Positions 1 through 64,000 of a stretch of 64,000 bases of DNA are shown in pieces. This stretch comes from Deferribacter autotrophicus. Lineage in GTDB: Bacteria > Chrysiogenota > Deferribacteres > Deferribacterales > Deferribacteraceae. The stretch spans positions 1 through 64,000 of the forward strand of contig NZ_VFJB01000004.1 in the NCBI RefSeq assembly GCF_008362905.1, written 5' to 3'. A program made the translations under genes and the position numbers. The notes beneath the pieces are model-generated. The model searched no databases. It was not told the DNA's origin and saw only the letters and a list, made by a program, of their open reading frames with translations. The first letter of the stretch is position 1. Each line of letters starts with the position of its first letter.

Positions 1-1
1 T

Positions 2-136
2 AATGTTCCGTCCAGTATTTGGAAAGCTGAAGGTGGGGACAACATTCTCGACGGTTTCTTCCAACCAATGAGAAAAAGTCCTTTATCACCTTCAGTGCTC
101 TATAAATTACATAAGCTGTTTTTAATCTTTTGTTAA
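2..136 (+). CDS. Possible C-terminal tail of an unidentified gene cut by the window edge
   Basis: One frame is open from the first bases to a TAA at 134-136 and would encode the last 44 residues of a protein, ending in a hydrophobic stretch. I do not recognise it. The stretch is richer in G+C than the DNA that follows. It also holds a 9-bp inverted repeat, CTGAAGGTG at 27-35 and CACCTTCAG at 87-95, so a structured RNA or terminator region is an alternative reading. Low confidence that it is coding. Confidence 0.25.
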   Translation, partial: NVPSSIWKAEGGDNILDGFFQPMRKSPLSPSVLYKLHKLFLIFC

Positions 137-333
137 CCATTTTCTTCATATTTCTAATATACGATGAGAAAAATGTTTTTCCGTAAATTTTATGTCATAA
201 ATAACTGTCAATTTTGTAAAATTCAATACATCTAATAAAAAAATGGGGTGACTCCAGAAGTGAAAATACCTTGCATATTTTCAAGATTGATTTAATATAT
301 GGTATTAAATTCATTAATAAGTATAATGGAAAA
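137..333. other. Intergenic region upstream of selA
   Basis: AT-rich, with no gene visible. At 238-257 it carries one copy of the dispersed motif AAAAAATGGGGTGACtCCAG, which recurs at 14673, 20993 and 21279. A TTG at 271 could extend selA in frame by 21 residues, but the added residues do not look like a SelA N-terminus. Confidence 0.5.
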
Positions 334-1695
334 ATGGATCTATACAGAAATATACCTAGAAAAGATAAACTTTTATCACTATTTAATGATGATTATGCTA
401 AAACAATATTAAATTATGCAATTGATCAGGAATTAAGCAATCTTAGAAAACTTATTGCTGATAACAAAATTCATAAAATAGACGAACAATTACTTATTAA
501 AAATATCGATAAAAGATATAATGAGCTTATAAGTGGCTCTCTTAAAAGAGTTGTAAATGCTACAGGAATAGTTCTTCACACAAATCTTGGTAGAGCTCCC
601 CTATCTGAAGATTTTATTCACAATATTAAGGATATTGTTTCAAGATATTCCAATCTTGAATATGACCTTGAAAAAGGAGTGCGAGGTGAAAGATATCATC
701 ATGTTGTGGAATATTTAAAAATAATTACAAACTGCGAAGATGCTCTGGTTGTAAACAATAATGCGGCAGCAGTTTTTCTTATAAATAATACTTTCAATAA
801 AGGGAAAAAAGTTATTATTTCTCGCGGAGAATTAGTGGAAATTGGAGGCAGTTTCAGAATACCGGAAGTTATAGCAAATAGTGGCGCTATTTTAAAGGAA
901 GTAGGCACAACCAACAAAACAAAAATTAGTGATTATGAAAATGCAATTGATGAAGATACAACAATGATTATAAAAATTCACAAAAGCAATTATGCAATTA
1001 TAGGTTTTACTGACGAAGTGCCATACAGAGAAATCCCAAAGATTGCTCAAAAATTCGGTCTATTATCTTATTGTGATCTTGGAAGTGGAAGTATTATACC
1101 TGGTATTGGTTGTAATGAGCCAACTTTGTCTGAGATTTATAATTATGGCTATGACTTAGTTAGTTGTAGTGGAGATAAACTTTTTGGATCTGTGCAAGCA
1201 GGAATTATTATCGGAAAAAAGAAATTAATCGAAAAATTAAAGAAAAATCAACTTTTGCGAATGCTTCGTGTAGATAAAATTACTTTATCTCTTCTTCAAG
1301 AAACTTTGAAGGCTTACCTAACAGATAGCTACAATAATATCAGATCCGTAAATCTTCTAGGCACCCCTTTAACCGATTTATTAAAAAAAGCAAAAAAATT
1401 GAAAAGAATTTTAAACCGCCATCTATCTGATTACTTTGATTTTGAAACAAAAGAAATCACCAGTTATACAGGCGGAGGTAGCTGTCCTATGCATGAGATT
1501 AAATCTTATGCTGTTATTTGCAAGTCCAAAAAAATTGACATAAATAAAATTGAAAATTTTTTACGAAAGTATCACATTCCTGTCATTATAAGATTGGTAG
1601 ATAATAAAATTGTTCTTGACGTTCGCACTATATTTGAAGATGAATTTGTTTTGATTAAGGACGCACTAGTATGGGCTACAAATCAGTTATCGTAG
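334..1695 (+). CDS. selA: L-seryl-tRNA(Sec) selenium transferase
   Basis: SelA is a PLP enzyme that converts Ser-tRNA(Sec) to Sec-tRNA(Sec) using selenophosphate. I chose the ATG at 334 (453 aa, normal for the family) over an upstream TTG at 271, because the extra 21 residues look unlike SelA and 334 gives the expected N-terminal domain. The middle holds the Fold-type I core with VNATGIVLHTNLGRAPL and the PLP-lysine motif SCSGDKLFGS, the lysine being about residue 282. The C-terminal part carries SYTGGGSCP. The stop lies 25 nt inside selB, so the two are very probably co-transcribed and translationally coupled. No selD, selC or obvious selenoprotein gene is in the window. Seen: motifs, length, overlap. 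Known: the reaction. Confidence 0.95.
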   Translation: MDLYRNIPRKDKLLSLFNDDYAKTILNYAIDQELSNLRKLIADNKIHKIDEQLLIKNIDKRYNELISGSLKRVVNATGIVLHTNLGRAPLSEDFIHNIKDIVSRYSNLEYDLEKGVRGERYHHVVEYLKIITNCEDALVVNNNAAAVFLINNTFNKGKKVIISRGELVEIGGSFRIPEVIANSGAILKEVGTTNKTKISDYENAIDEDTTMIIKIHKSNYAIIGFTDEVPYREIPKIAQKFGLLSYCDLGSGSIIPGIGCNEPTLSEIYNYGYDLVSCSGDKLFGSVQAGIIIGKKKLIEKLKKNQLLRMLRVDKITLSLLQETLKAYLTDSYNNIRSVNLLGTPLTDLLKKAKKLKRILNRHLSDYFDFETKEITSYTGGGSCPMHEIKSYAVICKSKKIDINKIENFLRKYHIPVIIRLVDNKIVLDVRTIFEDEFVLIKDALVWATNQLS

Positions 1696-3530
1696 GCACA
1701 GCTGGACACATTGATCACGGCAAGTCATCTATTGTCAAAGCTATCACAGGAATAGACCCAGATAGATTAAAGGAAGAAAAAACAAGAGGGATTACTATAG
1801 ACCTTGGTTTTGCTCATCTCAAAACTGATGACTTGATAATATCTTTTATCGATGTTCCAGGTCACGAAGCTTTAGTCAAAAATATGATAGCTGGAGCTAC
1901 TAATTTTAATATCTGTCTCTTAGTAATTGATGCCAAGGAGGGGATCAAGGCTCAAACTATTGAACATTGCAATATAATCGATTACCTAAATGTTGAAAAT
2001 CTTATAATTGCACTTAATAAAATTGATCTTGTAGATAAATCTACTGTTAGGCATAGAATATCTGAAATTGAGACATTCCTTACGAATTATAACTTTAAAA
2101 ACGTTGAAATAGTCCCAACCTCAATCAAACAATCTGATTCAATAAATATTATTAAAAATAAAATTGTAAATTATGCTAAAAAATATGAAGATAACAGATT
2201 AGACTTTCCTTTTTTAATGCACATTGATAGAGTTTTTTCTTTAAAAGGTCATGGTACCATTGTTACTGGGACCACAAACTTTGGTAGTTTAAAACAAGGT
2301 GAAACAGTCACCATTTTTCCAATAAATTTTCACGCAAAAGTTAAATCCATTCACAATCACAATGATTTAGTTTCAAACGTCTTACCTAACATGCGTACTG
2401 CCTTAAATTTGAGTGATGTAAAAAAATCTGATCTTTCAAGAGGCTACGTTATTCACAAAGGGGATTATTATTCTACTAACATATTTTATGCAAAAATAAA
2501 GATCTTTAAAAAGCTTAACTCTGAATTCAGCATCAAATCAAACAAAAAATATCTTATTTTTTATGGTACTGACTTTTTTTATGCTAAAATCATTCTTCTT
2601 GATAAAAAGGAAATTAAAAACGACGAATCAGCTTTTGCTATAATAAAACCTGATAAAGAAATAATCACTTACCCAACTGAAAAAATGCTAATAAGAAGCG
2701 GATCTCCACAAATTACTGTTGCAGGTTTAACAGTATTGTTTTGTGACAAGCTAAATTTACAAAAAAATGACTTACTTACTTTTCTAAAATATATTGATGA
2801 TAATAACCTCAAATCTGCTCTTGATTTTCTAATTACACAGCAATCTTACTATCCCTTTAAAAACTTACATCAACTTTTTCACATTCCTAAAAAAGAATTT
2901 ATTCATCTATTAAGTAGTTTAAAATTAAATACATGTTCAAACATAATCTATCCTGAATTATTTATATCAAATATTATTCAAGAAACATTAAACATACTTA
3001 AAAATACTAATAAGTTAGATCTAAATTCAATAAATTCATTCAGAAATTTGCCACAATCATTAAAAGAAAAAATTATTTCAAAACTAAAAGCAAACTTTAA
3101 AGATGAAAATTATTTTTTTGTAGGCAGTATAGTACAAAAAAAAGAACAATCAGAGTTTGAAAAGCTTGCAGATAAGGTCTTATCTTTAATGAAAAAAGAT
3201 CTTTCTATTACAAATTCTGCCAATATTTCTGAAAGATTATATATAGACAGACAAAAAGCTGAAAAAATACTTACTTATTTGCAAAATCGTGAAAGAATCA
3301 AAAGAATTTCTGAAAATATATACATCCCAACATATAGACTGGATAAAATTATAACTTCTGCAATCGATCTTGCAAAAAAAGATGGCTATATTGACATAAA
3401 AAACATAAAATCTATCGTAAACGCACCAAGAAAAACTTTAATAGCAATACTGGATTATCTCGACACCACCAATCTTTTCACAAAAAAGGAAAACAAACGA
3501 TTTTTATCTAATTTGAGTAAAAACTTATAG
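1671..3530 (+). CDS. selB: Selenocysteine-specific translation elongation factor SelB
   Basis: SelB is a GTPase that carries Sec-tRNA(Sec) to UGA codons followed by a SECIS hairpin. The G-domain motifs are intact: GHIDHGKS (residues 12-19), DVPGH (61-65) and NKID (116-119), with the diagnostic TRGITIDLGF between them. EF-Tu-like domains 2 and 3 follow, then a long C-terminal region of winged helices that in this family binds SECIS RNA. The 619-aa length is typical. The gene overlaps selA by 25 nt. Its 3' end is unusual: bases 3444-3506 are repeated exactly at 5879-5941, where the frame continues to a different stop followed by a hairpin. The present last seven residues (after RFL) therefore probably replaced the original ending. 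Confidence 0.95.
   Translation: MGYKSVIVGTAGHIDHGKSSIVKAITGIDPDRLKEEKTRGITIDLGFAHLKTDDLIISFIDVPGHEALVKNMIAGATNFNICLLVIDAKEGIKAQTIEHCNIIDYLNVENLIIALNKIDLVDKSTVRHRISEIETFLTNYNFKNVEIVPTSIKQSDSINIIKNKIVNYAKKYEDNRLDFPFLMHIDRVFSLKGHGTIVTGTTNFGSLKQGETVTIFPINFHAKVKSIHNHNDLVSNVLPNMRTALNLSDVKKSDLSRGYVIHKGDYYSTNIFYAKIKIFKKLNSEFSIKSNKKYLIFYGTDFFYAKIILLDKKEIKNDESAFAIIKPDKEIITYPTEKMLIRSGSPQITVAGLTVLFCDKLNLQKNDLLTFLKYIDDNNLKSALDFLITQQSYYPFKNLHQLFHIPKKEFIHLLSSLKLNTCSNIIYPELFISNIIQETLNILKNTNKLDLNSINSFRNLPQSLKEKIISKLKANFKDENYFFVGSIVQKKEQSEFEKLADKVLSLMKKDLSITNSANISERLYIDRQKAEKILTYLQNRERIKRISENIYIPTYRLDKIITSAIDLAKKDGYIDIKNIKSIVNAPRKTLIAILDYLDTTNLFTKKENKRFLSNLSKNL
3437..3506 (+). repeat. Left copy of a 70-bp direct repeat (selB 3' end)
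   Basis: Bases 3444-3506 (63 bp) are identical to 5879-5941. Extending left to 3437 adds six more matches and one mismatch. This copy lies inside the intact selB frame. Together with the right copy it brackets the AAA-ATPase/PD-(D/E)XK gene. Confidence 0.95.
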
Positions 3531-3915
3531 CTTCAAAATTAACAGTAATTCCACAAAGTTACGGGATTTGGTATAAAACAACCAAAATAATTTCATCGGC
3601 GAACCTTATACTTGTATATCAAAAAAATACATATGCAAAAACCTTATTCCATGGGTTCAAGGTTCAACACGTGAAATAATACCGTACGCATTGTAATTAC
3701 CGAACAATAAAACTTGAGTTGTGTTTAGTCAATATACTATACAAATGCTTTACTACACGTGTTCAAGGTTGAGATGTGAAATGGATGTTTGTAGTTATTT
3801 GTACACATTCACCTATTCACCCATCTACTCATTCACCAATTTTTTTGCAAAGAATAGGATAACGTCAGTATAAAAATTATCTTGAATTTCCCATCTGTTT
3901 TGTTATGCTATTAGT
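3531..3915. other. Intergenic region between selB and the AAA-ATPase gene
   Basis: 385 bp with no gene visible. It contains fragments of the low-complexity words seen elsewhere: GGTTCAAGGTTCAACACGTG near 3656, a similar stretch near 3760, and an array of ATTCACC/ACTCATTCACC words at about 3808-3840. No clear terminator for selB is visible, in keeping with the idea that its original terminator now lies at 5952. Confidence 0.5.
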
Positions 3916-5490
3916 ATGAAAATCAAAAAATTACCCATTGGGCAATCATCATTTGAAAATCTTATTAAAAATAATTGTATTTATATAGATAAAACAGAGA
4001 AAATTTATCAGCTAATTACAACTGGTCAATTTTATTTTTTATCCCGTCCGAGAAGATTTGGCAAATCACTCCTAGTTTCAACTTTAAAAAACATATTTCT
4101 TGGCAACAAAGAGCTTTTCAAAGGGTTGTGGATTTATGAATCTGATTATGAGTGGAAAAAACATCCTGTAATTACAATCGATTTCAATGAAATACTTTTA
4201 GATACCTCGCCTAAATTGCTTCAAGGTCTGGCTAAAACACTAGATAAAATAGCCAATTATTATGAAATTAAATTGTGTGAAGTTGAATATAAATATAAAT
4301 TTGAAGAGTTAATTGTAAAATTAAAAGGTAAATATGAACATGATGTAGTAGTTTTGATTGATGAGTACGATAAACCGATAATAACCCATCTTGGAGTGGG
4401 TGAAGAGAGATTAAAAATAGCAAAAGAAAATAGAGACATATTAAAAAGTTTTTATGGCACTTTAAAAGGTGAAAATGTAATAAAGAATTTGAGGTTTGTA
4501 TTATTGACAGGAGTTAGTAAGTTTTCTAAAGCTGGTGTATTTTCTGAGTTGAACAATCTAAACGACATTTCGATGCATTCAAAGTATGCTGATTTGTTAG
4601 GGGTGACAGAGGATGAGTTGAGACTTCATTTTGACGATTACTTGCAAGAGACAGCGGATGAGCTTGGCATAGAAAATGAGAAATTAATTTCAAAGATAAT
4701 TGACTATTACAACGGTTATAGATTCTCAGAGAAAAATTTGAAAGTAATAAATCCATATTCTCTTTTATGCTTATTTGACAACAGGATGTTTAGGAACTAT
4801 TGGTTTGAGAGTGGTACACCTACATTTTTGGTAAATCTGTTAAAGCAGGAGGACTTTTATCTGCCAAGGGTGGAGAATTTAATAGTAAAAGAGAGCATAT
4901 TTTCCACCTATGAACTTGAGGATTTGGACCCTACAGCGTTGTTATTCCAGACAGGTTATTTAACTATTAAAGATTACTATATTGATACAAATGAATATGT
5001 ATTAAGCTATCCTAACAAAGAGGTGAAATACTCATTTTTGGAGATACTGTATAAGAGTTATACGAATGATATTGACAATGATAATCGTTTTTTAGAATTA
5101 GGCAGAGCATTGAGGTCAGGAAATATAGATAAATTTATTGAGCTAGCGAAACTAATATTTTCAAGAATAGCGTACAGTGTGGGCAGTAAGTTGAATGAAG
5201 CTAATTTTCACACATTATTTTATTTGATGGTGAGTGCAGGTGGAGCGCCTGCTGAGATGGAAATTCTTAGTTGTGATGGCAGGATAGATATGGTGGTAAG
5301 CTGGAAGGATAAGATATTCATTATGGAGTTTAAATGCGATCAGAGTGCGGAAAAGGCTTTGGAGCAAATAAAAGAAAAAAATTATAGTTCAAGGTTCAGA
5401 GTTCAAGGTTCAAAGTTGTATCTGATAGGTATAAATTTTGATACAAACATAAGGAACATATCTGATTGGAAGTCTGAAGTGATTGGATAG
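3916..5490 (+). CDS. AAA-ATPase-like / PD-(D/E)XK nuclease-like protein
   Basis: This matches the Pfam pair AAA-ATPase_like (PF09820) and PDDEXK_9 (PF08011), a protein type often found in many variable copies per genome and of unknown role. The N-terminal half begins with the typical LPIGQSSFENLI...YIDKT. A P-loop variant RPRRFGKSLL (residues 44-53) and a Walker B-like VVVLIDEYDKP follow. The C-terminal nuclease-like core has RID (D458) and EFK (E471, K473). Length 524 aa is normal. Near the 3' end, 5388-5416 consists of the GTTCAAGG/GTTCAGA words of the intergenic arrays and encodes a loop just before KLYLIGINFD. The gene is bracketed by a 63-bp direct repeat of the selB end, which suggests recent insertion. 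Function not known. Confidence 0.85.
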   Translation: MKIKKLPIGQSSFENLIKNNCIYIDKTEKIYQLITTGQFYFLSRPRRFGKSLLVSTLKNIFLGNKELFKGLWIYESDYEWKKHPVITIDFNEILLDTSPKLLQGLAKTLDKIANYYEIKLCEVEYKYKFEELIVKLKGKYEHDVVVLIDEYDKPIITHLGVGEERLKIAKENRDILKSFYGTLKGENVIKNLRFVLLTGVSKFSKAGVFSELNNLNDISMHSKYADLLGVTEDELRLHFDDYLQETADELGIENEKLISKIIDYYNGYRFSEKNLKVINPYSLLCLFDNRMFRNYWFESGTPTFLVNLLKQEDFYLPRVENLIVKESIFSTYELEDLDPTALLFQTGYLTIKDYYIDTNEYVLSYPNKEVKYSFLEILYKSYTNDIDNDNRFLELGRALRSGNIDKFIELAKLIFSRIAYSVGSKLNEANFHTLFYLMVSAGGAPAEMEILSCDGRIDMVVSWKDKIFIMEFKCDQSAEKALEQIKEKNYSSRFRVQGSKLYLIGINFDTNIRNISDWKSEVIG

Positions 5491-5871
5491 ATGCGTAGAT
5501 GAGTGAATGTGACAACCCCGCCCAGTTGCGTGTATATGTTGCTCGATGATTGAATAATATTGTAAACGCTATATAGCCTTTATGAGCTGTGGTGCGGATG
5601 AGTGAATGGTAAATATGTAAATGGGTAAATTATAGATTTTTTAATTAAAAACAAATATTAACCGTTAACTCCGCTATATTTAGACAATATGATTTTACTT
5701 TACACATTGTTAACATGAATAAAATATTCTTGGTTTACTGTTTTAACTATGGCCTATTTATGGACATGTTTTGTTTCGTTACTCTAATCTGCTGTAAAAA
5801 CAACTACAGGTAATTTTGAGAAAAGTAATCTTCTATGTTTTATCATATTCCGTAAAATTGCGTAGTTACCG
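5491..5871. other. Intergenic region downstream of the AAA-ATPase gene
   Basis: No gene visible. It contains GATGAGTGAATG-type words at about 5500 and 5595, in the opposite sense to those at 3808-3840. The rest is plain AT-rich DNA up to the right copy of the selB repeat. Confidence 0.5.
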
Positions 5872-5951
5872 TTTAATCGCAATACTGGATTATCTCGACA
5901 CCACCAATCTTTTCACAAAAAAGGAAAACAAACGATTTTTAAAAATTAACT
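5872..5951 (+). pseudogene. Displaced duplicate of the selB 3' end (right copy of the direct repeat)
   Basis: 5879-5941 is identical to selB 3444-3506, and the selB frame runs on as RFLKIN to a TAG. No start or upstream part of selB is present, so this is not a gene now. The stop followed at once by a hairpin suggests it is the original end of selB, cut off by insertion of the intervening 2.4 kb. That reading is inference; the sequence identity is directly seen. Confidence 0.85.
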
Positions 5952-5976
5952 AGTAGCCACTTTATCAGTGGCTACT
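5952..5976. terminator. Hairpin abutting the stop of the selB-end duplicate
   Basis: AGTAGCCAC, a 7-nt loop, then GTGGCTACT: a 9-bp perfect stem that starts in the last bases of the TAG stop. It has the same design as the hairpins after ackA (37524 and 37553) and fmdE (38272). Probably a transcription terminator, perhaps the former selB terminator. Confidence 0.6.
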
Positions 5977-5999
5977 AGTTTAGGTTCAAGGTTCTAATG

Positions 6000-6318
6000 C
6001 ATTCTTGCGAAAAGCGATAGCGACGAAGCGATTTCCCTCTACTTTGTCATTGCGAGGAGCGGCAGCGACGAAGCAATCTCCCTCGTTGTTCCGCTCCCTT
6101 GTCATTGCGAGGGACGTAGTCCCGAAGCAATCTTCTCCGTCGACAACTATCATCTTTCACACAAAAAATTGCTTCGCTAACGCTCGCAATGACGAGGAGA
6201 GGAATTGAACGAGTGATTGCTTTGCTACGCTCGCAATGACAAAACTATTCGCCGTTATCGCAACAACCCTATTCTCCGTCATCGCGAGGAACAAAGTGAC
6301 GAAGCGATCTCTTGATTT
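6000..6318. repeat. Cluster of GCAATGAC / GATTGCTTCG palindromic repeats
   Basis: At least six alternating half-sites of the type GTCATTGCGAGGAGCG / CGACGAAGCAATCTC, and their reverse complements, lie in about 320 bp. Adjacent half-sites can pair into hairpins. These are the same cores found in the MITE-like elements at 12287, 14731, 21061 and 38039, but I see no GAG...TATTGCACAG ends here. They can be read as an open frame (6005-6208), but it has no protein-like character. Confidence 0.85.
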
Positions 6319-6390
6319 TTAGTTCATATTTTATAAAATGAAATTATGGAAAAGAAAGGGTATGTTTACATAATGACAAACAAGAACAAT

Positions 6391-6394
6391 ACTG
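6391..6394. repeat. Left target-site duplication (ACTG) of the IS21 element
   Basis: ACTG here is repeated at 8747-8750, directly outside the TGTTAAAG / CTTTAACA ends of the element. Joining the flanks at a single ACTG restores the GIY-YIG frame, which fixes the boundaries. A 4-bp duplication is within the IS21-family range. Confidence 0.9.
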
Positions 6395-6444
6395 TGTTAA
6401 AGTCAAGTAAAAATCCCCACCTTAGGGCCCTTAAAATTCCCCAG

Positions 6445-7191
6445 TTACCTTTTAGTATTTTTCATAGATTGTAAACTTTTGATTCTATAGCTTTCACCAT
6501 TGATTCTAAAAATATGAGCATGATGTACGAGTCTATCTATGATAGCAGAAGCTAAAACAACATCACCAAATATATTACCCCACTCTTCGAAAGGCCTATT
6601 AGTAGTGATAATTATAGAATTATTTTCATATCTATGTCTGATTATTTCAAAAAATTCATCAACATGGTTTAAAGGTATTTTCTTAAAACCAACCTCATCA
6701 ATTATCAGTAAATCCACACTTAAAAACTGTTTTAATACACTAAAATAACTACCATCTCCTTTCGATGATATTAATTTTGATACCATGTCATTGGCGTGAA
6801 TAAATAAAACCTTGTATCCTTTCTTTAAAGCCTCTAATCCTATGGCATTTGCAAGATGTGTTTTGCCAACTCCTGGATTACCCATGAATATTATATTCTT
6901 CTTTTCTTCTATAAATCTGCAACTACTTATATCAAGTATTTCTTGCTTATTCAGTTCAGGCTGATAAGTAAAATCATACATAGATAATGTTTTGGATGAA
7001 TCCAACTTAGATTTTGAAAATCTTCTCTTAAAAGAATTATTCTGTCTGTTCACTGACTCATCATCAAGTAACAATTCAAGAAAATCCAGGTAACTCAAAC
7101 TGTTTTCTATTGCATATTGATTTCGGCTTTCTAATGTCTTTGCCATTCCGGATAACTTAAAATTTGTTAGTTTTTTTAAAATATCTTGCAT
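6445..7191 (-). CDS. istB: IS21-family helper ATPase IstB
   Basis: IstB is the DnaA/DnaC-like AAA+ ATPase that selects target DNA and stimulates the IstA transposase. Walker A GNPGVGKT is at residues 104-111 and Walker B-like LLIIDEVGF follows. The C-terminal part has SIIITTNRPFEEWG and a sensor-2-type region. At 248 aa it is full length for the family. It starts 17 bp downstream of the istA stop, the usual istA-istB order, and probably depends on istA transcription. Confidence 0.95.
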   Translation of the reverse strand: MQDILKKLTNFKLSGMAKTLESRNQYAIENSLSYLDFLELLLDDESVNRQNNSFKRRFSKSKLDSSKTLSMYDFTYQPELNKQEILDISSCRFIEEKKNIIFMGNPGVGKTHLANAIGLEALKKGYKVLFIHANDMVSKLISSKGDGSYFSVLKQFLSVDLLIIDEVGFKKIPLNHVDEFFEIIRHRYENNSIIITTNRPFEEWGNIFGDVVLASAIIDRLVHHAHIFRINGESYRIKSLQSMKNTKR

Positions 7192-7208
7192 TTATACCCT
7201 CCCCCTCA

Positions 7209-8648
7209 TCAATTAACTAATAAATCATATTTACTTAAATCATTCGAAAAACCACCACAGTTAACCGATTCTTTAGATGACGCATCTTTTTGAGTATATA
7301 AACCAGTTTCACATATCCTCTTTACTGACAAATAACTAATGGAATTAAACTCATTTGCTCTCTTACATGCCAATTCCACTGTATCTTTATCATAACTCTT
7401 CATCAAATTAAAAATTCCTTGCATCATACGGTGATAATGATGGGGCTTTTCTTCCTTTAACCTGTTATAAAATTCAAAGGTGTTTGTACCTATCTCAAGC
7501 GATTTTGCTTCATAATCTACAGATTTTAATTTCGGATTATGAGATTCTTTTGTTATGAATTCTCCTACTGATTTAGATATATTGTGAATTGCTATCTCTT
7601 CATATTTATCATTGTAAATTTTTAATATATTACCATTGCTGCGAATACTTACTTTGTTGCCTATGTAATTGTAGGGTACTGAGTAGTAATTATATCTGTA
7701 AGTAATGTGACCATAGCGGTTTACTATTCTTTCCGATATGTCATAAACCTCGTATCTCTGAGATGGTAAAGGCTGCAATTTACTTTTCTCCTTATCTACA
7801 AATTGTTCAAAAGGAATTTTTCTTGTCGTGCCATGTATTTTCTTGTTACATACATTGTCTTGCCACTTTCGTAGAAGACCTTTGACTTTATAATAATCTT
7901 TTTCTTGAATTGATTTGAAAAAATTATTCTTCACATATTTAATTCCGCTTTCCACTTTCCCTTTCTCCTGGGGATATCTCACCTTACAAGCAAATGGACT
8001 GCTACCGTAATATTCAAGCATTGCAGCATACTCTTTCTGTATTACAGGTTCATAAAAATTTGCTTTCAATACTCCAGATTTTAAATTGTCTATCTTGATT
8101 ACTCTAGGAATTCCTCCAAAATATTCAAATGCATTAATGTGGCATCTTAAAAATGTTTCTACGTCCTGACTCCTAACTATTTCATAATATTTATATCTGC
8201 TATGAGATAGCACCATGCAAAATATCCAGCTCTTTACTTTTTTACCTTTTTCGCTATCATAAAGATAACCTATGTAACCGAAGTCCACTTGGGCTTCTTC
8301 GCCTGGTGGGGAAATTAATGGGACATAAATTCCATCCGGGCCTTTTAATTTCCTAACATACTTTTTCACACAACTGTAGCTTACGGATAAACCATGATCA
8401 CTTATTAGTTTCTGATGGATTAATACTGCTGTTAAACCTTCTGAGAGGTATTCGATTATTTCTTCTTTGTAAGCCTCTAAAACACTTACTCTTGAAAATT
8501 TGGGTGTTTCTACTTTACCGTCTTTCACTTTGTCCCTTATCTTTCTCACTGTCTTCCTGTCGATCCCTAATTCCCTGGCTATTTGGGAAATATTTTTGCC
8601 TTGCGACAACAATGTCTTTACTGTGTAATACATTTCTACCCCCAGCAT
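7209..8648 (-). CDS. istA: IS21-family transposase IstA
   Basis: A DDE transposase that cuts and joins the IS ends. An N-terminal helix-turn-helix (GKNISQIARELGIDRKTVRK, about residues 17-36) is followed by an RNase H-like core. Catalytic residues visible are D122 (AQVDFGY), D187 (KIDNLK) and E233 (KVESG). The 479-aa frame is unbroken. A second in-frame ATG five codons in (MYYTV) is also possible as a start. The promoter must lie in the 100 bp between 8648 and the IS end. Confidence 0.95.
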   Translation of the reverse strand: MLGVEMYYTVKTLLSQGKNISQIARELGIDRKTVRKIRDKVKDGKVETPKFSRVSVLEAYKEEIIEYLSEGLTAVLIHQKLISDHGLSVSYSCVKKYVRKLKGPDGIYVPLISPPGEEAQVDFGYIGYLYDSEKGKKVKSWIFCMVLSHSRYKYYEIVRSQDVETFLRCHINAFEYFGGIPRVIKIDNLKSGVLKANFYEPVIQKEYAAMLEYYGSSPFACKVRYPQEKGKVESGIKYVKNNFFKSIQEKDYYKVKGLLRKWQDNVCNKKIHGTTRKIPFEQFVDKEKSKLQPLPSQRYEVYDISERIVNRYGHITYRYNYYSVPYNYIGNKVSIRSNGNILKIYNDKYEEIAIHNISKSVGEFITKESHNPKLKSVDYEAKSLEIGTNTFEFYNRLKEEKPHHYHRMMQGIFNLMKSYDKDTVELACKRANEFNSISYLSVKRICETGLYTQKDASSKESVNCGGFSNDLSKYDLLVN

Positions 8649-8746
8649 TTTATTTCCTCCAACCTGTGTATTTGTTGGAGGATGTTAACATACACAGGTG
8701 GGGATTTTTAAGGGCCTTTTACTGGGGAATTATTGTACCTTTAACA

Positions 8747-8750
8747 ACTG
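8747..8750. repeat. Right target-site duplication (ACTG) of the IS21 element
   Basis: Partner of 6391-6394. It is followed directly by the continuing GIY-YIG frame. Confidence 0.9.
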
Positions 8751-9011
8751 TTTTATATACATGTGTTACAAGTAATCTCTTGAAAAGAGTTTATGAACAT
8801 AAGCATGAATTAGTTGATGGATTTACAAAAAGATATAAGATTAAAAAACTTGTGTATTATGAAGTTTTTGATTCGATTGAAGAGGCAATAAAGAGGGAGA
8901 AACAGATAAAAGGTGGCAGTAGGAAGAAAAAGATTGCTCTGATTGAAAGTATAAATCCTAATTGGAGTGATTTGTATTATCAATTGGATTAAATTCTTTA
9001 CCTATTTTATT

Positions 9012-9150
9012 ATTGATTAAGAGATTGCTTCGGGTCTTACGACCCTCGCAATGACAAGAAGAGGAACTGGAAGAGAAATTGCTTCGCTACCGCTCGGTGG
9101 TGGCAAATAAAGTGTGTCGTCGTGGTGAGATCGCTTCGCTAAAACACTCT
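9012..9150. repeat. Degenerate GATTGCTTCG / CGCAATGAC repeats
   Basis: Three half-sites are visible: GAGATTGCTTCGGGTC...CCTCGCAATGAC, GAAATTGCTTCGCTACCGC and GAGATCGCTTCGCT. The GAGxxTATTGCACAG ends of the complete elements are missing, so this is probably a decayed or partial copy. Confidence 0.7.
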
Positions 9151-9186
9151 CTGATGAGAATAATGACATAGATGTGCTGGTGTTAC

Positions 9187-9216
9187 AAAAAAAGCCCGCC
9201 ATATGGCGGGCTTTTT
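9187..9216. terminator. Rho-independent terminator of the porin gene
   Basis: A perfect palindrome with stem AAGCCCGCC/GGCGGGCTT around ATAT, flanked by A and T runs. It lies 21 bp beyond the porin stop on the minus strand. The A/T runs on both sides make it potentially bidirectional. Confidence 0.9.
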
Positions 9217-9236
9217 GCTTAAGACTTATAAAGGAA

Positions 9237-10463
9237 TTAGAAACTTAAGCTGATTTTATGATATGCTCTAATAACTGGATCTGGATCAGACTGACCATCA
9301 AGATCAATTTTTGCATAACCGAAAGCTACAGAATATACAAGCCCTTTCTTAATAGTATATGCAGCACCAAGATCTACTTCATAAGCTGTAGCATCTTCAA
9401 GATAATTAGTAGTTGTTGAGTTGCCTTCTTGGTTAGAAGTTACGTATGTAAGTGATGCATTAGCTGTTAACTTATCCATAACAGGAGCTTTTGCGTAAAC
9501 TTGATAAGCAGTCATACCTGTAAGGCCATCACCGCCACCAAAACCAACCCAGTCACTCAATACAAGTGTCAAATCAAAATCATCATCAAAGTCGTAACCT
9601 TTTTGAGCATCTTTATCATAACTACCGTATGCAAAAATACCACCTACTTTAACTTTGTCAATCATAGTATATGCATTTACATAAATTCCATATACATCAT
9701 AATCTGTGCCATAATTCTTATCAAATTCAACGTTGTCATAATCAAACTCAGCTTCAAAACCTATCACTCCAAACTTACCCATTGCAGCAATATCAAATGA
9801 TGTAGTTTTCTTACCATCTGTACTGTTATCAACATATGCATTGTTTGTGCCAGCACTATCAACAGTATAAACTACCAGTGGCTTAATTGTGATATCCCCA
9901 GCTTTGAAAGTCAAACCAATTGCATAAGAATCGCTATCATCTTTTTCAGCATCTTTATATTGAAGTTCTTTACCTTTTTCAGCGTTTTTTTGAACCCAAG
10001 CCACTAAAGAACCATAAGGTAAAGCCTGAGTAATCTTTACTCTATATTTTCCGCCAACATCATTACCAAAAGCTGTTCCCCAGCCTCCACCAGACATAAG
10101 ACCAGCATCAAGTTTTGTACCTGTAGCAAATTTATGTGTCAACCAAGCTCTTTCAGCAGCAATATTGTCATCAGTATCATTTTCATTTGCATTTTTCCAA
10201 TCTTCATCATGAATAGCAAATCTTGTTGTCACCCATGTGTCTTCATCAACTACTAACTTAGCCCAAAGATTCATATCTTGATCAAAATATGAAAAAGATG
10301 GAGCATTACTTGTTTGTAAATCAACTTTCTTATCACCGTCTAAGTCAGAACCGTTTTTAATATAGCTACCTCTTACATAAAAATTACCGCTGAGCTTAAG
10401 CTCAACTGCAAAAGATGTTGCTGCAAATGCTAACAACGCTAAAAAAACTAAAAACTTCTTCAT
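9237..10463 (-). CDS. Outer-membrane beta-barrel porin
   Basis: A 408-aa protein with a clear signal peptide (MKKFLVFLALLAFAATSFA, cleavage after residue 19). The rest has alternating hydrophobic/polar strands and ends in ...YHKISLSF; a C-terminal Phe is the usual signal for barrel assembly by Bam. A loop near residue 40 is Asp-rich (NGSDLDGDKKVD) and could bind Ca2+. I take it as a general porin; substrate unknown. It has a strong Shine-Dalgarno (AGGAGGAAG), its own promoter-like sequence at 10596-10624 and a strong terminator, so it is probably an abundant single-gene transcript. Confidence 0.85.
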   Translation of the reverse strand: MKKFLVFLALLAFAATSFAVELKLSGNFYVRGSYIKNGSDLDGDKKVDLQTSNAPSFSYFDQDMNLWAKLVVDEDTWVTTRFAIHDEDWKNANENDTDDNIAAERAWLTHKFATGTKLDAGLMSGGGWGTAFGNDVGGKYRVKITQALPYGSLVAWVQKNAEKGKELQYKDAEKDDSDSYAIGLTFKAGDITIKPLVVYTVDSAGTNNAYVDNSTDGKKTTSFDIAAMGKFGVIGFEAEFDYDNVEFDKNYGTDYDVYGIYVNAYTMIDKVKVGGIFAYGSYDKDAQKGYDFDDDFDLTLVLSDWVGFGGGDGLTGMTAYQVYAKAPVMDKLTANASLTYVTSNQEGNSTTTNYLEDATAYEVDLGAAYTIKKGLVYSVAFGYAKIDLDGQSDPDPVIRAYHKISLSF

Positions 10464-10595
10464 ACTTCTTCCTCCTGTAGGTTTTTATTTTTTCTTACTA
10501 TAATTGCCATTTTCAAAACCAATGTTCTAGAATCCTTCATCACTATTATTTCTCTTCATCCCTCCTTTCATTATTAATTAATATAACACATATAT

Positions 10596-10624
10596 TTCTT
10601 ATCATAATGTTTTAACGGTGTCAA
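10596..10624 (-). promoter_or_regulatory. Likely sigma-70-type promoter of the porin gene
   Basis: On the minus strand TTGACA (10619-10624), 17 bp, then TAAGAA (10596-10601). It would give a leader of about 125 nt before the porin start. The leader includes a purine-rich stretch AAAGGAGGGATGAAGAG near 10550 that looks like a second ribosome-binding site with a short reading frame. Confidence 0.5.
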
Positions 10625-10644
10625 CAAGAAGAGTGTATTTTTTA

Positions 10645-12258
10645 TCATTTTACTTCAAGATATATAAATTCACTTTTTGTACCCTTGAATAAACCACTAC
10701 CAAAATTTCTAAGCAAGACTACATAATTCTTACCAAATCTTTCTTCCCCATAATAATCCACAATAGTCGGCTTAAATGTATCTGACTCCCATATCTTTCT
10801 TATCATTTTCCTTTGCCATATCAACCCTTCAAAAACTGAACCTTTAAACTTTAACAAGTTTGGCAACACATCTGAAACTTGCTCATTTTTTAATATATAT
10901 ATTTTACCACCATCATATACATAAACTCTCCCCTTTAAAAATTTTTTATAATGCAATATTTCAAAAGGATCATCTTCATTTCTATTTATATACTCTTTTT
11001 TAACTTTTTTTTCATTTTCTAACATAAAATAATATGGGGTCTTACCAAAATAATTATGACTTTTAAAGATTTTCTTACCATCTTTAATGATAATAAGCCT
11101 GAATTGTTTATTTAAATATAATATTTCTTTTTTCCCATCGTTATCAATATCACCGTATCCAAAGCCAAAAATTCCGATACCATTTGTCCCGTCAATGGCA
11201 TCTCCTCTTACATAATCAGCTTTATATTCATAATAATGAATCTTACCCAGATATTCACCATCTCTTGATATTCTCTGACATACCAGTTTCTTATGGCCAT
11301 TCACCATAATTGTCCTAAAAATATATGGAATACTTCTTTTCAATAATTTTGGCTTATTATCATCAAATTCGTAAATTGCAGATTTTATATTTCTTCCATT
11401 CTGCAAATTTGAAATAAAAATTTCATCAATACCATTTCCATTTAAATCAATTGTTTCTACATTCAAAATTTCATCAAAATCACCGTCAATCCTGGTCACA
11501 TACTCAAAATCATCTCCAGTAAATTTATAGATATATACCGTATCCTCATCAGCTGTAACAATATATTCATAATCATCGTTAAAAATATGACCAACACTGA
11601 TAGTCCGTAATTCTTTATCAATTGGCTTGCTTCTCAAAATATCAGCAGTCATCAATGATGGCTTACCTTTTGACAAATAGCTTAAATTGACATCTGCATA
11701 ATATTTTTTAGCAATCAACTTACCATCAAAAAATATCATATATTCAATACCACCTTTTTCATCTTGCACAAAATTAATCAGATAATTGCCACTATCTGAA
11801 ACAATAAAGTTTGTAGCATCAGCCAAGTCTTGTTTCATTAATAATTCTAATCTTCTATTGAAATTTTCATAATTTACTTTAACCTTGACAGGAGTTTCAC
11901 TGATTACCACATCTCCTTTTCTAAAATCCTCTTTTTTATCAAATACAGATGCTATAGAGTATTTATCAAAAACTTCAATTATTTTAACTTTACCCAAATA
12001 TGAGCGTTTTACTCCAAGAACCTCTCCCGTAATTGGGTGAACTATCTTCTTTCCTTCTCTGTATACATTTAACACTCTACCCCTGGTAACACCGTCTTCT
12101 TTTGTCAAATCAGTATAAACCGTATCACCTTCCACAGCTACCACATACCCTTTTACGGGGGCAAGTAAATTATCTATTTCTCCTACCAGTTTTTCGAATC
12201 TTGCAAAACTCACTAAGGGAACCAATAAAAATAGAATTACAAAAAATCTTTTTAACAT
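10645..12258 (-). CDS. Secreted protein with FlgT-C-like and FG-GAP/VCBS-like repeats
   Basis: A 537-aa protein with a signal peptide (MLKRFFVILFLLVPLVSFA). Residues about 30-120 (VVAVEGDTVYTDLTKEDGV..GRVLNVYREG..HPITGEVLG...GKVKIIEVF) resemble the C-terminal domain of FlgT, a flagellar periplasmic protein. The remainder contains FG-GAP-like blades with Ca2+-loop motifs DLNGNGIDEIF and GDIDNDGKKEIL, suggesting a beta-propeller. Its position upstream of a flagellin gene is suggestive, but the two are divergent in orientation and separated by a repeat element. Known: similar FlgT-C plus VCBS proteins occur in Geobacter-like bacteria. Precise role unknown. Confidence 0.7.
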   Translation of the reverse strand: MLKRFFVILFLLVPLVSFARFEKLVGEIDNLLAPVKGYVVAVEGDTVYTDLTKEDGVTRGRVLNVYREGKKIVHPITGEVLGVKRSYLGKVKIIEVFDKYSIASVFDKKEDFRKGDVVISETPVKVKVNYENFNRRLELLMKQDLADATNFIVSDSGNYLINFVQDEKGGIEYMIFFDGKLIAKKYYADVNLSYLSKGKPSLMTADILRSKPIDKELRTISVGHIFNDDYEYIVTADEDTVYIYKFTGDDFEYVTRIDGDFDEILNVETIDLNGNGIDEIFISNLQNGRNIKSAIYEFDDNKPKLLKRSIPYIFRTIMVNGHKKLVCQRISRDGEYLGKIHYYEYKADYVRGDAIDGTNGIGIFGFGYGDIDNDGKKEILYLNKQFRLIIIKDGKKIFKSHNYFGKTPYYFMLENEKKVKKEYINRNEDDPFEILHYKKFLKGRVYVYDGGKIYILKNEQVSDVLPNLLKFKGSVFEGLIWQRKMIRKIWESDTFKPTIVDYYGEERFGKNYVVLLRNFGSGLFKGTKSEFIYLEVK

Positions 12259-12286
12259 ATCACCACCTCTTTATTTCAAAAAAATA

Positions 12287-12460
12287 CAGAGTATTACACA
12301 GTAAAACATACATAAATTACGTAACTGTTGATGTGTTAAAGATTGCTTCGTCGCTTACGCTCCTCGCAATGACGAAGAAGGCTGTCACCAGCGAGCGTTA
12401 GCGAAGCAATCTCAATGCTACAAGTAAATTATGACCATAGCAATTAACTATGCAATACCC
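12287..12460. repeat. MITE-like element, copy 1
   Basis: About 174 bp. The left end, CAGAGTATTACACAGTAAAA, mirrors the right end, ...CTATGCAATACCC. The core holds GATTGCTTCGTCGCTTACG / CTCCTCGCAATGACG and, inverted, AGCGTTAGCGAAGCAATCTC. The segment GTAACTGTTGATGTGTTAAAGATTGCTTCG nearly matches the reverse complement of copy 3 (split here for reading: GTAACTGTT then GATGTGTTAAAG). No coding capacity. Confidence 0.85.
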
Positions 12461-12531
12461 TTAAATATTATTAATACTAGATGATGAAAAATGCAAATGG
12501 TTTTGATAACTTCTCGTGTAGGTGTGAGTGT

Positions 12532-12599
12532 GGGTGGAAATGTGGGTGGAAGTGTGGGTGCAGTTGGTGGGTGATGGGTGTTAGGTGATAGGTGGTGGG
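12532..12599 (+). repeat. G-rich tract with G-quadruplex potential
   Basis: Six GGG runs (12532, 12544, 12556, 12569, 12576, 12597) within GTGGGTGGAA-type words. Spacing of the first five is 9, 9, 10 and 4 nt, which would allow a G-quadruplex on the plus strand. It lies about 30 bp upstream of the flagellin promoter. It may only be another of the low-complexity arrays of this genome. Confidence 0.6.
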
Positions 12600-12627
12600 T
12601 AAAAATAAAAAAATGGCTAAAATTTGC

Positions 12628-12654
12628 TAAAGTTTTTAAAGTTATTGTCGATAG
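12628..12654 (+). promoter_or_regulatory. Sigma-28 (FliA) promoter of the flagellin gene
   Basis: TAAAGTTT, exactly 11 bp, then GTCGATAG, against the consensus TAAAGTTT-N11-GCCGATAA: 14 of 16 positions match. It is followed about 55 nt later by a flagellin start codon, the expected target of this sigma factor. Confidence 0.9.
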
Positions 12655-12709
12655 AGTAACTGCAGGGATGCGAAAATTTTGACATGGATGTGACCGTGAG
12701 GTTGTGTCC

Positions 12710-14665
12710 ATGAAAATAGATTTTATCCCTGCAAATGGTATTTTAAACAGTATCAATAATTTCACTAATGCAGTAAACAGCTCAGTTGAAAAACTATCTA
12801 CAGGAAAAAGAATAAACAATGCAAGTGATTCACCAAGTGAAATTAGTTTCACAGCAAGATTAAAGGCTGCCATCGACTCTCAAAAAACGCTTTTAAACAA
12901 TATTCAGGATGGAATCTCACTGTTTCAAACAGCCGATTACTCTTTAAGTGGTTCATCAGGACTCCTTGATATTCTGAATACTATTCGCGAAAAAGTTGTG
13001 GAAGCCGGAAATGTTACACTTACATCCAGTGATATAAATAACATACAAAATGAAATCAACGATCTCATTGATGAAATAGACAATATCACCACATCAATCG
13101 AATTTAATACAAAAAAAGTGTTTAACGGTGATTATCTTGCCACAGTAACTTCAAGCTCCCCATACATAAATGCCTACCCCCTTGATAAAATGGATACAGT
13201 TACTATTGAACTTTCAACCATTACTGGTGCAAGCTATCATAAATACCAAAACAGCGTGCAACCCAACCCCACAGTCTCAGCAACAACCGATTATACGGCC
13301 ACACTAGGTACTTTGGGGACTGTAAGTACTTCCGGTACTGCTTCAGCATCAAACAGCTATGAAATTATTTTTCAAGATAGCTCATCATTTAATGTATACG
13401 ATAACAGTACAGGTACTCTCGTCACTTCAAGCACAACTGACACTCCTTTTACTCTCGATGGAGTAACCATCACCATTAGCTCTGGTGGCACTTATTCAGC
13501 AAATTATAAAATCTATCTTGATACAACTAGCGGATCTGCCACAGTTTCTTATGCAGAAGGCAACAGAGGAACATCACCAAGCATTTCAAATGCTACATGG
13601 TCATCTGATGTCATGTTAAATTCTTATTTTTATATAAAAACAGATTTTGATGGTAGTACATTAAAATATAACGTTTTTGACAAAGACAACAACGCAATGG
13701 GTAATTGGACAACCATTGGTTCTCAGTTCACAGCTTTTTCCGATTCAAAACTTGCAGGAAGTACATTTACCTTCAACGTAACAGATCCCGGCAAAGGAGA
13801 CATCTGGAAAATAGATTTTGGCTCTTATAACTCCCTTTCAACATCAGGAGGCACATTTGTAATTGAAGGACTGAACAACTCTATTACCGTAAGCTGGAAT
13901 GGTAATGATAGATTGAGTGATATTGTAAATAGAATTAATAGTTATAATGATGTAGCATCTGCCACAATAACCACTTCTGGTTCAAATACTTATCTTGTAA
14001 TAAAATCGCTTGAAAAAGGAAGTGCGGGAAAAATCAGAATATACGATTCATTAGGCAATTTCACATCTACTCTAGGCTTATCAGAGGTATCTAACACAGG
14101 AGTTGACGCTTCATTAACCTACAATGGTATCACTTATACATCACCAAATGGAGAGTTTAATAATGTTGTAAACAATATTTTAATTAAAGTAAAAGATGAG
14201 TCAAATGTAAATAATGCAGTAATCTCTATAATCAATAAAAGCACCATAATTCCACTAAATATCAATGGGACCACTCCATTAGAAGTATATATTAAAGATA
14301 TGACACCAGAGGCCCTTGGATTAAAGGATGTAAATGGTGATTATGCCATCGACATTTCCACATCCAGTAGTCGCGAAAAATCATTAAGTCTAATCGATTC
14401 AATTATTGAAAAGGTCTCAACTGAAGCTTCAAGAGTGGGGAGTATGGAAAACGTTTTGAGCTACCACCTGGATCAGATTACGTCAAACAACACTGCACTT
14501 AATTCATCTTACTCAAATCATATGGATACAGATATAGCAGAGGAGCTTGCAAAACTCACTGTAAATCAAATGTTACTTAACAGCGCCACAACAATGCTAA
14601 CAAAAAGGGAAGAAATTACAACCACGGTAATGACACTATTAGGGATTAATATAAAGACAAGTTAA
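12710..14665 (+). CDS. Flagellin-family protein
   Basis: 651 aa from the ATG at 12710 (a GTG at 12704 is also in frame; the GTGAGG just upstream fits either). Residues about 15-130 match the flagellin N-terminal helical domain (VEKLSTGKRINNASDSPSEISF...ADYSLSG). The last 100 residues match the C-terminal domain (SRVGSMENVLSYHLDQITSNN...AEELAKLTVNQMLL). These form the D0/D1 core of the filament. The central 400 residues are Ser/Thr/Gly-rich and of variable type, expected to be surface exposed. A near-consensus FliA promoter lies upstream. No chaperone, cap or other flagellar genes are adjacent, so it is an isolated filament gene, perhaps one of several flagellins. FlgL is an alternative, but the length and promoter favour flagellin. 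Confidence 0.88.
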   Translation: MKIDFIPANGILNSINNFTNAVNSSVEKLSTGKRINNASDSPSEISFTARLKAAIDSQKTLLNNIQDGISLFQTADYSLSGSSGLLDILNTIREKVVEAGNVTLTSSDINNIQNEINDLIDEIDNITTSIEFNTKKVFNGDYLATVTSSSPYINAYPLDKMDTVTIELSTITGASYHKYQNSVQPNPTVSATTDYTATLGTLGTVSTSGTASASNSYEIIFQDSSSFNVYDNSTGTLVTSSTTDTPFTLDGVTITISSGGTYSANYKIYLDTTSGSATVSYAEGNRGTSPSISNATWSSDVMLNSYFYIKTDFDGSTLKYNVFDKDNNAMGNWTTIGSQFTAFSDSKLAGSTFTFNVTDPGKGDIWKIDFGSYNSLSTSGGTFVIEGLNNSITVSWNGNDRLSDIVNRINSYNDVASATITTSGSNTYLVIKSLEKGSAGKIRIYDSLGNFTSTLGLSEVSNTGVDASLTYNGITYTSPNGEFNNVVNNILIKVKDESNVNNAVISIINKSTIIPLNINGTTPLEVYIKDMTPEALGLKDVNGDYAIDISTSSSREKSLSLIDSIIEKVSTEASRVGSMENVLSYHLDQITSNNTALNSSYSNHMDTDIAEELAKLTVNQMLLNSATTMLTKREEITTTVMTLLGINIKTS

Positions 14666-14672
14666 ATATGAC

Positions 14673-14692
14673 TGGAGTCACCCCATTTTTTC
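14673..14692 (-). repeat. Dispersed motif AAAAAATGGGGTGACtCCAG, reverse copy
   Basis: CTGGAGTCACCCCATTTTTT directly follows the flagellin stop. With its T run it could serve as a weak terminator, but the same motif occurs at 238, 20993 and 21279 in other settings. Confidence 0.7.
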
Positions 14693-14730
14693 ATAAAAAA
14701 CAAATAAAAAATGTAAAATTGGTCAAAGGA

Positions 14731-14919
14731 TGAGATCGCTTCGTCACTTTGTTCCTCGCGATGACGCAGTGGTGAGATTGCTTCGTCGCTATCGCTCCTC
14801 GCAATGACGTAGACATGATGTCATTGCGAGCGCAGCGAAGCAATCTCTTTACCATCATTGTGTTACGGCTAAAGTTCGTGTTAACCATATTTTATATTTT
14901 TGTATTATGCAACACCCTG
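14731..14919. repeat. MITE-like element, copy 2 (one recognisable end)
   Basis: The core has three palindromic half-site pairs (GAGATCGCTTCGTCAC...CTCGCGATGACG, GAGATTGCTTCGTCGC...CGCAATGACG, TCATTGCGAGCGCAGCGAAG). The right end TATTATGCAACACCCTG is the reverse complement of the family terminus. The left terminus is not recognisable. In reverse complement the half beside the right end, GTAACACAATGATGGTAAAGAG, parallels copies 1 and 3. Confidence 0.75.
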
Positions 14920-15071
14920 TTAGCTTTAATACCAATAAATTACAAGCTTAATGAATTAAAAAATTGGGAAGATGGGAAAGGAGGGAAATAGAACGTTCTA
15001 ACGTTTGAACGTTCTAACATTTAAAACTTAGTACTTATCACGTACACTTACACCTACACTTACACTTAACA
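14920..15071. other. Intergenic low-complexity DNA before the helicase gene end
   Basis: Contains AACGTTCTAACGTTTGAACG words (14992-15022) and TACACTTACACCTACACTT words (15043-15070). No gene visible. Confidence 0.5.
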
Positions 15072-16649
15072 CTACTTAGCTTTTGCCAACTCTACCAGTG
15101 GCTTTCTACCTCTTCTGTTCTTTTTAAAGATTGATAAAATATATTCTGCTTCTTCAAAAGGCACAGTAATAAATGAAAATTTTTCAAAAACCTTTACGTC
15201 CCTAATCTTCTTTAAATCCACCTTGCATTTATCAGCTATAAACTTCTTAATATCAGTTTCATTCATACCGTCCATTCTACCCTTTGCCACAAAAAGTCTG
15301 GTTTTTCCTTTTCTATTGACTGATACTTCCTCAATCTCTTTATAACTTTGAATATCTAAATCATCACTAAACCTATATTTCAACATAGCAGCCACCACAG
15401 ATTCTGGCGCAAAATTTTGCAATAGCTCTTTGGCAAAAAATTCAAATTCTTTATATTCCCCGTTTTCAATTATTGAAGTAATATCTTGCTTAATCATCTC
15501 CTTCTTATTTTGAATCAGTTCATCGATACCGGGCAATTTTTCCTTTTTTATCTTCGTATTTGATATCCTCATAATATACAATAGATTCTTATACTCCGAT
15601 GGCGTAACAAAGGTAATAGCCATCCCTTTTTTACCAGCCCTCCCCGTTCTGCCAATCCTGTGAACATAGCTTTCGGGATTTTGAGGAAGAGAATAATTAA
15701 TAACATGGGTAAGATTATCAATATCTATCCCTCTTGCCGCCACATCGGTGGCCACGAGCATATTTACTCTTTTTGTCTTAAACTTATGAAGAATTCTCTC
15801 CCTTTGATACTGGGACAAATCACCATGCAAACCTTCAGCATTGTAGCCTCTGTCAATTAACTTGTTTGCCACTTTATCCACATCTACCTTTGTTCTACAA
15901 AAAATCAATCCGTAAAATTCCGGATACAAATCCCTTATACGACATAAAGCTTCAAATTTATCTTCCTCATTCACTTCAAAATAAATCTGTTCAGTCAAAG
16001 CGGTGGTAAGTTGTTTACTCTCTACTTTGACAACTTCATACCCTTTCATGAAGTTTTTAGCTAAATTCAAAATCTCCTTCGGCATTGTAGCCGAAAAAAG
16101 CAATACTCTTCTATTTTCAGGCGTATACCGGAATATTGTTTTTATGTCATCTATAAACCCCATATTCAACATTTCATCAGCTTCATCAAGAATGAAATAT
16201 TCAATACCAGAAATCTTCAAACTGCCACGTTTCAAATGATCAAGAATTCTGCCCGGTGTTCCAACTACAATATCCACGTTCCCGCTCAATCTTTTTAATT
16301 GCAACTCCATAGATTGACCACCATAAACCGGAACAACGGTTATTCTTCTTCTACCTTTTAAAGAATTTATCTCTTCAGCCACCTGATTTGCAAGTTCTCT
16401 GGTGGGAGTTAAAATCAAACAACTAATTCCTTCATTCTTTCTGTCAATTTTCTCAATCACAGGAATTCCAAAGGCAGCTGTCTTTCCTGTCCCGGTCTGC
16501 GCTTGAGCAACGATGTCATTCTCACCATTTAATATTTTAGGTATTACAAGCTTCTGAATATCAGTGGGCTCTTCAAATCCTTTCTTTTTAAGCGCTTCAA
16601 TAATACTTTTTGATACTCCAAGTTTTTCAAATTCTTTCATACTTTGCAT
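15072..16649 (-). CDS. DEAD-box ATP-dependent RNA helicase with DbpA-type RNA-binding domain
   Basis: RNA helicase for ribosome assembly or mRNA unwinding. I take the ATG at 16649 (525 aa), preceded by AAGGAAGG, rather than the upstream in-frame start at 16694. Motifs: AQTGTGKT (50-57), PTREL, DEAD (155-158), SAT (186-188), ARGIDI and HRIGRTGRAG. The C-terminal 75 residues (RLFVAKGRMDGMNETDIKKF...) match the DbpA/CsdA-like RNA-binding domain (PF03880), as in DeaD/CsdA cold-shock helicases. Single gene. A lone CDS with a good ribosome-binding site is consistent with cold-shock control, which the sequence does not prove. Confidence 0.93.
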   Translation of the reverse strand: MQSMKEFEKLGVSKSIIEALKKKGFEEPTDIQKLVIPKILNGENDIVAQAQTGTGKTAAFGIPVIEKIDRKNEGISCLILTPTRELANQVAEEINSLKGRRRITVVPVYGGQSMELQLKRLSGNVDIVVGTPGRILDHLKRGSLKISGIEYFILDEADEMLNMGFIDDIKTIFRYTPENRRVLLFSATMPKEILNLAKNFMKGYEVVKVESKQLTTALTEQIYFEVNEEDKFEALCRIRDLYPEFYGLIFCRTKVDVDKVANKLIDRGYNAEGLHGDLSQYQRERILHKFKTKRVNMLVATDVAARGIDIDNLTHVINYSLPQNPESYVHRIGRTGRAGKKGMAITFVTPSEYKNLLYIMRISNTKIKKEKLPGIDELIQNKKEMIKQDITSIIENGEYKEFEFFAKELLQNFAPESVVAAMLKYRFSDDLDIQSYKEIEEVSVNRKGKTRLFVAKGRMDGMNETDIKKFIADKCKVDLKKIRDVKVFEKFSFITVPFEEAEYILSIFKKNRRGRKPLVELAKAK

Positions 16650-16783
16650 AAATATAACCTTCCTTCTTTTTTTATTGGCAAACGAATTCGGCATTTTTAA
16701 ACAAACTTCTACACAAACCCATTCTGTTTAGAACACCTAATTCTGTTTGCATATTGTAAGAAGAAAATGAAAATCGATTAACT

Positions 16784-18619
16784 TTAGATAAGTTGCTCTA
16801 ATTTTTTTTGAAAATAGATTTCTTTCTCTTCAAGCTCACTCAGTTTGATTTCGTATCGACTGTAAAGCTCATCGATATTTTTTTCAAGATTTTTCAATTC
16901 CTTGCTCAAAGAAGCAATCTCTTCAAAATTGCCTTCCACTGAATACTTTAAAATCAAACTGTTCAACTCTTCTTTACGACTTTCACTTTCTTCTATAGCT
17001 TTTTCCAGCTCTTCTACCTCTCTTGCCAGAGGATTCAGTACCTTTGACTTCTCGGCAATCAGTTCTGCCTTAAGTCTCCTAATATCCTTTTTAGAAAGTT
17101 TATTTTTCTCCTCTTTCCTGTCCCTTTCAAAATCCTCTTCATCCCATCCAATCTTTTCTAAAAACTCATCATAAGTTCCTTCAAACAAAAAAACTGCGTC
17201 CTTTTTAAATACAATTAGCCTATTTGCCACTTCTCTCAAAAAAGTTTCATTGTGGGTTACCATCAATACGGCACCTTCAAATTTTAATAACGCCTCAAGC
17301 AACGCATCGGTGGAATAAATATCCAGATGATTTGTGGGCTCGTCTAACATAAGCAAATTTACAGATTTTGCAATAACTTTTCCTAGCATTACCCTACTTT
17401 TTTCTCCACCTGACAAAACACTGATTTTTTTTAATGCATCATCCCCACCAAACATCATAATACCTGCAATATCCCTTGCTCTTTGCCTGTCCACTTCCGG
17501 CGCCGAATACATAATCTCTTCCTCAATACTTCTATTATCCACCAGACTTGAAATGTTACTCTGTTCATAAACACCAAGCTCCACTCCGTTGTTGACCACT
17601 ATTTCACCCTGCAACGGTTTCAATTTCCCGGAAAGCACCTTGATTAACGTTGTTTTCCCTTTTCCGTTCGGTCCCACAATACAAATCCTATCTTTACTCC
17701 CCACTGTAAAAGATAAGTTTTGAAATAATATTTTATCTTCTGAATATCCAAAAGATATATCCTTTACATGCATCAGGTTTTTCCCTTCAAAGGGCTTATA
17801 ACTGAACCGAAACTTTAGGTTTTTAATCTCCTCCAACTGTTCGATTCCTTCCAACTTTTCAAGTGTTTTAAGCCTAGATTGAACAAGATTGGCCTGTCTT
17901 GCCTTTGCTCTAAACTTTGAAATAAACTGCTCAATCTCTTTTTTCCTTTTCTCTACGTTTTGTCTTGTCTTTTCATACAGTTCATCATCCAAAGCTACTT
18001 GCTGGTAATATTTTTCTGTGTTTCCCTTTATTTTCCTAACTTTTTTCCTATGAATACCAAGTATATGGGTACATACTTCATCCATAAATCCTCTGTCATG
18101 GGTAATCAAAATAAATTCTTTTCTCCACTCTTTCAAAAACCTTGCAAGCCACCTGATAGACAGGATATCAAGATAGTTTGTTGGTTCATCAAGCAAAAGC
18201 ATATCCGAATCAGCCACAAGCACCTTTGCAAGATTTATCCTTACCTGATAACCACCAGAAAAATCATGAGGATTTTTTTGTAAATCCTCTTTGGTAAAAC
18301 CAAGACCAAACAATACCTTTTCTGCCTTCCATCTATTATCTTCCAGATTACTTTCTACCTCACTGTAAACTTCATCAAGCAAATTGCTTTTTGTAAACTC
18401 CAGATGCTGCTTTAAATAACCAATTTTATAATTTTTAGGAATATTTACTCTACCCGTATCAGGCTCTTCTTCTCCTGTAATTATCCTGAAAAGGGTGGTC
18501 TTCCCTTCCCCGTTTCTTCCCACAAGCCCAACTTTCTCACCACTACCAATGGTAAACGATATTGAATCAAAAAGAACTTTATCCCCAAATGTTTTACTCA
18601 AATTCTCTACACTTATCAC
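16784..18619 (-). CDS. ABC-F family ATPase
   Basis: Cytosolic twin-ABC protein of the ABC-F group, which acts on ribosomes (translation factor or antibiotic protection) rather than in transport. I favour the GTG at 18619 (VISVENLSKTFG, preceded by GGGTGAG), giving 611 aa. First domain: GRNGEGKT (34-41), FSGGYQVR, LLLDEPTNYLD. Second domain: GPNGKGKT, LSGGEKSR, LLMLDEPTNHLD. A charged interdomain linker (YEKTRQNVEKRKKEIEQF) and a C-terminal coiled coil rich in Glu/Lys resemble Uup/YdiF-type members. There are no membrane segments. The subgroup and exact role cannot be fixed by eye. Confidence 0.92.
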   Translation of the reverse strand: MISVENLSKTFGDKVLFDSISFTIGSGEKVGLVGRNGEGKTTLFRIITGEEEPDTGRVNIPKNYKIGYLKQHLEFTKSNLLDEVYSEVESNLEDNRWKAEKVLFGLGFTKEDLQKNPHDFSGGYQVRINLAKVLVADSDMLLLDEPTNYLDILSIRWLARFLKEWRKEFILITHDRGFMDEVCTHILGIHRKKVRKIKGNTEKYYQQVALDDELYEKTRQNVEKRKKEIEQFISKFRAKARQANLVQSRLKTLEKLEGIEQLEEIKNLKFRFSYKPFEGKNLMHVKDISFGYSEDKILFQNLSFTVGSKDRICIVGPNGKGKTTLIKVLSGKLKPLQGEIVVNNGVELGVYEQSNISSLVDNRSIEEEIMYSAPEVDRQRARDIAGIMMFGGDDALKKISVLSGGEKSRVMLGKVIAKSVNLLMLDEPTNHLDIYSTDALLEALLKFEGAVLMVTHNETFLREVANRLIVFKKDAVFLFEGTYDEFLEKIGWDEEDFERDRKEEKNKLSKKDIRRLKAELIAEKSKVLNPLAREVEELEKAIEESESRKEELNSLILKYSVEGNFEEIASLSKELKNLEKNIDELYSRYEIKLSELEEKEIYFQKKLEQLI

Positions 18620-18661
18620 AACACTCACCCTACACGAATTAGTTCTTAGTTCAACGTTCAA

Positions 18662-18833
18662 TGTTCAAAGTTTTTAAATATTAAACTTCAAACAATTTTT
18701 AACTCTAAAATCCATTTTTACAAATCACAACTATTCATCATAAGGTTGCGTAAAAATATTTTTACGCAACCTACTCTCCCATTATTCCAATCTCTAACCA
18801 TCAAACGTTGAACCTTGAACATTGAACTATTCT
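18662..18833. other. Intergenic region with TTGAACN words on both sides of a terminator
   Basis: AGTTCAACGTTCAATGTTCAAAG (18649-18671, spanning the edge) and AACGTTGAACCTTGAACATTG (18803-18823) are heptamer-array fragments. The perfect palindrome at 18743-18772 lies between them. No gene visible. Confidence 0.5.
18743..18772. terminator. Perfect 30-bp palindrome, likely ispG terminator
   Basis: AGGTTGCGTAAAAAT and its exact complement. It lies 61 bp beyond the ispG stop and upstream of the ABC-F gene, both on the minus strand. The stem is GC-poor in the middle, so it could also be an operator-like site. Confidence 0.6.
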
Positions 18834-19883
18834 TTAATTTATTTCCTCTTTTATAATTTTTAAAAACTCCTCTAAAAGTTCTTCCTCTTTAACCTTTTTT
18901 AAAACTCTGCCCTTTTTAAAGATTATACCTACCCCTCTGCCACCAGCAATCCCATAATCAGCTTCCCTTGCCTCACCAGGCCCATTTACCACACACCCCA
19001 TAACTGCAACAGTCACCTTTTTATCAAGTTTAGCGAGTTCATTTTCCACTTTAGATGCCAAATCCATCAAATCTATTTCACATCTACCACAGGTAGGACA
19101 TGATATAATTTCAGCACCTCTATCACGTAGTCCTAGAGCTTTTAAAATCTCAAAACCTACCTTGACTTCTTCTACGGGATCAGCGGTAAGTGATACCCGA
19201 ATTGTATCCCCTATTCCTTCTGCAAGAAGTGTCCCGATCCCTACTGCTGATTTCATGGTACCAGAAAAAAGCGTACCCGCTTCTGTTACTCCAAGATGAA
19301 GCGGATAATCTGATATTTTTGAAAATTCTCTGTATGCCTCAATGGTAGTCATGACATCACTACCTTTTAATGAAAACTTCATATTGTAAAAACGCTCCTT
19401 TTCAAAGAAGCGCATATATTTAAGAGCAGATTCCACCATTGCCCTAGCACAAACCCCATACTTTTCCCTAAATTCTTTCTCCAATGACCCGGAATTCACC
19501 CCTATCCTAATGGCAACATTATGTATTTTTGCCGCATCAATAACCTTTCTCACTTTATCTTCGCTACCAATATTTCCAGGATTTATTCTGATACCATCTG
19601 CACCATTTTCCATAGATAGAATAGCAAGCCTGTAATCAAAGTGTATATCAGCTATCAAAGGTATTTTTATAGCATCTTTTATTCTTTTGATACATCTTGC
19701 CGCTTCTTCATCTACCACGGCCACTCTTATAATCTCGCACCCTACCTCTTCAAGTCTTTTAATTTGCGCCAGAGTGCTCTCTACATCTCTGGTATCCGTA
19801 TTTGTCATTGATTGGACGGTAATGGGATTTTTCCCGCCTATCTTCAAATTTCCAAGTGTAATTTCCTTTGTAACTCTTCTCAT
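18834..19883 (-). CDS. ispG: 4-hydroxy-3-methylbut-2-en-1-yl diphosphate synthase (flavodoxin/ferredoxin)
   Basis: IspG (GcpE) is the [4Fe-4S] enzyme of the penultimate MEP step to isoprenoids, converting MEcPP to HMBPP. The N-terminal TIM barrel starts with the classic VTLG-like ITLGNLKIGG and VQSMTNTDTRD. The cluster ligands are visible as SCPTCGRC and, further on, VMGCVVNGPGEAREAD. The 349-aa length is normal for the bacterial form. Its ATG follows the xerC/D stop with no gap, so the two are co-transcribed. ispF lies elsewhere in the window (51182). Confidence 0.96.
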   Translation of the reverse strand: MRRVTKEITLGNLKIGGKNPITVQSMTNTDTRDVESTLAQIKRLEEVGCEIIRVAVVDEEAARCIKRIKDAIKIPLIADIHFDYRLAILSMENGADGIRINPGNIGSEDKVRKVIDAAKIHNVAIRIGVNSGSLEKEFREKYGVCARAMVESALKYMRFFEKERFYNMKFSLKGSDVMTTIEAYREFSKISDYPLHLGVTEAGTLFSGTMKSAVGIGTLLAEGIGDTIRVSLTADPVEEVKVGFEILKALGLRDRGAEIISCPTCGRCEIDLMDLASKVENELAKLDKKVTVAVMGCVVNGPGEAREADYGIAGGRGVGIIFKKGRVLKKVKEEELLEEFLKIIKEEIN

Positions 19884-20801
19884 TTATATTTCACCTTTAC
19901 TCATAGGATGAGTTTTATCATAAACTTTTAAAATCTCACTCAGGTTGAGATGAGTATACTTTTGCGTTGTGGAAAGGCTGGAATGCCCAAGCAGTTTTTG
20001 TATTGTCCTCAAATCCGCACCGTTTTCCAGAAGATGAGTAGCAAATGTATGTCTGAATGAGTGAGGACTATAGTTTAGCGGCAATCCTGCTATCTTCAAA
20101 TATTTATCCACAATCCTTCTTACAGAGCGATCCGTAAGCCCGGTACCAAGTCTGTTTATAAAAACCTTATCTGTTTTCACCATTCTTTTTACTGCTATTC
20201 TCTCCCTTTCACTCAAATATTTTGATAATAACTCAAGTATATAGTCCGATAATGGAATTATTCTCATCTTTTTACCTTTTCCATAAATACGCACCCTTTT
20301 ACCACTAAAATCGATATCATCCACTTTTATTCCCACCAATTCTGAAACCCTTACTCCTGTTCCGTAAAGAAACTCCAAAATCAGCGCATCTCTCAATCCT
20401 ATGGGCTTGCTTTTATCAGGCAATTCAAGCAAATTGAAAATAGAGTCTATATCAAATACCGTTAAAAGTTTTTTATCTTTTTTTGGGAACTTTAACATCC
20501 TTGCCGGATTATCTTCAATAAATCCACGCTTTATGAGAAACTTGAAAAATGAACGCAACGAGGCAATCTTTCTTTCAATACTTCCTCTAGCAAGCCCCTT
20601 CTCATGCAAAAAAGCCACAAACCCTCTGAGCATGAAATAATCTATTTTATTAAGCATTATATTTTCATCCTCAAGATACAAAACTAAATCATTCAAATCA
20701 TTCAAATACGATTTAACGGTATGCTGACTGCACTGCCTCTCATTTATAAGATACTGCTCAAATTTCATTATTGCATCATTTAATCGTAACATAATAACCA
20801 A
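19884..20801 (-). CDS. xerD: Tyrosine recombinase XerC/XerD
   Basis: Site-specific recombinase that resolves chromosome dimers at dif. The N-terminal SAM-like core-binding domain begins FEQYLINERQCSQHTVKSYLNDL. The catalytic domain shows R (YGTGVRVSEL), HSFRHTFATHLLENGADLRTIQ split into the H-x-x-R box and following helix, H (LGHSSLSTTQ) and the nucleophile Y (KYTHL). Length about 300 aa is standard. The ORF opens at 20801; MLRLND three codons in is a plausible start. Whether it is XerC, XerD or the single XerH-like recombinase cannot be told by eye; the xerD symbol is tentative. It may act on MITE or dif-like sites, which I cannot place in the window. Confidence 0.88.
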   Translation of the reverse strand: MVIMLRLNDAIMKFEQYLINERQCSQHTVKSYLNDLNDLVLYLEDENIMLNKIDYFMLRGFVAFLHEKGLARGSIERKIASLRSFFKFLIKRGFIEDNPARMLKFPKKDKKLLTVFDIDSIFNLLELPDKSKPIGLRDALILEFLYGTGVRVSELVGIKVDDIDFSGKRVRIYGKGKKMRIIPLSDYILELLSKYLSERERIAVKRMVKTDKVFINRLGTGLTDRSVRRIVDKYLKIAGLPLNYSPHSFRHTFATHLLENGADLRTIQKLLGHSSLSTTQKYTHLNLSEILKVYDKTHPMSKGEI

Positions 20802-20992
20802 TTCCTATGAAAAAATCCTTTCGAACAAAATGCAGGGGGCAAAACCCTCGCACCTTTGAATATCTCGCTTTATCTTTACTGTTTATTAACAGAATATACA
20901 ATAAAACCTACAAATTAAGCAACATTAAAATGTCTATTGAGGTGCTCAACAGAGCGAATTTGTGCACTTACCAACAACAAAATACAAAATCT

Positions 20993-21298
20993 GGCGTCAC
21001 CCCATTTTTTACAAAACTTTTTTTAATGAGTTTGTGGGAAAACATTTCAACATAATTTAAGAGTTTTGCACAGTTATTTGCTATGGTAATAATTTACTGA
21101 TAGCGTTGAGATTGCTTCGCTTCGCTCGCAATGACAGCTCCCTTCTTCGTCATTGCGAGGAGCGGATGCGACGAAGCAATCTTTTACACATCAAACAGTT
21201 ACATGATTTATATATATTTTACTGTGCAATACTCTCAATTTGTTGATATATAATTATAATTCAAAACAGTCTCCGAAAAAATGGGGTGACCCCAGAAT
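20993..21298. repeat. 306-bp region bounded by inverted GGGGTGACnCCAG motifs
   Basis: The left boundary CTGGCGTCACCCCATTTTTT and the right boundary AAAAAATGGGGTGACCCCAG match at 19 of 20 positions as inverted repeats. The enclosed DNA contains MITE-like copy 3. It looks like a composite or nested element; no target duplication is obvious. Confidence 0.6.
21061..21236. repeat. MITE-like element, copy 3
   Basis: 176 bp. Left end GAGTTTTGCACAGTTA; right end, read in reverse complement, GAGAGTATTGCACAGTAAAA. The core carries GAGATTGCTTCGCTTCGCTCGCAATGAC and TCATTGCGAGGAGCG / GACGAAGCAATC. In reverse complement the right half parallels the left half of copy 1, so the two copies are in opposite orientation. 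Confidence 0.88.
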
Positions 21299-21352
21299 AC
21301 AAAGTTCAATATTTCTACTATATATAACAGAACAGAAAAGTTAAAGGTTTTT

Positions 21353-22654
21353 TTAACTATTTTTAACTAAATAATCCTCTAAATCCTTTAACGCCCTTTT
21401 GCTCAATGCTATCTTTCTATCCTTTTTAGAGCGAATTTTTTTGGTAAGTGGTGGTAGCATCCCGAAATGAAAATTACTGGGAACATAATCCTTTTTAGGT
21501 GTGGAAACATACCTTGAGAGAGCACCCAATGCGGTGGTCTCAGGAAAAGGCAAAATTTTCTTGTCTGCAAAATAATTTTTCAAGAAAAAAGAGATTATCA
21601 ATGACGTGGCAGCAGACTCAATGTAACCTTCCACTCCAGTAATTTGACCTGCAAAAAATAGAAGTGAATTTTTGTATCTGAAAAAACTATCCAGATAATC
21701 ACAACTTCTAACATAGGTATTTCTGTGAATAGAACCGTAACGTAAAAACTCGGCATTCTCAAGACCAGGAATCAATCTGAAAACTTCCTTTTGAGCACCG
21801 ATTCTCATTTTGGTCTGAAACCCTACAATATTGTAAGCTGTGCCTTCTCGATTTTCTTTTCTTAATTGAACCACTGCAAAATATTTTTCACCGGTAACAG
21901 GATGCTCAAGCCCCACAGGCCTCATCGGACCGTAAAGCAAAGTCTGTTTGCCTCTGCTTGCCATTACTTCAATGGGCATACATCCTTCAAAAATAGCTTC
22001 TTTTTCAAACTCTTTAAACTCCACTTTTTCAGCCTTCATCAGTGCATCGTAAAATCTGTCAAATTGCTCTTCAGTCATTGGACAATTTAAATAGTCGTCA
22101 TCACCTTTTCCATATCTGCTTTTGAAAAAACATTTCGAATAATCAATGGACTCAGCATCCACTATAGGTGATATGGCATCATAAAAAAAGAGGCCACCGC
22201 CAAAAAGTTTTTTTATTTTTTCACTTAAAACTCTTGATGTTAAAGGACCAGACGCCACTACACAAGGTCTATCATCAGGAATATCTTGCACTTCTTCCCT
22301 GATAATTGATATATTATCAAAACCTTCCAAAATCTCGGTTATTCTTTTGCCGAATTTCTCTCTATCAACAGCCAGAGCATTACCAGCAGGCACCCTTGTT
22401 TCCTTCGCTACTTTGATAATAAGACTATCCATCATTTCCATCTCTTTCTTCAAAAGTCCCGCTGCAGTATCAAGAGATTCTGATTTAAGAGAATTTGAAC
22501 AAAGAAGCTCTCCTAAATAGGACGTCTCATGAGCCTCTGTCATTTTCACAGGTCTCATTTCATAAAGAGTTATTTGAAAACCTGCTTTAGCAAGCTGATA
22601 TGCAAGCTCGGATCCGGCTAATCCGCCACCTATGATTACTATTTTTTGCTTCAT
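21353..22654 (-). CDS. trmFO: Methylenetetrahydrofolate--tRNA-(uracil-5-)-methyltransferase TrmFO
   Basis: Folate/FAD-dependent enzyme that makes m5U54 in tRNA, replacing SAM-dependent TrmA. FAD-binding GGGLAGSELAYQLAKAG is at residues 9-25, followed by the family signature YEMRP, ELLCSNSLKS and later YDAISPIVD and QITGVEGYIESAA. 433 aa is normal. It ends an apparent run topA-trmFO with only 3 bp between the genes, as in many Gram-positive and delta-type bacteria. Confidence 0.96.
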   Translation of the reverse strand: MKQKIVIIGGGLAGSELAYQLAKAGFQITLYEMRPVKMTEAHETSYLGELLCSNSLKSESLDTAAGLLKKEMEMMDSLIIKVAKETRVPAGNALAVDREKFGKRITEILEGFDNISIIREEVQDIPDDRPCVVASGPLTSRVLSEKIKKLFGGGLFFYDAISPIVDAESIDYSKCFFKSRYGKGDDDYLNCPMTEEQFDRFYDALMKAEKVEFKEFEKEAIFEGCMPIEVMASRGKQTLLYGPMRPVGLEHPVTGEKYFAVVQLRKENREGTAYNIVGFQTKMRIGAQKEVFRLIPGLENAEFLRYGSIHRNTYVRSCDYLDSFFRYKNSLLFFAGQITGVEGYIESAATSLIISFFLKNYFADKKILPFPETTALGALSRYVSTPKKDYVPSNFHFGMLPPLTKKIRSKKDRKIALSKRALKDLEDYLVKNS

Positions 22655-22657
22655 AGT

Positions 22658-24994
22658 CTATTTCTTTACGGTTATGGTACCATCATCAAGGGTTATGGCA
22701 CTTTTTGTATTTTTACATTCAGGATAATTTTCACAGGCAAAAAAACTTCCCCTTCTGCCTCGCTTTAACACCATCTTACCGCCGCATTTTTCACACTCAA
22801 TCTCATCCACCTTTTTCACTACAGGTACAATTTTACCATTTTCCACTCTAAAATTGGCGGTAAACTTACACTCCGGATAGTTACTACAACCTATAAACAG
22901 ACCGTTTCTCCCTTTCTTTATGTAAAGATCACCACCACATTCCGGACATTTTTCATCTATCTTCTCATTATTTTCAATAACTTTAATTCCACTTTCAAGC
23001 TTTATAAAATTTTTAATGTTTTTACAATCAGGATAACCGCTACAGGCAAGTATTTCCCCGAATCTGCTCTTTTTTATCACCATATCTTTACCACATTTTT
23101 CACACTTTATCCCAGTATCCTCTCCTTTTTTACTTTCCACAAGCTCTATCTGACCATTCTCATCACGTTTGAAATTGGATGTAAATTTACACTCAGGATA
23201 GTTATTGCATGCTACAAACGCCCCGTTTTTACCATATTTTATCATTAAATCTCCATTACATTGAGGACACTTTTTATCAATGGTCAAATCCATAACAAGC
23301 TTGTCTTCAGCCTTTTTAAGCTCCTTTTCAAAGCTTGAATAAAAATCCCTCAAAACCTTTTTCCAATCAACTTCCCCTTTTTCAATTTCATCCAGATCCT
23401 TTTCCATATTGGCTGTAAATTTCACATCGAATATTTTCGGAAAATTAGAAATAAGCAGGCTATTTACAATCCTACCAAGCTCTGTGGGATAAAACTTTTT
23501 ATCTTTAATGGTGACATACCCTCTCTCAACAATGGTAGAAATAATAGTCGCATAGGTGCTGGGTCTTCCTATCCCTTTTTGCTCAAGAGTTTTCACTAGA
23601 GTAGCTTCGGTATATCTCGGAGGAGGAGTGGTAAACATCTGCTTTGAACTTATTTCCTTCAATACTGCCTTCTCATCCTCTTTCACATCAAATATCAGCC
23701 CGTTTTCCCCTTCCTCATCACCATTATCTTTCCCTTCAGTATACAACTTCATAAAACCATCAAATGTTAAAATTTTTCCTCTTGCCACAAAAGTGTAAGT
23801 ACCATCACTGATTTCTATAACACTTCTGTCATACTTTGCAGGTGCCATTTGACTTGCTACAAATCTTTCCCAGATAAGCTTGTACAATCTATACTGATCG
23901 TTAGAAAGAAATTCTTTTACCTGCTCAGGCTCCCTCAAAACCGATGTAGGTCTTATAGCTTCATGGGCATCCTGAACATTTTTAGCACTTGATTTCCTTC
24001 CCTTTGAGTTTCCAACGTATTTATCACCAAATTTAGTTACTATATAATTTAGTGCTTCATTTTTTGCATCATCGGAAACCCTTGTAGAATCAGTTCTCAT
24101 GTAGGTAATTAAACCCACAGGACCTTCTTTGCCAAGCTCCACACCTTCATACAATTGTTGAGCAATCATCATAGTCTTTTTCGCACTAAAACCAAGCTTT
24201 CTTACCGCTTCTTGTTGTAAAGTAGATGTGATAAAAGGAAGTGGTGCAGATTGCTTTGCCTCTTTACGCTCTACTTTCGAAACAACAAAAACGCTTTTTA
24301 AAACTTCTTCTTTTATTTTATTAACACTATTTTCATCAGGTATTTCAAACTTCTTACCATCTTTCTTCTCTAATCTTGCCTTAATACTGTTTTCACCAAT
24401 TAAAAACAATCCGTCCACAAGATGGTATTCTTTAGGGACAAACTTTTCTATCTCTTCTTCACGCTCACATATGAGTCTTAAAGCTACACTTTGTACCCTA
24501 CCGGCAGAAAGACCGTATTTTAGAGGCTTCCATAATAGAGGGCTTACAAGATAGCCCACAAGCCTATCCAAGATCCTTCTTGATTGCTGTGCATTTACCC
24601 GCTTGAGATTTATCTCTTTGGGATTACTAATCCCCTCATTAATCCCTTTTTTTGTGATTTCGTGAAATTCTACCCTTTTTATATTGGAATTCTTCTTTTT
24701 TATCTCCTCTGCAATATGCCATGCTATAGCTTCCCCCTCCCTATCTGGATCTGGAGCAAGATACACCACATCACTTTTTTCAGCTTCTTTTTTTAGAGCA
24801 TCAATTATCTTTTTTTTCCCTTTTATGATTTTGTATTTTGGCTTAAAATCCTTTTCTATATCTACCCCAAGTTCATTTTCAGGTAAATCTTTCACATGCC
24901 CCACACTGGCCATGACCTTAAAATCTTTTCCAAGATACTTTTCAATCGTCCTTGCCTTGGCAGGAGATTCCACAATCACAAGATTTTTAGACAT
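22658..24994 (-). CDS. topA: DNA topoisomerase I
   Basis: Type IA topoisomerase that relaxes negative supercoils. I take the ATG at 24994 (778 aa), with AAAGG upstream, over a TTG two codons earlier. The Toprim domain is at the N-terminus (LVIVESPAKARTIEKYLG; DPDREGEAIAW). The catalytic tyrosine is in GLITYMRTDSTRVSD. The C-terminal quarter has four zinc-finger repeats of the type CPxCNGDL...CNNYPEC, CEKCGKDM...CSGYPDC, CPECGGDL...CSNYPEC and CEKCGGKM...CENYPEC, all with four Cys. Gene order dprA-smg-topA matches other bacteria. Confidence 0.97.
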   Translation of the reverse strand: MSKNLVIVESPAKARTIEKYLGKDFKVMASVGHVKDLPENELGVDIEKDFKPKYKIIKGKKKIIDALKKEAEKSDVVYLAPDPDREGEAIAWHIAEEIKKKNSNIKRVEFHEITKKGINEGISNPKEINLKRVNAQQSRRILDRLVGYLVSPLLWKPLKYGLSAGRVQSVALRLICEREEEIEKFVPKEYHLVDGLFLIGENSIKARLEKKDGKKFEIPDENSVNKIKEEVLKSVFVVSKVERKEAKQSAPLPFITSTLQQEAVRKLGFSAKKTMMIAQQLYEGVELGKEGPVGLITYMRTDSTRVSDDAKNEALNYIVTKFGDKYVGNSKGRKSSAKNVQDAHEAIRPTSVLREPEQVKEFLSNDQYRLYKLIWERFVASQMAPAKYDRSVIEISDGTYTFVARGKILTFDGFMKLYTEGKDNGDEEGENGLIFDVKEDEKAVLKEISSKQMFTTPPPRYTEATLVKTLEQKGIGRPSTYATIISTIVERGYVTIKDKKFYPTELGRIVNSLLISNFPKIFDVKFTANMEKDLDEIEKGEVDWKKVLRDFYSSFEKELKKAEDKLVMDLTIDKKCPQCNGDLMIKYGKNGAFVACNNYPECKFTSNFKRDENGQIELVESKKGEDTGIKCEKCGKDMVIKKSRFGEILACSGYPDCKNIKNFIKLESGIKVIENNEKIDEKCPECGGDLYIKKGRNGLFIGCSNYPECKFTANFRVENGKIVPVVKKVDEIECEKCGGKMVLKRGRRGSFFACENYPECKNTKSAITLDDGTITVKK

Positions 24995-25039
24995 AATCAA
25001 CCTTTATAAACAATTTTGCAAAAACCACTTTAATCTTTA

Positions 25040-25456
25040 TCAATTCAATAATTCATCAATATTTTTATTTATATCCATATAAAATCTTCGCTTTTCTATA
25101 AGTGTCATCAATAAAGTTTGTTTAACCATCTCCACATCAACTTTATTATCACTATCCATACACCTATCAATCACCTCTTCAATCACCATCAAATCAACAG
25201 CTCCACTGAGCTGTAACTTCTGAATGTATTGCATTGCTCCTTCACTGAATTTATCCTTCTCCGAGGGAGAAAAATATCTCACACCATTTACTTCGGTGAA
25301 ATTTCCGAAATCAAGATAAGTTAATGCCTGCCCGATTTCATATTCTTCAAATCCAGAGTTGTAAAGCATATCTGTTATACCCATCTCATCTATATTATCG
25401 TAAGCTTCCACAAAATCTATTATTAGATTCAGTGCAATTAATATTTTATCCATCAA
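25040..25456 (-). CDS. smg: Smg family protein (DUF494)
   Basis: 138 aa, no signal peptide. The all-helical pattern and sequence (LFLI-DFVEAYDNIDEMGITDMLYNSGFEEYEIGQALTYLD) match the Smg/DUF494 family, whose function is unknown. In proteobacteria it sits between dprA and topA, exactly as here: its start overlaps the dprA stop by 4 nt and topA begins 45 bp downstream. The call rests on both sequence and place. Confidence 0.85.
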   Translation of the reverse strand: MMDKILIALNLIIDFVEAYDNIDEMGITDMLYNSGFEEYEIGQALTYLDFGNFTEVNGVRYFSPSEKDKFSEGAMQYIQKLQLSGAVDLMVIEEVIDRCMDSDNKVDVEMVKQTLLMTLIEKRRFYMDINKNIDELLN

Positions 25457-26556
25457 ACTCTCCTAGCATAATATTTGCCATCTATATCAAGGCTTAATAA
25501 CCCTTTTAATTCCATCTCGCTCAGCTTGTTCATTATCTCCACCAACTCTTTCCCTGTTTCAATACATATCTCATCTATGCTTTTTGGAGATTCTGCAATA
25601 AGCTGGTAGAGAACCTTTTCAAAATCATCATTAAAATTTATATTATTGTCATTAATTTTTTTGTCAATCATTTTCAAAGAATCCACATATTTGACAAGCT
25701 CTTCCACTACATCATAATAATTTTCTATAAGTTTTGCACCTTCTTTAATCAGTTTATTAGTACCATTATTTTTTTCTTCTGGCCAGATCGGTACTGCAAA
25801 AACCTCTCTGTTTTCCTCCATCGCCAAGCTTGCAGTAATCAGTGAACCACTTTTTTCTGCCGCCTCTACCACAATCACTCCATAGCTCATCCCTGCAATA
25901 ATCCTATTTCTTCTAGGAAAATTGTATGCATCAGGTTTAGTATCTAGAGAAAACTCAGTAATAATACATCCCTTTTTAATAATCTCCTTAAAATATTTTT
26001 TATTTGACTCGGGATAAACATATAAAAAACCGTTACCAAAAACCGCCGTCGTTTTCCCTTTCTTGATAGCACCAAGATGGGCTGCAATATCTATTCCTGC
26101 TGCAAAACCACTTACTATATTTAATCCGAGCTCAGCCAAGTCCTGAGCTAATTTCATTGTAAAATTAACAGCTTTTTTAGTAGCCTTTCTAGAGCCTACA
26201 ATGGCTATTGATGGCATTTTCAAAGTTTCATAATCCCCAAGACAATAAAGATAAGCAGGCGGAGAATTTATCTCTTTTAAAAGAGACGGATAAAAATCAT
26301 CCTCTAGCGTTATAATTTTTATGGAATATTTTTTCGTTTTCTCTAACTCATTATTTACAAAATCAACATCGGCATTTTTCAAATCAATCAAAGATGCCGT
26401 ACGCTCCCCCACCACCTCTGCAAGGTTTGCTTTATCAACTTCAAATATCCCGCTTAAGCTCGTATACTTTTTATAAAGGGTAAATATAATGTTATCAGAT
26501 ATTCCCTTTATGGTTTTTAATAAAAGATAATTTTTTACAGTTTCCTTGCTAACCAT
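25453..26556 (-). CDS. dprA: DNA-processing protein DprA (DprA/Smf)
   Basis: Binds incoming single-stranded DNA and loads RecA during natural transformation; also widespread in non-transformable bacteria. An N-terminal helix-hairpin-helix/SAM-like part is followed by a Rossmann-like core with IAIVGSRKATKKA, IVSGFAAGIDIAAHLGAI, TAVFGNGF, YPESNK and FPRRNRIIAGMS. The C-terminal part (about residues 305-367) is a winged-helix DML1-like domain. 367 aa is typical. Confidence 0.95.
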   Translation of the reverse strand: MVSKETVKNYLLLKTIKGISDNIIFTLYKKYTSLSGIFEVDKANLAEVVGERTASLIDLKNADVDFVNNELEKTKKYSIKIITLEDDFYPSLLKEINSPPAYLYCLGDYETLKMPSIAIVGSRKATKKAVNFTMKLAQDLAELGLNIVSGFAAGIDIAAHLGAIKKGKTTAVFGNGFLYVYPESNKKYFKEIIKKGCIITEFSLDTKPDAYNFPRRNRIIAGMSYGVIVVEAAEKSGSLITASLAMEENREVFAVPIWPEEKNNGTNKLIKEGAKLIENYYDVVEELVKYVDSLKMIDKKINDNNINFNDDFEKVLYQLIAESPKSIDEICIETGKELVEIMNKLSEMELKGLLSLDIDGKYYARRV

Positions 26557-26596
26557 AAATTATCCATAATTTACCAATAAACTAAACAATCAAACC

Positions 26597-27685
26597 TTAT
26601 TCTAAATTTTTCAAAAGTGTTAACCAAAAATTAATAGCAAAATCAACCACCCTATCTGAAACTTTGAAATTTATATTATGCAAAGGTATTATCTCATCAC
26701 TCTCCTTCATACCAAGCCTTACAAAAAGACCTGGAATTCTTTCCTGGTACAGTGCAAAATCCTCACCCCCCATACTTTTTTGAATATCAGATACATATTT
26801 AATCCCATTTTCATCACAAATGCTTTGGACACAATTTGTTAATACTCCGTCATTTATCACAGGAGGTGTTCCCTCCTTTATATCCACGTCTATTTTTATA
26901 TCGTAAAATCTCGACACCGACTCAGCACATTTTTTTAACTCATCCATTAAAAAACTTTTAAGCTCTTTATCAAAATATCTGAAAGTACCCAAAATTTTCA
27001 ATCTATCTGACAAAATATTACCTGCTGTTCCGCCTTCTATTTTACCAAAAGTAATTAATTTCTCTTTCAACGGATCAATCTTCCTTGATACAATCTTTTG
27101 AGCCATATTTATAAAGTCTGCCGCAGCCACAATAAGATCATTTCCAAGATGAGGATATGCTCCATGAGTGCTTTTACCTTTAAAATCCACTTCAAAATGA
27201 TTAGAGCCTGCCATCAACTCTCCAGGTTTTATCCCCATAACCCCAAGCTCAATATCAGGATCCACATGAAGGCCGTAAATCTCATCTACTCCATCAAGCC
27301 CGCCCTCTTCTATAATCACTCTTGCACCTGATACTATTTCTTCAGCAGGCTGAAAAATATATCTAAGATTTACATTTAGCTTTATTTTTTTCGTAACAAT
27401 CTCATAAAGGGTAAATAGAAGAGCTGTAGTATGAAAATGATGACCGCAAAGATGCCTACATTCCGTTTTTTCAGCATTTATAGGCAATGCATCGATATCA
27501 GCCCTAACAGCCACAGTCCTTTTGGCATTAAAATTAAGGGTGCCAAAGCACCCCGTCTCAAGTCTTTTATCAACCTTAACATCAATATTTTCTAAAAATT
27601 TAGCAATATATTCGGTAGTTTTATATTCTTTAAATGAAGGCTCCGCAAGCAACTCCAAATCATGTAATACTTCGTATCTATCCAA
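26597..27685 (-). CDS. M20-family amidohydrolase (N-acyl-amino-acid hydrolase type)
   Basis: Probable metal-dependent carboxypeptidase/amidase of the M20D group (IAL/AmaA-like). The metal-ligand region VRADIDALPI and CGHHFHTTALLF, the catalytic-type FQPAEEIVSGARVIIEEG and GLHVDP, the dimerisation-domain motif GKSTHGAYPHLGNDLI and the late GGEDFALY are visible. 362 aa, cytosolic. The substrate is not known; N-acetyl-amino acids or hippurate-like compounds are usual for the group. It follows fabI by 12 bp on the same strand. Confidence 0.88.
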   Translation of the reverse strand: MDRYEVLHDLELLAEPSFKEYKTTEYIAKFLENIDVKVDKRLETGCFGTLNFNAKRTVAVRADIDALPINAEKTECRHLCGHHFHTTALLFTLYEIVTKKIKLNVNLRYIFQPAEEIVSGARVIIEEGGLDGVDEIYGLHVDPDIELGVMGIKPGELMAGSNHFEVDFKGKSTHGAYPHLGNDLIVAAADFINMAQKIVSRKIDPLKEKLITFGKIEGGTAGNILSDRLKILGTFRYFDKELKSFLMDELKKCAESVSRFYDIKIDVDIKEGTPPVINDGVLTNCVQSICDENGIKYVSDIQKSMGGEDFALYQERIPGLFVRLGMKESDEIIPLHNINFKVSDRVVDFAINFWLTLLKNLE

Positions 27686-27697
27686 ATTCTCCTCCGA

Positions 27698-28465
27698 TTA
27701 TAATCCGAGAATATTATAACCACTATCCACGTATAAAATATCACCTGTTACGCCGCTTGCCATATCGCTACAAAGGAACAAAGCCGCCTTTGCCACATCT
27801 TCTTGAGTAACATTTCTTTTTAAAGGGGCTCTCTCTTCAATAAGTGATAAAATTGTCCTGAAACCTGCTATACCGCTTGCAGCCAATGTTTTAATAGGCC
27901 CTGCTGAAATAGCATTTATCCTGATTTTCTTTTCACCCAGATCATTGGCAAGATATCTCATAGATGATTCAAGAGCAGCTTTGGCCACCCCCATTAAATT
28001 ATAATTTTTTACTACTTTTACCGAACCATAATATGTCATTGTAACAATAGAGCCCCCTTCATTCATCAAAGGCTCTGACAATTTTGCTAGTCTCACAAGG
28101 GAATATGCACTTATTTCCATTGCCTTAAGAAACCCTTCCTTGCTTGTATCTATAAATCTCCCTTTTAAGTCTTCAGCAGGTGCAAAGGCTATGGAATGAA
28201 CCAAAATATCAAATTTCCCAAACTCCTTTTCCACTACTTCAAATGTACTTTGCAATTCATCTTCATTTGTCACATCACATTTTACACAAAATTTACCACC
28301 AAGCTCCTCTGAAATAGGCTCAACCCTTCTTTTAAGAGCATCACCTGCATATGTAAAACCAAGCTCGGCACCTTCCTCTTTAAATTTTTTTGCAATTGCA
28401 TAGGCAATAGATTTATTGTTTGCCACACCGAAAATCAAAGCCTTTTTCCCAGCAAGTAATCCCAT
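27698..28465 (-). CDS. fabI: Enoyl-[acyl-carrier-protein] reductase (NADH)
   Basis: Catalyses the last step of each fatty-acid elongation cycle and is the target of triclosan-type inhibitors. Short-chain-dehydrogenase fold with the divergent FabI nucleotide motif [17 protein letters not shown], the HSIAFAP loop and the Y-x6-K catalytic pair ([22 protein letters not shown], shown here as Y...K about residues 155-162). [13 protein letters not shown] is the usual FabI substrate loop. 255 aa, full length. A good ribosome-binding site (AGGAGG) lies just upstream. Confidence 0.96.
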
Positions 28466-28553
28466 AATAACCTCCTACGAATAATTATTTTTGTGTAAGA
28501 GAATGTGTAGGTGTAGGCAAAGGCGAAGAAACCCACACATTCGCATTCACAAT

Positions 28554-29879
28554 TCATATATAATTCACAAGTTCATTTATATTGTTGATATTGATAACTT
28601 CAACATCAAAGTCTGAAATATCGTTCATCTTTGCGATAATTTTTTTAAAACCGTAACGTTTTGCCTCTTTAACACGCAAATTCATGGAAAAAGGGGTCCT
28701 AATTTCACCTGTCAACCCCACTTCTCCAAGAAAGACAATACTCTGTTCAAGAGGGATATCTTTAAAGGATGAAATAACGGCAGCACAAACAGCTAAATCC
28801 ACTGAAGGCTCGGTAATTTTCAATCCACCAACTACATTCAGATAAACATCACAACTTGAAAGGTTAAAACCACACTTTTTCTCCAGTATGGCAAGAAGCA
28901 TATTCAATCTATTCAAATCAAAACCTGTTACATTTCTTCTCGGATAATTAAAGTAAGTATGGGAAACCAATGCCTGAATTTCTACGAGGAAAGCCCTTGA
29001 ACCCTCCATGACAACAGTAATTGCTCTACCACTTGCCCCTTCATCCTCATCCACTAATGCTTTGTTCGTATATTCCACAAGCCCGTATTCTGACATTTCA
29101 AAAATACCTATTTCATTGGTAGAACCGAATCTATTTTTTACAGCCCGTAAAATCCTTAGGCCTCTCTCATAATCACCCTCAAAATAAAGGACTGTATCTA
29201 CCAGATGCTCCAAAACCTTTGGCCCTGCAATCACCCCATCTTTTGTAACCTGTCCGATTATAAAAATAGAAATACCATTTTTTTTTGCCACTTCCACAAG
29301 CTTATGAGTAACAAATTTTACCTGACTTACGGTTCCTGCCGCAGAATTTAATTCATCAGAATAAATGGTCTGTATGGAATCTATAACAGCCACATCTGGT
29401 CTTTTTCTTTGAAGAATATCATATATTGCCTCAAAACTATTTGTAGCTGAAAAAAAGACATCACCCTTTGTTAAATTAAGTCTCTCACTTCTTATCCTCA
29501 ATTGTGGCAACGACTCTTCACCACTAAAATAAAAAACTTTTTTCCCTTTATTCCCCATATAATAAGATATCTGAAGCATAACAGTGGACTTACCAATTCC
29601 AGGCTCACCTCCAATCAAAACCACACCACCTTTAACAACCCCACCACCTAATACCTGATCAAATTCTTTTATCCCGCTGGAATATCTTTCAACCTCCACC
29701 CCTTCTACTTCATCAAGCCTTTTCAATTCTACCTTTTCAACTGATTTAATGGTTTCTTTCTTTACTTCTATCTCTTCCACAAAGGAGTTCCAACTGCCAC
29801 ACTCACTGCATCTTCCCACCCATTTTGGCGTTTTGTATCCACAGGTTTGACAAATGAAATACGTCTTATTCTTTTTCAT
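28554..29879 (-). CDS. radA: DNA repair protein RadA (Sms)
   Basis: RecA-related helicase that extends D-loops and helps process branched recombination intermediates. It has an N-terminal four-cysteine zinc finger ([18 protein letters not shown]), Walker [11 protein letters not shown], the RadA signature KNRFGST and a C-terminal Lon-like domain ([11 protein letters not shown]-type [19 protein letters not shown]). 441 aa is normal. Its start overlaps the ruvB 3' end by 14 nt, so the two repair genes are coupled. Confidence 0.97.
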
Positions 29880-30897
29880 CTAAAAACTCTTCAATGGTCA
29901 TCTGATACCCTTTAAAGGGGATATTTAAATGCTCATATGCAAGCTGCGTAACCACTCTACCTCTAGGGGTTTTCTTAATAAAACCTTTATATATCAGATA
30001 AGGCTCAATCACATCTTCTAATGTATCCTTCTCTTCAGAAAGCGTGGCTGATAAAGTATCAATCCCCACAGGACCGCCATTATATTTATCGATAATGGCG
30101 AGTAAGAACCTTCTATCATTCACATCAAGCCCTTTACTATCAATCTCCAGTCTGTTTAATCCAAACTCCGCAATCTCCTTTGAAATAATACCATTGTTCA
30201 TAATCTCAGCAAAATCTCTGATTCTCCGTAGTATTCTGTGAGCAATCCTTGGTGTTCCTCTGCATCTTGATGCAATAATGGAGGCAGCCTCTGCATCTAT
30301 GGTAACATCTAAAACCTTTGCACCTCGCAGCACTATTTTTTTCAAATCCTCTTCATCGTAAAACTCAAGGCGAAAAATCATACCAAATCTATCTCTCAAA
30401 GGAGAGGTAAGTAAACCAGCCCTTGTAGTGGCACCAATAAGTGTAAATTTTGGTAGATCGATTTTAATCGTTCTGGCTGCTGGCCCCTGTCCAATAATTA
30501 TATCTAGTTTGTAATCCTCCATAGCCGGATAAAGAATCTCTTCCACAGAGGAATGCAATCTATGAATTTCATCAATAAACAAAACATCCCCTTCAGATAA
30601 ATTAGTTAAAACTGCTGCTAGATCTCCAGGTTTTTCTATTGTAGGTCCGCTGGTGGCTTTTATACTTACTCCAAGTTCATTGGCAATAATGTGAGCCAAT
30701 GTTGTCTTACCAAGTCCTGGAGGGCCATAAATGAGACAGTGATCAAGACTGTCCCCTCTTTTCTTTGCCGCTTCCACAAAAATTTTGAGATTTTCAATAA
30801 TCTTTTTCTGACCGATATAATCAGAAAATGACTGTGGCCTAATTTTTAAGTTTTCCCTGTCCTCTTCCCTTCTTTCTTTATCAAAAATATTATCCAT
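29866..30897 (-). CDS. ruvB: Holliday junction branch-migration ATPase RuvB
   Basis: AAA+ motor that drives branch migration with RuvA. Motifs: [11 protein letters not shown], Walker [16 protein letters not shown], Walker [10 protein letters not shown], sensor 1 [10 protein letters not shown], arginine finger PLRDRFG and the C-terminal winged helix ending [12 protein letters not shown]. 343 aa. ruvA and ruvC are not in the window. Its start overlaps the end of the HD gene upstream by 1 nt. Confidence 0.97.
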
Positions 30898-31454
30898 TAA
30901 ACACCCAACTCATCTGCATTTTTACTCAATGCTTCAATAAGAAATGCAATATGTTCATCTAAATCAACTCCAAGCTCACTGGCCCCTTTGAAAATATCAT
31001 CTCTGTTTACGCCCCTTGCAAAGGATTTATCTTTCAACTTCTTCTTTACACTTTTCACTTTCACATTTGCTATTTTCTTATCAGGTCTCACATAAGCACA
31101 GGCAAGCAGAAAACCACACAACTCATCCACAGCAAAAAGTGTCTTAGCCATCAATGTCTTTCTCTCTACACCTGTATAATCCGCATGACCAAGTATTGCT
31201 TCTATAATATCATCAGGATATCCCTTTTCTTTTAAAATTTCAGCCCCTTTGTACGGATGATCCTCTGCCGATGGATATTTTTCATAGTCAAAATCGTGTA
31301 ACAATCCCACAATCCCCCATTTTTCCACATCCTCATTAAACTTTTCAGCATAAGCTCTCATAGCTGTCTCCACCGCAAGAGCATGTTTAATAAGGCTCTC
31401 AGATTTTGTGTACTCAGTTAACAACTCATAAGCCTTTCCTCTACTCAACTCCAT
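30897..31454 (-). CDS. HD-domain phosphohydrolase-like protein
   Basis: 185 aa. HD-superfamily metal site: H24 (KHALAVE), H53-D54 (LLHDFDYE), H65-type residues in [13 protein letters not shown] and D92-like residues in GHADYTG. Substrate is unknown; relatives are often annotated HDIG or YqeK-like hydrolases. It lies between lgt (14-nt overlap) and ruvB (1-nt overlap), a tightly packed set with no evident functional link. Confidence 0.8.
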
Positions 31455-32394
31455 TTCTATACCCCCTTAACACGATTATTAGACCAATCACTATCATTGT
31501 AAAACTTGCCAGATGCGGTGCCCTAAAATATCCTATCATCAGATCATCCGCTCTAAAAAAAGTCACAACCCCTCTAATGACTCCGTAAAAAATAAGATAC
31601 AAACCGGCAATGACACCTTTTCCCATATTTTTATCATCTTTCCAGAGTAAAAGTAGTATAAAGGCTCCAATAAAATTTAAAATCATTTCATAAAAAAAAG
31701 TAGGATGCACCGGCAATGTTCCAAAATCCTGATATGCAGGTGGATTATATTTCGGTGGAAAACTAATCCCCCAGGGTACATATTCTTTTAATTGGTAAAT
31801 CTTATCATGAAATTTAACTGTTAACACTCCCTTTTCTTTAATAAAATCCATAAGTTTTGAAACTTCCTCAGGTGTATTCTTCAATCCGAAACTGTTTAAC
31901 ACCTGTTGCCAAAATTCTGGAAAAACATTTTTCATTCTGAAAATTATGGATGGTGGCGTAATTGTGGGGACTCCATGTGCCTCCCCATTAGCAAAGTTTC
32001 CAAATCGTCCTATACCTTGGGAAAGCAACAAAAAAGGAAGCAACATATCACCAAACTGCAATAATTTTACCCCTTTTTTCTTACAATAAAAATAGGCAGC
32101 AAGGATACCACCTATAATCCCCCCATGAATTGCAAGCCCCCCATGCCAAATAGCAATAATCTCCTTTGGATACCTACTATAAAAATCCCATTTCAAAACC
32201 ACATAATAAATTCTTGCTCCGATAATCGCTCCGATAAAAGTCACGATAATGATATTTTCAATCAACTCAGGATGAAAGCCAAGTTTTTGCCCTTTCTTTT
32301 TAACAAAATATATGGTTATCAAAATTCCAATAAGATACATCAAACTGTAAATTCTGAGCTCAAAAGCACCTATTTTAAATAAATATGGAAACAT
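31441..32394 (-). CDS. lgt: Phosphatidylglycerol--prolipoprotein diacylglyceryl transferase
   Basis: Integral inner-membrane enzyme that transfers diacylglycerol to the lipobox cysteine of prolipoproteins. The signatures HGGLAIHGGIIGG and GRFGNFANGEAHG (the Lgt signature) and the late HPTFFYE are intact, with about seven hydrophobic segments. At 317 aa it is longer than most (260-290). The extra length is a hydrophilic insert around residues 150-210 that includes NTPEEVSKLMDFIKEKG. Adjacent to an EamA transporter gene end-to-start with no gap. Confidence 0.95.
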   Translation of the reverse strand: MFPYLFKIGAFELRIYSLMYLIGILITIYFVKKKGQKLGFHPELIENIIIVTFIGAIIGARIYYVVLKWDFYSRYPKEIIAIWHGGLAIHGGIIGGILAAYFYCKKKGVKLLQFGDMLLPFLLLSQGIGRFGNFANGEAHGVPTITPPSIIFRMKNVFPEFWQQVLNSFGLKNTPEEVSKLMDFIKEKGVLTVKFHDKIYQLKEYVPWGISFPPKYNPPAYQDFGTLPVHPTFFYEMILNFIGAFILLLLWKDDKNMGKGVIAGLYLIFYGVIRGVVTFFRADDLMIGYFRAPHLASFTMIVIGLIIVLRGYRNGVE

Positions 32395-33267
32395 CTACTT
32401 TTTCCCCTTCCTAGAAGCTATTATAATCGCTGCAAATATAAGAATTATCCCGATAAATTTGTATTTGTCAATAGACTCACCAAATATGAAATAAGCAAGG
32501 ACTGATGCGATTACCGGTTCCCCTAGCGTGGTAATTGCCACCATACTTGTCTTTAAATACCTCAGTGCCCAATTAAAAGCTGTATGCCCCAAATTTTGAG
32601 ATACTACAGCAAGTAACACCATAAAAACATAGGACTTTGGCTCATACCCAGTAAAAGGAATTCGCAAAATTAAAGACGTAACAAGTAAAATAATAGCAGC
32701 AAAAGTATAAACAAGCACAATATAGCTCATAATATCCATTTTTTCACGCAAACGGCTACCTATTAAAAGGTACAAACTCACAAAAAATGCTGCCATTATG
32801 GCAAAACTATCTCCGATTAAAGCTTTTTCACCAAATCTAATTTCAAAATTGGTATCCCCAAAGGCAAGAACCGCGGTACCTATTATTGCAAAAATAATGG
32901 CAATGATAATCTCTTTTTCCTGTTTCTCTTTTAATATCAGATAAGATAAAATTGCCACAAAAATAGGTCCTGTGGAAAGCAATACAACACTACTTGCTAC
33001 AGAAGTATACTTCAATGACTGAAACCATGCGATAAAATGAAGAGTTAAAAATCCACCTCCAAGAAACCCATACACAAAATCTTTTTTTCGAAACTGAAAT
33101 CTCTTTTTCCCTTTTCTAAAATAAATAACATTCAAAATTACTGATGCAATAACTAGTCTATAGGTTGCAATCATTATTGCAGGCACATCATCACAAAATC
33201 TCACAAATATAGCTGCAAAGGATACAGAGATAATACCAAATAAAAGGATAAAATAAACTTTAAGCAT
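32395..33267 (-). CDS. EamA/DMT-family transporter 1
   Basis: Ten-helix drug/metabolite transporter with two EamA repeats (about residues 5-135 and 150-288). I favour the ATG at 33267 (AAAGGTGA upstream), three codons inside the ORF. Cues include FAAIFVRFCDDVPAIMIATYR and the second-repeat TTLGEPVIASVLAYFIFGE. The substrate is unknown. It is the last of three related genes in tandem and overlaps the next one by 8 nt. The three are divergent from one another, so they look like an old expansion rather than a recent duplication. Confidence 0.88.
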   Translation of the reverse strand: MLKVYFILLFGIISVSFAAIFVRFCDDVPAIMIATYRLVIASVILNVIYFRKGKKRFQFRKKDFVYGFLGGGFLTLHFIAWFQSLKYTSVASSVVLLSTGPIFVAILSYLILKEKQEKEIIIAIIFAIIGTAVLAFGDTNFEIRFGEKALIGDSFAIMAAFFVSLYLLIGSRLREKMDIMSYIVLVYTFAAIILLVTSLILRIPFTGYEPKSYVFMVLLAVVSQNLGHTAFNWALRYLKTSMVAITTLGEPVIASVLAYFIFGESIDKYKFIGIILIFAAIIIASRKGKK

Positions 33268-34150
33268 CACTTTCACCTTTAAAAATATATGAACCCACTT
33301 CAGAAACTATGATAGAGAATACTATCAAAGCTGAACCAATGTATTGGTGCAATGTCAAAATCTCTTTTCCAATAAAATATCCAAAAAATGCAGATGAAAC
33401 CGGCTCGAAAGTAAAAATTACGGCTGCCTTCGTGGGGGTGGTATATTTTTGCATTGCTGTTTGAACAAAAAATGCCACCACAGTAGCAAAAACCCCTGTC
33501 AAAATAACTGCGAAAATAACATTACTATTTAAAATAATCCCTTTAGAATTATCTGTAAAAAACAGTGAAAAAAGCAAAGAAAGTAAAAATACAACTGTTA
33601 ACTGAATAAAAGTTAGGGCTGTAACATCGTAAATTTTGGAGTATTTATCTATCATAATTATATGTAAACCAATAAAAAAAGCGTTCAATATTAGATATAT
33701 TATCCCAATATTGATCTCAAAATCACCACCATTGTAAGATATAAGCATTAGTCCAAAAAATGCGAGAAATACGCCAACTATTGAGGCTTTTCTGGGAAAT
33801 TGTTTGAGTAGTATTATGCTTAAAAACGGAACAAAAACAACATATAACCCTGTAAGAAATCCTGCAATGGATGCAAGGGTATATTTCAATCCTAGAGTTT
33901 GTAAGGCAAATATACTAAAGAGCACTAATCCTAAAATTACACCCGGAATAAAAGATCTCCTCACATCTCTAAACTTTTTAATAACGAAAACCAACATCAA
34001 AATACTTGCAAGACCAAATCTTAAGGTCAGAAATTTGAATACATCGATATTTTCCAATGCTTCTTTTACAATAATAAAGGTAGAACCCCATATTAAACTT
34101 ATAAAAATTAGTGATAAATCAGCCAGATACTCTTTTGTTTTCCCAGCCAT
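33260..34150 (-). CDS. EamA/DMT-family transporter 2
   Basis: 296 aa, ten predicted membrane helices in two EamA repeats. The first has WGSTFIIVKEAL and KFLTLRFGLASILML; the second has FTFEPVSSAFFGYFIGKEIL. Such proteins export amino acids, nucleobases or other small metabolites; specificity cannot be read from sequence. It overlaps the neighbouring transporter genes at both ends (8 and 32 nt), so the trio is translated from one message. Confidence 0.88.
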   Translation of the reverse strand: MAGKTKEYLADLSLIFISLIWGSTFIIVKEALENIDVFKFLTLRFGLASILMLVFVIKKFRDVRRSFIPGVILGLVLFSIFALQTLGLKYTLASIAGFLTGLYVVFVPFLSIILLKQFPRKASIVGVFLAFFGLMLISYNGGDFEINIGIIYLILNAFFIGLHIIMIDKYSKIYDVTALTFIQLTVVFLLSLLFSLFFTDNSKGIILNSNVIFAVILTGVFATVVAFFVQTAMQKYTTPTKAAVIFTFEPVSSAFFGYFIGKEILTLHQYIGSALIVFSIIVSEVGSYIFKGESDA

Positions 34151-35021
34151 AAACTTTCATCCTGTATATATTAGGCAATATTATACCTGAAATTATTAAT
34201 ATGCCACCGATTAGTTGAAAAAATCCAACTCTTTCTTGAAAAAAGATATAAGAAAAAAGTAAGGTAGCAAATGGTTCGATTGTGGAAAATATTGAAACAA
34301 GACTGCTACCGATTTTATCCACAGCAACATACAGTAAAATAATCCCCAGAGATGTTGGAATTAAACCTAACATTACAAAATAAAACAAATCATTCCAAAA
34401 CAATATATTAATATTATTAAAACCAAATAAACCGAAAAAAAGTGTACCGAACAACAATACATAAAATGTAAAAGTAAAAGAATTAAGATCCTTTAAAAAA
34501 AGTTGAACCACTATCAAATAACTGGAAAATGTTAACATAGCTAAAAGTCCAAACATAACTCCAACAATAGGAAGATGAAAATTCAACATATCAAAAAAAA
34601 TAAAAACAATACCCGTAAAAGTAACAATCAACGTAGCAATTATGATTCTTTCAATACGTTGTCTGAAAATAATTACAGATAAAACTGTGACTACAAATGG
34701 ATACATATAAAGTATAAAAGACGTCATTGACGCACCAATATATTTAACCGACAAAAAAAAGAAAGAAGCCTGTAACCCGTAAAATAAAAACCCCACTATG
34801 AAACATTTTAAAAGTCCTGTTTTATCTATTAGGAACAATCTTTTATCTTTAAACAAAATAAATACAAAGAATATTAATGTCGCAAAGAAAAATCTGTAAA
34901 ACAAAAGAGTATTTGTCTTATACCCCTTTATATAACCTAATTTTGCAAAAATTGCCAAAGATGCAAAACATAAAGCAGATAAAATAGAAAAAACAATCCC
35001 CTTTAAAAACCTGTTTTCCAT
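34119..35021 (-). CDS. EamA/DMT-family transporter 3
   Basis: 300 aa, ten hydrophobic segments in two EamA repeats (AIFAKLGYIKGYKTNTLLFYRF; STIEPFATLLFSYIFFQER). It is the first gene of the trio and probably of the minus-strand transcript that continues into lgt. The A+T-rich gap to the divergent pta gene (35022-35289) should hold its promoter. Substrate unknown. Confidence 0.87.
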   Translation of the reverse strand: MENRFLKGIVFSILSALCFASLAIFAKLGYIKGYKTNTLLFYRFFFATLIFFVFILFKDKRLFLIDKTGLLKCFIVGFLFYGLQASFFFLSVKYIGASMTSFILYMYPFVVTVLSVIIFRQRIERIIIATLIVTFTGIVFIFFDMLNFHLPIVGVMFGLLAMLTFSSYLIVVQLFLKDLNSFTFTFYVLLFGTLFFGLFGFNNINILFWNDLFYFVMLGLIPTSLGIILLYVAVDKIGSSLVSIFSTIEPFATLLFSYIFFQERVGFFQLIGGILIISGIILPNIYRMKVYGWENKRVSG

Positions 35022-35223
35022 TCTGTCCTCATTTTACTATATAAGAAAATGTTTATATTTTATTTAAAAAATTTGTTCAATAATTTTCATATTATGTTAT
35101 GTTATTCTATAAAATAATATAATTGAGAGAAAAGAAAATGACTATTCATTTATTTTAGAACAATATGATATTGCTGAATGAATGTAAATTATTTAAATTT
35201 AACTAAAAATTTTACATTAAAAC

Positions 35224-35251
35224 TTGACAGAGGAAATTTTGCGCTTAAAAT
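35224..35251 (+). promoter_or_regulatory. Sigma-70-type promoter of pta-ackA
   Basis: TTGACA (35224-35229), 16 bp, TAAAAT (35246-35251), 39 bp before the pta start. The -35 box is perfect and the -10 box differs by one base from TATAAT. Confidence 0.75.
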
Positions 35252-35289
35252 AAAAAAAATATTTTATTTCAACCTATAAGGAGGTCAAT

Positions 35290-36264
35290 ATGTCTTTGAT
35301 GCAGGAATATTGGGAAAAAGCAAAAGAATTAAAAAAAACAATCGTACTACCAGAAGGAAATGATGAAAGAACTATTGATGCCGCAAACACACTAGTGAAA
35401 AATGGGCTGGCAAATGTAATCGTACTTGGTAATGAAGATGAATTAAAAGGGAAATTAAAAAATGATATCCAAATTATCAATCCTGAAAATAGCAAATATT
35501 TAAAAGAGTTTGCTGCTGCATACTATGAAAAAAGAAAAAATAAAGGGATAACTGAAGAAGAAGCTTTAAATACTATGAAAGATGTAAATTATTTTGGCTG
35601 TATGCTTGTTGAAAAAGGTTATGCCGATGGGGCAGTAACCGGCGCTCGCCATACCACTGCAGATGTTTTAAGAGCAGCAATAAGAGTAATCGGTACAAAA
35701 CCTGGTATGAATAACATTTCAAGCTGCTTTATCATGGTTACACCAAAAAAAGAATTCGGAAAAGACGGAGCAGTATTGTTTGCCGACTGTGCAGTAAACC
35801 CAAATCCCGATGCAAGAGTCTTGGCAGAAATCGCTATTGCCACAGCGGATAGCTGCAGAGCTTTCCTCGGCGAAGAACCTCGTGTTGCAATGCTTAGTTT
35901 CTCTACTAAAGGCAGTGCAAAACATCCTGATGTGGAGAAAGTAATTGAAGCAACAAAAATAGTAAAAGAACTCGCCCCCGAACTGAATGTGGATGGAGAA
36001 CTGCAAGCTGATGCGGCATTAATTAAATCCGTAGGTGAAAGAAAAGCTCCTGGAAGCGATGTGGCAGGCTCAGCCAATGTCTTAATATTCCCTGATCTTG
36101 ATGCAGGAAATATCGCTTACAAACTGGTAGAAAGAGTAGCCTCTGCCGAAGCAATTGGTCCTATTATTCAAGGGCTTAAAAAACCTGTAAACGATTTATC
36201 AAGAGGCTGTAAATATATGGACATTGTAAACGTGGCAGTAATCACTTCACTGCAAGCACAATAA
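35290..36264 (+). CDS. pta: Phosphate acetyltransferase
   Basis: Interconverts acetyl-CoA and acetyl phosphate. 324 aa, the short form with only the PTA_PTB catalytic domain ([63 protein letters not shown]). There is no N-terminal DRTGG/BioD-like extension as in E. coli. A very strong Shine-Dalgarno (AAGGAGG) lies 6 nt before the ATG. It is followed 13 bp later by ackA in one transcript. Confidence 0.97.
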
Positions 36265-36277
36265 TCCGGAGGTGAAA

Positions 36278-37525
36278 ATGAAAATTTTAGCATTAAACTG
36301 TGGCAGTTCATCCGTAAAATATCAGTTATTTGACTGGGACAACGATAAACTGATGGCAAAAGGTATTGTAGAACGAGTGGGAATTGGAGACTCTTTTATC
36401 GTGCATGAAGTTCCAGGACGCGAAACATGGAGAGAAGAGTATGAATGCCATGACCACAACACTGCCATCAACCTAGTAGTTCATACTCTTACAAGCAAAG
36501 AACATGGTGTTATAAGCGATATGAGTGAAATTTCAGCGGTTGGACATAGAGTTGTCCATGGAGGAGAAAAGTTTAAAAGAAGCACATTGATTGATGATGA
36601 AGTTATAAAGGCCATTGAGGAAGTTCAACATCTTGCACCACTTCACAACCCACCAAACCTGGCAGGGATAAGGGCTGCACAGAAAGTGTTACCTGACGTT
36701 CCTCATGTGGCTATATTTGATACAGCTTTTCACCAAACTATGCCAAGACATGCTTACCTTTATGCAGTGCCTTATGAGTGGTATGAACAATATGGTGTAA
36801 GAAGATACGGTTTTCACGGTACAAGTCATCTTTATGTATCTAAAAGGGCTGCCGCGCTACTTGGTAAAGATCCAAAAGATTGCAATATAATTACAATGCA
36901 TATAGGAAACGGCGTTTCCCACGCAGCCATAAAAAATGGTATATCAGTTGACACGTCTATGGGACTTACACCGCTTGAAGGTGCCGTGATGGGAACAAGA
37001 TGTGGTGATTTAGACCCTGCTATTCCTCTTTTTATGCAGCAAATTTTAGATGTGGGTCCGAAAGAGATGGATACCTTACTTAATAAAAAATCTGGTATAC
37101 TAGGACTCACTGGTAAATATACTGACAGAAGAAATGTCCTTGAAGGTGTCGAAAAAGGGGATGAACGCTGCAAAATTGCTCTTGAAGTGGAAGCTTACAG
37201 ACTTAAAAAATACATTGGTGCCTACATGGCTGTACTTGGAAGAGTAGATGCCATAGTATTCACCGCAGGTGTTGGAGAAAATGCTGGAATCATCAGACAA
37301 ATGGCATTAGAAGGGTTAGAAGAATTGGGAATTAAAGTAGATAAGGAGAAAAATTTGAAAACAAGAAGCAAAGACGGAGAAACAGAGATATCCACACCTG
37401 ATTCAAAAATAAAAGTTTTCGTTATCCCTACAAACGAAGAAAGAGTTTTTATTGAAGATGTAGTAGCTATTTTAAATGGCACCTACAAAGAACATACCGA
37501 ATATCCTTATACATTTCTTAAATAG
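36278..37525 (+). CDS. ackA: Acetate kinase
   Basis: Interconverts acetyl phosphate + ADP and acetate + ATP. I take the ATG at 36278, behind CGGAGG, over a GTG two codons earlier; this gives 415 aa. Motifs: NCGSSSVKYQLF near the start, HRVVHGGEKF, YGFHGTSH, HIGNG and FTAGVGENA. All active-site positions I know look intact. With pta it forms the standard acetate-overflow or acetate-assimilation pair. Two hairpins start in its stop codon. Confidence 0.97.
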   Translation: MKILALNCGSSSVKYQLFDWDNDKLMAKGIVERVGIGDSFIVHEVPGRETWREEYECHDHNTAINLVVHTLTSKEHGVISDMSEISAVGHRVVHGGEKFKRSTLIDDEVIKAIEEVQHLAPLHNPPNLAGIRAAQKVLPDVPHVAIFDTAFHQTMPRHAYLYAVPYEWYEQYGVRRYGFHGTSHLYVSKRAAALLGKDPKDCNIITMHIGNGVSHAAIKNGISVDTSMGLTPLEGAVMGTRCGDLDPAIPLFMQQILDVGPKEMDTLLNKKSGILGLTGKYTDRRNVLEGVEKGDERCKIALEVEAYRLKKYIGAYMAVLGRVDAIVFTAGVGENAGIIRQMALEGLEELGIKVDKEKNLKTRSKDGETEISTPDSKIKVFVIPTNEERVFIEDVVAILNGTYKEHTEYPYTFLK

Positions 37526-37548
37526 TTCTCACTGAAAAAGTGAGAACT
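37524..37548. terminator. First hairpin after ackA
   Basis: AGTTCTCAC, loop TGAAAAA, GTGAGAACT: a 9-bp perfect stem that begins inside the TAG stop codon. No long T run follows directly; the next hairpin comes 4 nt later. Confidence 0.7.
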
Positions 37549-37552
37549 AATT

Positions 37553-37577
37553 AGTTGCCACTGAAAAAGTGGCAACT
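37553..37577. terminator. Second hairpin after ackA
   Basis: AGTTGCCAC, loop TGAAAAA, GTGGCAACT. The stem has the same length and the loop the same sequence as the hairpin just before. An exact inverted copy lies at 38272-38296, beside the fmdE stop. A TATTTTTTTA run follows about 10 nt later. Confidence 0.75.
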
Positions 37578-37675
37578 AATTAACAAATAATATTTTTTTA
37601 TGATTTTACTAGTTTTTATCCAACAATTAATAAAATTTCATATTTTATATAATTTTTTGTAAACTCAGTATTTTC

Positions 37676-37800
37676 GGGGGTTCTAAAGGGGGTATCCCCC
37701 TAAATTAGTTTTCGTTAGAAAACTAATTTTCTAAAAATAAGTATTTACAGTATTATCCACTTTTCGGGGGGTTCTAAAGGGGGTATCCCCCTTTAAGTTA
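37676..37800 (+). repeat. Composite hairpin repeat, unit 1
   Basis: Order: GGGGGTTCTAAAGGGGG/TATCCCCCT hairpin, AAATTAGTTTTC-GTTA-GAAAACTAATTT hairpin (split: AAATTAGTTTTC and GAAAACTAATTT arms), AAAAATAAGTATTTACAGT linker, then a second GGGGGGTTCTAAAGGGGG/TATCCCCC hairpin (37765-37792). Unit 2 at 37873 has the same order. Confidence 0.85.
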
Positions 37801-37872
37801 TACCCTTACAAATGCTCCCAAAAAAAATATTTGTTTAATAAAAAATTATATCTATAATTTTTACCATATCTT

Positions 37873-37996
37873 GGGGGATTTAAAGGGGGGTTACCCCCTA
37901 AATTAGTTTTCTTTAGAAAACTAATTTCCTAAAAATAATTATTTACAATCTTATCCTATTTTTGGGGGATTTAAAGGGGGTTTACCCCCTTTATGT
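37873..37996 (+). repeat. Composite hairpin repeat, unit 2
   Basis: Same layout and nearly the same length (124 bp) as unit 1, with GGGGGATTTAAAGGGGG in place of GGGGGTTCTAAAGGGGG and TTACCCCC in place of TATCCCCC. The AT-rich middle hairpin is almost unchanged. Start-to-start distance is 197 bp. Confidence 0.85.
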
Positions 37997-38038
37997 CCTG
38001 TGAAAACTATCCAAAAATGGTGGAATTTTTATAAGAAT

Positions 38039-38237
38039 GAGAATATTGCACAGTACACAGTTAAATATCATGAATGCACAGCCAAGTGTTTAACATATTG
38101 ATAATAATGAGATTGCTTCGTCGCTTACGCTCCTCGCAATGACGCAAATAATGTTGACACCCTGAGCGTCAGCGAAGCAATCTCTTGTTTATCATAAAGT
38201 TACACACTTGAAACGTTTTTTATTGTGCAATGCCCTC
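38039..38237. repeat. MITE-like element, copy 4
   Basis: 199 bp. Left end GAGAATATTGCACAGTACAC; right end, reverse complemented, GAGGGCATTGCACAATAAAA. The core has GAGATTGCTTCGTCGCTTAC / CTCCTCGCAATGACG and an inverted AGCGTCAGCGAAGCAATCTC. It is the copy with the best-preserved pair of ends. Confidence 0.9.
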
Positions 38238-38271
38238 AAGAATATTATAAAAAGATCAATTATTATTAAAC

Positions 38272-38296
38272 AGTTGCCACTTTTTCAGTGGCAACT
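38272..38296. terminator. Hairpin abutting the fmdE stop
   Basis: AGTTGCCAC, loop TTTTTCA, GTGGCAACT: the exact reverse complement of 37553-37577. On the minus strand it begins 2 nt after the fmdE stop codon. Confidence 0.75.
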
Positions 38297-38298
38297 GT

Positions 38299-38946
38299 TT
38301 AATATGGAAAACAATCCAAACAAACTATTTTACCATCCACAATTCTAGCATAATTTTCAGCTATAGCATCACCACAAATTTCACAAATTTGAAGATTGAA
38401 ACACGATTTCCCCTTAGAAACCTTAAATTCAAAAGGTCCTTCTACATTAACGATATCTTCGAGTTTTAATGCAAAAGGTCTTTTAAATGCAGGCTCAGCT
38501 ACTTCAGCCGGCACATCTGTAGGCTTCACGCCCTTTATCCTATATTCGGTTATAAAGGGAGCAGAAAAAGCTTTTTTAAGCAATTCAGGTTTTATTTTTA
38601 CTTTAACAGCCTTTTCATTTACCTTATCAACAAGCATAAATGTCCATTTCCCTTTTGCCTCTTTTTTCATTACCCCTTTACCAAAAGTACAACCGGTAGC
38701 AAACTGCACTCCATCTGCAAAACAGCCAGCAGCATGTTTATCCCCCACATTTATAATGACAAATTTATCCATATTTTTTTCTCTCTCACAACTCAGAGCC
38801 TTCAAAGCCGCAAGACCTGCCACATATCCCATAGGCATACCTCCGCAAATATGCCCATGCAAATTAAGAGCCGAATATAGAAATTCTTTTTCCCTATCAT
38901 CAAGCCCTTCAATAGAATTAACAATCTCTCTGTGCCTATCAAACAT
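38299..38946 (-). CDS. FmdE-family protein with C-terminal zinc ribbon
   Basis: 215 aa from the ATG at 38946 (GGAGG 7 nt upstream; the longer ORF start has none). The FmdE domain (PF02663) has HGHICGGMPMGYVAG near residue 30 and GDKHAAGCFADGVQFATGCTFGKG. The C-terminus has CEICGDAI...KIVCLDCF, a four-Cys zinc ribbon. FmdE was named as a formylmethanofuran dehydrogenase subunit, but in non-methanogens, as here, it is an orphan, thought to relate to molybdenum/tungsten enzymes. No molybdoenzyme gene is beside it. A sulfite-exporter-type gene lies upstream in the same direction. Role unknown. Confidence 0.85.
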   Translation of the reverse strand: MFDRHREIVNSIEGLDDREKEFLYSALNLHGHICGGMPMGYVAGLAALKALSCEREKNMDKFVIINVGDKHAAGCFADGVQFATGCTFGKGVMKKEAKGKWTFMLVDKVNEKAVKVKIKPELLKKAFSAPFITEYRIKGVKPTDVPAEVAEPAFKRPFALKLEDIVNVEGPFEFKVSKGKSCFNLQICEICGDAIAENYARIVDGKIVCLDCFPY

Positions 38947-38975
38947 AACTACCTCCATAATTTAAATTTTTAAAT

Positions 38976-39719
38976 TTATTCAAACAGCTTAAGCAACATC
39001 TTTATCGCCATAAACAACAATATCACTCCTAACAACTTCTTAACTGTGGCAGGTTTCAACCTAAAATGCATAAAGTGAGTACCTAGATAACCACCTGCAT
39101 ACGCGGCAAACCCAACAGCTATAAGCAGAATAAAATCAACATGCCCCATAACAAGGTAAGCAAAAAATCCTGTAAGGGATGAAAAAGGTACAACAAAGGC
39201 GGTCACAACTGCCACCTTTTTGGGATTAAAACCAAGCATAATCATAAGTGATGATATAAGACCGCCACCACCCACACCAAGGAGTCCTGATAAAAATCCA
39301 GCCATACCGCCTATAAAACTCAAAACTATAATAGGCCTATCATCTCTAAATTGATTTTCATACTTAGATGATCTAAAAAAAAGCATCATCAAGCCTGAAA
39401 ATAATAAAAATGTAACAAAAACAACAATAACAACTCTTTTAGGTATTATTGTGGAAAAATAAGCGCCTGTAGGTGCAAATAATAAAGATGAAACTATAAT
39501 AGGTACTCCCAATTTCACATCAAGGCGCTTATTTTTAAAATTGGAATATGTAGCACCTAACAAACTAATTGTATTGATAAATAAGCCTGTGGGTTTTGCT
39601 TCATTTAAAGGAAAGCCCAGCCAATACATCAAAGGAACCAAGACTATCGCAGAACCAACCCCACCCAAAGCAAAGAGAAAACTGAAAACAAACGCCAACA
39701 GGACAACTACAGCAATCAT
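38976..39719 (-). CDS. TauE/SafE-family membrane exporter
   Basis: 247 aa, about eight membrane helices in two repeats, with the family patterns GVGSAIVLVPLMYWLGFP (near the N-terminus) and GLLGVGGGGLISSLMIML. The family exports sulfite, sulfoacetate or other small organosulfur/organic anions. Its gap to fmdE start is 29 bp, so they may be one transcript. Substrate not inferable. Confidence 0.88.
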   Translation of the reverse strand: MIAVVVLLAFVFSFLFALGGVGSAIVLVPLMYWLGFPLNEAKPTGLFINTISLLGATYSNFKNKRLDVKLGVPIIVSSLLFAPTGAYFSTIIPKRVVIVVFVTFLLFSGLMMLFFRSSKYENQFRDDRPIIVLSFIGGMAGFLSGLLGVGGGGLISSLMIMLGFNPKKVAVVTAFVVPFSSLTGFFAYLVMGHVDFILLIAVGFAAYAGGYLGTHFMHFRLKPATVKKLLGVILLFMAIKMLLKLFE

Positions 39720-39837
39720 TCTTTTTTCCTACTATATTTTTATAATTGTAGAAATATAGATAAGATATTATCAATGTCAAGTGGAAATTTCTATGATATT
39801 ATTGTATAATGAGAATATGCTTGAAATGGAGGATGTC

Positions 39838-40230
39838 ATGGAAAAAGTTTTGATAGCCATAGCTCTTGATAAAAATGGAAACCTTGCAAAAACACATTTT
39901 GGTGATGCGGATTTTATACAATATATTCAAATGGAAAATGGTGAAATTACATTTTCTGAAAAAAAAGAAAATATTTTAAAGAATTTTAATGAAGAGAAAC
40001 ACGGTGGTCACGGAAAAATGAAATTTGCTGCGGAAGTTTTACAAGATGTCAAAATTGTGATTTCCGGCGCAATGAGTCCAAATTTTAAAAGATTAAAAAC
40101 GAATGCCAATTTATACCCCATCGTATCCAAAAAAGACCTTGAAAACACCATCCAGTATTTAAAAGATAACCTACAAAAAATTATGAAATTTTTCTCTGGA
40201 AAAGAAAATTTAGTTTACTTTATCGAGTAA
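39838..40230 (+). CDS. NifX/NifB-type dinitrogenase cofactor-like protein
   Basis: 130 aa from the ATG at 39838, with GGAGG 7 nt before it; the ORF can be opened at 39781, but the added residues lack family likeness. The Nitro_FeMo-Co fold (PF02579) is suggested by VLIAIALDKNGNLAKTHFGDADFIQYIQ, EEKHGGHGKMKF (His-rich) and DVKIVISGAMSPNFKRLK. Such stand-alone proteins are common outside nitrogen fixers and bind iron-sulfur or molybdenum clusters. No nif genes are here, so nitrogen fixation is not implied. Confidence 0.8.
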   Translation: MEKVLIAIALDKNGNLAKTHFGDADFIQYIQMENGEITFSEKKENILKNFNEEKHGGHGKMKFAAEVLQDVKIVISGAMSPNFKRLKTNANLYPIVSKKDLENTIQYLKDNLQKIMKFFSGKENLVYFIE

Positions 40231-40374
40231 TATAACTTTAACTGACAGATAAGAATGACATTTCTCCCGTTATTATAAAGACTGAGCACCTCACCTCAGT
40301 TCTAATTTTTATTAAAGCCACACGATCAATAAAATTAGGCAATGTAAAAGATGCTTGAACCGAAGAATCTCTTT

Positions 40375-41541
40375 TTATAATTTTTCATTCTTAAAATTGT
40401 ACTGTTTCATAATTTCAACTTCTAAATCAGAAGGTGAAACATCTAGTTTTTTTGATATTTTTTTTAAATCTTCCCATTCTACCGCTCTTTTCTCAATTCC
40501 GTTCCACGCTGCCTTTTTTATTTTTACCTTTTCACCGGCATACTCAATCTCATCAAAGCTTCTCTGCATAACAACCCTGTTTTTCCTTATAAATCTCACT
40601 CCGATGGTAGAGCTAATCTTAAAAACAGTGGATATCATATCATTAATTTTTGATTCATCACACAGTACGGTTATCTTATACGCCGGACGGTTTTTCTTCA
40701 TAAAAATAGGGGAGAAAAATAGATCCACTGCACCTCTATTAAAAAGCTCTTCCATCAAAAAACCCAACACCTGCCCATTGGTATCATCCACATTGAACTC
40801 CAACTCCATAACATCTTGCAACTGAGAATCTTCTTCAAGTAAAAAACCTCTCAACATATTTGGAAAATTTTCAAACTGTTTTGTCCCCGTAGAATATGAT
40901 GTTTCCACCAATTTACCAGAGAAGCTGTTTTTAACACTCTTTATAAACTTTTTATAAAGTGCAGCTCCCGTAGGAGTCGTAATTTCATCGTTAATATCTA
41001 TCCTTTCTATATTTAAGCCTTTTAAAATTTCTACGGTGGCCGGTGCAGGAACAGGTAAAATACCATGCTCCATTTTAACCGTACCAAACCCCACTTTTGC
41101 AGGAGAAGCCTCAAGTTTATTTATACCAAGTCTATTCAGCATATATGATACACCCACAATGTCGATTATAGTATCCACCGCTCCCACTTCGTGAAAATGT
41201 ACCTTGTCAAGGGTTGTATTATGAACCTTTGCCTCTGCTCTTGCTATAATCTCAAATGTATCCACAGCATCACTTTTCACTTTTTCAGGCAAATCAACAC
41301 TCTCAATCATATCAACAATATTATGCAAATGCCTAAAAGGTTTTTTAACATTCTCATCAATCCCCAACCTTTTACAAACAATACCATTTACCATAACATT
41401 CTCTATCGAAATATTTACTTCTCCGCCAAGCATTTTTGAGAAAAGTAGACTTAATTCTTTAGAATAATCTTTAAACCCCAAAAGCAAAGCTAAAAACATA
41501 TCACCTGAAATACCTGAAACTATATCCAAATACAGCTTCAT
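40375..41541 (-). CDS. larC: LarC-like nickel insertion protein (DUF111)
   Basis: LarC inserts nickel into the pincer cofactor of lactate racemase (pyridinium-bisthiocarboxylate mononucleotide). The start MKLYLDIVSGISGDMFLALLLG is diagnostic, followed by KVHFHEVGAVDTIIDIVG and TPTGAALYKKF. 388 aa in one frame; some Lactobacillus larC genes need a frameshift, not here. larA, larB and larE are absent from the window. Starts 3 nt after the nth stop, in an eleven-gene run. Confidence 0.92.
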   Translation of the reverse strand: MKLYLDIVSGISGDMFLALLLGFKDYSKELSLLFSKMLGGEVNISIENVMVNGIVCKRLGIDENVKKPFRHLHNIVDMIESVDLPEKVKSDAVDTFEIIARAEAKVHNTTLDKVHFHEVGAVDTIIDIVGVSYMLNRLGINKLEASPAKVGFGTVKMEHGILPVPAPATVEILKGLNIERIDINDEITTPTGAALYKKFIKSVKNSFSGKLVETSYSTGTKQFENFPNMLRGFLLEEDSQLQDVMELEFNVDDTNGQVLGFLMEELFNRGAVDLFFSPIFMKKNRPAYKITVLCDESKINDMISTVFKISSTIGVRFIRKNRVVMQRSFDEIEYAGEKVKIKKAAWNGIEKRAVEWEDLKKISKKLDVSPSDLEVEIMKQYNFKNEKL

Positions 41542-41544
41542 TGT

Positions 41545-42192
41545 TTACATCACACCCTTTTTGTCCAAATAAAATCCGCAATATTTTGATAATGGACAAC
41601 TTTCACACTTAGGTTTTCTCGCACTACAAATATCTCTACCAAATTCTATCATCTGATGAGACCATTTTGTCCATTTTTCTTCAGGTATTAACTCCATCAA
41701 ATCTCTCTCAATTTTATCAGGGTTATCATTATCCGTTAGGCCCAACCTTTGACTGATCCTTTTCACATGGGTATCCACCACAATACCAGGCTTGCCAAAA
41801 CAGTTTCCCAACACCACATTTGCAGTCTTTCGACCAATTCCAGGCAATTTAACAAGCTCATCAATATCTTCAGGCATTTTACCATCATATTTTTCTACTA
41901 CAATTTCGCTCAACTTTTTTATATTTTTTGCTTTGTTTCTGTAAAAGCCTGTGGGTTTTATATCTTCCATAAACTCTTCTATATCAGCCCTAGCAAAATC
42001 TTCAAAACTTCTATACTTTTTAAAAAGTGTACATGTCACCTTATTCACTCTTTCATCTGTACATTGAGCACTTAATATCGTGGCAATTAATAGTTGAAAA
42101 GGATTTACATAATCTAGACTACATTTTGCATCAGAATATCTTTCATCAAGAAATCTGATTAATTCTTCAACTATTTTCTTTTTATTTATCAT
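41545..42192 (-). CDS. nth: Endonuclease III
   Basis: Base-excision glycosylase/AP lyase for oxidised pyrimidines. Helix-hairpin-helix LPGIGRKTANVVLGN with the catalytic Lys, followed by VDTHVKRISQRLGL with the catalytic Asp. The [4Fe-4S] ligands are C-x6-C-x2-C-x5-C in CSARKPKCESCPLSKYC. 215 aa, full length. Its start overlaps the ubiD 3' end by 11 nt. Confidence 0.97.
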   Translation of the reverse strand: MINKKKIVEELIRFLDERYSDAKCSLDYVNPFQLLIATILSAQCTDERVNKVTCTLFKKYRSFEDFARADIEEFMEDIKPTGFYRNKAKNIKKLSEIVVEKYDGKMPEDIDELVKLPGIGRKTANVVLGNCFGKPGIVVDTHVKRISQRLGLTDNDNPDKIERDLMELIPEEKWTKWSHQMIEFGRDICSARKPKCESCPLSKYCGFYLDKKGVM

Positions 42193-43645
42193 CTAATTTA
42201 ATTCCGTACTCATCCCATTTTTCATCAACAAGTTTTTTAATATCTTCACTCATCACAATATCATCAGGCCACTCTCTATTGTGCCCCTCCTCAGGCCATT
42301 TTTTGGTGGCATCAATACCTATTTTTGCACCCCAGAATGCATAAGGGGATGAATGATCAAGAGCATCAAGAGGACCTTCCATAATCACAATATCTCTTTT
42401 CCAATCCACATTGTTACCCATTCTCCAGAGCACCTCAGAAGTATTCTGTACATCTACATCCTTATCCACCACCACAATCATCTTTGTAAACATCATCTGA
42501 CCTGTACCCCAGACAAAATTCATAATCTTTTTTGCATGCATTGGATATTTTTTATCAATGGAAATGAACATGATATTGTGAAAAACTCCTTCCAATGGCA
42601 ACGCCATATCCACAATTTCAGGCACCTGTTTCTTCAAAAGCGGCAAAAATATTCTTCCTGTTGCAACCCCCATATAACAATCTTCCATAGGGGGCTTACC
42701 AACAATAGTGGTAGGATAAATGGCACCTTTTCTGTGAGTAATACAAGTGACATGAAAAACGGGATACATATCAGCCAAAGAATAATAACCTGTATGATCC
42801 CCAAAAGGACCTTCCAACCTCAATTCATTTACATCTACATAACCTTCTATGACAATTTCACTATTTGCTGGCACTTCTAAATCAACCGTCTCACATTTTA
42901 CAAGCTCCACCGGTTTTTTTCTGATAAATCCGGCAAGCAACATTTCATCAATACCATCTGGAGCCGGAGCAGTGGCTGCATAAGTCACAGCAGGATCCGC
43001 ACCCAATGCTACAGCCACTTCTAATTTATCAAGCCCCATTCTTTTTGCTTTTCTAAAATGATCTGCACCATGATGATGAATGTGCCAATGCATACCTGTG
43101 GTGTTTTTATCATAAACCTGCATCCTATACATTCCGCAATTTCTTGCCCCTGTTTCCGGATCTTTGGTAAAAACACAAGGCAATGTGATAAAACGCCCCC
43201 CATCTTTCGGCCAACATTGTAAAATAGGAAATTTGAAAAGATCTACTTCATCCCCTTTTAAAATAACCTCTTTACAAACTCCCTTTTTCACAATTTTTGG
43301 GATAATCTGATTAAGTTCCATTAACATAGGCAAAGATTTTATTTTATCAAAAAAGTTTTGAGGAACATTTCTGTCGATAAGATTAATTATTCTCTCGCCC
43401 AGCTCATCCAAGCTCTCAACCTCAAGGGCAAGGTTCATCCTTTTAAAAGAGCCAAAAGCATTTATCAAAACAGGATGCTCACTCCCTTTTACATTTTCAA
43501 AGAGCAAAGCCGGACCATATTTTTTTGACACTCTATCTGTAATTTCGGTAATTTCTAAAATAGGATCTACTTCTGTTTTTATTCGTACAAGTTCACCTTT
43601 TTGTTCTAAAACCTTTATAAATTCTCTTAAATCTTTATAAGCCAT
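42182..43645 (-). CDS. UbiD-family decarboxylase (menaquinone biosynthesis)
   Basis: 487 aa from the ATG at 43645 (AGGAGG 6 nt upstream). UbiD enzymes use prenylated FMN made by UbiX. Visible family motifs: GPALLFENVKGS, RNCGMYRMQV and the E-rich active-site strip EIVIEGYVDVNELRLEGPFG...HTGYYS. Decarboxylation of a polyprenyl hydroxybenzoate- or naphthoate-type intermediate is expected. The adjacent ubiE homologue suggests quinone synthesis (a role like MqnL/UbiD), but related proteins act on other aromatics, so the exact substrate is inference. Confidence 0.88.
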   Translation of the reverse strand: MAYKDLREFIKVLEQKGELVRIKTEVDPILEITEITDRVSKKYGPALLFENVKGSEHPVLINAFGSFKRMNLALEVESLDELGERIINLIDRNVPQNFFDKIKSLPMLMELNQIIPKIVKKGVCKEVILKGDEVDLFKFPILQCWPKDGGRFITLPCVFTKDPETGARNCGMYRMQVYDKNTTGMHWHIHHHGADHFRKAKRMGLDKLEVAVALGADPAVTYAATAPAPDGIDEMLLAGFIRKKPVELVKCETVDLEVPANSEIVIEGYVDVNELRLEGPFGDHTGYYSLADMYPVFHVTCITHRKGAIYPTTIVGKPPMEDCYMGVATGRIFLPLLKKQVPEIVDMALPLEGVFHNIMFISIDKKYPMHAKKIMNFVWGTGQMMFTKMIVVVDKDVDVQNTSEVLWRMGNNVDWKRDIVIMEGPLDALDHSSPYAFWGAKIGIDATKKWPEEGHNREWPDDIVMSEDIKKLVDEKWDEYGIKLDDK

Positions 43646-43665
43646 CAATACCTCCTAACATTCTT

Positions 43666-44346
43666 TTACTTACAACAAATGGTTGCATCGCAAATCCCAA
43701 AAGTAAGAGGGTTAAACTCAACTCTTTTAAATCCGGCGTTTAATATCATCTCCCTGTATTTATCCTTTTTGGGAAATTTATATACGGAATCTGGTAAATA
43801 TTCATAAGCCTTTCTATTACCTGAAATCAAACCACCGATAAATGGTAAAATTTTAGTAAAATAAAATCTGTAAATAGAGGAAAAAAACTTCTTTTCAGGC
43901 TGAGAAAACTCCAAAATGCATACTTTCCCACCCTCTTTCAAAACCCTAAACATTTCTTTCAATCCAACATCTTTATCAGTAACATTTCTAAATCCAAAAG
44001 CTATTGTAATAAAATCAAAAGACTCATCCTTAAAAGGTAACCTATGGGCATCAGCAACAGACAAAAACACGTTATCAACTTTTTTCTGAGCAATTTGCAG
44101 CATATTAAAGCTGAAATCTCCACCAATCAGTATGCTTTTCTTAGTCCTTCTCTGCAACTCTATGAGCATATCCCCTGTACCACATGCAAGATCAAGTATT
44201 TTTGCCCCATCATGAATATTTAAAAGCTCAATTGCTTTTTTACGCCAATAAACATCCCTTCTGAAAGAAAGTAGTCTGTTTAACAGATCATAACGATGCG
44301 CAATGCTATCAAACATATTTTTTATTTTTTCGGATTGTTCGTTCAC
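43666..44346 (-). CDS. ubiE: Demethylmenaquinone/ubiquinone C-methyltransferase
   Basis: SAM-dependent methyltransferase (MenG/UbiE) that makes the final C-methylation of menaquinone. 226 aa. SAM site LDLACGTGDMLIEL, ADAHRLPFKDESFDFITIAFGFRNVTD (family signature spread over these residues) and FSQPEKKFF late on. It lies 16 nt after the SpoIIE-type phosphatase gene, an unusual neighbour, and 20 nt before ubiD. Confidence 0.95.
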   Translation of the reverse strand: MNEQSEKIKNMFDSIAHRYDLLNRLLSFRRDVYWRKKAIELLNIHDGAKILDLACGTGDMLIELQRRTKKSILIGGDFSFNMLQIAQKKVDNVFLSVADAHRLPFKDESFDFITIAFGFRNVTDKDVGLKEMFRVLKEGGKVCILEFSQPEKKFFSSIYRFYFTKILPFIGGLISGNRKAYEYLPDSVYKFPKKDKYREMILNAGFKRVEFNPLTFGICDATICCK

Positions 44347-44362
44347 ACAGCCTCCTCAATAA

Positions 44363-45922
44363 TCATTTGAAATAAGTGTACATGCAGGTAAAATCATCCC
44401 TTTGGGTATCTTTATTTTTTACAAGTTCTTTATATAAATTCAAAACAAAATTTTTTTCATATTTTCCATTATTTTTCAATTTAAATTTTATTTCATCATA
44501 TTGAATATACTCTACAATTCCATCTGAATATATAAAAAATGTATCTCCAGGATCTATTTTTATCTTCTCCACAACATACTCTTCTTCGGAAATTCCAAGA
44601 GGTAAATATTCTGAATCTAACTCTACAATTTTTCCTTTTTTCAACAAGAAAACTGGTTCATGGCCAAACGATTGATAATAAAGACAGGAACTTACCTTAT
44701 CGAAATAAGCAATAAAGGCTGTTATAAACCTACCATCCAAATTTTTTTCACATAAAAATTTATTTAATTTCATTAATTTTTTTACAAAGTCATTTTTATC
44801 AAAAGCTAAATCTGAAAAAGTGCTTAATACTACAGTTAAGATAGAAGCCGAATACCCCTTTCCACAAACATCCGCAATAGCAAAATAGTAATCATTATCA
44901 ATTTTCCTAAATTCTAAATAATCACCACCAGCCATTTTAGCAGGGATATTTATACCAGTAACAATTATATTTTCATCTTCATAGTCGATTTTTTGCCTAC
45001 TAAATTTATTTAAAATTTCTATTGTATGGTTAATCTCTTGCTCTTCTAATTTATACTTTAAAATATCCTTCAGTCTTTTAGCATTTTCTAAAGCAATCTT
45101 TAAGATTAAGGAAATAAGCTCTGCAAACTCCTTGTCTGGAATAAAATCGTACTTAATATTAAATAAACAAATTTTTATTTGCTCTGCTTCAAGAGGAATT
45201 AAAAAGATATTATCTATATTATACTTATTTGTAGATATTCCACCTTCAATAAAAACAGTATCAAAACTCTTATCAATATAATTTTTCAACGATTCACCTT
45301 CTAGAAAAATCTCATCTAAATCATTTTCCTGTAAACCAATAAACCTATATTCTTCTCCTTTCTTTAATAATGACGCTTCTGCAGAAAAAGTATCCATAAA
45401 AAATATTAATGACTTTGATAGTATTTCATCTTCTTCTAATAGCCCCAATATATATCTTGCTTTTTTAATAAATTCTATCTTCTGTTGATATCCAATAAAT
45501 GCTTTTAATCTCTCTTTAGAGGCAACCAATTCATAAACTTTTCTACCAATGGAAGGCATCACCATATCTAAGTAATCAATAATCTCATTATCTAGTTTTT
45601 CTTGTATAAAAACTGTGTAAAAAAATTGATTTTTATACTTTAAATTTAGAATAAGATTAGCTTCTAAAAGCTCATCGAAAACATTTAACCTCACGTCTTC
45701 TAAGATAACAAAGTCCCTTTCAATATCGCTCAAATCTATAAACGAATTGAACTCAATTCCATTATTTATTACAGGTTTTGCTATAACCCCTTCAACTTTG
45801 AAGATGATAAACTTATTTATAGAAAGATTTTTAAGAAATTTAGAAAACTTTTGGATAAAAATATTTAATGATTCCGTTTCATATAATGATACCAAACTTT
45901 TTAAATCAGAAAAATTCATCAT
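44363..45922 (-). CDS. SpoIIE/PP2C-type serine phosphatase with GAF-like sensor
   Basis: 519 aa, no membrane segments. Residues about 290-519 form a PP2C_SpoIIE (PF07228) domain: PAKMAGGDYLEF, IADVCGKGYSASIL and FIYSDGIVEYI, with the metal-binding Asp residues intact. Residues about 150-280 look GAF-like (weak). In other systems such phosphatases act on anti-anti-sigma STAS proteins; none is in the window, so its partner is unknown. It overlaps the HDOD gene by 17 nt and belongs to the signalling run 44363-49504. Confidence 0.85.
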   Translation of the reverse strand: MMNFSDLKSLVSLYETESLNIFIQKFSKFLKNLSINKFIIFKVEGVIAKPVINNGIEFNSFIDLSDIERDFVILEDVRLNVFDELLEANLILNLKYKNQFFYTVFIQEKLDNEIIDYLDMVMPSIGRKVYELVASKERLKAFIGYQQKIEFIKKARYILGLLEEDEILSKSLIFFMDTFSAEASLLKKGEEYRFIGLQENDLDEIFLEGESLKNYIDKSFDTVFIEGGISTNKYNIDNIFLIPLEAEQIKICLFNIKYDFIPDKEFAELISLILKIALENAKRLKDILKYKLEEQEINHTIEILNKFSRQKIDYEDENIIVTGINIPAKMAGGDYLEFRKIDNDYYFAIADVCGKGYSASILTVVLSTFSDLAFDKNDFVKKLMKLNKFLCEKNLDGRFITAFIAYFDKVSSCLYYQSFGHEPVFLLKKGKIVELDSEYLPLGISEEEYVVEKIKIDPGDTFFIYSDGIVEYIQYDEIKFKLKNNGKYEKNFVLNLYKELVKNKDTQRDDFTCMYTYFK

Positions 45923-46979
45923 AATTCTCTTTTAACACCATTTCCACCCTTGGACTTAAGTCAAAAAGACTGATACCAAGCTTTTCACATAATTCATTTA
46001 TAATATTTTCAAAATCAACATCAGCTTTACTCAACAAATTTGCATAATAAATTGCTAAAGAATAATGGTCATCATTAACTATTGTATGATGATTTCTCAC
46101 TGCATTTACGATAGAATCATCCACATTCCACTTTTTTAAAATTAAGGCAGAAGTTTCAGCATGATTTATACCAAACATCTCATCTTCTTCTCTAGCAGAA
46201 CTAATTGGTTTTGTTAAAAAGTCCACCAAAACAATTTTCCCTAAATCATGCATCAAACCAGCTAAATATAATGAATCTGCATCTAAATTATTATGTAATT
46301 TGCCTATCTCCTCAGCAATCCTTGCTACAACAAATGAATGTAACCACAAGCTTTTAGAATCTGTGTTATAGTTAGCTAAATTTTTATTAAAAAGATCCAT
46401 ACTAAAAGCCGCAAGAGCAATATTTTTTATTGTGTTCATACCAAGGAGTATCGCTGCTCTATCTATACTTGTAATTTCTTTTCTAATCCCATAGAAAGGA
46501 GAGTTTACAATTCTTAAAACTTTTCCCACAAGCCCCTGATCCTTTTTCACCTCAACTATTACTTCCTTGAAAGTGGACTTATCATTGGTTGTCAATTGTA
46601 ACAGCCTGTGGATTATACTTGGTAAAGCGGGTAGACTCTCAGCTTTAGCAATCACTTTTGACTTTATGATTTCAACACTTTCTGACAATCTATTTAGGTT
46701 AATATTTAACTTTTTTATGATTTTATCCCTATCTAATGGTGGATATATTATACCATTCACTTTATATAAACTTAATTTTTCAAAGATTTTCTGATCCTTG
46801 ACTTTAACATAAAAAAAAGTCTTTTTTTGAAATGACTTAGGTATTTTCAATAAAGTCTTTACATCATCAATCACATATATTTGAAAATCAAAATCATCAC
46901 TACTAACTATAAGGGACTCTGGAAGAATCCTCTTAAAATGAGCGATATCTTCCAGAGTCCCAAAAACTCTATACTTCAT
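45906..46979 (-). CDS. HDOD-domain protein
   Basis: 357 aa from the ATG at 46979, which shares its A with the stop of the previous gene (TGATG); a TTG one codon earlier is possible. The HDOD domain (PF08668) is at about residues 110-300: AKAESLPALPSIIHRLLQLT, VKKDQGLVGKVLRIVNSPFYG, GLMHDLGKIVLVDF, NAVRNHHT. An HD-like metal site survives in part (LMHDLG). HDOD proteins usually act in signalling, often with GGDEF or CheY proteins; here CheY, a kinase-like protein and SpoIIE are neighbours. The N-terminal 100 residues are unassigned. Confidence 0.87.
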   Translation of the reverse strand: MKYRVFGTLEDIAHFKRILPESLIVSSDDFDFQIYVIDDVKTLLKIPKSFQKKTFFYVKVKDQKIFEKLSLYKVNGIIYPPLDRDKIIKKLNINLNRLSESVEIIKSKVIAKAESLPALPSIIHRLLQLTTNDKSTFKEVIVEVKKDQGLVGKVLRIVNSPFYGIRKEITSIDRAAILLGMNTIKNIALAAFSMDLFNKNLANYNTDSKSLWLHSFVVARIAEEIGKLHNNLDADSLYLAGLMHDLGKIVLVDFLTKPISSAREEDEMFGINHAETSALILKKWNVDDSIVNAVRNHHTIVNDDHYSLAIYYANLLSKADVDFENIINELCEKLGISLFDLSPRVEMVLKENYDEFF

Positions 46980-47338
46980 CAATAATGAACTTTTAATATA
47001 TTCACACTAGAAGTAAGCTCTCTCCCTTTTTTCTCATTAATGATTGTAGGCATAGCTATTTTTACATTTTTGTTTTTATCTATCTCCACTAATGCAGTCG
47101 CTTCGTAAACACCATAAATAGCTCCCACAATTGCACCAGCTGCAGCACCATAAGTAATATATTCAAGATGATCTCCTGGATCTTCTTGAAAAACTAAAAG
47201 AGCAGTCCCTATTATTGCACCGGTTAATGCACCGTATGCAGTATCTTGGAGTATTACTCCACCTCTTGTCTCTGCATAAGAATTACTAAAAACTCCTACC
47301 ATAAAAACAAACACAAGTACAAAAATCATCTTCTTCAT
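46979..47338 (-). CDS. Small secreted glycine-zipper protein
   Basis: 119 aa with a signal peptide (MKKMIFVLVFVFMVGVFSNSYA). It has a glycine zipper (GALTGAIIGTALL and GAAAGAIVGAIYGVY, about residues 33-80), which usually means packing in a membrane or outer-membrane association. Its genomic place between cheY-like (4-nt ATGA overlap) and HDOD genes ties it to the signalling run. No known function. Confidence 0.75.
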   Translation of the reverse strand: MKKMIFVLVFVFMVGVFSNSYAETRGGVILQDTAYGALTGAIIGTALLVFQEDPGDHLEYITYGAAAGAIVGAIYGVYEATALVEIDKNKNVKIAMPTIINEKKGRELTSSVNILKVHY

Positions 47339-47691
47339 ACCAACCCCCTAATTTTATTTATTAATTCTTTTGGACTAAAAGGTTTTGTCAGATAATGAGC
47401 AGCATTCAGCTCATCCCCTTTTTGCATCGATTCCATATCAGATCTTGCAGTAAGAAATATTATCGGTATATTTTTTAAATTATCTTTCCTTTTAATCTCT
47501 TCTGCAGCTTGAAATCCATCCATAACAGGCATATTAATATCTAAAACAATTACATCCGGAACTATTTTTTCAACTAACTCAACGGCATCTTTTCCATTAT
47601 TTGCTTCGTAAACCTCAAAACCGCTCTTTTTCAAATGCATAGCAACAATTTTTCTAAGTCTCAGTTCATCATCAGCAATTACTATTTTCAT
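47335..47691 (-). CDS. Single-domain response regulator (CheY-like)
   Basis: 118 aa, only a receiver domain. D7-D8 (ADD) bind Mg2+, D51 (VLDINMP) is the phosphorylation site, T81 (FLTARS) and K103 (LTKPFSP) complete the switch. No output domain, so it signals by protein contact. It overlaps by 4 nt (ATGA) with the kinase-like gene before it and the zipper gene after it. The kinase-like neighbour is the obvious candidate partner, but that gene lacks a clear ATPase domain. Confidence 0.93.
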   Translation of the reverse strand: MKIVIADDELRLRKIVAMHLKKSGFEVYEANNGKDAVELVEKIVPDVIVLDINMPVMDGFQAAEEIKRKDNLKNIPIIFLTARSDMESMQKGDELNAAHYLTKPFSPKELINKIRGLV

Positions 47692-48239
47692 AATACTTTT
47701 ACCTTAACGTATCCATTTTTATATATCGATATGTTATATTTTTCCAGCAAATTATTTATTTTAAAGAGAAAAGAGTTCAACTTATCTCCATCTACTAATA
47801 AGTTGACAGACATCTTATCAACCTCTATTTTTACTTCACCAAAAGATTCTTTAACACATTCTGCCAAAAGAACCCCTATAACATTTTTGAAAACATAAAG
47901 ATTTAATTTTACCTTACAATTTTCTTTTTTCTCTAAAATAAATTTCACATTGTTTGATTTAAAACTGTTAAACATACCAATCAGCTTTTCAACAGGATCA
48001 GATAACTCAAACAAAGTTGTTTCAGCTTGAATTTTATTTGTTAAAATATCTAATAAGTTACCCATTAAAGCATCATAAATATCTAACAAAAAAGCTGAAA
48101 AACTTATAGAATCTCGCAAATTTTCAAACTCTTCATCAAAGTCTAATAATTCTATACCACTTATTATTATAGAAAGCTGCGTTCTGATATTATGTAAAAA
48201 GTAATTGTTTATTTCTTTTAAAATATTCCAATTATCCAT
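47688..48239 (-). CDS. Degenerate histidine kinase / phosphotransfer-like protein
   Basis: 183 aa. The start has an H-box-like helix, FLHNIRTQLSIIISGIELL (H16 corresponds to the phospho-His of HisKA/HisKA_2-type domains). A second helix follows at about residues 35-70. The C-terminal 100 residues could be a shrunken HATPase-like fold, but N-, G1- and G2-box motifs (NxxxN, DxGxG, GxG) are absent. It may therefore be a phosphotransfer or dimerisation partner for the adjacent CheY, like ChpT/Spo0B, which have the same two-part plan. The comparison with those families is by layout only. Confidence 0.6.
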   Translation of the reverse strand: MDNWNILKEINNYFLHNIRTQLSIIISGIELLDFDEEFENLRDSISFSAFLLDIYDALMGNLLDILTNKIQAETTLFELSDPVEKLIGMFNSFKSNNVKFILEKKENCKVKLNLYVFKNVIGVLLAECVKESFGEVKIEVDKMSVNLLVDGDKLNSFLFKINNLLEKYNISIYKNGYVKVKVL

Positions 48240-48241
48240 AT

Positions 48242-48862
48242 CTATTTTTTAAAGAATTTTCCAAACACCCCTTTTTTCTCTTCAACCAATTTATCTTTTA
48301 ACTTATCTTTTGGATAACCAAGCTCTATAGCTTTATTATAATACTCTTTTGCAGCTTTATATAATTTTTTCTTACTGTAGATATCTCCCAATAATACATA
48401 ATTCTCTGGATCCCACTGCTCTTCCCTTATCAACTCCAAACAGAGTTGCTTTGCATCAAAAAGACGTCGATCTTTATACATGTAGCACTTTATTATCCAT
48501 TTCTTATACTTTGTATTTTTGTCTCTTCTGTATGCTTCTTCAAACATATATAGCGCATTGTTTATATCACCTTCTTTATAATGCTTTACACCTGTAGCAA
48601 AAAATTTTTTCGCAATCTGTTTATAATTTATTTCTCTTTTTGTTTCATATATCTCTATATTTGGGTCCGTTACTTCTTCTCCTTTCATCACCTGCATTAA
48701 ATATTTATAAGCCTTTGTAACTGCAATAAATTCTTCTTGTGTACTTTTATTCACATCTGGATGGAGCAATTTTGCAAGTTCAAAATACCTTTTTTTTACC
48801 TCTGCAATAGATGCCTTTTCATCCAAACCCAACAAATTTAGGCATGTTTTGATATCATTCAT
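48242..48862 (-). CDS. DnaJ-domain / TPR protein
   Basis: 206 aa. The J domain is at residues 1-60, with the HPD triad at 34-36 (LLHPDVNKS), so DnaK could be stimulated. Tetratricopeptide-like repeats follow at about 85-195 (NNALYMFEEAYRRD; AAKEYYNKAIELG). No zinc-finger or G/F region, so not a DnaJ housekeeping chaperone. It stands in the signalling run, 3 nt after the HAD gene and 2 nt before the kinase-like gene. Role unknown. Confidence 0.87.
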   Translation of the reverse strand: MNDIKTCLNLLGLDEKASIAEVKKRYFELAKLLHPDVNKSTQEEFIAVTKAYKYLMQVMKGEEVTDPNIEIYETKREINYKQIAKKFFATGVKHYKEGDINNALYMFEEAYRRDKNTKYKKWIIKCYMYKDRRLFDAKQLCLELIREEQWDPENYVLLGDIYSKKKLYKAAKEYYNKAIELGYPKDKLKDKLVEEKKGVFGKFFKK

Positions 48863-48865
48863 CTG

Positions 48866-49504
48866 TCAAACCTTGTTAGTAAGTAACTTCAATTGAATTA
48901 TATCATAAATGGAATCAAAATTATAATCAAAGTTTACATTTTTTTTCCAAACCAAAGCAGTTTTAAAGCCAATCTTTTTAGCTCCATTAAGGTTTACTTC
49001 CATATCCTCAAAAAACAAGGATTTTTCCGGCTTCACTTTACTCTTTTTTAAAAAATTATAAAAACTTTCCACAAAAGGTTTGGGTTTATAATCTAGATCC
49101 TCAATAGAATAAATTGCATCAAATTCTTCAAGTACTCCCAAATGTTTTAAAACTTTGAAAGCGTGTTTTCTTGAACCGTTTGTATAAACAATCTTTTTCT
49201 GATCAAATTCTCTCAATATCTTTAGAAGCAACTCATCTTTTTTAATCAATCTGGAATAATCTATATCATGCACATAATCTAAATAATCGTTAGGATTGAT
49301 GGAATAATTCTTTATTAATCCATTCAGGGTTGTTCCATAATTATCACGGTATTCTTTTCTTAATTCATTTACAATATTCGGCGGGATACCAACCTTTTTA
49401 ATCATATAATCATTAATTAAGGTATCCACTTCTTTAAGAACATTTTTCTTAGGATTATAAAGGGTATTGTCTAAATCAAAAATTAGATACTCAAATTCAT
49501 TCAT
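48866..49504 (-). CDS. HAD-family hydrolase (pyrimidine 5'-nucleotidase type)
   Basis: 212 aa. HAD motif I DLDNTLY at residues 10-16 (nucleophile D10, acid/base D12), motif II VYTNGS, motif III Lys near DLDYKPKPF and motif IV FFEDMEVNLNGAKKIGF. Resembles the SDT1/pyrimidine 5'-nucleotidase group. First gene of the eleven-gene minus run that ends with larC. The promoter should lie in 49505-49600. Substrate unproven. Confidence 0.88.
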   Translation of the reverse strand: MNEFEYLIFDLDNTLYNPKKNVLKEVDTLINDYMIKKVGIPPNIVNELRKEYRDNYGTTLNGLIKNYSINPNDYLDYVHDIDYSRLIKKDELLLKILREFDQKKIVYTNGSRKHAFKVLKHLGVLEEFDAIYSIEDLDYKPKPFVESFYNFLKKSKVKPEKSLFFEDMEVNLNGAKKIGFKTALVWKKNVNFDYNFDSIYDIIQLKLLTNKV

Positions 49505-49574
49505 AACTATATTTTAAATGAAAAATAAAATAACTCAATATTTATATAAATTTTGCCGTTAACCCATTTTTTCA

Positions 49575-49822
49575 AATAACCTTATTTTTCAAGGAAAGTA
49601 GGAAGGTGGAGAAGTGGAGAAATAGAAAAAGCAACTCTGTAACAAAAACTGCGTAATTTTTTTTCGTAAATCGTGAAGCGTGACAGGAAAGCTGTAACAA
49701 CGTGAAGTGTAATGCGTGAAATAACCATCAACTAACGTCTCAACGTTCAAAAAACATCATTTACCTTAACTTCAACCTTGAACTTTGAACCTTGAACATT
49801 GAACTTTGAACTTTGAACTTTT
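49575..49822 (+). repeat. Low-complexity intergenic cassette, copy A (ends in a TTGAACN array)
   Basis: Begins AATAACCTTATTTTTCAAGG, continues through AGGTGGAGAAGTGGAGAAAT, CTCTGTAACAAAAACTG, CGTAAATCGTGAAG, AACCATCAACTAACGTCTCA and ends in about eight 7-bp units of the type ACTTTGA / ACATTGA (49769-49822). The same chain of phrases, in the same order and direction, recurs at 52699-53004. Confidence 0.8.
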
Positions 49823-49939
49823 TCTATATCCCCTTTTATAATTGACAACTATAAGAAATAATTCTCCTGTTAATAAAAGTTGGAAAAACTCTAACCTTCC
49901 CTACTCTTTCCTATCTACCCACAAAAATCTTTAAAGGTT

Positions 49940-50428
49940 TTAGTCATTTCTCTCCCAATAAACCCTAGTAAATATATTATCATCTGACCATCTTATTGTT
50001 AATTCACCTTTATACGCTTTAAAGAGGGCTTTTCCTATTCTATAAGCAAGTCTATCATTTGTAGTGTAAACAACTATTTCTTCAGCATTCTCTACAATTT
50101 TACCAATTTTTGAAAGTGCAGTCCTAGCTCTTTGTTTTTTTTCTTCATTTCTTATTAAATTCAATATTTCATCTTTACGACCGAGTACAAAATTCCCTTT
50201 TAAATACAAAATACCTTCGTAGTATTCTTCTTTTATTTTTTTACATGCAGGACACACAATGGGATTCTTTTTAAACTCATTATCAGCTTTAAGTTTCCAG
50301 TTTTTGTCAATATAGACAATGTCACATTCTGTGCAATATGAATTGTTTGGATACTCACATCTGTAAGGATCGTCAGAATCTTCAGTAAACTTCAAATATG
50401 AAAGCATTTTTATCTTTTCTCTTCTCAT
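49940..50428 (-). CDS. BCAM0308-like zinc-ribbon protein
   Basis: 162 aa, cytosolic. CTEC (about residues 33-36) and CPAC (about 59-62) form a zinc-ribbon pair. The tail (TTNDRLAYRIGKALFKAYKGELTIRW) matches a small family often annotated BCAM0308, with resemblance to archaeal NMD3 zinc domains. Function unknown. It is the last gene of a run read from 52616 down to 49940 and lies 16 nt after the DUF3108 gene. Confidence 0.75.
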   Translation of the reverse strand: MRREKIKMLSYLKFTEDSDDPYRCEYPNNSYCTECDIVYIDKNWKLKADNEFKKNPIVCPACKKIKEEYYEGILYLKGNFVLGRKDEILNLIRNEEKKQRARTALSKIGKIVENAEEIVVYTTNDRLAYRIGKALFKAYKGELTIRWSDDNIFTRVYWERND

Positions 50429-50444
50429 AGGACACCCCCATTAT

Positions 50445-51185
50445 TTAATTATACCACAATAAATAAACATTTACCAGTTTATCGCATATTTTCTTTATCA
50501 AATTTCTGTCCCCATCCACACTCACACTTTTCAACTTAGCTTTACCTATCGTGAATTCAACCCACACTCTCTCCATCATCATATCTTCATTAACAAAAAT
50601 CCACCAATACCCTTTAGGCACTAATAAACCAGAAGTTTTAATGTCAGGTTTTAGTCTAATTTTTCTGTAACCTTCTCTTTTAGTCTCATTAGTTGAAATG
50701 TTATAAGTCCTTTTATCGTAAAAAAGATTAAAATTATTTCTATGTAACCCACACTGTAAATTTAATGAATAAAAATACGGATCAAAAACATACTTTTTGT
50801 TCACCACTCCTTCTTTAATATGCTTTTTACCCTTTTTAAACTTTATAATCTTATAATTAAGCTTTGTATGGCTGTACGTATAAATATGATCCCTTTTATA
50901 ATTTCCTTCCCTCTGAAAAAAGTTAAAGTGATATACCCCTCTTTTCAAATCAAGGAATGAATATCCTTTATTATCAATCCGTTTAATTAATGAAATCAGC
51001 GTATTCGTCTTGATATAACTTGATATTTTAATTTTGTCTGAATCAAAACTGTATTCAATACAAGCTTCACCAAGAGGTATAAAGTAGTAAGCTTTATAAC
51101 ATACAGTTAACTTTTCTTCCGCTAATACTTGCGAAGCAAAAGTTATACAAAAAATAATAAAAACTATAAAAAAAATATTTTTCAT
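50445..51185 (-). CDS. DUF3108-family periplasmic protein
   Basis: 246 aa with a signal peptide (MKNIFFIVFIIFCITFASQVLA). Sequence pattern LTVCYKAYYFIPLGEACIEYSF...SSYIKTNTLISLIKRIDNKGYSFLD fits DUF3108, a family of periplasmic beta-rich proteins of unknown role. Its start overlaps the ispF stop by 4 nt. Confidence 0.8.
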   Translation of the reverse strand: MKNIFFIVFIIFCITFASQVLAEEKLTVCYKAYYFIPLGEACIEYSFDSDKIKISSYIKTNTLISLIKRIDNKGYSFLDLKRGVYHFNFFQREGNYKRDHIYTYSHTKLNYKIIKFKKGKKHIKEGVVNKKYVFDPYFYSLNLQCGLHRNNFNLFYDKRTYNISTNETKREGYRKIRLKPDIKTSGLLVPKGYWWIFVNEDMMMERVWVEFTIGKAKLKSVSVDGDRNLIKKICDKLVNVYLLWYN

Positions 51186-51661
51186 TCTTTTATCAAAGTA
51201 CTCACAGCCAAAGCAGCTACACCTTCACCTCTACCAGTAAACCCCAATTTTTCAGTTGTAGTTCCTTTAATTGTAATGTCATTATACTCAATTTTTAATA
51301 TTGCTGAAAGAGTTTCGCGCATCCTGTCAATAAATGGTGAAATCTTGGGTGCTTCAGCAATAACTGTACAATCAACATTAGATATATAAAAACCTTTTTC
51401 AGTTACCATATTGACAGCATGTTCCAACAAAACTTTTGAATCGATATCCTTATATCTTTTATCGTTATCAGGAAATACTTTCCCTATATCAAGTCCACAG
51501 GCTGGAGATAATATGGAATCAATAATGGCATGAATTAGCACGTCAGCATCCGAATACCCAAGAAGCCCATATTTATATGGAATTTCTACACCGCCGAGAA
51601 TCAATTTTCTGCCTTCACAAAACCTGTGAACATCAAAGCCTATCCCAGTCTTAATCTTCAT
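51182..51661 (-). CDS. ispF: 2-C-methyl-D-erythritol 2,4-cyclodiphosphate synthase
   Basis: MEP-pathway enzyme making MEcPP, the substrate of IspG (18834). The metal-binding GFDVHRF is at residues 8-14 (D10, H12), then GYSDADVLIHAIIDS and the late TTTEKLGFTGRGEGVAA. 159 aa. ispD is not fused or adjacent. Its start overlaps the end of a 56-aa Cys-rich gene by 11 nt. Confidence 0.97.
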   Translation of the reverse strand: MKIKTGIGFDVHRFCEGRKLILGGVEIPYKYGLLGYSDADVLIHAIIDSILSPACGLDIGKVFPDNDKRYKDIDSKVLLEHAVNMVTEKGFYISNVDCTVIAEAPKISPFIDRMRETLSAILKIEYNDITIKGTTTEKLGFTGRGEGVAALAVSTLIKE

Positions 51662-51821
51662 CTTTTTTCTCTTCTATTTCTTCTTTTTCTTCTTCATCTT
51701 CTTCAGGAATTGTCAAATCCCTTGTAAAATCAGGACAACGTGCTGGATCTTTTATATAGTATTTTTTCTGACAGTGCTCTCTCCATGCACAAACAGCACA
51801 TGTTATCTTACTCTTCTCCAT
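51651..51821 (-). CDS. 56-aa cysteine-containing small protein
   Basis: A short gene with a good ribosome-binding site (GGGGTGG, 5 nt before the ATG at 51821). It encodes MEKSKITCAVCAWREHC followed by QKKYYIKDPARCPDFTRDL, then a long acidic/lysine tail. Four Cys residues (positions 8, 11, 17 and 31 by my count) could bind a metal. Similar CAxC-W-x2-C...RCPDFxRDL proteins are familiar from delta-type bacteria as conserved hypotheticals. It overlaps ispF by 11 nt and follows the hydrolase gene by 13 nt. Confidence 0.85.
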   Translation of the reverse strand: MEKSKITCAVCAWREHCQKKYYIKDPARCPDFTRDLTIPEEDEEEKEEIEEKKDED

Positions 51822-51834
51822 TCAACCACCCCTT

Positions 51835-52344
51835 TTAAATTGAGTCTACTTTTATTAAAAAGTTTTCAAAAATTTTTACAATCTCATCTATACATCTCAA
51901 TAATCTGTGTTCATCATCAACTAGATGAAGAGGTATACTGTATTTTTTACAATAATTAAAGATTTTGTCTACAGAGATAATACTATCTTTATAACCATGA
52001 ACTACTTCAATTAAACTCTTCTCTACAAAAGGCTCCTTTTCACAATAAATTTCATTTTCTATCATCACAGCTGGAGCTAGTAAAAATATCCCATCAGGCT
52101 TAATCTTTTTACCTGCTACAAGAGAAATATAACCTCCCATACTTGAACCAACTAAAACAATTTTTTTATAATTTTCAGGAATGTAATTTAAAAGCTTTTT
52201 TACCCTTTTTTCAGGGTCATAAATACCTTGATAATCTATACTAATAACATTCCAACCTCTTTCAATTGCTACATTGGATAATTTCTTAATTTTTATTCCG
52301 TCTGGTGTTCCTTCTTTACCATGAGAAAAAACTACTAACTTCAT
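51835..52344 (-). CDS. Small alpha/beta hydrolase
   Basis: 169 aa. Nucleophile elbow GSSMGGY (Ser about residue 68), an oxyanion strand VVFSHG at the start, an Asp-containing HGYKDSI and a final His in DDEHRLL, as in YqiA/YcfP-like esterases. Substrate unknown. It starts 2 nt after the csoR-like gene, so the repressor and hydrolase are one transcript. Confidence 0.82.
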   Translation of the reverse strand: MKLVVFSHGKEGTPDGIKIKKLSNVAIERGWNVISIDYQGIYDPEKRVKKLLNYIPENYKKIVLVGSSMGGYISLVAGKKIKPDGIFLLAPAVMIENEIYCEKEPFVEKSLIEVVHGYKDSIISVDKIFNYCKKYSIPLHLVDDEHRLLRCIDEIVKIFENFLIKVDSI

Positions 52345-52346
52345 AT

Positions 52347-52616
52347 TTACTTCAAATACCTATCAATGGTCTTAATGAGCTCTTCAATTATCTCTTCTGA
52401 CTTATCTGATTTTATAGCATTCACAACACATGTATTAACATGTTTCTTTAAAATTTTTAAAGCCACCTTATCCAAAGCTCCCCGCACAGCTGAAACTTGG
52501 TTTATTATATCAATGCAGTATTTATCACTTTCAATCATCTTTGCAATCCCTCTTACCTGTCCTTCAATTTTGGCAAGTCTTGTCAATAAATCCTTTTTCA
52601 AATCTTCACCAAACAT
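52347..52616 (-). CDS. CsoR/RcnR/FrmR-family metal-sensing repressor
   Basis: 89 aa from the ATG at 52616, preceded by GGGAGG at normal spacing; the ORF opens earlier but without a ribosome-binding site. The family core LARLAKIEGQVRGIAKMIE-like TRLAKIEGQVRGIAKMI is clear. The ligand pattern YC (about residue 34) with HVNTC (H-x3-C, about 59 and 63) fits the Cu(I)-type Cys-His-Cys site of CsoR, though persulfide or formaldehyde sensors are close relatives. No copper pump or chaperone is nearby, so the target is unknown. Confidence 0.88.
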   Translation of the reverse strand: MFGEDLKKDLLTRLAKIEGQVRGIAKMIESDKYCIDIINQVSAVRGALDKVALKILKKHVNTCVVNAIKSDKSEEIIEELIKTIDRYLK

Positions 52617-52698
52617 AATAACCTCCCTTCCTTTTAATTTGGCTTTTAAATTATAAGAAGTCAACACTATTAAACCTGATGTCCCTTCAATTTTTGCT

Positions 52699-53004
52699 AA
52701 TAACCCTATTTCTCAAGTAAAGTAGGGAAATGGAGAGGTGGAGAAATAGAAAAAGATACTCTGTAACAAAAACTGTGTAAATCTTTTCTCGTAAATCGTA
52801 ACACGTGATGCGTGAAATAACCATGAATAACTATAAATATCTATTTCCCATCTCAAATAACCATCAACTAACATCTCAGCAAAAATCATCAATTACCTTA
52901 ACCTCAACCTTAAACATTGAACATTGAACTTTGAACATTGAACATTGAACTTTGAACGTTGAACATTGAACTTTGAACGTTGAACATTGAACTTTGAACT
53001 TTAA
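52699..53004 (+). repeat. Low-complexity intergenic cassette, copy B (ends in a 13-unit 7-bp array)
   Basis: Shares the phrases of 49575-49822 in the same order and direction. Its right part, 52914-53004, is thirteen consecutive 7-bp units of AC[A/T/G]TTGA in unbroken register. Copies A and B bracket the six-gene run 49940-52616. Confidence 0.85.
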
Positions 53005-53059
53005 AGTAAAAAGAATGTTTTTAGTTGTTTAAAGATTTTGTTTATGATATTAATTAATT

Positions 53060-54166
53060 ATGAATGAATTCTTCGCTTCGATGATTATTTTCGCAATTGC
53101 TTTTTTTAGTTCACTCCTTTACCTTGCTAAAGGTAAAAAAGATAACCTTCTGTCATACTTACTAAATCTTAACTTCGAATATATCTTAGTTGGAATAATT
53201 ATATACTATTTATCAAAATACTATCTCACTGATAAATACGATTTTTTACCCTATTTAGCGTTTTTAAATGTCCTTGTTGGTATGTTGCTTGGCTCCCAGT
53301 TTAAATTATCTCTTTTGAAAAGTATAAATTACCGTTTTTACATTTTTCTTTTTTTGATATATATTTTACATCTCTTATTTCTTTGTACAATTTTCTCATT
53401 CTTCAGCGATAAATACATTTCTTTATCCATTGCTTTTAATACCACTTTTCCTTTTAGCTATATTTTACTTAACAAATTGTTAAAAAATAAAAAAACAAAT
53501 ACTTACAATAATATGGTATTAATCTCTTTATATCCTCTCTTCTCTCTCCTTTCATATACGATCTTCTTTTCATTAAAAATACAGTATTACAATCTCATCT
53601 TTACTCTTATTTTAGTTTCAATAATAATTCTTGTAATAACCAAAACAATGCATTTTAACGACAAAAGAGTAATTTATACATTGAACTTTTTAATTGTAAT
53701 AATTTTTACAGGAATCTCTCTGTCTATAAAGTTATCCCCACTCATGACCGGATTTATTGCCGGATTGTTAATGGCAAATATTCAACTTGGTGATATATTT
53801 TTAAATACCATCAGTTTTATAGACAAATTCATTTATATCATTATTTTTATAATTACGGGAATTTTCCTGGCATCAAGTTTTAGTATATTTAATTTTAATT
53901 ATTTACTTCTATCCATATTAATTTGCCTATCATTTTTGATAGTTCGAAAAATGTTAGCAAAAATTCTTTTTGAAAAGCTAATTTACAAAGATAGTGATAC
54001 AAAAATAAATCTTTCAAATATTGGAATCATACCGGCAATCATTATTTTTGACCTAAAAATTATGAATATATCCAATCTGATAATCTTTTTAGTCCCTCTG
54101 ATTATAACTTTTATAATCCTTGAAATTTACAACTTTGTGGAACTGAAAAATGAACTTAGTCAATAG
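53060..54166 (+). CDS. Divergent membrane antiporter-like protein
   Basis: 368 aa, about ten to eleven membrane helices and short polar loops. It resembles Na+/H+ antiporter-like folds (CPA2/DUF-type), for example SIKLSPLMTGFIAGLLMANIQ, but the conserved charged core is weak. It may be a degenerate transporter or a regulatory partner. Its last 17 nt overlap the start of a clearer antiporter gene, suggesting the two products are made together. Confidence is high for a membrane protein, low for its activity. Confidence 0.65.
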   Translation: MNEFFASMIIFAIAFFSSLLYLAKGKKDNLLSYLLNLNFEYILVGIIIYYLSKYYLTDKYDFLPYLAFLNVLVGMLLGSQFKLSLLKSINYRFYIFLFLIYILHLLFLCTIFSFFSDKYISLSIAFNTTFPFSYILLNKLLKNKKTNTYNNMVLISLYPLFSLLSYTIFFSLKIQYYNLIFTLILVSIIILVITKTMHFNDKRVIYTLNFLIVIIFTGISLSIKLSPLMTGFIAGLLMANIQLGDIFLNTISFIDKFIYIIIFIITGIFLASSFSIFNFNYLLLSILICLSFLIVRKMLAKILFEKLIYKDSDTKINLSNIGIIPAIIIFDLKIMNISNLIIFLVPLIITFIILEIYNFVELKNELSQ

Positions 54167-55370
54167 ACTTTTTCTTATTATTATATTAACATTAATTGCT
54201 ATTATTATTAATAATACCATAGAATTGCATTACACACTGAGTATTGGAATCTCATTTCTCATTGCACTTATCACAGCAGAAACATTTTATCCCATAGGAA
54301 TTCCAAGATTATCCTCTTTTCTCATAATTGGTTTAATATTAGGCCCATTTGTATTGAATATTTTTAACAATGAACTTCTTCTAAAAACAAAGTTTTTAGA
54401 TTCAATCGCCTTAGGAATGATTGCATTAGTAGCTGGATGTGAAATAGACTTTAAAAGTAACCTAAAAGAATTTTTAAATTTTGGAAAGTTTACAATTTTA
54501 CAAGTAATCATTCTATCCATATTTGCAGCACCGTTGCTTTTTCTGGTTTTTAAAATTTTTATACCCGACTTTGCCTTTTTAGCCCCAATTCTCTTTCTTA
54601 CATTAATTTTCAATGCCACATCTCCTTCCACCACTGTATCAATAATAAAAGAGACTAAAGCTCATAACACACTTTCCTCATTGGTTCTTACATCAGCTAT
54701 AATTAAAGATATAATGATAATTTTATTGTTTACCTCAATCCTTTCCTTTTTTTCTACAAAAGGTGGAAACTCTGTATTTTCTGTTTTTCTAAAAGAAGTA
54801 TATTCAAGCCTTTTCGGAATCGGTATAGGAATAATTATTATCCTTTACATGAAGTTTATCAACATTAATAATGGTTCTTTCTTTCTGCTTATACTTGTTG
54901 GTACAAGCCTTGTTTCATCCGTTATTCATTTAAATAACTTGCTAATATTTCTTTTCGCAGGCATCATTGTAAACAATCTTTCTAAGTTTGGACATCAAAT
55001 TAATGAAATTTTCGAGACAAACTTTGAGCTTATCCTTCTTGTTTTCTTTTTCTCAGCAGGTGCTTCTATCAACTTGGGAGCACTGAAAAACATGATTTTT
55101 ATTGCAGTTATAATATTTCTTTTGAGGACGCTGTTACTCTATATCTCCGCATACCTATCAGGTAATCTTTGTAAAATCGATAAAAAAGCATCCTCATATT
55201 CCACATTCGGTTTTATAAGCCAAGCTGGAGTGAGTATCGGTTTTACAAAAATCATTGCAGATTCATTCCAGTGGGGAAATCATTTCAGCACCCTTCTTTT
55301 TGCTATTATCAGTATTAATCAAATTATAGGTCCAATTCTATTCAAAATTTATCTCAACAAATACGAATAA
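54150..55370 (+). CDS. Cation:proton antiporter family protein (CPA-type)
   Basis: 406 aa, about twelve helices. Family cues: FLIIGLILGPFVL, ALVAGCEIDFKSNL, and the core FNATSPSTTVSIIKE followed by TSAIIKDIMIILLF, where the transport site carries a single Asp (KD rather than the DD/ND of electrogenic types). There is no C-terminal TrkA-N domain. An electroneutral Na+/H+ or K+/H+ exchange role is likely. Starts inside the previous antiporter-like gene. Confidence 0.82.
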   Translation: MNLVNRLFLIIILTLIAIIINNTIELHYTLSIGISFLIALITAETFYPIGIPRLSSFLIIGLILGPFVLNIFNNELLLKTKFLDSIALGMIALVAGCEIDFKSNLKEFLNFGKFTILQVIILSIFAAPLLFLVFKIFIPDFAFLAPILFLTLIFNATSPSTTVSIIKETKAHNTLSSLVLTSAIIKDIMIILLFTSILSFFSTKGGNSVFSVFLKEVYSSLFGIGIGIIIILYMKFININNGSFFLLILVGTSLVSSVIHLNNLLIFLFAGIIVNNLSKFGHQINEIFETNFELILLVFFFSAGASINLGALKNMIFIAVIIFLLRTLLLYISAYLSGNLCKIDKKASSYSTFGFISQAGVSIGFTKIIADSFQWGNHFSTLLFAIISINQIIGPILFKIYLNKYE

Positions 55371-55449
55371 AAAAACCATTTTGATAATATTCATTTGCTA
55401 AATAGTGCCTTATAATATAAATTAACTATATATCGATGAGGAGACTTCT

Positions 55450-56916
55450 GTGAATATTAATGAACTTGTCAGAATCCATGACAAAAATCAGTTTGAAATA
55501 AAATTAGGTTACCTTATTAACAATAAAAAGAAAAATACTGAATACAATATAAATATTTATTTTTTTATCCCTAAAAATCTTGGTATAAATAAATACACAT
55601 ATACAAATCATCATTTTTTTGAAGACTTTTATAGCTACGTAAGATTAATTACACCAAAAGACACACTTAAAAGTCTAATTTCAAGGCTTGAAAAACTTCA
55701 CATATTTTTAAAAGAGCAAAAACTAGTTATAGACAAGCATTTTGATCACATTAATTATGAACTTAAAATGACTATATGCTCTTATAGAGCATATTTAAGA
55801 GATTTTTCAAAAATTTTAAATAAAGCTGAGTGTAAAAAAGAATCTATAATAGAGCTTCTTAAAGATGTAAGTACTTTCAGAGAAGTCATCAAGCAAATTT
55901 CACTTTTTTACCAGTATGCAAAAAATGAAAGATTAATTGATTTATTCAAATTTACAGATGAATACAGTAGTCTTTTAACAGATGTTTATCTTTTCCGTAT
56001 TCTTAAACTTTTACTTCCTGAAAACAAAGTTGAAATAACATCAAAAATTAAGGATTTTCTAAAAAAAGAATCCCAATATAGAGCTGAAAAAGGAATGTCA
56101 GTGGTGACATCAAACGATGCAAACAATGAAGAGCTCATTTACAAATACTCTGTATATAAAAAGTTTTTTTACAACATTCTTTTTTTATCACAGAAGAGAA
56201 AAGAAGATGCCACAGAACTTAGACATTTCGCCTATGCTATTGCGGCAGGCATTGCAATGATATTTGCCACTTCAATAGCTTTCATTTCACAAAAAAAATA
56301 TGGCAACCTGACCATGTCATTTTTTGTTGCTCTCGTTGTAAGCTATATGTTCAAAGATAGAATAAAAGATTTCTTTAAACAAATGTTTGACAATAGATTT
56401 ATTTTCAAAAAAGTCTATGATTTTAGAAATAAAATATATGACCTTGAAAGATTTCGACTATTTGGCTTTTATAAAGAAAGGGTACGCTTTGTTTCTGAAA
56501 ATGACGTACCAAAAAGAATTCTTGAAACTAGGCTAAAAAAAACTGATAGCAATCTCACAACATGGTATTTAGGAGAAAATATTTTAAAATATGAGAAAAA
56601 AATCAAACTTTATAACGATAAAATAACTAATTCTTTTAAAGATAAAATTGAAGGATTAAATGACATTGTACGCTTTAATATTAATAAATTTACAAAAAAA
56701 ATGGATGATCCTACATTAATTTTATATTCTATCTCTGAAGATTCTCTTAAAAAGATTGAAGCCTCAAAAGTATATCACATTAATCTAGTAATTGAATTTC
56801 AGTCTGAAGATAAAAAACATCTTTACAAAGTAAGACTTATTTTAACAAAAGAAGGGATAAAGAGAATAGAAATCCCAGAGTATGACCTAACAATAAAAAA
56901 TGAGCACATTATTTGA
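55450..56916 (+). CDS. Conserved hypothetical protein with a central transmembrane hairpin
   Basis: 488 aa from a GTG at 55450 behind GAGGAG. Long hydrophilic N- and C-terminal parts flank one hydrophobic hairpin (AIAAGIAMIFATSIAFIS and MSFFVALVVSYMF, about residues 265-305). The N-terminal phrase YNINIYFFIPKNLGINKYTY occurs in conserved hypotheticals of delta-type bacteria as far as I recall. It is 79 bp from the antiporter pair in the same direction and ends 8 nt inside the convergent murB gene. Function unknown. Confidence 0.75.
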   Translation: MNINELVRIHDKNQFEIKLGYLINNKKKNTEYNINIYFFIPKNLGINKYTYTNHHFFEDFYSYVRLITPKDTLKSLISRLEKLHIFLKEQKLVIDKHFDHINYELKMTICSYRAYLRDFSKILNKAECKKESIIELLKDVSTFREVIKQISLFYQYAKNERLIDLFKFTDEYSSLLTDVYLFRILKLLLPENKVEITSKIKDFLKKESQYRAEKGMSVVTSNDANNEELIYKYSVYKKFFYNILFLSQKRKEDATELRHFAYAIAAGIAMIFATSIAFISQKKYGNLTMSFFVALVVSYMFKDRIKDFFKQMFDNRFIFKKVYDFRNKIYDLERFRLFGFYKERVRFVSENDVPKRILETRLKKTDSNLTTWYLGENILKYEKKIKLYNDKITNSFKDKIEGLNDIVRFNINKFTKKMDDPTLILYSISEDSLKKIEASKVYHINLVIEFQSEDKKHLYKVRLILTKEGIKRIEIPEYDLTIKNEHII

Positions 56917-57772
56917 TTATTTTCACTTCAGGCTCTAAAAGTATACCAAATTTTTTATAAACAGTTGATTGTACATGATCTATTATTGCAAGAATATCCT
57001 TTGATTTTGCATCGCCACAATTTACAATAAAATTCGCATGTTTTTCAGAAACCTTGGCTCCACCAATGGAAAACCCTTTTAATCCGGCTTCTTCAATCAA
57101 CCTACCAGCATAATCTCCAGTTGGCCTTTTAAAAACCGAACCACATGAAGCAAACTCAAGAGGTTGCTTATCTTCCCTCCTAACAAGGATATCATTTTTA
57201 ATCTTTTCTAACTCTTTTATCTCACCTCTTTTTCGTAGAAACCTGGCACTCAAAATTATCTTATTTTCCAGTCCTTTTGCCTTTCTGTATGAAAAAACGC
57301 AATCTTCATTTTTAATTACTTCAACATCGTTTTTATCTATATCATAAACCAGACAATCAACCAAAATATCCTTCATTTCGATTCCAAAAGCACCTGCATT
57401 CATCTTAACAGCTCCTCCCACAGATCCAGGAATACCGGCAAGTTTTTCAAATCCAGCTATTCCTTTATGAACAGCAAACTCCACAAGTTCCATCAAACCC
57501 ACACCACATCCAGCGACAAGAAATTCTTTTTTATCCAGAATCCACCTATTTAATAAAGCTGTAGAAACAACCACCCCTTCAAACCCCTCATCCATAAAAA
57601 GGACATTTGAACCAAAACCAATTATTTCATAAGATAATTTTTTACTTTTTGCCCATGAAATAGTTTCAATTAACTCATCATTGGTTACAGGCATAATAAA
57701 ATATTTTGCAGGCCCACCAACCCTGTAAGTCGTATGCTTAGATAAAGGTTCGTTCTCAATAATTCTTATCAT
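56909..57772 (-). CDS. murB: UDP-N-acetylenolpyruvoylglucosamine reductase
   Basis: FAD enzyme that makes UDP-MurNAc for peptidoglycan. 287 aa, the short type (MurB type II). HTTYRVGGPA near the start, GFGSNVLF, AGIPGSVGGAVKMNAGAFG, SYRKA and GSVFKRP, with the late EVKIIK end. Its 3' end overlaps the end of the plus-strand 55450 gene by 8 nt, so the two converge tail to tail. No other mur genes are in the window. Confidence 0.96.
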   Translation of the reverse strand: MIRIIENEPLSKHTTYRVGGPAKYFIMPVTNDELIETISWAKSKKLSYEIIGFGSNVLFMDEGFEGVVVSTALLNRWILDKKEFLVAGCGVGLMELVEFAVHKGIAGFEKLAGIPGSVGGAVKMNAGAFGIEMKDILVDCLVYDIDKNDVEVIKNEDCVFSYRKAKGLENKIILSARFLRKRGEIKELEKIKNDILVRREDKQPLEFASCGSVFKRPTGDYAGRLIEEAGLKGFSIGGAKVSEKHANFIVNCGDAKSKDILAIIDHVQSTVYKKFGILLEPEVKIIK

Positions 57773-58560
57773 TTGCTAATCTTTGTATCCTTCAGTGCTC
57801 TTTTACATTCACACTCATTTTTTATCAACTTAAGGTTTTTTGTAATATTTTTAACAATCAATTTTATTTTTTCATTATTTTGTTTCATTACTTCAAGCAC
57901 TTCATTCACAGTAAGTTTTTCAGTAGTTGTTCCTGCTGCAAAATTAGTGACTACACTAACATTTGCATAACAGATTTCAAGCTCCCTTGCCAATACACAT
58001 TCTGGAAATAATGTCATCCCCACAATGTCAGCTCCTAAATTCCAAAAGGCTCTAATCTCTGCCGCAGTTTCAAGTCTTGGACCATTTGTACAAATGTATG
58101 TACCTTTTTCATAAAACCTCTCCTTAACAGATATCACACTCTTCGCAAGCACATTTCGAAGCTCAGGACAAAATGGATTAGTAAAATCAATATGGTATAT
58201 CTCTTCCTCATCATAATAGGTGGATTCTCTACCACTTGTAAAATCAATCGCATTATCTGGAATCAGTATATCACCAGGTTTTAAGAGCCTATTAATTCCA
58301 CCTACCGCAGTAAAAGCTATTATATGCTCCACACCAAGCTCTTTAAAACCATATATATTTGCCCTGTAATTTACTTTATGAGGTGGAATTTTATGACCAT
58401 GTCCATGTCTATTTAAAAAATAAAATTCACACCCTTCAAAATAAAACTTTTTATATTTATCAGTTGGTTTTCCATAACGGTTTACAAGCTCTATATCTTC
58501 TACAAATTCAAATCCATCAATTTCATAAAGACCACTTCCACCAATTATCCCTATTTTCAT
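57769..58560 (-). CDS. mtnP: S-methyl-5'-thioadenosine phosphorylase (or purine nucleoside phosphorylase)
   Basis: 263 aa from the ATG at 58560 (GGGTG upstream); the ORF opens four codons earlier. The family motifs GIIGGSGLYEID, NRHGHGHKIPPHKVNYRANI (phosphate and substrate contacts), CTNGPRLETAAEIR and GMTLFPE are clear. It cleaves methylthioadenosine to adenine and methylthioribose-1-phosphate in methionine salvage; family members can also act on inosine. Its stop overlaps the murB start by 4 nt. Confidence 0.92.
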   Translation of the reverse strand: MKIGIIGGSGLYEIDGFEFVEDIELVNRYGKPTDKYKKFYFEGCEFYFLNRHGHGHKIPPHKVNYRANIYGFKELGVEHIIAFTAVGGINRLLKPGDILIPDNAIDFTSGRESTYYDEEEIYHIDFTNPFCPELRNVLAKSVISVKERFYEKGTYICTNGPRLETAAEIRAFWNLGADIVGMTLFPECVLARELEICYANVSVVTNFAAGTTTEKLTVNEVLEVMKQNNEKIKLIVKNITKNLKLIKNECECKRALKDTKISK

Positions 58561-58586
58561 ACAACACCCCACTGAAAATATAAAAT

Positions 58587-59198
58587 CTATTTTGGTCTCG
58601 GCAAATTCCAGTTTTTCAATATTGCAAGCAGTCTAATACTGAAAACTATCATAACTGACACAAAAACACTTATCCCTTCCGATACTCCCATTCTCATAGC
58701 AATCACAAAGAAAAAACCTCCCACCAGACAGGCAGAAGCATAAATTTCTTTCTGCAAAACCAGTGGAATTTCATGCTGTAAAACATCTCTAATCATTCCG
58801 CCAAAAGTTCCTGTCATCACACCTAAAAATACAGAACCAACTATTCCGATATTATATTCAAGTCCTATGGACGTGCCAATCACAGTAAAAATTCCAAGAC
58901 CAAGGGCATCCATGATGAGTAAAAACTTAAATCTTCGCTCAATAATATGATGGAAGTAAAATGTTAAAACAGATACAGCTATGGAAATAATAAGATAATT
59001 GTAATCTTTAAATATAAATGGTGGAATTCTCCCCACAATTATATCTCTCAAAGTCCCACCACCCACTGCAGTAACAACACCAAGAAAGATAATTCCATAG
59101 ATATCCATTTTTTTACGCACACCTGCAATGGCACCACTTGCTGCAAATGCTGCAGTACCCACAAGATCAAAAAGGTAAATAATCTTTGGAAAGGTCAA
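58587..59198 (-). CDS. TRIC-type cation channel protein (UPF0126)
   Basis: 203 aa, seven hydrophobic segments in two UPF0126 repeats, each with the glycine-rich AAFAASGAIAGVRKKMDIYG and GVVTAVGGGTLRDI motifs. Prokaryotic TRIC homologues form trimeric K+/Na+ channels. Physiological role in bacteria is unclear. It starts 4 nt inside lolD. Confidence 0.9.
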   Translation of the reverse strand: MTFPKIIYLFDLVGTAAFAASGAIAGVRKKMDIYGIIFLGVVTAVGGGTLRDIIVGRIPPFIFKDYNYLIISIAVSVLTFYFHHIIERRFKFLLIMDALGLGIFTVIGTSIGLEYNIGIVGSVFLGVMTGTFGGMIRDVLQHEIPLVLQKEIYASACLVGGFFFVIAMRMGVSEGISVFVSVMIVFSIRLLAILKNWNLPRPK

Positions 59199-59845
59199 AG
59201 CTTCTCCACCCTCAAAATTCTTTTTGCAACAGAGGCAATTTTTTCATCATGAGTTACAAGTATTATGGAAAGCCCTTCAGCGTTTAATCTTTTAAACTCT
59301 TCAATTACAATTTTACTGTTATCCTTATCAAGATTTCCTGTAGGCTCATCTGCAAAAAGCACGGACGGACTATTAATCAATGCCCTTGCAATGGCAACCC
59401 TCTGCTGTTCTCCACCTGAAAGCTCTTTTGGAAAATGATTTATTCTACTTTCAAGCCCCATTTTAGCCAAAATATCTCTAGCCCGCTCAAAAGCATCCTT
59501 TTCACTGCCGTTAATCATACCTGGAATTGCCACATTTTCCAAAGCAGTAAAATCATCCAATAAATAGTGAAATTGAAACACAAAACCAAAATGCTCATTT
59601 CTTATATTGTCAAGATTTTTATCATTGTTATAAATATTTTCTCCGTTAAAAAGTACAAATCCATCATCAGGTTTTTCTAATCCACCCAGTATATGCAATA
59701 AAGTTGACTTTCCTGCACCAGACGGTCCCACCACCGCCACAAAATCTCCCTTTTCCATCTCAAAACTGAAATTTTCCAAAACTTTAATGATAGAATTACC
59801 TTTTGTATAATTTTTATATAAATTCTTCGCTTCTAAAATCATCAT
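59195..59845 (-). CDS. lolD: Lipoprotein-releasing system ATP-binding protein LolD
   Basis: ABC ATPase that powers release of lipoproteins from the inner membrane. 216 aa. Walker [10 protein letters not shown], signature [15 protein letters not shown], Walker [12 protein letters not shown]. It overlaps the LolC/E gene by 4 nt. MacB-like ATPases share these motifs, but the adjacent LolC/E-type permease decides the call. Confidence 0.93.
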
Positions 59846-61074
59846 TCATTCCTCAACAACTCGATGGGATCAAGCTTGGCAGCTTGTCTTGAAGGAAAAA
59901 GAGAAGAAATATAAGTAATTATAACAGCACAGACAGTTACTATTACAAACACACCAGGCATTATCTTTACAGGTATTCTATCCATATAATAAATATCTTC
60001 AGGTAAACTGATAATTTTGTACTTTTCTAAAACAATACATATGAGATATCCAAGAACATCACCAATTAACGTCCCCACTATACCTATAAAAAGCCCTTGT
60101 TTGACAAAGATTTTTCTTATTAAAGATTCACTCGCCCCAAAAGATCTCAAAATGGCAATATCCTTTCTTTTATCTTTTACCGTCATTGTGATTAAGCTAA
60201 TTATATTAAAGGAAGCTACTACCACAATGAGAGTCAGGATTACAAACATGGCTGCTTTTTCCAGCTTTAATGCAGAAAAAAGATTTCTGTTCATACTAAG
60301 CCAATCCCTAGCCCAATAAGGAAACCCCAATACCTTTTGAATATCTGCAGCAATTTTACCGCTCTTATTAAAATCAACGGTTTTTACGGATAATCCCGTA
60401 ACTCCATCTCTGGTTATTTTAAAAAAACTCTTCAAATCATCCAGAAACACAAATATTAATGAATTATTGTATTCGTACATTCCGGTATCAAAAATCGCTG
60501 CCACTTCAAAATGTTTCATTATAGGAGTAAATCCAAAGGGACCTTTTTTGCCAAAAGGAGAAATCAACACCACATCATCACCAATAGCAAGCCCCATTGT
60601 CTGCGCAAGATCTTTCCCCAGAGCTACTTTCGGCTTACCCTCCTTTTTTGAAAGATAGTATATATCCCCTTCTTTTATAAATTTTCCTAAATTTGTAGCT
60701 TTCACCTCAAGTTCAGGAATTATCCCTTTTACAGCCACACCGTTTACAGCATCTTTGGTACTCACAAGCACCTGGCTCATTATAAATGGAGAAACCGCCT
60801 CCACTCCCTTAACAGTTTCAACCTTTTTTACAACATCCTGCCAGTTTTCAATGGGCGTGCCATCAAGTCTGTTTATCACAATATGTGAATTTGCTCCCAC
60901 AATCTTCTCTTTTAGATTTTCCGAAAATCCTGTCAAAACACTTGTGACCACTATAAGAGTGGCTACCCCAAGCACAATTCCTACTATAGAAATAAAAGAT
61001 ATAAAAGATAGTACTTTTGATGACTTTTTAGAACGCAAATATCTATAAGCAATAAAATTATCTATTTTAGCCAC
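59842..61074 (-). CDS. lolE: Lipoprotein-releasing system permease LolC/LolE
   Basis: 410 aa. One N-terminal membrane helix, a large periplasmic domain (about residues 45-265) and three C-terminal helices, the usual LolC/E plan. The N-terminal FIAYRYLRSKKSSKVLSFI and the C-terminal VKDKRKDIAILRSFGASE and [18 protein letters not shown] are typical. Only one permease gene is here, so the complex is probably a LolF-like homodimer with LolD. It starts 3 nt after the guaA stop. The gene symbol is a convenience. Confidence 0.92.
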   Translation of the reverse strand: MAKIDNFIAYRYLRSKKSSKVLSFISFISIVGIVLGVATLIVVTSVLTGFSENLKEKIVGANSHIVINRLDGTPIENWQDVVKKVETVKGVEAVSPFIMSQVLVSTKDAVNGVAVKGIIPELEVKATNLGKFIKEGDIYYLSKKEGKPKVALGKDLAQTMGLAIGDDVVLISPFGKKGPFGFTPIMKHFEVAAIFDTGMYEYNNSLIFVFLDDLKSFFKITRDGVTGLSVKTVDFNKSGKIAADIQKVLGFPYWARDWLSMNRNLFSALKLEKAAMFVILTLIVVVASFNIISLITMTVKDKRKDIAILRSFGASESLIRKIFVKQGLFIGIVGTLIGDVLGYLICIVLEKYKIISLPEDIYYMDRIPVKIMPGVFVIVTVCAVIITYISSLFPSRQAAKLDPIELLRNE

Positions 61075-61077
61075 AAA

Positions 61078-62631
61078 TTACTCCCATTCAATGGTAGCAG
61101 GTGGTTTTGAACTTATATCATAAACTACTCTGTTTATCCCTTTTACCTCATTAATAATCCTGTTCGAAATCCTCGCCAGCACATCATAAGGGATTCTTCC
61201 CCAGTCTGCTGTCATCCCATCAAGACTTGTAACCGCTCTAAAAGCCAAGACATGCTCATAAGTCCTCTCATCCCCCATTACTCCCACACTTTTAACGGGT
61301 AAAAGTACTGTAAATGCCTGCCAAATCTCCCTGTAAAGTCCTGCCTTTTTTATCTCTTCAATTGCTATAAAATCAGCTTCTCTTAAAATGTTAAGGCGCT
61401 CCTTCGTTACATCCCCTAGCACCCTTATTGCAAGTCCTGGTCCAGGGAATGGATGCCTATAAACAATATCTTCAGGTAAACCTAGTTCTAACCCCACCTG
61501 TCTTACTTCATCTTTGAACAATTCTCTTAGAGGCTCAATCAGTTTAAAATTCATCTTTTCTGGTAATCCACCCACATTGTGATGAGTCTTGATGGTAGCG
61601 GAAGGCCCCTTAAAAGATACTGATTCAATCACATCAGGATAAAGAGTCCCCTGTGCCAAAAAATGAAACTCACCAAGTTTTGATGCTTCCCTTTCAAATA
61701 TCTTTATGAATAGATTACCAATAATTTTACGCTTTCTCTCAGGCTCTGTTACACCCCTAAGAGATTTTAAAAACTCTTCTTCAGCATCCACATACACAAG
61801 ATTTATCTTAAAATTCTCTTTAAATGTTTTTACTACCTGTTCAGGCTCATTTTTTCTAAGTAAACCGTTATTCACAAATACACAGGTTAGCTGGTCACCG
61901 ATAGCTTCATGTAAAAGTACTGCCACCACAGAGGAATCGACACCACCACTAAGTGCACAAAGAACCCTTTTATCACCCACCATTTCACGTATTTTTTCAA
62001 TCTCATTGAGTATAAAATTTCCTGGAGTCCAGACAGGAAGACAGTTACATACTTTTATAGCAAAATTTGCTAGAAGCTGACTTCCATAATCTGTGTGAGC
62101 TACCTCTGGATGAAATTGAATTGCATAATAAGGTTTTTCTTTATGCTTCATGGCTGCAATGGGGGAATTTGCAGTAAATCCAATTACTTCAAAATCTGAT
62201 GGAATTTCCTCGAGTCTGTCCCCATGACTCATCCACACCTTTAATTTTCCGTTATCCAAAGGGATATCATCAAAAAGAAGATCATCTTTTTTAATCATCA
62301 GTTCTGCATGGCCATACTCTCTTTTTTGCGCTTTTGCTACAACACCTCCGAAATGAGTACACATCAATTGCATACCGTAACAGATACCAAGTACAGGGAC
62401 ACCAAGTTCATAAATATCTTTATCAATTATCGGAGCACCAACATCATAAACACTTTTTGGACCACCAGAAAGTATGATTCCTTTCGGATTAAAGTCTTTA
62501 ATTTTATCTATACCACAATTGAATGGAAAAATTTCACAATAAACTCTGCTTTCTCTAATTCTTCTTGCAATGAGCTGAGTATACTGCGAACCAAAATCAA
62601 GAATTAAAATTTTATTATTCAAATAATCCAT
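61078..62631 (-). CDS. guaA: GMP synthase (glutamine-hydrolysing)
   Basis: Converts XMP to GMP. The N-terminal class-I glutamine amidotransferase has the Cys nucleophile in GICYGMQLM and the His-x-Glu pair in FHPEVAHT. The ATP-pyrophosphatase domain has [10 protein letters not shown], and the dimerisation domain ends in KPPATIEWE. 517 aa, full length. The IMP dehydrogenase gene lies upstream in the same direction, so this is a guaBA pair separated by 216 bp that hold a palindromic element. Confidence 0.97.
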
Positions 62632-62847
62632 TTTTCACCTCAATTAACATATTTTTTGTTTTAAAAATGAGATCCTACTCCGCCCCAGAGCGAACTCAGG
62701 ATGACAGATGAGTATCGTCATTCTGAACGAAGCGTAACAAAGTGAAGAATCTAAGATTCTTCACTAACTGGGGCGGACGAAAAACCTCATTTTATTTAAC
62801 CATACTAATTTATCATTTATCATTCATAAAATTTAACATTATAATCT
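62632..62847. other. Intergenic region between guaB and guaA
   Basis: Most of it is the palindromic element at 62661-62793. No separate promoter was recognised for guaA. Confidence 0.5.
62661..62793. repeat. Palindromic element with CCGCCCCAG / CTGGGGCGG arms
   Basis: About 133 bp. Arms CCGCCCCAG (62680-62688) and CTGGGGCGG (62768-62776) sit inside longer imperfect inverted ends (TAAAAATGAG.. / ..CTCATTTTA). The loop holds CGTCATTCTGAACGAAGCG and GAAGAATCTAAGATTCTTC, a second small palindrome. It is a different family from the GATTGCTTCG elements. Confidence 0.75.

Positions 62848-64000
<1,153 letters not shown>

Follow-up and report, generated by a model that had tools for sequence, protein, structure and literature searches.

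How an ATPase-nuclease gene came to lie between two copies of the end of selB in the heat-loving bacterium Deferribacter autotrophicus is the question raised by this locus. The window analyzed is a 64,000-nucleotide stretch of DNA (positions 1 to 64,000 of contig NZ_VFJB01000004.1), and all features are given below as window positions on the plus strand. Positions 3444-3506 and 5879-5941 are identical over 63 bp, exactly as the initial annotation had recorded, and leftward extension gives a left copy at 3437-3506 and a right copy at 5872-5941 that differ by one mismatch over 70 bp. A 25-base piece of the repeat, searched with up to 3 mismatches, occurs at just two sites in the window, and shuffled sequences predict 0. 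The two copies are a unique pair in the D. autotrophicus genome; a genome-wide search detected no third copy of the 70-bp repeat, and the repeat is absent beside the other copies of the nuclease gene family in this genome.

The two copies of the repeat run into different gene ends. The selB gene (1671-3530; 619 aa; Pfam matches GTP_EFTU and SelB-wing_3) reads through the left copy and has had its last seven residues replaced, and its product ends RFLSNLSKNL* at a TAG at 3528-3530. The selB frame also continues through the right copy, which ends RFLKIN* at its own TAG at 5951-5953. The initial annotation had described both the different seven-residue tail and the in-frame right copy correctly. 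SelB of D. desulfuricans is 63% identical to the D. autotrophicus protein and ends RFLKNN*, and the next gene there is convergent with no AAA gene present. The D. desulfuricans selB tail aligns at the DNA level via the right copy to 5952 and via the left copy just to 3506, and a K follows the repeat-final L, as in the right copy, in 15 of 17 SelB relatives. Judged from this alignment and from the conserved K, the right copy with the KIN codons and stop that follow it (5942-5953) is the old selB tail, now displaced, and it is the left copy that received a new tail. The new tail (3507-3530) has no other match in this genome and none in that of D. desulfuricans. The SelB-wing_3 match ends at SelB residue 612, upstream of the tail change, so the winged helix is intact. 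The insertion appears to have been tolerated because SelB keeps its winged-helix domain and exchanges a few tail residues. A selB search of genome contigs returned distant GTPases only.

A strong hairpin (5948-5980; -23 kcal/mol, z -4.8) overlaps the displaced selB stop. The hairpin has no T run, a matching hairpin is absent after D. desulfuricans selB, and its right arm begins a repeat that is also present elsewhere in this genome (G000:C8:68924). The terminator-like hairpin proposed behind the right copy thus exists, and its role as the selB terminator is unproven for these three reasons. Relatives had been expected to show a single repeat copy, an RFLKIN ending and the hairpin. A gene-free selB with a K-type tail was found, the D. 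desulfuricans ending is RFLKNN rather than RFLKIN, the hairpin is missing there, and within a single species no site came to light that lacks the insert and has one copy of the repeat. D. desulfuricans and the 15 of 17 K-type tails support the central proposal of the initial annotation, that about 2.4 kb entered the end of selB and rebuilt the gene tail.

The insert between the repeats is 2,372 bp and consists of an AAA-ATPase_like/PDDEXK_9 gene and several MITE-like repeats. The gene (3916-5490) encodes a 524-aa protein with an AAA-ATPase_like domain (PF09820; residues 7-209, 194 bits versus a cut-off of 26.1) and a PDDEXK_9 domain (PF08011; 66 bits versus a cut-off of 25.5). The ATPase motifs and the D..ExK motifs are both intact, and the nuclease residues D458, E471, and K473 are invariant among 10 relatives. 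Full-length relatives in the phylum are ~44% identical and partial copies in a Calditerrivibrio are 58-62% identical, so the gene was not freshly copied from a paralogue in this genome. No relative in the PDB was detected by sequence, and a fold model of modest quality (pLDDT 69) gave weak matches to STAND/ORC-type ATPases and to HincII. PADLOC returned a negligible match only at the locus. The protein has the same two domains as the AAA-ATPase_like/PDDEXK_9 (DUF1703) family, which is patchy, expanded, and plasmid-borne (PMC6387759, PMC1913061). Open-access papers that name the family describe neither flanking repeats nor a route of spread, a silence that is weak evidence of novelty because it covers open papers only.

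The initial annotation had the insert carrying the AAA gene alone, which is wrong, as much of the remainder is repeats. A 63-bp repeat forms the left outer unit (3536-3598) and begins 28 bp inside the repeat edge. It is followed by half of a MITE-like repeat of TIR type ..TATTCCACGGGTT (3601-3667), a 116-bp MITE-like repeat (3655-3770) with at least 7 more copies in the genome at 83-96% identity, and a degenerate octamer-type array (TTCACCCATCTACTCA..) at 3804-3840 with inverted copies at 5479-5511 and 5598-5637. The octamer-type array family is also present at two other loci (L049 and L052). A heptamer array (AGTTCAAGGTTCAA) lies in frame within the nuclease gene (5386-5417), and a 223-bp MITE-like unit that itself has inverted ends (5655-5877) closes the insert, its right end being the right outer unit. 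The two outer units, at 3536-3598 and at 5836-5877, form an inverted homologous pair with an imperfect match (75% over 40 bp). A third copy of the outer unit in this genome (G000:C10:73597-73664) confirms a repeat family with four places, and no direct repeat lies beside the inverted unit at C10. The right outer unit ends TTTAAT, which is also the first six bases of the selB repeat, an apparent overlap such as microhomology joining produces. No recombinase, integrase remnant, or transposase was found in the insert (3507-5871) among its ORFs or by Pfam, and a search of plasmids with both insert ends gave no match. IS21 genes (6445-8648) lie outside the insert, and a XerC-like gene (19884-20801) lies 14 kb from it.

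Other members of the family were examined for gene-end repeats, as the initial annotation had advised, and one turned up in this genome with a different sequence. At contig C3 (G000:C3) a 191-bp repeat, 90% identical with a 69-bp perfect core, surrounds an AAA_14/DUF4143 and PDDEXK_9 gene pair and starts where a truncated ORF stops. Elsewhere in the genome an ATPase_2/DUF234 gene lies between 94-bp repeats and adjoins another PDDEXK_9 gene; the ATPase_2/DUF234 protein likewise pairs an ATPase with a nuclease-like domain. In Azotobacter chroococcum, a plasmid-borne PP2C gene has a second copy of its 3' end (261 bp, 77%), stop codon included, beyond the AAA gene, and this second copy reads as a displaced, partly decayed gene tail like that at selB. 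The Hydrogenophilus plasmid pTH1 has the order cas1-T-Rpn-T-AAA-T. Its T repeats share 90-96% identity, and another AAA unit (93.5% identical) is located elsewhere with a piece of T attached. A Bacteroidales prophage has an 82-bp terminator region on both sides of its PDDEXK_9 gene.

Exact direct repeats across the gene were present at several copies in a first sample of PDDEXK_9 loci from Deferribacterales, plasmids, and viruses. The formal test filtered simple arrays, used 600-bp flanks, kept all loci, and took control ORFs from the same loci. Direct repeats flanked 15 of 78 PDDEXK_9 genes and 0 of 117 control ORFs, the controls being mostly core or plasmid genes and not other recently acquired genes, and 8 of the 15 positives being Calditerrivibrio genes between octamer/heptamer arrays, a separate feature. 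Inverted repeats were found at 3 of 78 PDDEXK_9 genes and 0 of 117 controls. Four of 73 additional control ORFs adjoining a PDDEXK_9 gene were positive, namely two family fragments, a DUF234 gene, and an Rpn gene. When the filter was tightened and the flanks were widened to 2 kb, direct repeats bracketed 10 of 76 PDDEXK_9 genes, drawn from several phyla, versus 1 of 111 neighbouring ORFs (p = 6e-4); the sole positive control is an AAA fragment, and 66 of the 76 genes have no direct repeat. Removal of the selB locus (as the case that prompted the test), tandem duplications, and array cases left 4 of 70 versus 0 of 110 (p ~0.02). L226 and the inner repeats of L231 were set aside, since there the gene has simply been duplicated in tandem. 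On these sequence comparisons, the enrichment of flanking repeats across the family gives real but modest support.

The repeats at the other PDDEXK_9 copies are 82-282 bp long and mutually unrelated, and this variety in sequence and length argues against one integrase acting at one att site. Neighbours at 64 PDDEXK_9 sites are tandem at 40, convergent at 16, and divergent at 8, compared to 110, 37, and 31 for control gaps; the shortage of divergent pairs at PDDEXK_9 sites is not significant (p = 0.24). Targeting of gene 3' ends across the family is not supported by these orientations. Clean empty sites were not found in the sister species G008 and G015, where sites are occupied in both or rearranged. 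A PDDEXK_9 gene beside glnS lies in opposite orientations in these two species.

Several known systems resemble parts of the locus. The imperfect inverted repeats near the ends of the insert may correspond to the terminal repeats of MITEs and IS transposons. IS target duplications usually run from a few to ~30 bp, whereas 63-70 bp are duplicated here and the insert holds no transposase gene. Free-standing homing endonuclease genes insert by gene conversion and their target is not duplicated; the insert has a predicted nuclease domain, but its target is duplicated. Rpn recombination-promoting nucleases, one of which is annotated in the pTH1 cluster, are PD-(D/E)XK proteins that are numerous and patchy like PDDEXK_9, and they differ from the insert protein in having no ATPase domain. 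The insert could also be a passive accident, in which MITE-rich intergenic DNA was moved by transposition or template switching with the nuclease gene as a passenger. The insert is largely dispersed repeats, its outermost units resemble transposon ends, and the same repeat cluster occurs at C10 without a nuclease gene. Against this, we know of no MITE family with 60-70 bp duplications, the C10 copy is not bracketed by a direct repeat, and the long repeats around MITE-free PDDEXK_9 genes of other phyla are left unexplained. We consider the passive reading rather doubtful.

The main rival takes the 70-bp repeats as attL and attR of a tyrosine- or serine-recombinase element with the selB 3' end as attB, and the 2.4 kb as a CIME remnant. 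Integrative elements of the IME, ICE, and CIME types at gene 3' ends share with this locus the direct gene-end repeats, the rebuilt frame, and the displaced old tail, and their standard anatomy is entry at a gene end, a rebuilt tail, and 8-60 bp direct repeats (PMC5704250). Direct repeats that include the end of the target gene stand at both ends of the insert. The integrase gene of IMEs and ICEs is lacking, a property that defines the CIME class, in which att sites are kept and the integrase is absent. The single mismatch lies at the repeat edge, as between attP and attB. Dehalococcoides ssrA islands offer a precedent in which the ssrA end is repeated over 20 bp, and place gene 3'-end repeats between modules as in pTH1 (PMC3146451). 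These islands differ in their shorter repeat, their ccr-type recombinase genes, and their one fixed target gene. For this one locus, no known system fits appreciably better than a CIME. It is opposed by an insert of just 2.4 kb with neither an integrase gene nor a remnant of one, by a repeat at or above the usual range, and by the selB 63-bp sequence having no match when sought as attP in viral contigs. No att site is shared by family members because the repeats around the others are unrelated in sequence. A CIME is possible at this locus, though we think it doubtful. The integrating element aimed at gene 3' ends that was proposed in the initial annotation finds no integrase, no common repeat, and no significant orientation preference to sustain it.

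Far less probable is a repeat that arose through misassembly or through tandem duplication and later decay of the selB end. PDDEXK_9 genes are themselves tandemly duplicated at L226 and L231. A tandem duplication at selB would need a second insert copy beside a repeat, of which none is present, and the right copy runs into the ancestral tail; a decayed selB tandem copy was rejected as the repeat source on both points. The assembly was built from paired and mate-pair short reads, relative to which 63 bp is short (PMC6896113).

The insertion itself is well supported, and we infer its mechanism. The explanation we favor, at somewhat less than an even chance, is a one-event block insertion by repair capture. 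A gene-sized block with the AAA-ATPase_like/PDDEXK_9 gene would have entered near the selB stop codon in a single event without using an integrase of its own, and 63-70 bp of selB would have been duplicated to leave one copy on each side. Capture most likely took place during repair of a break near the selB end, either with long staggered ends that were filled in or by a template switch. The break may have been made by the encoded nuclease itself, a trigger that its domains and the repeat enrichment suggest but that we judge unlikely. Repeated similar events would leave ATPase-PD-(D/E)XK genes between long repeats that differ from site to site, the arrangement seen in this genome and in other phyla. 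Since the repeats are unrelated and 3' ends are not preferred, the finding is best stated as the insertion of a gene-sized ATPase-nuclease block that duplicated a long stretch of its target.

Other PDDEXK_9 genes between long direct repeats, one of them in this genome, lend indirect support to the mobility proposed in the initial annotation, and from them we infer that the AAA/PDDEXK_9 block is mobile. A bolder form of this idea, which we judge unlikely, makes the ATPase-PD-(D/E)XK genes single-gene mobile elements whose own protein nicks or breaks the target and whose gene is copied in with duplications of ~60-280 bp. Such elements would comprise PDDEXK_9 and perhaps AAA_14/DUF4143 and ATPase_2/DUF234 genes, with widely spaced nicks near gene ends.

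PDDEXK_9/DUF1703 genes are numerous and patchy, and comparing strains, PCR, and insertion assays on plasmids now offer ways to address their spread. The D. autotrophicus insertion, which is recent and nearly perfect, and similar repeats in unrelated bacteria are a first hint at how this scattered family spreads. Should the nuclease promote insertion of its own gene, it would define a new class of single-gene mobile elements.

The PDDEXK_9 genes of Deferribacterales are surrounded by degenerate tandem arrays of 7- and 8-base units, which were seen at loci L083-L095 of genome G002, at L049 and L050 of D. autotrophicus and at loci of the sister-species genomes G008 and G015. The array types at these genes are GTTAGAAC, TTGAACC and GTTCTAC. 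An array lies no more than 300 bp away in 17 of the 18 Calditerrivibrio PDDEXK_9 genes, and 42 Calditerrivibrio arrays are located near PDDEXK_9 genes compared to 5 in the 99.6 kb further away. The arrays mark the points where homology between the Deferribacterales PDDEXK_9 copies stops. A heptamer array is also found within the nuclease gene of the window (5386-5417), where it is in frame and encodes SSRFRVQGSK; relatives have a different stretch of the same length in its place.

The PDDEXK_9 genes at L097 (G008) and L103 (G015) share a glutaminyl-tRNA-synthetase-like gene as neighbor and lie in opposite orientations in the two sister species (76% identical). Another G008 PDDEXK_9 gene (L100, 2303-3961) is positioned immediately behind an apparent CRISPR array with units of ~74 bp, and the sister species has no PDDEXK_9 gene at this array.

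Two further loci of D. autotrophicus have direct repeats. On contig C3, an AAA_14/DUF4143 gene and a PDDEXK_9 gene are located between 191-bp repeats with a perfect 69-bp core (L050, 10829-14337). On contig C6, an ATPase_2/DUF234 gene that adjoins a PDDEXK_9 gene is located between 94-bp repeats that are 95% identical (L049, 1709-1802 and 3679-3772), and the left copy begins 7 nt past a PIN-domain gene.

MITE-like families with ACACGTGTAATA and CCGTGGAATA ends, represented at 3655-3770 of the window and at L002-L008, occupy many intergenic sites in D. autotrophicus and are usually adjoined by TTCAAGG heptamers. The window also contains a GIY-YIG endonuclease ORF (8492-8992) on the opposite strand to an IS21 transposase gene, overlapping the start of that gene.

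In the Hydrogenophilus plasmid pTH1 (L209, 9339-11123 and 19574-23585), cas1 has copies of its downstream region in common with two PDDEXK_9 genes and with the gene of an Rpn nuclease, and these copies alternate with nuclease genes.
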